Shown here: positions 1 through 20,397 of the stretch, piece after piece
How positions within the stretch are numbered: position 1 is the first letter of the stretch
Layout: every line of letters begins with the position of its first letter
From: a virus
IMG/VR virus record: IMGVR_UViG_3300010300_000162
Span: 1-20,397 of that record
Direction: 5' to 3' (one strand)
DNA: 20,397 nucleotides
Translations under genes and position numbers: made by a program
The notes under the pieces: generated by a model
The model's input: the letters and a program-made list of their open reading frames with translations, nothing else
Databases searched by the model: none
What the model was told of the DNA's origin: nothing

Positions 1-19
1 AGAAGAGTCAAACTCCTCT
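1..19 (-). terminator. Stem-loop after the 309-aa gene, possible terminator
   Basis: An inverted repeat of AGAAGAGT (1-8) and ACTCCTCT (12-19) with a 3-nt loop gives an 8-bp stem with one G-T wobble. It begins 37 bases beyond the stop codon of the leftward 309-aa gene, where a terminator would be expected. Any T-run that would make it intrinsic lies outside the window, so the terminator role is an inference. Confidence 0.35.
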
Positions 20-56
20 GGGGAAAACTTTTATTTAGTTTTGAAGTGAAGACAGA

Positions 57-986
57 TCAGAAGTCGAGGTTGAGATCTTCTTCGCCGCTTTCTTGCTGAG
101 CAAGGAGAAGAGTGGAGCGGATACGAATGCGACCGTTATCCATTTCTTCTTTAGAGCGCAGAGTCAAGGTTGCAGGCTTTTCCTGATTGATCTCAGGCTT
201 GGTTGCCAAGAGAGGACGGATAGAGCTATGAGCCCATGCGCCGGCAATTTTACCCTCTTCAGGGCAGTTATTGATCAAGATGCGGTAGGTGATGCCATAG
301 GAAGTTTTGCAAGGATAGTACCCGATAACTTCGTAAGGAGCATTAACTTCAAGGTCGCGGAAGTCAATTTCATCAGTGGCCTCAATACGAGGACCAGCAT
401 TACCGCTACCCTTTGCGGTGACTTTTTGCAGCAAGCCAACAATGTCGGCAGGCTTCTTCTTAACAAGGGCGTTCATTGCCTTGGGTTCGGTGGGGTTTTC
501 CCAATCAGTAAACCGAACAGCAACGGGGAGGACAGTTTGGCCATCTTCAACATCTACGGCCATAAAGAGTGCAGCGTCTTCGCCACGGCCAGAGAAGTTA
601 TAGGAGCCAAATTCAGCTTCGATCTCTTTGCCATCGGCAGTAGTGAAGCCATTCTTATCCAGGTTAACGGGGATATAGCGAGGACCCCATTGAACATAAA
701 GCTTACCATCTTCAGTCCCATCGACGCCATCAGTGCCGACTTTGAGCACAGGGCCAAAGAGACGGAAGTAAATGCTATCACGAGACTTGATCAGGAAAGT
801 GTTCTCATCAAGAGGCAGTTCCTCACTGGTGAGGTACTGGAACACAGTTCCGAGATCTTTACGCATCACCTTGGGGAGGTTTGCGTTTGGAAGGGAGGTG
901 TACTCACTGTTGTACTCACGTCCTGCCAGAGGGGCGAGGGAGGGAGCATTGGTCGAAACGTCAATCGTGTTGATGTTAAAAGACAT
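57..986 (-). CDS. Probable ssDNA-binding-like protein (309 aa), acidic C-terminal tip
   Basis: I do not recognise this 309-aa protein with certainty. The last residues, EEDLNLDF, form an acidic tip ending in Phe, like the protein-interaction tail of bacterial and phage SSB proteins (typical ending DDDIPF). The length is close to T4 gp32 (301 aa), but I see no gp32-type zinc motif. The body is rich in alternating beta-type segments, compatible with OB folds (about residues 65-165 and 205-300). The start at 986 is supported by a strong Shine-Dalgarno AAAGGAA (995-1001) nine bases upstream. The gene has its own perfect sigma-70 promoter (1049-1077), fitting early, strong, host-polymerase-driven expression. 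Codon use is biased: TTA, CTA and TCA are absent, which leaves a spurious codon-aligned antisense ORF across almost the whole gene. Alternative: another abundant early or structural protein. Coding status is very sure; function is an inference. Confidence 0.45.
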   Translation of the reverse strand: MSFNINTIDVSTNAPSLAPLAGREYNSEYTSLPNANLPKVMRKDLGTVFQYLTSEELPLDENTFLIKSRDSIYFRLFGPVLKVGTDGVDGTEDGKLYVQWGPRYIPVNLDKNGFTTADGKEIEAEFGSYNFSGRGEDAALFMAVDVEDGQTVLPVAVRFTDWENPTEPKAMNALVKKKPADIVGLLQKVTAKGSGNAGPRIEATDEIDFRDLEVNAPYEVIGYYPCKTSYGITYRILINNCPEEGKIAGAWAHSSIRPLLATKPEINQEKPATLTLRSKEEMDNGRIRIRSTLLLAQQESGEEDLNLDF

Positions 987-994
987 GTTTTTAG

Positions 995-1001
995 TTCCTT
1001 T
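995..1001 (-). promoter_or_regulatory. Ribosome binding site of the 309-aa gene
   Basis: On the minus strand AAAGGAA lies eight to nine bases before the ATG at 986. It is the best Shine-Dalgarno in the window; several other genes here have none. It fixes the start of the 309-aa protein and suggests high translation. Confidence 0.75.
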
Positions 1002-1048
1002 GAATGAATGTGTCTCTTGGAGTAAGATCTCTCTTAGCTCACTTTGAA

Positions 1049-1077
1049 ATTATACCATAGTAGTCAACGACTGTCAA
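1049..1077 (-). promoter_or_regulatory. Perfect consensus sigma-70 promoter, leftward
   Basis: Read on the minus strand, TTGACA (1077-1072), a 17-bp spacer and TATAAT (1054-1049) match the sigma-70 consensus at every position. The -10 is preceded by TGG, giving an extended -10. Transcription would begin near 1042, leaving a leader of about 55 nt with a good Shine-Dalgarno. The -35 box overlaps the stop codon of the upstream 87-aa gene, so the promoter separates the 309-aa gene from the fibre genes. Host polymerase with its principal sigma should recognise it. Confidence 0.88.
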
Positions 1078-1337
1078 CCACCATCTTTTTCTTTAAACTT
1101 TTTTTCTAGATCATAGAGGTATGTTTTTGCCTCTAGCTTGATCGAGTAAAGTTGCTCAGAGAGCGGATTAAATGGGCAAAGAGGAGGGATGTATAAGAGG
1201 AGGGTATTTTTGTACCAAAGCTGACGCTCAAACGGGCATTTGTCTGGCACCAACTCAATCCATTTATTGGCAAGCTCGGGCGTCCATTCCTGAGGTCTTA
1301 AATAAGAAACCGAAAATTTTGGAAAATAAGAAACCAT
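1074..1337 (-). CDS. Small Mo_nitro_C-like protein (87 aa), cyanobacterial-type
   Basis: This 87-aa protein carries CPFERQL followed by LLYIPPLCPFNPLSEQL and a helix SIKLEAKTYLYDL. The order CPFER, then IPPLC, then NPL.EQL, then a helix ending in YL is the signature I know from the 'Mo-dependent nitrogenase C-terminus' family (PF06967 type), common in cyanobacteria. Despite the family name its biochemical role is unknown, and no nitrogenase function is implied. I prefer the ATG at 1337, next to the G-rich GGTGGGTGAGG, because the 20 extra residues of the longer reading from 1397 (starting MLKTSSTTGRKARAPR) look non-coding and contain one arm of a hairpin. The gene follows the 450-aa tail gene on the same strand, and its stop overlaps the next promoter. 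Family assignment is from remembered motifs, moderately sure. Confidence 0.6.
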   Translation of the reverse strand: MVSYFPKFSVSYLRPQEWTPELANKWIELVPDKCPFERQLWYKNTLLLYIPPLCPFNPLSEQLYSIKLEAKTYLYDLEKKFKEKDGG

Positions 1338-1345
1338 CCTCACCC

Positions 1346-1379
1346 ACCACCGGGGTGCTCGTGCTTTTCTTCCGGTGGT
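1346..1379 (-). repeat. 8-bp perfect inverted repeat before the 87-aa gene
   Basis: ACCACCGG (1346-1353) and CCGGTGGT (1372-1379) form a perfect GC-rich 8-bp stem with an 18-nt loop. It sits just upstream of the preferred start at 1337. In the leftward transcript it is not followed by a T-run, so it is not a classic intrinsic terminator. It could stabilise the 3' end of the fibre mRNA or control translation of the 87-aa gene. Confidence 0.5.
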
Positions 1380-1408
1380 TGATGATGTTTTTAACATAGT
1401 TAGTTAAG

Positions 1409-2761
1409 TTACAAACCTAGTTCGCTTGGAGTTTTTGCCCCTACATAACCAAAAAGATCTGTGAAGCATAGAGGATTTGGCACAGGATTCAGAGACGTTC
1501 TAGTTGTGGGATTTCTAAATCTTTCCGGCTCGGAGTGAGAGAGATAAGCCTCAAAGTTATTACCCACCTCTGATGGAGCTGTCGAATCTTGTACCCAAAT
1601 GTACTCTTTAAGGTCGTCTTTTAAGCAAATTTTTCCAGAAGAAGGAAGCGCATCTCTTGTAGCAATGATCTCAAGGGTAATGTATTGATCCTCACCCTCT
1701 CCGCCTCCGTCTTCATAGCTCCATTGTACACTATCTCCGCCATTTTTTCTAACGTGAGTCTTTGTTGGGCAAGGAGGCCATGGAGAATAAGTTTGTGTAC
1801 CAGAAGGAGTACAGACAAAAACAGTAGAGCACGTTTCTTTACCATCACTATCAGTAGAACATGATGTACTTGAAGTTAAGGTGTACACTTGCCTTGTAGG
1901 CGCAGGGCCGGGCACAGAAAAATGACTGATTACATAGTCATGATCTCCGCCGTCAAGATTTAAAAGGTAAACTGTAGATGTGCCACTTATGTTAGGATTT
2001 GAGTATGAGCTGCGGCTATAAACACTACCTCCTACAGGCGTGCCATCGGCAATAATATCAGAGGCCTGAGGGATATTAAAACTAAATCCATTTTGCCAAG
2101 CTGCATTCTTGGTGTTTGTCATCTTTAATGAGACTAGTTTACCGGCATAATTTTTTAAATTAAAAATCATGCTGGATCCACTATTAGAGAGTCTAATTCC
2201 TCCACCTTCATCTGTTGATGTGGGAGTTGAAGGACAAGCCGGAATAGATTCGCTCCAAGGCCCAGGAGGGCATTCGCTCGGTCCAGAAGGAGGGCCAATT
2301 ACGCTTTCTGCTGTAATAACAAACGCCAGGCCCATCGGATTATCCGAGAACTTAGTTAAGGTTACACCTGTGCTAACGTTACCAATTGTAATACCAACAT
2401 CATAGTCTCCAGGTGAGGGGATCGTAATATTTGTGCCCGAGGGGTTATTAGTCTGTAGAGGCTCAACAGTAACTGATTGGCCTGCCACAGTCATACTTGA
2501 ATTTGAAGCGTTGTCGGCAACGCAGTATACTTTATAAGTTCCTGCCTGTGGAAAGTTTACTTTTTTAATAGCACTATCCTGGGCTATCTGAAGAGCGTCA
2601 GATTGCGCTTGTGTTAAATCGGGATCACCAGGATTTTGTGGATAGAACGTAAAAGTAATTCCGTGATTTGATAAAAAAGTACCCCAGTGGGGATATAGGC
2701 CAACCTCATATGCCCCTGGATACCCAATTGTTCTAGAGTTTACTAATACTGCCGTAGACAT
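1409..2761 (-). CDS. Probable tail fibre/adhesin protein (450 aa) with Cys/Pro segments
   Basis: No family is recognised with certainty. Residues 20-150 look like two beta-sandwich units: each has a segment of the type 'hydrophobic-P-x-x-G-x-Y-x-V' (FPQAGTYKV near 70-78, IPSPGDYDV near 114-122) followed by further strands. Two Pro/Cys stretches with a central Trp follow: ECPPGPWSESIPACPS (about 163-178) and CTPSGTQTYSPWPPCP (about 317-332). The C-terminal part is polar and beta-rich, with ITLEIIATRD near 361-370. There is no signal peptide or membrane segment. It lies 9 nt after the stop of the 1675-aa fibre on the same strand, so it is probably cotranscribed and works with it, for example as a distal or receptor-binding component. 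The Shine-Dalgarno is weak (AAGAAG). Coding certain, role inferred from composition and position. Confidence 0.6.
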   Translation of the reverse strand: MSTAVLVNSRTIGYPGAYEVGLYPHWGTFLSNHGITFTFYPQNPGDPDLTQAQSDALQIAQDSAIKKVNFPQAGTYKVYCVADNASNSSMTVAGQSVTVEPLQTNNPSGTNITIPSPGDYDVGITIGNVSTGVTLTKFSDNPMGLAFVITAESVIGPPSGPSECPPGPWSESIPACPSTPTSTDEGGGIRLSNSGSSMIFNLKNYAGKLVSLKMTNTKNAAWQNGFSFNIPQASDIIADGTPVGGSVYSRSSYSNPNISGTSTVYLLNLDGGDHDYVISHFSVPGPAPTRQVYTLTSSTSCSTDSDGKETCSTVFVCTPSGTQTYSPWPPCPTKTHVRKNGGDSVQWSYEDGGGEGEDQYITLEIIATRDALPSSGKICLKDDLKEYIWVQDSTAPSEVGNNFEAYLSHSEPERFRNPTTRTSLNPVPNPLCFTDLFGYVGAKTPSELGL

Positions 2762-2770
2762 AGCTTCTTA

Positions 2771-5700
2771 TCAACCGTTGTTTTCTAGTTTCTTAACTCT
2801 ATCAGAAAGCTCTTTGATTGCTTCGATAAGAACAGGCACAAGGGACTGATAGGAAATACCGTAGTATTTACTACTATCATCAAGCTTAACTACCTCTGGA
2901 AGGACCTTATTAACCTCCTGAGCAATCAAACCAAGGTGAACTGTGCCTGGATCAGATTTCAGCTCGTAGGAAACACCGCGAAGCTTTTCAACTTTAGATA
3001 GTGAATCATCGATTCTAATTACGTTATCCTTGAGACGGAGGTCAGAAGCAATACAAATGTCGTCAGTTGCGGTTACTTTATTAAAAGTTACATCAGAAGT
3101 TGTTGAGACATCTTGGCCAATAGAGACTGAGTAAGTATTATAGTCATCATCTGTTCCTATATCGCCGTCTGGACCAACGTTAGGTACAACTTGTACCGAT
3201 ACACCAACTCCTGGTGAAATAAATCCTGAAAGTCTTGTCTCTAGCTCTTGTGCAAGCTGTAAAGCGCTGACTGCAAGTAGATCAGATGTTCCTACATTAG
3301 AAGCTCCAGATTTCTTATTTCTGGCTCCTTCGATGTCTCCCTTAGAAGCAAACTGAACGACTCCTGCGTAGGAGCTTGTTCCGTAGATTCCAGGTGGGGT
3401 CTTGGAAGCAGTAATGTCTCCTGTAGAAAGACTCTTAAATTTAGTATCCTGGCTAAAGAATATATTTGTTCCGCGGCCAAGAACAAGTGAGGCATCATCT
3501 GATAAAAGCAGGTTGTTCTTAATAACAACGTTATTTAAAACCTGATTAGATACGTTACCAACTTCATTCTCTGCCTTGAGTGGAATAGAGAATTGCTCAC
3601 CGGAACGTAGGTCGAAGACTGTGGTACCAAGGTAATAGTTACCTTCTTCGTTCATACCTGTGGCATAGACTCTACCGCCCGTTTCTTCTACAATAATCTT
3701 ACCAAGAGCGAAGTCCTGCTCTAAAGGTTCGCCTTGATACGTTGGGAAAGCGGTATCATAGTTAAGATATCCGGTCCACTCCCAGGTATGACCAGAGGCT
3801 CTAATTACAGATGGTCTGCGGAGACTTGTTAAGAATCCGTTTGTAGATCCGGTTCCCTTTGTGCTAATCTTGATTCTATTAATTCCAGGACCAATCTCAT
3901 CAACTGAGTAAAATACACCGGGCCTTGTACCAAGAGCCTTAATAGCAACCTTGGTGATAGACTCTTCTGGGTCTTCTGTGAGTTCTGGCTCATCAGCATC
4001 TTGATTGGGGAATACCTCTCCAGTAAAAACGTCTCTAGCAGAAGAAGATTGAGTCATGTAGACAAGATACTTGCCATCATTCTCTGGCTTAATATCTACA
4101 GAACCCGGTCTGATATAACTGTCATAAGTTTGCACCTGAGTTACAACAAGAGGATTATCAGAAAGCTTACCACCATTAAGTGGGAAACCAACTACACCTT
4201 GTTGTTTTTCAATAATGTAATAACTCTGTGGTCTTCTTAGACCAGACTCTCTGATGTGTCCTTCTAAGATAACCTTATAAATTCTTTCTTGATCTGTTCT
4301 TTGGTCGATGCCACGAATAATCTTAATTGGGCTTCTATCAAACATGAAGTCCAACTTTTTAAAGACTAGAGTAGTGGCATCACTTGAAGTAGAGACCTTG
4401 TATCTAAACGCAAAGTCTAGTTTCTTCGTGAGATATCCATCACCATTTGTATCTCCTTTATCATCGGCCGCTTCATTAAATGTCTCTTCTGCAATATCGA
4501 TGGTATCAAGTTCAATGTACCATTTTTCAAGTTCGCTATCCCAGGCAAAAATCTTGGAGCGGTCATCTAGATTATCGAATCCAGGTGCTTCTTTTTCTTG
4601 AATCTTAATATTACCTGTATAGATAACTGAGTTACCCTCTTCATCAAATCCGGTAACATAGATTCTCTTTCTATTAGCTACTTCGCCGCCAGCATGGACG
4701 TAGGTGCTGTCATTGGATTTCTTCGTATAAGAATACTGACCAAATGCTACGTCACTAGCACTAGGTGGATTGTTAAGTTCAAAAGGATTAGCAATATCAG
4801 AGTTCTGAATATATAATTTGAACGTAGATGGTAAGGTAGATCCAGTGCTATTGTCAACAATATACTTTAAAGTATTAGTGTAGTCAAGAGCTAATCCAGT
4901 ATTGATAGAAGTATCAATAAGAGTAGGTCCTCTACCAGTTGGAAGATTATTGCTGTCGTATGACAGAGGAAGTGGAGGAATGATTTCTGTAATACGGGTT
5001 CCGGTATATGTACCTTGTGGAATACCTTCATCCTGAGAGAATGCTCTTTCTTTATATCCAAGGGCTCTCAGCGAAATGTCACCGAAGTCAGAACAAGAGT
5101 TGGTAATTGAAAGGTCAGAGCCTGACTCAGAGATAAAGTGATCAGCGTTACCAATTACGAAGCAAGACACTAACTGAATAGTAGCATCAAAGCTTCCTCT
5201 GAAACCAAAGTGGCGATACTTGAATGGATCTGTGGTGCAATTTCTGTACTTCTTACCAGCACCAGATTCTTTATTTACCGGGGGATCAGAGTAGTAGTCT
5301 ATAGAAGGAGTCTCAAAGCAGTTAGGATCGGTTTGTAGCGAGACTTGGGTGTAGTTTGCGGTAACCATAGACTTAAAGCCGCTGACTCTAGATCCATCAA
5401 CCCACATACCATTAAGACCGAAGATAGATCTTACGGAGCAATTGAATACGTAGGGTGAAGAAGATCTTGTAGAGTTAACGTCAGGTAGCTTGAAGTATGA
5501 AGTAGAACCAGCTTCGTTAACCTTAAGAAGAGCAGGACCTGGAAACTCGGGGGCGCTGGTTGGATCAAAGTCAGGTGACTGAATGCCGGTCTGGTTTTGC
5601 TCAAGGTCCTGAGAACGATCGTTCTTAGAAGCAGCAAGAGGAGCAACAATTGTGGTTTCTCCAGTTACAGGAGATAGGCCATCAGTTCCCCATCCATCAA

Positions 5701-7798
5701 TACCTGCAAACAGAGAAGCAACTTTTTGATAGTATGAGGTTTCAGTATCAGAGCCTTTAATTTCTGCCTCTGAAGCAAAACCAATAGCAGTTACTGTATT
5801 ATGACTTCTAGAGAATTGTTGGTTATCTGTAAAAGTGAGCAATGAAACATACGTTCCGCCTGTTACCTTAAAGATATAAGTCTTTTTATCTTGAGCAATG
5901 TTTTGCCCAGGAGTTAAAGCAGGAACATACATTGGGCGAATGCGGACTTTACGCAAGTCAACACCATTAATAGAAATACCTCTAGGTACGATCACACCAC
6001 CATCAGATGGGTTGAAGTCAGAGAGTCTATTGTAGTAGAGAGATTCACCAACGCTAAAGCTACCGCGTACGTTTTGTAAATATATTCTCCAAAGTGGCGA
6101 GTTGAGAGTCTCTTTCTCGATCTTATAGATCGTTCCTACACCACCAGTCTTGGTGTACAAAGTACGACCCAAACTCATGCTGACAGGCGGCTGGCTTTGA
6201 GAAGAGTTGTTAGTATCAATGACAACGAACGGAGATGCTTTTGTCCATTCTTTTTCTGTCTTAAAGCCAGTATCAACCTGCTTGATTTGCTGTTCGCCAA
6301 GAGCCTGGCCAGTAACAGCATTTACGCCGGGTGAGTTATCAACATAGTAATCGCCAGGAGCAAGTTCAATGACAGTAGTGTCATAAGCATCTAGGCCAAA
6401 AACTCTTCTACTCGCCCTTGCTGCTTCAAGAAGGGCTCGTTCAATTGTTCTAAAGGGAACATCAGGATCTGTTCCGTTATTATCAATATTATCTACACCA
6501 ACAGTAGGATCAACGTAAATAATACTACGTTGAAGCTCGGAGTTTGCTTGCACTCCGCTTCTCTGGCATCTTCCGGCATTAAATACTTTGATCAGGCCGC
6601 CTTCGCCATTAGAGTAGATCGCGTTTGTTTCGGTGATTTCCTTATAGCACTTCTGAGTAGAAGCTTCGTAGCGATAGACTCCTTCGGATGGGTTAGGATA
6701 GTCAGCAGGAACTGGTTGGCCGTCTGGGCATTCACCTGCAGTTCTTGTGCCGATATACTCTTTACCACCACAGCTGATAAATGTACCTAGCTTAGGATTA
6801 CAATCAGATCCAGGTGTTTCCTCAAACTTCCACTCTGCAGTTGCGGCGTGATAGAACAACTCAATATGAGCGTCGCGGATGTTAATAATCCAATCATCTG
6901 CAGAGTTGTTGATCTTGGTATCAGCAGCCGGGCGAAGTACTACGGGGTAGCGGTCAAAGGATCCTTCAATGTCAACAATGGCTATTCTGTCATTGTCAGA
7001 AGGAGACTGAGGAAGGGTAAGAATAACCGATCCATTTCTTGTATCAATAACGCCTCTATCCCATGACTCGAGCTGGGACGAAACGTTAAGAATTTCGGTG
7101 TTCTTCAATACACCGGTGGAGTAGTTATTAAGAGCTCCAACGAACAGGTTAGGACGGAGATCAATAACTCCGGTTCCCATCACATTATTCTCAGAGTCTA
7201 CATCAAATTGTCCATTGGTGAAATTGAGTTCAGCCAGAGGAACGTATGGATTAGAAGCAGGAGAAGGAAGTTGTGAAGAAATTGCGATCTTCGGCTCTGT
7301 AAAGTCAGCGCCCTTCTCTGCGACGTATACGTAGTTCTTACCGGTTGAGCTGATCAAGCCAATGATCTGACGAGGCCATGCAAAAACGTTACCATCAGAA
7401 AGGACAATCTTTCCGGCTTCTACAATAACACCAAAGCTTTCAGGAACCCCAGTGGTATCGATTGTGATTGTTTGGTCATCGCCGATATTAATCGGCACAG
7501 TTTTAGGTTCTAGGAACTTAGCCTCAATTGCCGAGGTGATAGTGCCTTCGTATCCTAGAATGACACCATCATGAGCCAACCTACCAATCGCGGTTTCTTG
7601 CTCCTCGCGTGGATTGGCAATCTCGTAGTCTTTTAGTTTGTCTCTTTGGCTAACTCCCCAAGAGTTATGATCTGAGTCTCCAACAGAGTAAAAGTCTGCT
7701 CTCGGCTCTGCAGCCGAAAAGTCAGTACCTTTTTGTACCTCGTTGAGATACTCCTTGGTAACAATTGTTCCGTTAACGAACGTAATCTTGTCAAGCAT
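2771..7798 (-). CDS. Giant tail fibre/structural protein (1675 aa) with C-terminal S74 intramolecular chaperone
   Basis: A virion fibre likely involved in host contact. The C-terminal ~92 residues are a Peptidase_S74 chaperone: SDLRLKDN at 1585-1592 supplies Ser1585 and Lys1590 (the spacing of the known Ser-Lys dyad), followed by HLGLIAQEV and a coiled-coil end KELSDRVKKLENNG. In this family the domain trimerises the fibre and then cuts itself off just before the Ser, leaving about 1584 residues. DVSTTSDVTFNKV just ahead of it is a common phage-fibre motif. Around 425-465, YVDPTVGVDN...GTDPDVPFRTIERAL resembles the entry of a right-handed beta-helix (DUF1565-like). FGLNGMWVDG and SGFKSMVTANYT near 780-805 resemble a large structural protein of marine cyanomyoviruses as I remember it. 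A Cys-rich segment lies at about 330-420. The gene starts 11 nt after the 182-aa gene; no Shine-Dalgarno is visible. Confidence 0.88.
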   Translation of the reverse strand: MLDKITFVNGTIVTKEYLNEVQKGTDFSAAEPRADFYSVGDSDHNSWGVSQRDKLKDYEIANPREEQETAIGRLAHDGVILGYEGTITSAIEAKFLEPKTVPINIGDDQTITIDTTGVPESFGVIVEAGKIVLSDGNVFAWPRQIIGLISSTGKNYVYVAEKGADFTEPKIAISSQLPSPASNPYVPLAELNFTNGQFDVDSENNVMGTGVIDLRPNLFVGALNNYSTGVLKNTEILNVSSQLESWDRGVIDTRNGSVILTLPQSPSDNDRIAIVDIEGSFDRYPVVLRPAADTKINNSADDWIINIRDAHIELFYHAATAEWKFEETPGSDCNPKLGTFISCGGKEYIGTRTAGECPDGQPVPADYPNPSEGVYRYEASTQKCYKEITETNAIYSNGEGGLIKVFNAGRCQRSGVQANSELQRSIIYVDPTVGVDNIDNNGTDPDVPFRTIERALLEAARASRRVFGLDAYDTTVIELAPGDYYVDNSPGVNAVTGQALGEQQIKQVDTGFKTEKEWTKASPFVVIDTNNSSQSQPPVSMSLGRTLYTKTGGVGTIYKIEKETLNSPLWRIYLQNVRGSFSVGESLYYNRLSDFNPSDGGVIVPRGISINGVDLRKVRIRPMYVPALTPGQNIAQDKKTYIFKVTGGTYVSLLTFTDNQQFSRSHNTVTAIGFASEAEIKGSDTETSYYQKVASLFAGIDGWGTDGLSPVTGETTIVAPLAASKNDRSQDLEQNQTGIQSPDFDPTSAPEFPGPALLKVNEAGSTSYFKLPDVNSTRSSSPYVFNCSVRSIFGLNGMWVDGSRVSGFKSMVTANYTQVSLQTDPNCFETPSIDYYSDPPVNKESGAGKKYRNCTTDPFKYRHFGFRGSFDATIQLVSCFVIGNADHFISESGSDLSITNSCSDFGDISLRALGYKERAFSQDEGIPQGTYTGTRITEIIPPLPLSYDSNNLPTGRGPTLIDTSINTGLALDYTNTLKYIVDNSTGSTLPSTFKLYIQNSDIANPFELNNPPSASDVAFGQYSYTKKSNDSTYVHAGGEVANRKRIYVTGFDEEGNSVIYTGNIKIQEKEAPGFDNLDDRSKIFAWDSELEKWYIELDTIDIAEETFNEAADDKGDTNGDGYLTKKLDFAFRYKVSTSSDATTLVFKKLDFMFDRSPIKIIRGIDQRTDQERIYKVILEGHIRESGLRRPQSYYIIEKQQGVVGFPLNGGKLSDNPLVVTQVQTYDSYIRPGSVDIKPENDGKYLVYMTQSSSARDVFTGEVFPNQDADEPELTEDPEESITKVAIKALGTRPGVFYSVDEIGPGINRIKISTKGTGSTNGFLTSLRRPSVIRASGHTWEWTGYLNYDTAFPTYQGEPLEQDFALGKIIVEETGGRVYATGMNEEGNYYLGTTVFDLRSGEQFSIPLKAENEVGNVSNQVLNNVVIKNNLLLSDDASLVLGRGTNIFFSQDTKFKSLSTGDITASKTPPGIYGTSSYAGVVQFASKGDIEGARNKKSGASNVGTSDLLAVSALQLAQELETRLSGFISPGVGVSVQVVPNVGPDGDIGTDDDYNTYSVSIGQDVSTTSDVTFNKVTATDDICIASDLRLKDNVIRIDDSLSKVEKLRGVSYELKSDPGTVHLGLIAQEVNKVLPEVVKLDDSSKYYGISYQSLVPVLIEAIKELSDRVKKLENNG

Positions 7799-7809
7799 TG
7801 GAGTTCAAA

Positions 7810-8358
7810 TTATGAAATATTATTGATCCAGAGTAATCTGCCCATCCAGGAATCATTAGGGCCAAAGGAGCTAAGCTCCACCATTATTTGTCTACCTTGA
7901 GCTTTGTAAGCATCGATAGGATTATCAGCATCCTCATTAGTTGCAATAAGGCCATGTCCCCAAGTAATACCCACTGATTGTATATACCATGAGTCCTTAG
8001 CTCCCCAATTTACTGGGTAGTCAAAGTAGACTACGTTTGCCACGGGCTCTTGCGGGAAGGTGATTAAGATTCTCGATTCTCTGTAAAATCCTTGCGGAAT
8101 GAGTAAGGGGTTTGTATTTGAAATAGGTAAGTTGTCTGGATTGCTTACGTCTGCCAATAAATAATTGGAAGTTCTTAGCGGCCCCATTGGGTTGTTTTTA
8201 ACGGCCCCGCCTACTTCAATCGGGGATCCGATGGCGTCCCCCATCCAAACTCTGCCATCGGCGTTATTGCCAAACAGCTCCCCCTCATCCAAGTCCCCGA
8301 TGAAAGGCTCCTCTCCGGCAATATTTGAAGTTAGAATTTGAATAGATGCTTGACTCAT
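7810..8358 (-). CDS. Tail fibre-associated/virion protein (182 aa)
   Basis: The N-terminal part contains DLDEGELFGNNADGRVWMGD (about 23-42) and then PIEVGG. This 'GEL-x-N-x-ADG-R/K-hydrophobic-x-G-D' pattern is typical of the N-terminal, virion-anchoring region of many phage tail fibre and tropism proteins. The remaining ~110 residues are unrecognised and aromatic-rich (YFDYPVNWGAKDSWYIQSVG). It is the first gene of the leftward fibre operon, directly after the divergent control region, and stops 11 nt before the giant fibre gene, so it may connect that fibre to the baseplate. Function is inferred from one motif and position. Confidence 0.55.
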   Translation of the reverse strand: MSQASIQILTSNIAGEEPFIGDLDEGELFGNNADGRVWMGDAIGSPIEVGGAVKNNPMGPLRTSNYLLADVSNPDNLPISNTNPLLIPQGFYRESRILITFPQEPVANVVYFDYPVNWGAKDSWYIQSVGITWGHGLIATNEDADNPIDAYKAQGRQIMVELSSFGPNDSWMGRLLWINNIS

Positions 8359-8440
8359 TTACAATTCTATTGTATTTAGTCTACTGGTCTTTAAACTGCT
8401 TTCCACGGTTTAAAGCTATATTGATTGATACATTTCAAAT
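8359..8440. promoter_or_regulatory. Divergent intergenic control region
   Basis: These 82 bp separate the leftward fibre operon from the rightward baseplate operon, so promoters for both should lie here. For the leftward side the minus strand reads CTAAATACAAT (8379-8369) 11 bp before the ATG: this includes TACAAT, one mismatch from TATAAT, and CTAAATA, which resembles T4-type late promoter cores (TATAAATA). For the rightward side only TATATT (8417-8422) is seen. No convincing -35 boxes are present, which would fit recognition by a phage-specified sigma factor. Low to moderate confidence in individual boxes. Confidence 0.5.
8389..8415. repeat. Dyad CTTTAAAC/GTTTAAAG in the divergent control region
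   Basis: CTTTAAAC (8389-8396) and GTTTAAAG (8408-8415) are perfect inverted repeats with an 11-bp spacer, so the centres are 19 bp apart, about two helical turns. That geometry suits a dimeric regulator contacting one DNA face between the two divergent operons. It may instead be a weak RNA hairpin. Confidence 0.5.
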
Positions 8441-9328
8441 GTGGCCAAGAGCAATTTTCTTACTGACAAATTCTCAACGACAGGAGGATTAGCGGCTGTT
8501 GCTTACGGATCTTCTACCTTATTTCAGACCGTTGCCGATCAAATTAAAAGAAGATCTAAGACTAAAGCTTTAGACTCCCAAAGGCCGTCTCATGCTTTTT
8601 TAGATTTTGTAGGAACTAAGAAATTTGTTCTTGATGTTTTTAAATCTGTAATTCAATCTGAGTATGATGCCGGGGAGATTATAACAGATTTTATTGATCT
8701 GTATGCAACAGATGTAGATACTTTTTCTTCTGCTCTTCTTGAGGTGTTTTTAGGAAGTATTGATGAATATTCTACTTATTCTATTTCACCTAGTACAATA
8801 TTCTCTGACAGTGTAGAAAAGACTACTTATAGTTTTAATGAGAAGTCAGAACTTGAAATAGACTCAAGAGACATAGCCAAAAAGCTCGAGCAAGAATTTA
8901 TTAACTTTGGGTACGTCGGAGAAGACGTATCGACAATTCTTATATTTTTAATTAATAATCCTAATACAAAAATCACTTCTGCTCCTCCAGATACTTTGGT
9001 TTCATTAGACGTAAAAGGAATATCTTCTAAAAATGCAAAAGGAGTAGATAGAAGATACGGCACAATACCTCCTAAAGATTATTACGCCGGAGTGGCCTAT
9101 AGGAACGAAGGATCATCTCTTAGAAGATCTATTACCGAGGGGTACGTAGGGTATCCTCTGGTATCTCTATTAGGTGAAAGTTTATTAAATCCTGACAGCT
9201 ACGAAAACATAGACCTTGAGTACTCTGGGTCTTTAGCATTAAATAATTTGCCAGATAGTAATCTATCTACAACTCAGCGAGCTCTTTTCAGTATTGACTT
9301 TACTACTCTTGATCTTGGTACCAATTAA
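8441..9328 (+). CDS. Unknown protein at the head of the baseplate operon (295 aa)
   Basis: I do not recognise this protein. It starts with GTG (GTG GCC AAG), because no in-frame ATG fits; an out-of-frame ATG sits two bases upstream. No Shine-Dalgarno is visible. The N-terminal half (about 1-115) looks helical, with VADQIKRRSKTKALDS near 31-46 and a helical stretch EYDAGEIITDFIDLYATD; the C-terminal half has GYVGYPLVSLLGESLL near 235-250. No transmembrane segment or catalytic motif is evident. Its stop overlaps the start of the baseplate J gene (TAATG), so translation is coupled and a baseplate or tail role is likely. Possible alternatives are a gp53- or gp25-type wedge component, but I see no diagnostic motif for either. 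Confidence 0.6.
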   Translation: MAKSNFLTDKFSTTGGLAAVAYGSSTLFQTVADQIKRRSKTKALDSQRPSHAFLDFVGTKKFVLDVFKSVIQSEYDAGEIITDFIDLYATDVDTFSSALLEVFLGSIDEYSTYSISPSTIFSDSVEKTTYSFNEKSELEIDSRDIAKKLEQEFINFGYVGEDVSTILIFLINNPNTKITSAPPDTLVSLDVKGISSKNAKGVDRRYGTIPPKDYYAGVAYRNEGSSLRRSITEGYVGYPLVSLLGESLLNPDSYENIDLEYSGSLALNNLPDSNLSTTQRALFSIDFTTLDLGTN

Positions 9329-10641
9329 TGGCTGACATCTACGGACCAATTTTACCTCTTCAACTTGACCCGAGGAACACCCCGGCTCTTGTTAGAGATA
9401 TGCAAACAAAAGTATTTCTAGAGTCGGGAGGGCAACTTAACGACTTTAGTCCTGCTTCTCCGTTGTCTGCTTTGGTAGAGGGCCAGGCATATGCGCAAAG
9501 CGAGTTACTGTATTATTTAAATGCTTTGCCTGAGGCTTATACTCTTCAGTGGTTAAGACAACTAGGTATTCAAAGATCAGTTGGTGCAAAAGCAATTGCA
9601 GAAGTTACCTTTATTAAAACCAGCGGATTTAATAGAACTGTGGTTATTCCTGCTGGAGTTATAGTAAGCACCACAAATAGACTTAACTTTGTTCTCAAAG
9701 AAGAAGTAAGAATAGGAGACTCGATAACGTCAGCAATTGGACAGGTCACTGCAGAAAAGTGGGGTACTGAGTATAACGTTAGTTCGGGAGACATCCAAAA
9801 AATAAATGTAAATATCCTAGGATTAGACGGGGTAACTAACGAAACCTCAGCGCAGGGCGGCAAAGGCCTTGAGTCTATCGAGAGCATGAAAACGAGAGCT
9901 TTTTCGCTGCTAAAAAGAAGAGGGTTAATTACAGCGGAAGACTACGAACAAGAGATTATTTCTCTTGCACCAGAGTCAGTTCTTATTAAAGTACTTACTT
10001 ACGAAGAGAGGTTTGATATAAGCCCAGACTCTCCTACCGGAGTTGTAATGGTTTGCGTTGGAGGAGAAAACGGAGAGTCTCTTGAGACAATAACAAGGCA
10101 AAATCTTCTCAAGTCTTTAAAGAAAAAGATTCCGCTTGGAAATAGCGTTTCTTTAATCACTCCAGAGATTACACCGGTAGAAACCACAGTTGTTATTCAG
10201 TATGACGACGAAGAGTATAGTGGAGGAATAGCCACATATGCTTCTCAGATAAATCAGCTTATTCTTGATTTGATTTCCCCTCAAGAAATAGGTCTTGGAG
10301 AGCAGATAGACTATCAAGATATTTTCAATCAAGTTTATAACATCAACATCGTAGATAAAATTAAGTCTCTTTCTTTTGATTTATTACAAGTTGATATGGG
10401 AAACGATGTAAACGTTGCGATATGTAACGCCCCGTTCGTCTCCCAAGAGATTAATGGAGTTTGCATTAATACCCTAGAGACTTCGATTAATTCTGTCGAT
10501 AATGCATTTACAAATATTAACCCTATTAGGTCTTTTAGAGCTTATAAAAACGTTATTAGCTTTATAGCCTCATCTACCCAGGCTCCTCTAACGTATACGT
10601 TTGTTAATACGGACTATGATGTTTATCTGAGAGGTGCCTAA
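9328..10641 (+). CDS. Baseplate J / gp6-type baseplate wedge protein (437 aa)
   Basis: A baseplate wedge component of the contractile tail, of the Baseplate_J family (P2 gpJ, Mu gp47, T4 gp6 core). The order of features fits: N-terminal DFSPASPLSALVEGQAYAQS (39-58), then LQWLRQLGIQRSVGAKA (73-89), an early beta domain with IPAG (107-110), and KWGTEYNVSSGDI (144-156), equivalent to the family's 'G.x.G/Y-N-V-x-x-G-x-I'. Next come LESIESMKTRA and RRGLITAEDYEQEIISLAP (about 197-216), the helical segment typical of the family. The length is within the usual 350-500 residues for phage J proteins and shorter than T4 gp6 (660). The start overlaps the previous stop by one base (TAATG). Gp6 proteins form the wedge ring that clamps the tail hub. 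Confidence 0.85.
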   Translation: MADIYGPILPLQLDPRNTPALVRDMQTKVFLESGGQLNDFSPASPLSALVEGQAYAQSELLYYLNALPEAYTLQWLRQLGIQRSVGAKAIAEVTFIKTSGFNRTVVIPAGVIVSTTNRLNFVLKEEVRIGDSITSAIGQVTAEKWGTEYNVSSGDIQKINVNILGLDGVTNETSAQGGKGLESIESMKTRAFSLLKRRGLITAEDYEQEIISLAPESVLIKVLTYEERFDISPDSPTGVVMVCVGGENGESLETITRQNLLKSLKKKIPLGNSVSLITPEITPVETTVVIQYDDEEYSGGIATYASQINQLILDLISPQEIGLGEQIDYQDIFNQVYNINIVDKIKSLSFDLLQVDMGNDVNVAICNAPFVSQEINGVCINTLETSINSVDNAFTNINPIRSFRAYKNVISFIASSTQAPLTYTFVNTDYDVYLRGA

Positions 10642-13010
10642 TGGAACTGTCTATTTGGGATCAGAAAAACAGAAGGTTTATTAGAAGAGGTTTTAGGGCT
10701 GGAAAAGTAACAGTAGAGTTTCCTAGAACTAAAAAAATTAAAATTGCAGAGCACACTCTTGCAGAAATTACTTTTGATTTTAAAACTGATTTAAATAACA
10801 ATCGAAACGAAGTTATCTCAAGGGATATTAAAAAGCTAACTACATCTGGGTTTAAGTACGAGAGTGTTGGCAATGTATACCTACCCGATTCTCAAGAGTT
10901 AGTCCAAGAGGCGACGGGTGAATTTAAAGTACTTGCGCACGGGGTCCCAGTACCTGGAGAGCTGAGTGGTGGTAATGAAAACTGCTCAGTAGAAGGAATG
11001 ACTTGTACTGATGGAACAGATAAAGATTGTAAGCCAGGTAAATGTTTAATTGGTAGGCTGAAACAAATCTCGAAGTTCAAATGGAAGTATACTTCTGAGG
11101 CACTTTATGGAGAAACTCCTGTAGAGTATTTTGTTGGAGGTAGAGAAGCCCTTGAGCTTAAGACTATTGTCCGTGGAAATCACACCAATCCAGACGGCGC
11201 AACTGTCGGAGTTGATAGGCCAGCAAGCAAAGCGACTACAATATTCCTCCCTCCAGTCAACTATTTAGAAGCAGCATTTTCTGAAGAGTTTTTAAAAATT
11301 TTTAATATGACAATGGATCTTGATGGATCCGAAACTCTTAGCGGAATAGTTACAACAGAAGAAGACTTCATAAGAAAAGTTATTAAACTTGCGTATAGAA
11401 ATACCAAGCATATTGAAACTGGGCCAATGTACTCCTCTCTTGCAGATGCTTCTCTGTCAGAAGAAGTTTATGTGGCTTTTGAGGATATTATTTTTAGATT
11501 GAATCAAGTTTGGAAAGATAGAGTATCACAGATTACTGAAGAAAGATGGGTTAATAGAACGGCAAAGCACGAAACCAATAGAGAGTTTATTTCTTATGTG
11601 CTCAGAGAACTTAGAGTTTTATTTTCTAGTTGTCTTCAGACTACAAAATCTGGAGTCAAACAATCTAGAATAAGACCAATTTCTGATGAAAGCGTTCGAC
11701 CTATTTACTTTAGGCTTCCAGCTGCCGCATTAAGCTATCGTCCAGAAGAAGCCGAAGAAATACTAGTAATAGGTGAAGAAAACGAAAGATTCGATCTTTC
11801 AATTGCTGCATTAGAAGTAGGAACAATTGTTTCTCTAGCAGACAGATCAATAGCCTATCAATTTTTACCAAGAGTTATTTCTGATGAAGACGAAAGAAGA
11901 AACTTTGGCATGTCTCCGATTCTTTCTGACAGAACAAAGGCAGAACTATATTCACCAAAAGACAGCGCTTCGTGGTATAGAGTACCGGAAAACAAACTAC
12001 CAAAGGCTCCTATTGCAAAATGGATTTTGGCAGGAGCCGATGAGTTTCTTAGGGAGAAAAAACATGACGTAGATTCATTCTACTATACCTACCTCGACCC
12101 TGCCGAATGCAGTCCTAAGAATCTAGATTGGCTTGCTCAGCACGTTGGCCTCACTCAACCATTCTGGAATACTAACTGGGATCATAAGTACAAGAGGGCC
12201 TTGATTAAAAATGCGATGGGCTGGTATGAAAGATCTCTTACGCAGGCTATTGCTAATAAGTCATACAAAACAATCAAGGGGGAGGTATTAGACCAGGAGC
12301 CATTTACCTCTAGAACTTGGAGAGATACAGAAGCAGTTCAAAATGATGATGAGGTAGATGTTTCAGAGTTAGATTTTTCTAAAATCTCAAGCCTAGTAAT
12401 GCCGAACCCTTCTACAGGAGAGATCAAAAACGGCAAGCCATTTGAAACTTTCTCTGGAGATCTCAAAGAACTTGTATCTGTGTATAAGGAAGACTGGGAC
12501 GGACTAATGGAATCAAAAGGAAGCATATTACCCTTGATTTTCTTATTTAGTTTATTCGGAGTAAAAGCACATAGCGCAGAAGAGCTTATTGCATCTAGAG
12601 TTAAAGAAGAAAATGGAGAGATAAAGGCGATATTAAAACCCAAGAGTGGTCTAAGATCTCAAGAAGTAAATGCCCCTGTTCTCCTTCCCGTAAAATACGA
12701 TTACGTACAAGTAGGAGACTCTGAAGATTTTTCTATCAACTCATATAATAATCAACTTATTGCAGATAGGTCTACTGTTGCAGATGATGAAGGATCAAAG
12801 AATATGTTTTTCCGCATGCCATACTACTATAATAGAGACGGAAAGACCTGGGACTTAGTAAGCTCCATAGCAAAATATTGGACAAACACAACATTAAATA
12901 CTAGGGTTCAATACGCCTATCTTTCTGCGGACCTTTGGCAAATTGGAGACGCATTTTTTGAACCCAACATAACCACCGACGAAGAAGTTTTATCTAGCTC
13001 AGGCAATTAA
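10641..13010 (+). CDS. Baseplate wedge protein with tail-protein-I-like domain (789 aa)
   Basis: A probable baseplate protein. Residues about 480-545 contain DPAECSPKNLDWLAQHVGL, then W....DHKYKRALIKNAMGWYERSLTQ, then a helix running into YKTIKGEV. This matches the phage tail protein I (P2 gpI) pattern, where a 'L..LA..LG' helix is followed by 'R..I......H..KGT'. The N-terminal ~475 residues are unrecognised: beta-rich to about 110, then a short Cys-rich insert CSVEGMTCTDGTDKDCKPGKC near 114-134, then a long helical part. In phages, I-type genes usually follow the J gene, as here. The start is well supported: TAATG overlap with the previous gene and a Shine-Dalgarno GAGG (10631-10634) six bases upstream. 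The protein is far larger than P2 gpI (~180 aa), implying fusion of extra domains. Confidence 0.7.
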   Translation: MELSIWDQKNRRFIRRGFRAGKVTVEFPRTKKIKIAEHTLAEITFDFKTDLNNNRNEVISRDIKKLTTSGFKYESVGNVYLPDSQELVQEATGEFKVLAHGVPVPGELSGGNENCSVEGMTCTDGTDKDCKPGKCLIGRLKQISKFKWKYTSEALYGETPVEYFVGGREALELKTIVRGNHTNPDGATVGVDRPASKATTIFLPPVNYLEAAFSEEFLKIFNMTMDLDGSETLSGIVTTEEDFIRKVIKLAYRNTKHIETGPMYSSLADASLSEEVYVAFEDIIFRLNQVWKDRVSQITEERWVNRTAKHETNREFISYVLRELRVLFSSCLQTTKSGVKQSRIRPISDESVRPIYFRLPAAALSYRPEEAEEILVIGEENERFDLSIAALEVGTIVSLADRSIAYQFLPRVISDEDERRNFGMSPILSDRTKAELYSPKDSASWYRVPENKLPKAPIAKWILAGADEFLREKKHDVDSFYYTYLDPAECSPKNLDWLAQHVGLTQPFWNTNWDHKYKRALIKNAMGWYERSLTQAIANKSYKTIKGEVLDQEPFTSRTWRDTEAVQNDDEVDVSELDFSKISSLVMPNPSTGEIKNGKPFETFSGDLKELVSVYKEDWDGLMESKGSILPLIFLFSLFGVKAHSAEELIASRVKEENGEIKAILKPKSGLRSQEVNAPVLLPVKYDYVQVGDSEDFSINSYNNQLIADRSTVADDEGSKNMFFRMPYYYNRDGKTWDLVSSIAKYWTNTTLNTRVQYAYLSADLWQIGDAFFEPNITTDEEVLSSSGN

Positions 13011-15898
13011 TGACAAGAAAATCCTCATTTATTAAAGCTCTAACATCTACTGAAAGCGATGCCGGAAGACTGTTTAAAAAAATTGGCGGGTTGGAGATTG
13101 ATTTCTTTATTCAACCTGCCACTATTTTTGATGTCAACGACCCAGAAAATCTTTCTAGGGTCAGAGTTTTATTTGACGAGAATTCTACAGACGCAAAGTC
13201 TGAATGGCTCCCAGTACTTAATAGCGGTAAAGGTAAAGTCTCGACTCAGTACGTAGGTGCAAAATGCCTTGTAGGAGCGATTAGTGGCAATAGCGATAAT
13301 GCTATTGTCCTAGGATTATTTAACGATACCACCAATAACCAAGTAATTTCTTCAGGGCCGGTTACTATTCCGATTATTGATGCAAGTGACATTGCAAATA
13401 CTTCCGACCCTGGAGTAAAATGCACAAAAGAAAACGAAGGCAGAACGTATATTTTTTCTAGCAATGTATCTCATGACCTAAAGGTATGTGTTAGAAGAAA
13501 CAATAGGCAAAAAGGTCCTGATAAAGACGTTTGGGATTGGAAAAATTTAACCAGGGGTTTGGTTATTGAAAAAGAAACCGACCCAAAACAAGCCCAAGGT
13601 AACTCAACGGTTCATGCAAAAAATCCACTACCAAAATGCAAAGCAGAACTAGAAGGAGAGTCGATTCAGTTTTCTGAAGATAGAGATTTTAGGCAGATTC
13701 CATTGATCTGCAAAAAAGATGAGAATAATGATTGGGCATGGGTGCCACCAAGCGCAGCTCCTACGTATTTTAGATATAATTATCCAAAATGTACAGAAAA
13801 AATACACGGGCAAATTGCGGTAATAGATGACGGAAACAATTCCGAACTTAGCGTATGTGTGAGATACGACAAGAGTATGAAATGGGTGAAGTATGGAACA
13901 AGACTCCCTATCAAGTTTTCTGATAAAACCGCTCCACCAGAAAAGTCTGATATACTGAACAAAGTAAAACCTAATCCTAACCTTGCAATAGGTGGACCTT
14001 CAATGTTGGCCACTCCGGCAATTCAAAGTCCGGTTATAGGTAATGAAAACTTAGCGCAGTCTATTTTCCAACAAGCATCTGCGGGCGTAGTACCTGGGTT
14101 TACTAATGAAGCTATTTCAAAAGCCGTAGATGCAGTTTCTGGATTAACGTCACTTGATTCTGGGCAAATGATAGCTCAGCAACTAGGAGCTAGGTTGCTA
14201 GATGAACAAGGACTTAGTATCGACCAGCTTGATTCAATTTTACGTAGCGGGGATTTAGGCACTGCTCAAAACTTTTTAAACGCCTTAGGCCCAGAAATTG
14301 CACAAATTGCATCCAGTGGTGACCTAGGAAGAATTTTATTAACCGCTGGATCAGGAGCTCTTGTAAATGCGCTAGGTTCTATCTCTTCAAAAAATGCTGG
14401 TGTATTTAACTCATTGATAGTTGGTGGCCTCCAAGGTGCTTTAGATGCCGCAGTTCAGTATGGAATGGACTTTGTCCCATCACCGGCAAATGAAGTGTTT
14501 TCTAGCGTAATTGGAGGGCTTGATTTGGGTAATGCTCCAAATGCAATTGCCTCTATTCTCAATGGAGGTAGTGTTGGAGGACTAAGTGATGCGGTAAATA
14601 GCTTAGCTAATGGTATTAACTTTGGCGATGTCGATATTGGTGGATTAGCAAATCAACTAACTTCTGGTTCTTTTGGCGATGTAGGAAAAATTTTTCAAGA
14701 CTTTGGCAATTTGCAGAACCTTTCATCTTTTGTTCCAGGCCTTCCGTCATCGGCATCGGCGCTAATGGGAGCCGTTGGTCTTGGTGGACCTTTAACTATG
14801 GCTCTCCCTGGAGGTATTGGATTAGCAGCCGCTACTTCGCTCCTTGGAGGCGGTAATCCGCTCTCTTCTATATTAGGAGGAGGCGGCGCTTTCGGTGCTC
14901 TTGGTGGTTTATTTGGTGGCGGAGGAGCATCTAACCCCTGCCCATGTGAGCCTAAATGCCGAAAAGTATCTCACGGTGTAGATAGCGATGGCAACAAACT
15001 CCTAGACGCAGCTGGTAACTTAACCTTAGATAATACAAATGTTTACGGAGCTGATCCGCTTAACAACAATAAAGGTTGCTTAGCCAGCGAAGTTGGCGTA
15101 AGTTTTACTGGTATTGGGGAAGACTTAATTCCTAAAAATATTTCTAACTTTACTCAGATAATTAGATCAATTCCTAGAGTTAATGAGTTAAGCAAAAAAT
15201 TAGAAGATGCAATTAAGGGCGGGGCAGAAGGCGCCGATATTGGCCTTGAAATGGTTTACTCTATGGAAGCTATAGAAAAAGCGTTTAAGGTCGCGGATAA
15301 TAATGTCAGTGCTCTGGAGCTTATTCAACGTCTAGAGTTGATCGGCGGTAGAAACTTTATGAACGCCTTAATCTCTGGTAAGAACGGTGGATTACTTAAC
15401 CTTATGGCCAAAGATATAGTTGAGAATTCTTTAGCGGTTCATGATCTATACAGAATGGTAGAAGAATTAAATAAGGTTAAAGACGGTGGAAGAGCTACTA
15501 CTACTATCACGCCGGCTCTTGTGTTAACAAAGAAAAATCCGTCTACAATCCCGGCATATTTTTCTAAATACAAATCTTATACAGTTAAGAATCTGCTTAA
15601 AAATATCTTAGAAGCTTTATCAATACTTAGTGATCTAGACCCAGAACTTGGGATTCCTTTTGATGGTCTTGAAACACGAAACAATCCTTCAAAAATACTC
15701 AATGATTCTCTATCGGCAAGGTTTAACTTGAATCAACCAGAAGAAGATACCGTTAACTCAGTCTATAGGAACTATAGCACCAGTGGAATTAACTCACTTA
15801 CTCAAAATCAATTAGACTCTGGAGAGTTTGCTACGCTACTAGATCAAATTAACAATGAACAAGAAAGAGCTAGAAATAGAGAAGGCGACTGTAGCTGA
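13010..15898 (+). CDS. gp5-like baseplate hub / spike protein (962 aa)
   Basis: A central hub or spike protein. Residues 30-105 form a gp5/VgrG-type OB fold: LSRVRVLFD (48-56), SEWLPVL (64-70), then STQYVGAKCLVGAISGNSDN and AIVLGLFND. Three Cys-Trp modules follow, with Cys pairs at 138/160, 210/234 and 261/283, each ending in Trp near 175-177, 242-244 and 292. Residues about 330-640 are Ala/Gly/Ser/Leu-rich low complexity ending in a Gly-rich run (GGGGAFGALGGLFGGGGAS). CPCEPKC (about 644-650) opens a charged C-terminal part. This CPC segment with RKVSHGVDSDGN resembles the gp5 homologues of marine cyanomyoviruses as I recall them. No lysozyme domain and no T4-type triple beta-helix repeats are apparent. 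The start overlaps the previous stop (TAATG). The C-terminus may overlap the TerL start by 44 bp. Confidence 0.75.
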   Translation: MTRKSSFIKALTSTESDAGRLFKKIGGLEIDFFIQPATIFDVNDPENLSRVRVLFDENSTDAKSEWLPVLNSGKGKVSTQYVGAKCLVGAISGNSDNAIVLGLFNDTTNNQVISSGPVTIPIIDASDIANTSDPGVKCTKENEGRTYIFSSNVSHDLKVCVRRNNRQKGPDKDVWDWKNLTRGLVIEKETDPKQAQGNSTVHAKNPLPKCKAELEGESIQFSEDRDFRQIPLICKKDENNDWAWVPPSAAPTYFRYNYPKCTEKIHGQIAVIDDGNNSELSVCVRYDKSMKWVKYGTRLPIKFSDKTAPPEKSDILNKVKPNPNLAIGGPSMLATPAIQSPVIGNENLAQSIFQQASAGVVPGFTNEAISKAVDAVSGLTSLDSGQMIAQQLGARLLDEQGLSIDQLDSILRSGDLGTAQNFLNALGPEIAQIASSGDLGRILLTAGSGALVNALGSISSKNAGVFNSLIVGGLQGALDAAVQYGMDFVPSPANEVFSSVIGGLDLGNAPNAIASILNGGSVGGLSDAVNSLANGINFGDVDIGGLANQLTSGSFGDVGKIFQDFGNLQNLSSFVPGLPSSASALMGAVGLGGPLTMALPGGIGLAAATSLLGGGNPLSSILGGGGAFGALGGLFGGGGASNPCPCEPKCRKVSHGVDSDGNKLLDAAGNLTLDNTNVYGADPLNNNKGCLASEVGVSFTGIGEDLIPKNISNFTQIIRSIPRVNELSKKLEDAIKGGAEGADIGLEMVYSMEAIEKAFKVADNNVSALELIQRLELIGGRNFMNALISGKNGGLLNLMAKDIVENSLAVHDLYRMVEELNKVKDGGRATTTITPALVLTKKNPSTIPAYFSKYKSYTVKNLLKNILEALSILSDLDPELGIPFDGLETRNNPSKILNDSLSARFNLNQPEEDTVNSVYRNYSTSGINSLTQNQLDSGEFATLLDQINNEQERARNREGDCS

Positions 15899-17453
15899 TA
15901 TGCAAAAAAGAGGAAGTAGTCTTTCCTCTAAAGATAAAGAAGAACTCCTCAGATTAAAATGTAGGACAGACTTTGTCACCTTTGCAAAAATCATCACAGA
16001 CTTACAATTTAAATCGTATCCAGTGCATGAGCTGATTTGTTCCTATCTTCAAAATATCGGAGATGGCAATAAGGACTATAAAAGAAGTGCAATATCTCTT
16101 CCTCCTAGAACAGGTAAGTCTATGCTTATCTCGCGGATCTTTCCAGCATGGCAATTAGGGCGGAGTCCAACGGCTCAGTTTATTATGAGCTCGTATGCTC
16201 TTGGTCTATCTACAGAAAACTCCAGAGCGGTTCTTGATTTCATCACCTCTGAGAAGTTCTCTTGGATATTCCCAGAATGCGAGATTAATAAAGAGAAGTG
16301 CAATCTTACCGCTCTAAGAACAGAAAATGGCGGATTGATTAAAATTGCATCTGCAGGAAGTAGCGTTACTGGATTTGGTTACGGAGTTATTGATGACCTA
16401 GACCTCCCAGGTATTGGCATCCTAGACGACCTTTTGGCCGATGGTAACTCACTAACGGTCATGGAAAGCACATTTGGTTGGGTGCAGGCACAGTTCTTGA
16501 CTCGTGGTTTGCCCAATCATGCAATTATCTCCATGGGAACAAGGTTTCATTGCGACGATGTTATCGGCCGGCTTCTTAACGCTGATAGAGATAATTGGAA
16601 GGAGCTTAATGTCCCGGCGTTATGCGTCGATGAGGATACTGACTCCTTAGGAAGAAAACTGGGTGAGTCTCATTGGCCAGAGTTTTTCCCTATAGAAAAC
16701 CTTCAGGCTATTAAAAAATCAATCGGGGAAAGGGATTTTAACTCTCTATACCAGGGACAACCTGCAGGTGACGCCGGGGCCATTTTCAAAGAACATTGGC
16801 TAGAGACGTTTGATAAGCAATCCAAGTATGGATATATTTATGCTACTATTGACACGGCGTATAAGGCCGATAGCATGAACGACTTTACTGCTATCTGCGT
16901 TTGGGGACTAACTAAGGAGAAAGATTTACGCCTCCTCCATGTTGTCATGGAGCGGATGGAATTCCCAGATCTCCAAAAACTAATTCCAAAAATTGTCAAG
17001 CAATGGAAGATCAGATGTGTTTACATCGAAGGTCGAGCAAGTGGGGTGCCATTGATTCAGTCTTTGCGAACGTCGCTGTCGATCCAAATCAAAGAACTCG
17101 TACCGTCTAAAGATAAAGTATTAAGGGCAAACTCCGTGGCTCCTCTTGTAGAAGAGGGTGTTGTTAGCCTTTATGAAAACATCCCCAACCTCCAAGAAAG
17201 AATCAACGAACTCACCTCTTTCCCATTTATTAAAAACGATGACTTTGTAGATGCGTTTGTGTACGGAGTCACAGTGTACCGAGACGAGCTTATGGGTGGT
17301 AAAACCAGCTCTGGTGGTATTAGAACGTCTCTACCAAAGTTAGCATATGACTCTTCAAGTTTATCTCAAGTTTCTCGTAAATCTTCTTCGTTAACAAGTT
17401 TATTAGGAGATAAGCGAAACGTGCGCAACGCTGGGGGTGTGCGTTATCTCTAG
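15855..17453 (+). CDS. terL: Terminase large subunit (532 aa; possibly 517 aa)
   Basis: The DNA-packaging motor ATPase and nuclease. The N-terminal ATPase has Walker A LPPRTGKS (82-89), a likely Walker B GIGILDDL (186-193), and the coupling/TRxH segment SMGTRFHCDDVIGRLL (226-241). The C-terminal RNase H-like nuclease has candidate acidic residues D333 (ATIDTAYKADS), E392 (VYIEGRASG) and D463/D466 (NDDFVDAFVYG). The PPRTGKS and TRFH..D..GRLL pattern is that of the psiM2-ORF9/COG5362-type terminases rather than T4 gp17. The start is ambiguous. ATG 15855 overlaps the hub gene by 44 bp without a Shine-Dalgarno. The in-frame ATG 15900 begins two bases after the hub stop, with GAAGG 14 bases upstream, and would give 517 aa. 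No small terminase is next to it. Confidence 0.92.
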   Translation: MNKKELEIEKATVADMQKRGSSLSSKDKEELLRLKCRTDFVTFAKIITDLQFKSYPVHELICSYLQNIGDGNKDYKRSAISLPPRTGKSMLISRIFPAWQLGRSPTAQFIMSSYALGLSTENSRAVLDFITSEKFSWIFPECEINKEKCNLTALRTENGGLIKIASAGSSVTGFGYGVIDDLDLPGIGILDDLLADGNSLTVMESTFGWVQAQFLTRGLPNHAIISMGTRFHCDDVIGRLLNADRDNWKELNVPALCVDEDTDSLGRKLGESHWPEFFPIENLQAIKKSIGERDFNSLYQGQPAGDAGAIFKEHWLETFDKQSKYGYIYATIDTAYKADSMNDFTAICVWGLTKEKDLRLLHVVMERMEFPDLQKLIPKIVKQWKIRCVYIEGRASGVPLIQSLRTSLSIQIKELVPSKDKVLRANSVAPLVEEGVVSLYENIPNLQERINELTSFPFIKNDDFVDAFVYGVTVYRDELMGGKTSSGGIRTSLPKLAYDSSSLSQVSRKSSSLTSLLGDKRNVRNAGGVRYL

Positions 17454-17456
17454 CGC

Positions 17457-17466
17457 ATGGTATAAT
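17457..17466 (+). promoter_or_regulatory. Extended -10 promoter for thioredoxin-sigma operon
   Basis: ATGGTATAAT (17457-17466) contains TGG directly before a perfect TATAAT, i.e. an extended -10. The expected -35 position (around 17438-17443, TGTGCG) does not match TTGACA, so recognition would rest on the extended -10 or on another factor. The same 12 bases ATGGTATAATTT occur in the leftward consensus promoter at 1058-1047. The box lies right after the TerL stop codon (17451-17453), so this is the only non-coding place for a promoter of the downstream cassette. Confidence 0.6.
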
Positions 17467-17473
17467 TTGCATA

Positions 17474-17499
17474 GTCGTAGGTTTTTATACAAAAACGAC
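17474..17499 (+). promoter_or_regulatory. Possible 5'-terminal stem-loop of the thioredoxin mRNA
   Basis: GTCGT (17474-17478) pairs with ACGAC (17495-17499), and TTTT (17482-17485) can pair with AAAA (17491-17494) inside, leaving a small bulge. If transcription starts about 7 bases after the -10 box, this hairpin would form the very 5' end of the mRNA. It is AU-rich inside and weak, and might instead act as an attenuator or be chance. Confidence 0.3.
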
Positions 17500-17516
17500 G
17501 AGCGCACGCGTTTTAT

Positions 17517-17537
17517 TTACTTATAAGTAATTACTTA
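17517..17537 (+). repeat. Overlapping 14-bp palindromes just before the thioredoxin start
   Basis: Three abutting 7-mers, TTACTTA (17517-17523), TAAGTAA (17524-17530) and TTACTTA (17531-17537), create two perfect overlapping 14-bp palindromes (17517-17530 and 17524-17537). They end two bases before the ATG at 17540, where a Shine-Dalgarno would normally sit, and none is present. They could be an operator or a translation-control element with two mutually exclusive hairpins. Confidence 0.55.
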
Positions 17538-17539
17538 CT

Positions 17540-17857
17540 ATGTCAGAAAAACCTAAATTTAAATACAGAATTGTATTTTTTAAGCAACCAAGTTGCGCAG
17601 CTTGTGAAGCGATGCGTCCTATCTGGTCACAAGTTGCAAATGAAATCAGCGAAAACTATCCGCATTACAAAGTAGGCTTTGGCGAGTGGGACGTAACTTC
17701 AGATGACTGGGAGTTTTGCGATAAGATCGAGTGCGATGGCACTCCGAACTTTGCAGTATTTGATGAAGAAGGAACGCTTCTTGGGTTGAATACCGAAGGC
17801 GTTATGTCAGCTGGGCAGCTAAAAGATTTTATTTTAGGAGCAATCAAAGATGAATGA
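17540..17857 (+). CDS. Thioredoxin-like protein (105 aa)
   Basis: A single thioredoxin-fold domain of normal size (105 aa). It has the redox motif CAAC at 19-22 within FKQPSCAACEAM, the cis-proline TP (68-69) in GTPNFAVF, and the terminal GxxxxxxLxxFI helix (AGQLKDFILGAI). It should be a cytoplasmic dithiol-disulfide oxidoreductase. The active site differs from the canonical WCGPC: there is no preceding Trp (it is Ser), and the residues between the cysteines are Ala-Ala, which is nearer to glutaredoxin-like or atypical phage thioredoxins. Two extra cysteines lie at 60 and 65. It is the first gene of the cassette, follows the control region at 17454-17539, and overlaps the sigma-factor gene by 8 bp, so the two are coexpressed. 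Confidence 0.88.
   Translation: MSEKPKFKYRIVFFKQPSCAACEAMRPIWSQVANEISENYPHYKVGFGEWDVTSDDWEFCDKIECDGTPNFAVFDEEGTLLGLNTEGVMSAGQLKDFILGAIKDE
17836..17840 (+). promoter_or_regulatory. Ribosome binding site of the sigma factor gene
   Basis: AGGAG lies nine bases before the ATG at 17850, inside the end of the thioredoxin gene. It supports that start over later in-frame choices. Confidence 0.7.
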
Positions 17858-18638
17858 TGTGCCAATAGCAAAACCTAGAATAAGCTCTAAAAGAGCTAGG
17901 GATCTTCGCGATGAGCATATCATATCACAAATGTGGAAGGCTGATCAAGTTGCAAGGAAAATCTCAAACTTTACGGGGTTGCCCTTTGAAGAACTAAGAG
18001 ATGCTGCTCTTGAGTATATTGTACGTATCTATGATACCTGGGATCAGAGCAAAGGTGCAAACTTCTCCACCTGGGTGAATAGGTGCCTTCAGTTTCACAT
18101 GCTTAATTACCTCAGAGATAGCTCCAGGCTTGTAAAAATGCCTAGGTCGTATTCTGATCTCTATCTTAAGATTAGGAAGTATTTAATTAAGAATCCTAAT
18201 ATCTCTAATCAAGAGATCGCCGATGATCTTAACATCTCTGTGAAAAAAGTAGATACCGTTCGCACGGCGTTTACTATGAGTTTTAATCCAGTAACCGAGC
18301 AAAACTGCATTATAGAGTCGTCAGAAGATTCAGAGATTGGATTTGGGGAACTGTTGACAAATCACAAAGAACTCTTGTTTAGGATCACAGATTTAGAAAA
18401 AGATGACGAAACATTTCTTATAGATTATCTTGTTAAGAAACGTTCTGTATCCACTCTTCTCCGTAAAAATCCCCATCTTAAAAACATCGAAGATATTAAG
18501 TCATATTCGACTAAGCTAATCAATTACATCTTATGGGCAGACAAGTCGTTCGAGTCTTGGGACAAGACTATACAAAGACAAAGTTCGAAGAGAAGTGGAG
18601 CCAAGTCGTCAAAAACACAGAGTGTAACTACTTTGTAA
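17850..18638 (+). CDS. Phage sigma-70-family RNA polymerase sigma factor (262 aa), no clear region 4
   Basis: Redirects host RNA polymerase, probably to phage late promoters. Region 2 is clear: LPFEELRDAALEYIVRIYDT (44-63), then KGANFSTWVNRCLQFHMLNY (68-87) and LRDSSRLVKMPRS (88-100), matching the family's 'FSTYA...I...I...LRD.S..VR.PR'. A helix-turn-helix typical of region 3 follows (PNISNQEIADDLNISVKKVD, 116-135), then a region 3.2-like linker with ESSEDSEIGFGELL (156-169). The part after 180 does not show a recognisable region 4 (-35 binding); a degenerate helical version at about 180-228 is possible. T4 gp55 also lacks normal region 4, so -10-only promoters are plausible. The last ~30 residues are basic and Ser-rich and are encoded in the overlap with the next gene. 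Confidence 0.85.
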   Translation: MNDVPIAKPRISSKRARDLRDEHIISQMWKADQVARKISNFTGLPFEELRDAALEYIVRIYDTWDQSKGANFSTWVNRCLQFHMLNYLRDSSRLVKMPRSYSDLYLKIRKYLIKNPNISNQEIADDLNISVKKVDTVRTAFTMSFNPVTEQNCIIESSEDSEIGFGELLTNHKELLFRITDLEKDDETFLIDYLVKKRSVSTLLRKNPHLKNIEDIKSYSTKLINYILWADKSFESWDKTIQRQSSKRSGAKSSKTQSVTTL

Positions 18639-19243
18639 AACCTCCTGACTTTGATTTTATTCATGAGGTGGTAGGTAAGATCGATAAATGGAAAACCCTT
18701 CATGCCAGAGAAGGGCTGAAGTATAAAATTAGAAATAAAAAATTTCAAGGGCGAGCAGTTAAGGGAGTGGTAATGATCACTCCTAGGTCTAAGAGGGAGG
18801 TTTGGTTGGGTAAGGGAAAAATAGTCGATGAGCTATTTCCTAGAAAGAAACCTATACCAGAGTACAAACAAAATAAAAAAGAAGCGCTTGTGGCCCTGAG
18901 ACAAATCATCGAGCCTCAAATTACCTCATATAGAAAAAGTGTACTGAGGCAGATCCAAGGCCCTATGGGTCATAAAATTAAATGCGCGCTAAGTGGCCAG
19001 GTTATTAATGCTGGCGAGTTTCACATTGACCATCGCTATCCTTTTAAAAATATAGTTGAAGAGTTTTGTAGAGATTACAAACTTGACTTGGAGAACGTAG
19101 ATGTGTACTGCAGAGGTACTAAGTGCTATCTTAGAGATACTGAAATTGCGGAGGCGTTCTTCGACTACCACATGATGAACGCATCGCTCCAGGCCGTTAT
19201 GGCTGAGGCTAATTTAAAGAAAGGCTCGAAGTATTACGGCTAG
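18533..19243 (+). CDS. DUF3223/HNH-endonuclease-like protein (236 aa)
   Basis: The C-terminal half resembles an HNH-type zinc-finger nuclease. It has C151 in CALSG, then GEFHIDHRYPF with H164, D166 and H167, and a second Cys pair C193/C198 in VYCRGTKC. It ends with a helix AFFDYHMMNASLQAVMAEAN, like the tail of phage DUF3223/HNH proteins that I recall having 'HxDH..PF..L..EF' and 'F..YH...A.L......N'. The N-terminal half is basic and unrecognised (DFIHEVVGKIDKW, 41-53, then GRAVKGVVMITPRSKR). It may be a free-standing homing-type or packaging-linked nuclease; catalysis is not proven. The only ATG start gives a 106-bp out-of-frame overlap with the sigma gene and no Shine-Dalgarno. The stop codon forms a shared CTAG with the opposing gene. 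Confidence 0.6.
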   Translation: MGRQVVRVLGQDYTKTKFEEKWSQVVKNTECNYFVKPPDFDFIHEVVGKIDKWKTLHAREGLKYKIRNKKFQGRAVKGVVMITPRSKREVWLGKGKIVDELFPRKKPIPEYKQNKKEALVALRQIIEPQITSYRKSVLRQIQGPMGHKIKCALSGQVINAGEFHIDHRYPFKNIVEEFCRDYKLDLENVDVYCRGTKCYLRDTEIAEAFFDYHMMNASLQAVMAEANLKKGSKYYG

Positions 19244-19848
19244 ACGCCTCTTCTGACTTCTTCTTCTGTAAGATCTATTTTAAACGCTTCTTCAAATAGC
19301 TCTTCGGCTTTTGCGGCAACAATATCCCCTATACCTTGAGATGTTTTATCGCTACTCAACCAGGGCTTGTTCCTATCAACTTTAGGAGCATAGCCCATTT
19401 TATTATATATGCTATACAACCCGGTACCTTTGCGGTTTACAAAATGACCGGCATATAACCTCCCGGTAATTTGCTTAATGTTCTCTTCTTCATATCTTTT
19501 CTGAAGAAACTGGATAATTGGTCCGTCAGGATTTTGCTCATCTAAATATACCTCGAGTTTGCGTAATGCGCCTTCGGCCAGAAGCATAAGCTTCCCTGAC
19601 TCATCCTCTGAAAACTCTATTTCAAGAGCGGAGTCTTGGATAGCCTTGATATATCCCTCAGAGATGTCTTTAACTTGTTGAGAGTAGGCTTCGGCAATTT
19701 GCTCTGCAATAAGCGCTTTGGCGGCTTGAAGATCACGTCGGCGTTGTTCTTCTTTGACAACTTGTTTTGCAGAATCTGCAAGGATATCTCTGGCAGAGCC
19801 AAGTGCCAAGCCCAATATAAATCTAGATAGCGCGGTAACAGGTATCAT
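19240..19848 (-). CDS. Unknown protein downstream of tail lysozyme (202 aa)
   Basis: I do not recognise this protein. The first 20 residues are fairly hydrophobic (VTALSRFILGLALGSARDIL, residues 4-23) without the basic start of a clear signal peptide. Residues about 24-130 look like long charged helices suited to a coiled coil (QQVKDISEGYIKAIQDSALE; GALRKLEVYLDEQ). The C-terminal part has GHFVNRKGTGLYSIYNKMGY (about 134-153), followed by a shorter acidic helical end. Its start overlaps the stop of the tail lysozyme gene by four bases (ATGA), so the two are translationally coupled and a virion or tail-tip partner role is plausible. Its stop (TAG) shares the CTAG palindrome with the stop of the convergent HNH-like gene. 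Confidence 0.6.
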   Translation of the reverse strand: MIPVTALSRFILGLALGSARDILADSAKQVVKEEQRRRDLQAAKALIAEQIAEAYSQQVKDISEGYIKAIQDSALEIEFSEDESGKLMLLAEGALRKLEVYLDEQNPDGPIIQFLQKRYEEENIKQITGRLYAGHFVNRKGTGLYSIYNKMGYAPKVDRNKPWLSSDKTSQGIGDIVAAKAEELFEEAFKIDLTEEEVRRGV

Positions 19849-20397
19849 TTACAAGCAAATGATTGGTATGCGTGATTTGCAATTTCATTACGACCTGGGT
19901 AGTTAACTGCTGCTGGCTCCGCTTTTTCGTAGATCTCTTCAAACTTTTTAACTGCATCTTCTACGGATGTTGCGCTATTCATAGCAGCCGGGAGATTTGA
20001 GTATCCTTGGTTCTGGACCTCGTACACAAAGAATTTAACCTGAGCCTCTACGGTAAGATAGTCAAGGTTTTGGCTTTGAGCATAGGCTTGTAATTTTTGG
20101 AGCCTTTGTGCACCCGGCTGAGGATTCCATTGAAACAATCCCTTTTCGCCCGATGGCCCGGTTGCTTGTGGATTGAAGCCTGCGCTTTCCCACCCGGCGT
20201 TACCTAATATCCCAGCAAGACCGAATTTATTATTAATTCCTAGCCCGCTTTGCGCAGCATTAAGGAGGCTATTTACTGTGTTCTGATTAAATCTCGTTCC
20301 TGTGTACTGACAAGCGCCTTCTGGAAAATTTCCTACAACGCTATTGGGCCCGCCTGGTTGATTAGCCCCAGTGTTATTCCCAGGTCTGCAATATACT
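19845..20397 (-). CDS. Phage tail lysozyme, C-terminal part (at least 183 aa, truncated by the window)
   Basis: The reading frame is open to the right window edge (whole codons from 20396), so the N-terminal part of the protein lies outside; a short reading starting at 20138 would miss the catalytic segment. The visible part has GLAGILGNAGWESAGFNPQA (partial residues 59-78), then GEKGLFQWN. This matches phage tail lysozymes (PF18013 type), in which 'GI.GN...ES..NP.A' carries the catalytic Glu (here E70 of the partial protein) and 'G..QW' follows. Downstream are the family's further helices (TVEAQVKFFVYEVQN) and DAVKKFEEIYEKAEP with NEIANHAYQSF near the end. Preceding sequence is Gly/Pro/Asn-rich, like a linker from an upstream structural domain. 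It probably degrades peptidoglycan during injection. Confidence 0.82.
   Translation of the reverse strand, partial: VYCRPGNNTGANQPGGPNSVVGNFPEGACQYTGTRFNQNTVNSLLNAAQSGLGINNKFGLAGILGNAGWESAGFNPQATGPSGEKGLFQWNPQPGAQRLQKLQAYAQSQNLDYLTVEAQVKFFVYEVQNQGYSNLPAAMNSATSVEDAVKKFEEIYEKAEPAAVNYPGRNEIANHAYQSFACK

Follow-up and report, generated by a model that had tools for sequence, protein, structure and literature searches.

What is a small protein of a cyanobacterial family named after nitrogenase doing directly behind the tail fibre genes of a virus? The window, i.e. the whole stretch of 20,397 nucleotides that was analysed (positions 1 to 20,397 of IMG/VR record IMGVR_UViG_3300010300_000162), is, judged by its sequence, a close relative of the marine Synechococcus myovirus S-TIM5. 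Its large terminase (TerL) is 91% identical to that of the S-TIM5 group and its gp96 homologue is 88% identical to S-TIM5 gp96, which makes the host assignment independent of the small gene. The myoviruses S-TIM5, S-TIM54, S-TIM61 and S-TIM66 come from isolations on the marine Synechococcus strains WH8102 and CC9605. A search of 50,697 phage records detected the small gene in the S-TIM5 group only, with a phage and with a cyanobacterial query alike, and not in phages of unrelated hosts. The initial annotation had read this gene as evidence for a cyanobacterial host, and this is supported by its restricted occurrence, with TerL and gp96 agreeing independently. A match in Microcoleus phage My-WqHQDG was considered a chance hit (E 4, 23 residues).

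The gene encodes a protein of 107 aa (Table 1), in which the motifs CPFER, IPPLC and NPLSEQL follow each other in this order. Using hmmscan, PF06967.16 (Mo-nitro_C) is the sole Pfam family matched, with 52.6 bits (E 4.8e-14) against a curated cut-off of 27 bits, residues 40-96 being aligned to positions 17-73 of the 83-position profile. Nine related records searched together with the window also score above 27 bits. This profile search bears out the family membership claimed in the initial annotation, and the identity as a Mo-nitro_C domain protein can be regarded as practically certain. No family was found for the protein in PHROGs or NCBIfam, and a PHROG scan of all 47 aligned phage members did not yield one either (best E 0.16). 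The gene had been placed at 1074-1337. Its location is correct, but the right edge is not: position 1337 corresponds to the internal Met21, and the gene start was set at 1397 because the relatives share the N-terminal stretch GRKARAPRWW ahead of this methionine. A 75-aa opposite-strand ORF at 1172-1399 is not needed, as it explains nothing otherwise unexplained. In S-TIM5 the orthologue is gp097 (YP_007006129), with 61-63% identity to the window protein across S-TIM5, S-TIM54, S-TIM61 and S-TIM66; the window version has a longer C-terminal tail. This protein is labelled ‘hypothetical’ in GenBank and already carries the Mo-nitro_C name in UniProt (H6WFZ1), and a literature search found no paper on it.

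Table 1. Features of the small gene and its surroundings in the window
Feature	Position	Strand	Evidence
107-aa Mo-nitro_C domain CDS, homologue of S-TIM5 gp097	1074..1397	-	PF06967 match, homologues, dN/dS
Basic Trp-rich N-terminal motif, codons 6-18	1344..1382	-	Alignments, sequences
CPFE, first invariant cysteine, codons 54-57	1227..1238	-	Conserved throughout in phages and cyanobacteria
P-[PA]-L-C-x-x-N-P, second invariant cysteine, codons 71-78	1164..1187	-	Invariance; follows modelled beta-hairpin
Perfect sigma-70 type promoter TTGACA-17-TATAAT, TG before -10 box, into gp96	1049..1077	-	12/12 matches
gp96 homologue, 309 aa, conserved downstream neighbour, PHROG 25892	57..986	-	88% to S-TIM5 gp96
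450-aa cistron directly upstream, 11-nt gap, variable among relatives	1409..2761	-	ORF and locus comparison
1675-aa tail fibre, C-terminal S74 chaperone domain	2771..7798	-	PF13884 E 6.9e-15; PHROG 529; 63% to S-TIM5 gp98
182-aa first cistron of the fibre unit	7810..8358	-	73% to S-TIM5 gp99

The window protein carries CPFE and P-P-x-C-x-x-N-P with a cysteine spacing of 20 residues, one of the features by which PF06967 membership was judged. All 67 phage sequences and 164/165 of the cyanobacterial ones have this spacing, although such cysteine and CPFE counts are biased upward, the sequences having been retrieved partly by those motifs. Ten residues are invariant from phages to cyanobacteria (A43, P51, C54, P55, F56, E57, P71, C74, N77 and P78), and 56 of the 67 phage proteins contain no cysteines beyond the Cys54/Cys74 pair. 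The window match stops at position 73 of the 83-position domain and does not extend to its C-terminal YLADxCGED region; a CGED-type motif occurs in none of the 67 phage sequences versus 131 of the 165 cyanobacterial ones. In the TerB fusions of picocyanobacteria, the domain match often ends early too. At the other end of the protein, P15, W17 and W18 are near-invariant in the phage copies, the longer GRKARAPRWW stretch being typical of the S-TIM5-like clade, whereas the cyanobacterial copies have PLRxWLD at this place. The window protein has a pI of 9.5 and a charge of +7.5 over its first 35 residues.

An AlphaFold2 model (81 sequences, pLDDT 90.4) consists of two helices, a beta-hairpin (E58-62/E65-70) and a long helix (80-106). 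Based on the hairpin register of this model, Cys54 and Cys74 should face each other. Foldseek identified H6WFZ1 of S-TIM5 as the sole viral match, both for the window model (E 3.4e-13, TM 0.82) and for the model of a cyanobacterial copy, which has the same hairpin (E 5.5e-5, rmsd 1.9). Foldseek against the PDB and a PDB sequence search gave no meaningful match, and none to a known chaperone.

Next, the neighbourhood was compared, as far as the contigs reach. Two scans of IMG/VR gave 66 loci, and the gene order in the viral loci is fibre genes, homologue of the 107-aa gene, gp96, gp94 and NrdB, with an extra gene in between in a few loci. One locus was set apart: IMGVR_UViG_3300035003_000005 (L160) is filed as viral, yet it looks like a Cyanobiaceae TerB-Mo-nitro_C fusion on a cyanobacterial fragment rather than a phage copy. 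The position beside fibre genes, already described in the initial annotation, thus recurs with the same neighbours, the 60-odd conserved neighbourhoods counting as one event because the position was inherited once. In S-TIM5, the homologue closes the fibre unit and has the same neighbours, outside the region with most of the depositor-noted ‘Bacterial-like’ genes; the 450-aa cistron between fibre and gene in the window is absent in S-TIM5. When 59 IMG/VR contigs were fetched by gp96, the gene was located upstream in 58 of them, and the 59th contig ends 275 bases before gp96. This amounts to a retention of 58/58 among gp96-bearing contigs with enough upstream sequence, with the proviso that gp96 retrieval relies on conserved patterns and divergent relatives without the gene could be missed. 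As sampled, this is a core gene of the S-TIM5-like cyanomyovirus lineage (Aurunvirus and relatives), and it very probably belongs, as such a core member, to the fibre unit.

The 1675-aa tail fibre is part of the same transcription unit as the 107-aa gene, which follows the fibre genes as the final cistron. Across loci, the gene start is mostly at -4 to +17 nt relative to the stop codon of the fibre-module cistron before it. The promoter leading into gp96 begins within the 107-aa gene, its -35 box overlapping the stop codon there. Only one such 12/12 site is present in the window, versus 0.03 expected; among the relatives it is found downstream of the gene in 15 of 65 and upstream in none, and more distant relatives have weaker sites at the place of the gp96 promoter. 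A T4-type late promoter (TATAAATA) was not found. With a promoter behind it and none in front, the 107-aa gene is best assigned to the fibre unit and, by this operon logic, is probably expressed late. The same promoter suggests that a host-type polymerase transcribes gp96, together with the genes after it, as a separate unit.

The median dN/dS is 0.16 (64 pairs with usable dS), indicating purifying selection. A tree of 65 columns, made with a mixture model after a first FastTree run, groups the phage copies in a single clade (100/100 support) that is nested in no sampled cyanobacterial group; the stem from this clade to all cyanobacterial copies measures about 2.8 changes per site, the deep order being weak and the root between both sides not set. 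Nesting in a host clade, as expected for an auxiliary gene of recent host origin, was therefore not observed. A transfer from phage to cyanobacterium is formally conceivable as well, the tree being unrooted.

Outside these phages, the family is known from cyanobacteria and their plasmids only. PF06967 is present in 138 of the 386 genomes sampled across the cyanobacterial phylum, in 48/50 genomes of one cyanobacterial family and in 1 of 14 control genomes (Synechococcus elongatus), often as multiple copies, with up to 8 per genome among those sampled. In the picocyanobacterial family, 44 of 400 sampled species have a match and 356 have none, the host strains of S-TIM5 not being singled out; the matches listed are mostly open frames of at least 190 aa, with TerB-like N-termini in those that were read. 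The cyanobacterial proteins, i.e. short paralogues, all1439 and Slr1194-type TerB fusions, have around 30% identity to the phage protein, both cysteines with the spacing of 20, and a hairpin and long helix in their models as in the phage model. The phage copies differ from them by the absence of the CGED-type motif and of TerB, by their phage-type N-terminus and by forming their own clade. The commonest neighbour families among the fetched cyanobacterial loci are dapA-rnj, purQ/fur and tatC, and not nif. In many cyanobacteria (e.g. loci L027, L033 and L043), dapA and RNase J are followed by a short paralogue, with RNase J as a neighbour in 15 cyanobacterial loci, and this conserved context could guide the search for a function. 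No functional study of the Mo-nitro_C family was found in the literature. Two leads were dropped. For asr1734, a heterocyst regulator first thought to be related to PF06967, the literature found gives no link to this family. The other is the light-responsive Cys123 of Synechocystis Slr1194 (PMC13214033). Two candidate Synechocystis genomes encode a TerB-Mo-nitro_C fusion in which residues 112-129 are IDALESLEHTICDPNGDR, with a cysteine at 123. The published peptide coordinates match this fusion, but the cysteine is in the TerB/linker part, outside the shared domain, and therefore says nothing on the phage protein.

Our tentative explanation is a late role internal to the phage, in which the protein, itself non-structural, would help fibres or virions to assemble. 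The gene would be expressed late together with the fibres, and its product might assist assembly whatever the fibre tip, more in the way of T4 gp57A than of gp38. The hairpin with the cysteine pair, which the cyanobacterial domain also has, would form the fold core or a putative binding site, and the basic Trp-rich N-terminus a phage-specific contact. Around 50 CDSs of S-TIM5, including some as small as 50-81 aa, bear the name virion structural; gp097 is not among them, as expected for a non-structural helper, and this name presumably reflects mass-spectrometric detection. The T4 fibre chaperones gp57A and gp38 are likewise products of small genes, and that of gp38 also lies directly behind a fibre gene. 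This likeness would be one of function, as neither matches the window protein in sequence or fold. A helper tied to one tip is improbable. Such a chaperone or adhesin, of the T4 gp38 or Tfa kind and matched to the adjacent fibre tip, would suit a gene that is directly behind the last fibre cistron and translationally coupled, but gp38/Tfa-type chaperones travel with their fibre tips. Here, pairwise identity follows that of the core protein gp96 (Spearman rho 0.58) rather than that of the adjacent fibre C-terminus (rho 0.16), and 134 pairs have more than 60% identity in this gene beside an unrelated upstream fibre end, which together argues against tip specificity. Slightly less probable still is a lysis or envelope-active protein, whose cationic Trp/Arg-rich N-terminus would act on the membrane late in infection. 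The pI, the N-terminal charge and the place at the end of the fibre operon are compatible with this, the T4 holin gene t also lying behind the T4 fibre genes; however, no obvious transmembrane stretch is seen on reading the sequence, and the fold is predicted well and as globular.

Nearly as likely as the phage-internal late role is a host-directed one, in which the phage would have kept what the cyanobacterial domain does (binding a partner, or redox or metal chemistry involving its cysteine pair) and would use it in the infected cell to redirect host physiology. The ten residues invariant with the host family could equally mean that such an activity was kept. The confinement of the family to cyanobacteria and their plasmids, the same predicted fold as the cyanobacterial copy, to go by the H6WFZ1 match, and the many host-type genes of S-TIM5 are also in its favour. 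However, most picocyanobacterial species sampled lack a family member that could be mimicked or replaced, the gene is in the fibre unit and thus away from the psbA/hli/talC/cp12 region of S-TIM5, and the CGED-type motif of most cyanobacterial copies is missing. Moreover, auxiliary genes are typically patchy among phages, and complete retention is unusual for them. Given these points and the lack of nesting in a host clade, the proposal of an auxiliary host-derived gene modifying host physiology is unproven. A function in nitrogen fixation or heterocysts, as the family name would have it, is very unlikely. Marine Synechococcus, the hosts of S-TIM5, do not fix nitrogen, and no nif gene was found in the viral loci, where the context is fibre, gp96 and nrd. 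Many cyanobacteria carry several paralogues, and their commonest shared neighbours are not nif, although the Nostoc paralogue all1439 does lie between nifK and nifE (PMC2821919). The nitrogenase link of the phage copy is a naming artefact. The gene behaves as a fixed virus part, not as a recently borrowed host gene. A cyanobacteria-only domain might, in the distant past, have been recruited as a late gene obligatory for a whole cyanomyovirus lineage, now serving the virus in hosts that mostly lack the family.

The Mo-nitro_C name of gp097 was known before from UniProt; added here are the lineage-wide retention, the place in the fibre unit, the selection, the tracking of gp96 and the promoter. 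We consider the finding real and modestly interesting. The domain is widespread in cyanobacteria yet misnamed after nitrogenase, and the phage version, which is small, has a single domain, is probably late and is fixed in a lineage that includes cultured viruses (S-TIM5 on WH8102), offers an experimentally accessible route to whatever the domain binds. If the takeover is true, it would provide the first functional handle on Mo-nitro_C proteins. For annotation, the family name should not lead to ‘nitrogenase’ or ‘auxiliary metabolic gene’.

Some further observations concern other genes of the window. The gp96 homologue ends in the acidic EEDLNLDF, which might resemble single-strand DNA-binding proteins, and distant gp96 relatives are present in Synechococcus phage S-CBWM1 (24%) and Acaryochloris phage A-HIS1 (23%). 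A thioredoxin-fold gene (17540-17857; PF00085, E 4.7e-07) has a CAAC active site, where S-TIM5 gp107 has CVAC, and is located directly before a sigma-factor gene (17850-18638). Its product is a possible candidate for a redox partner of the cysteine pair. Finally, there is an overlap of 44 nt (15855-15898) between the terminase ORF and the end of a 962-aa baseplate-like gene.
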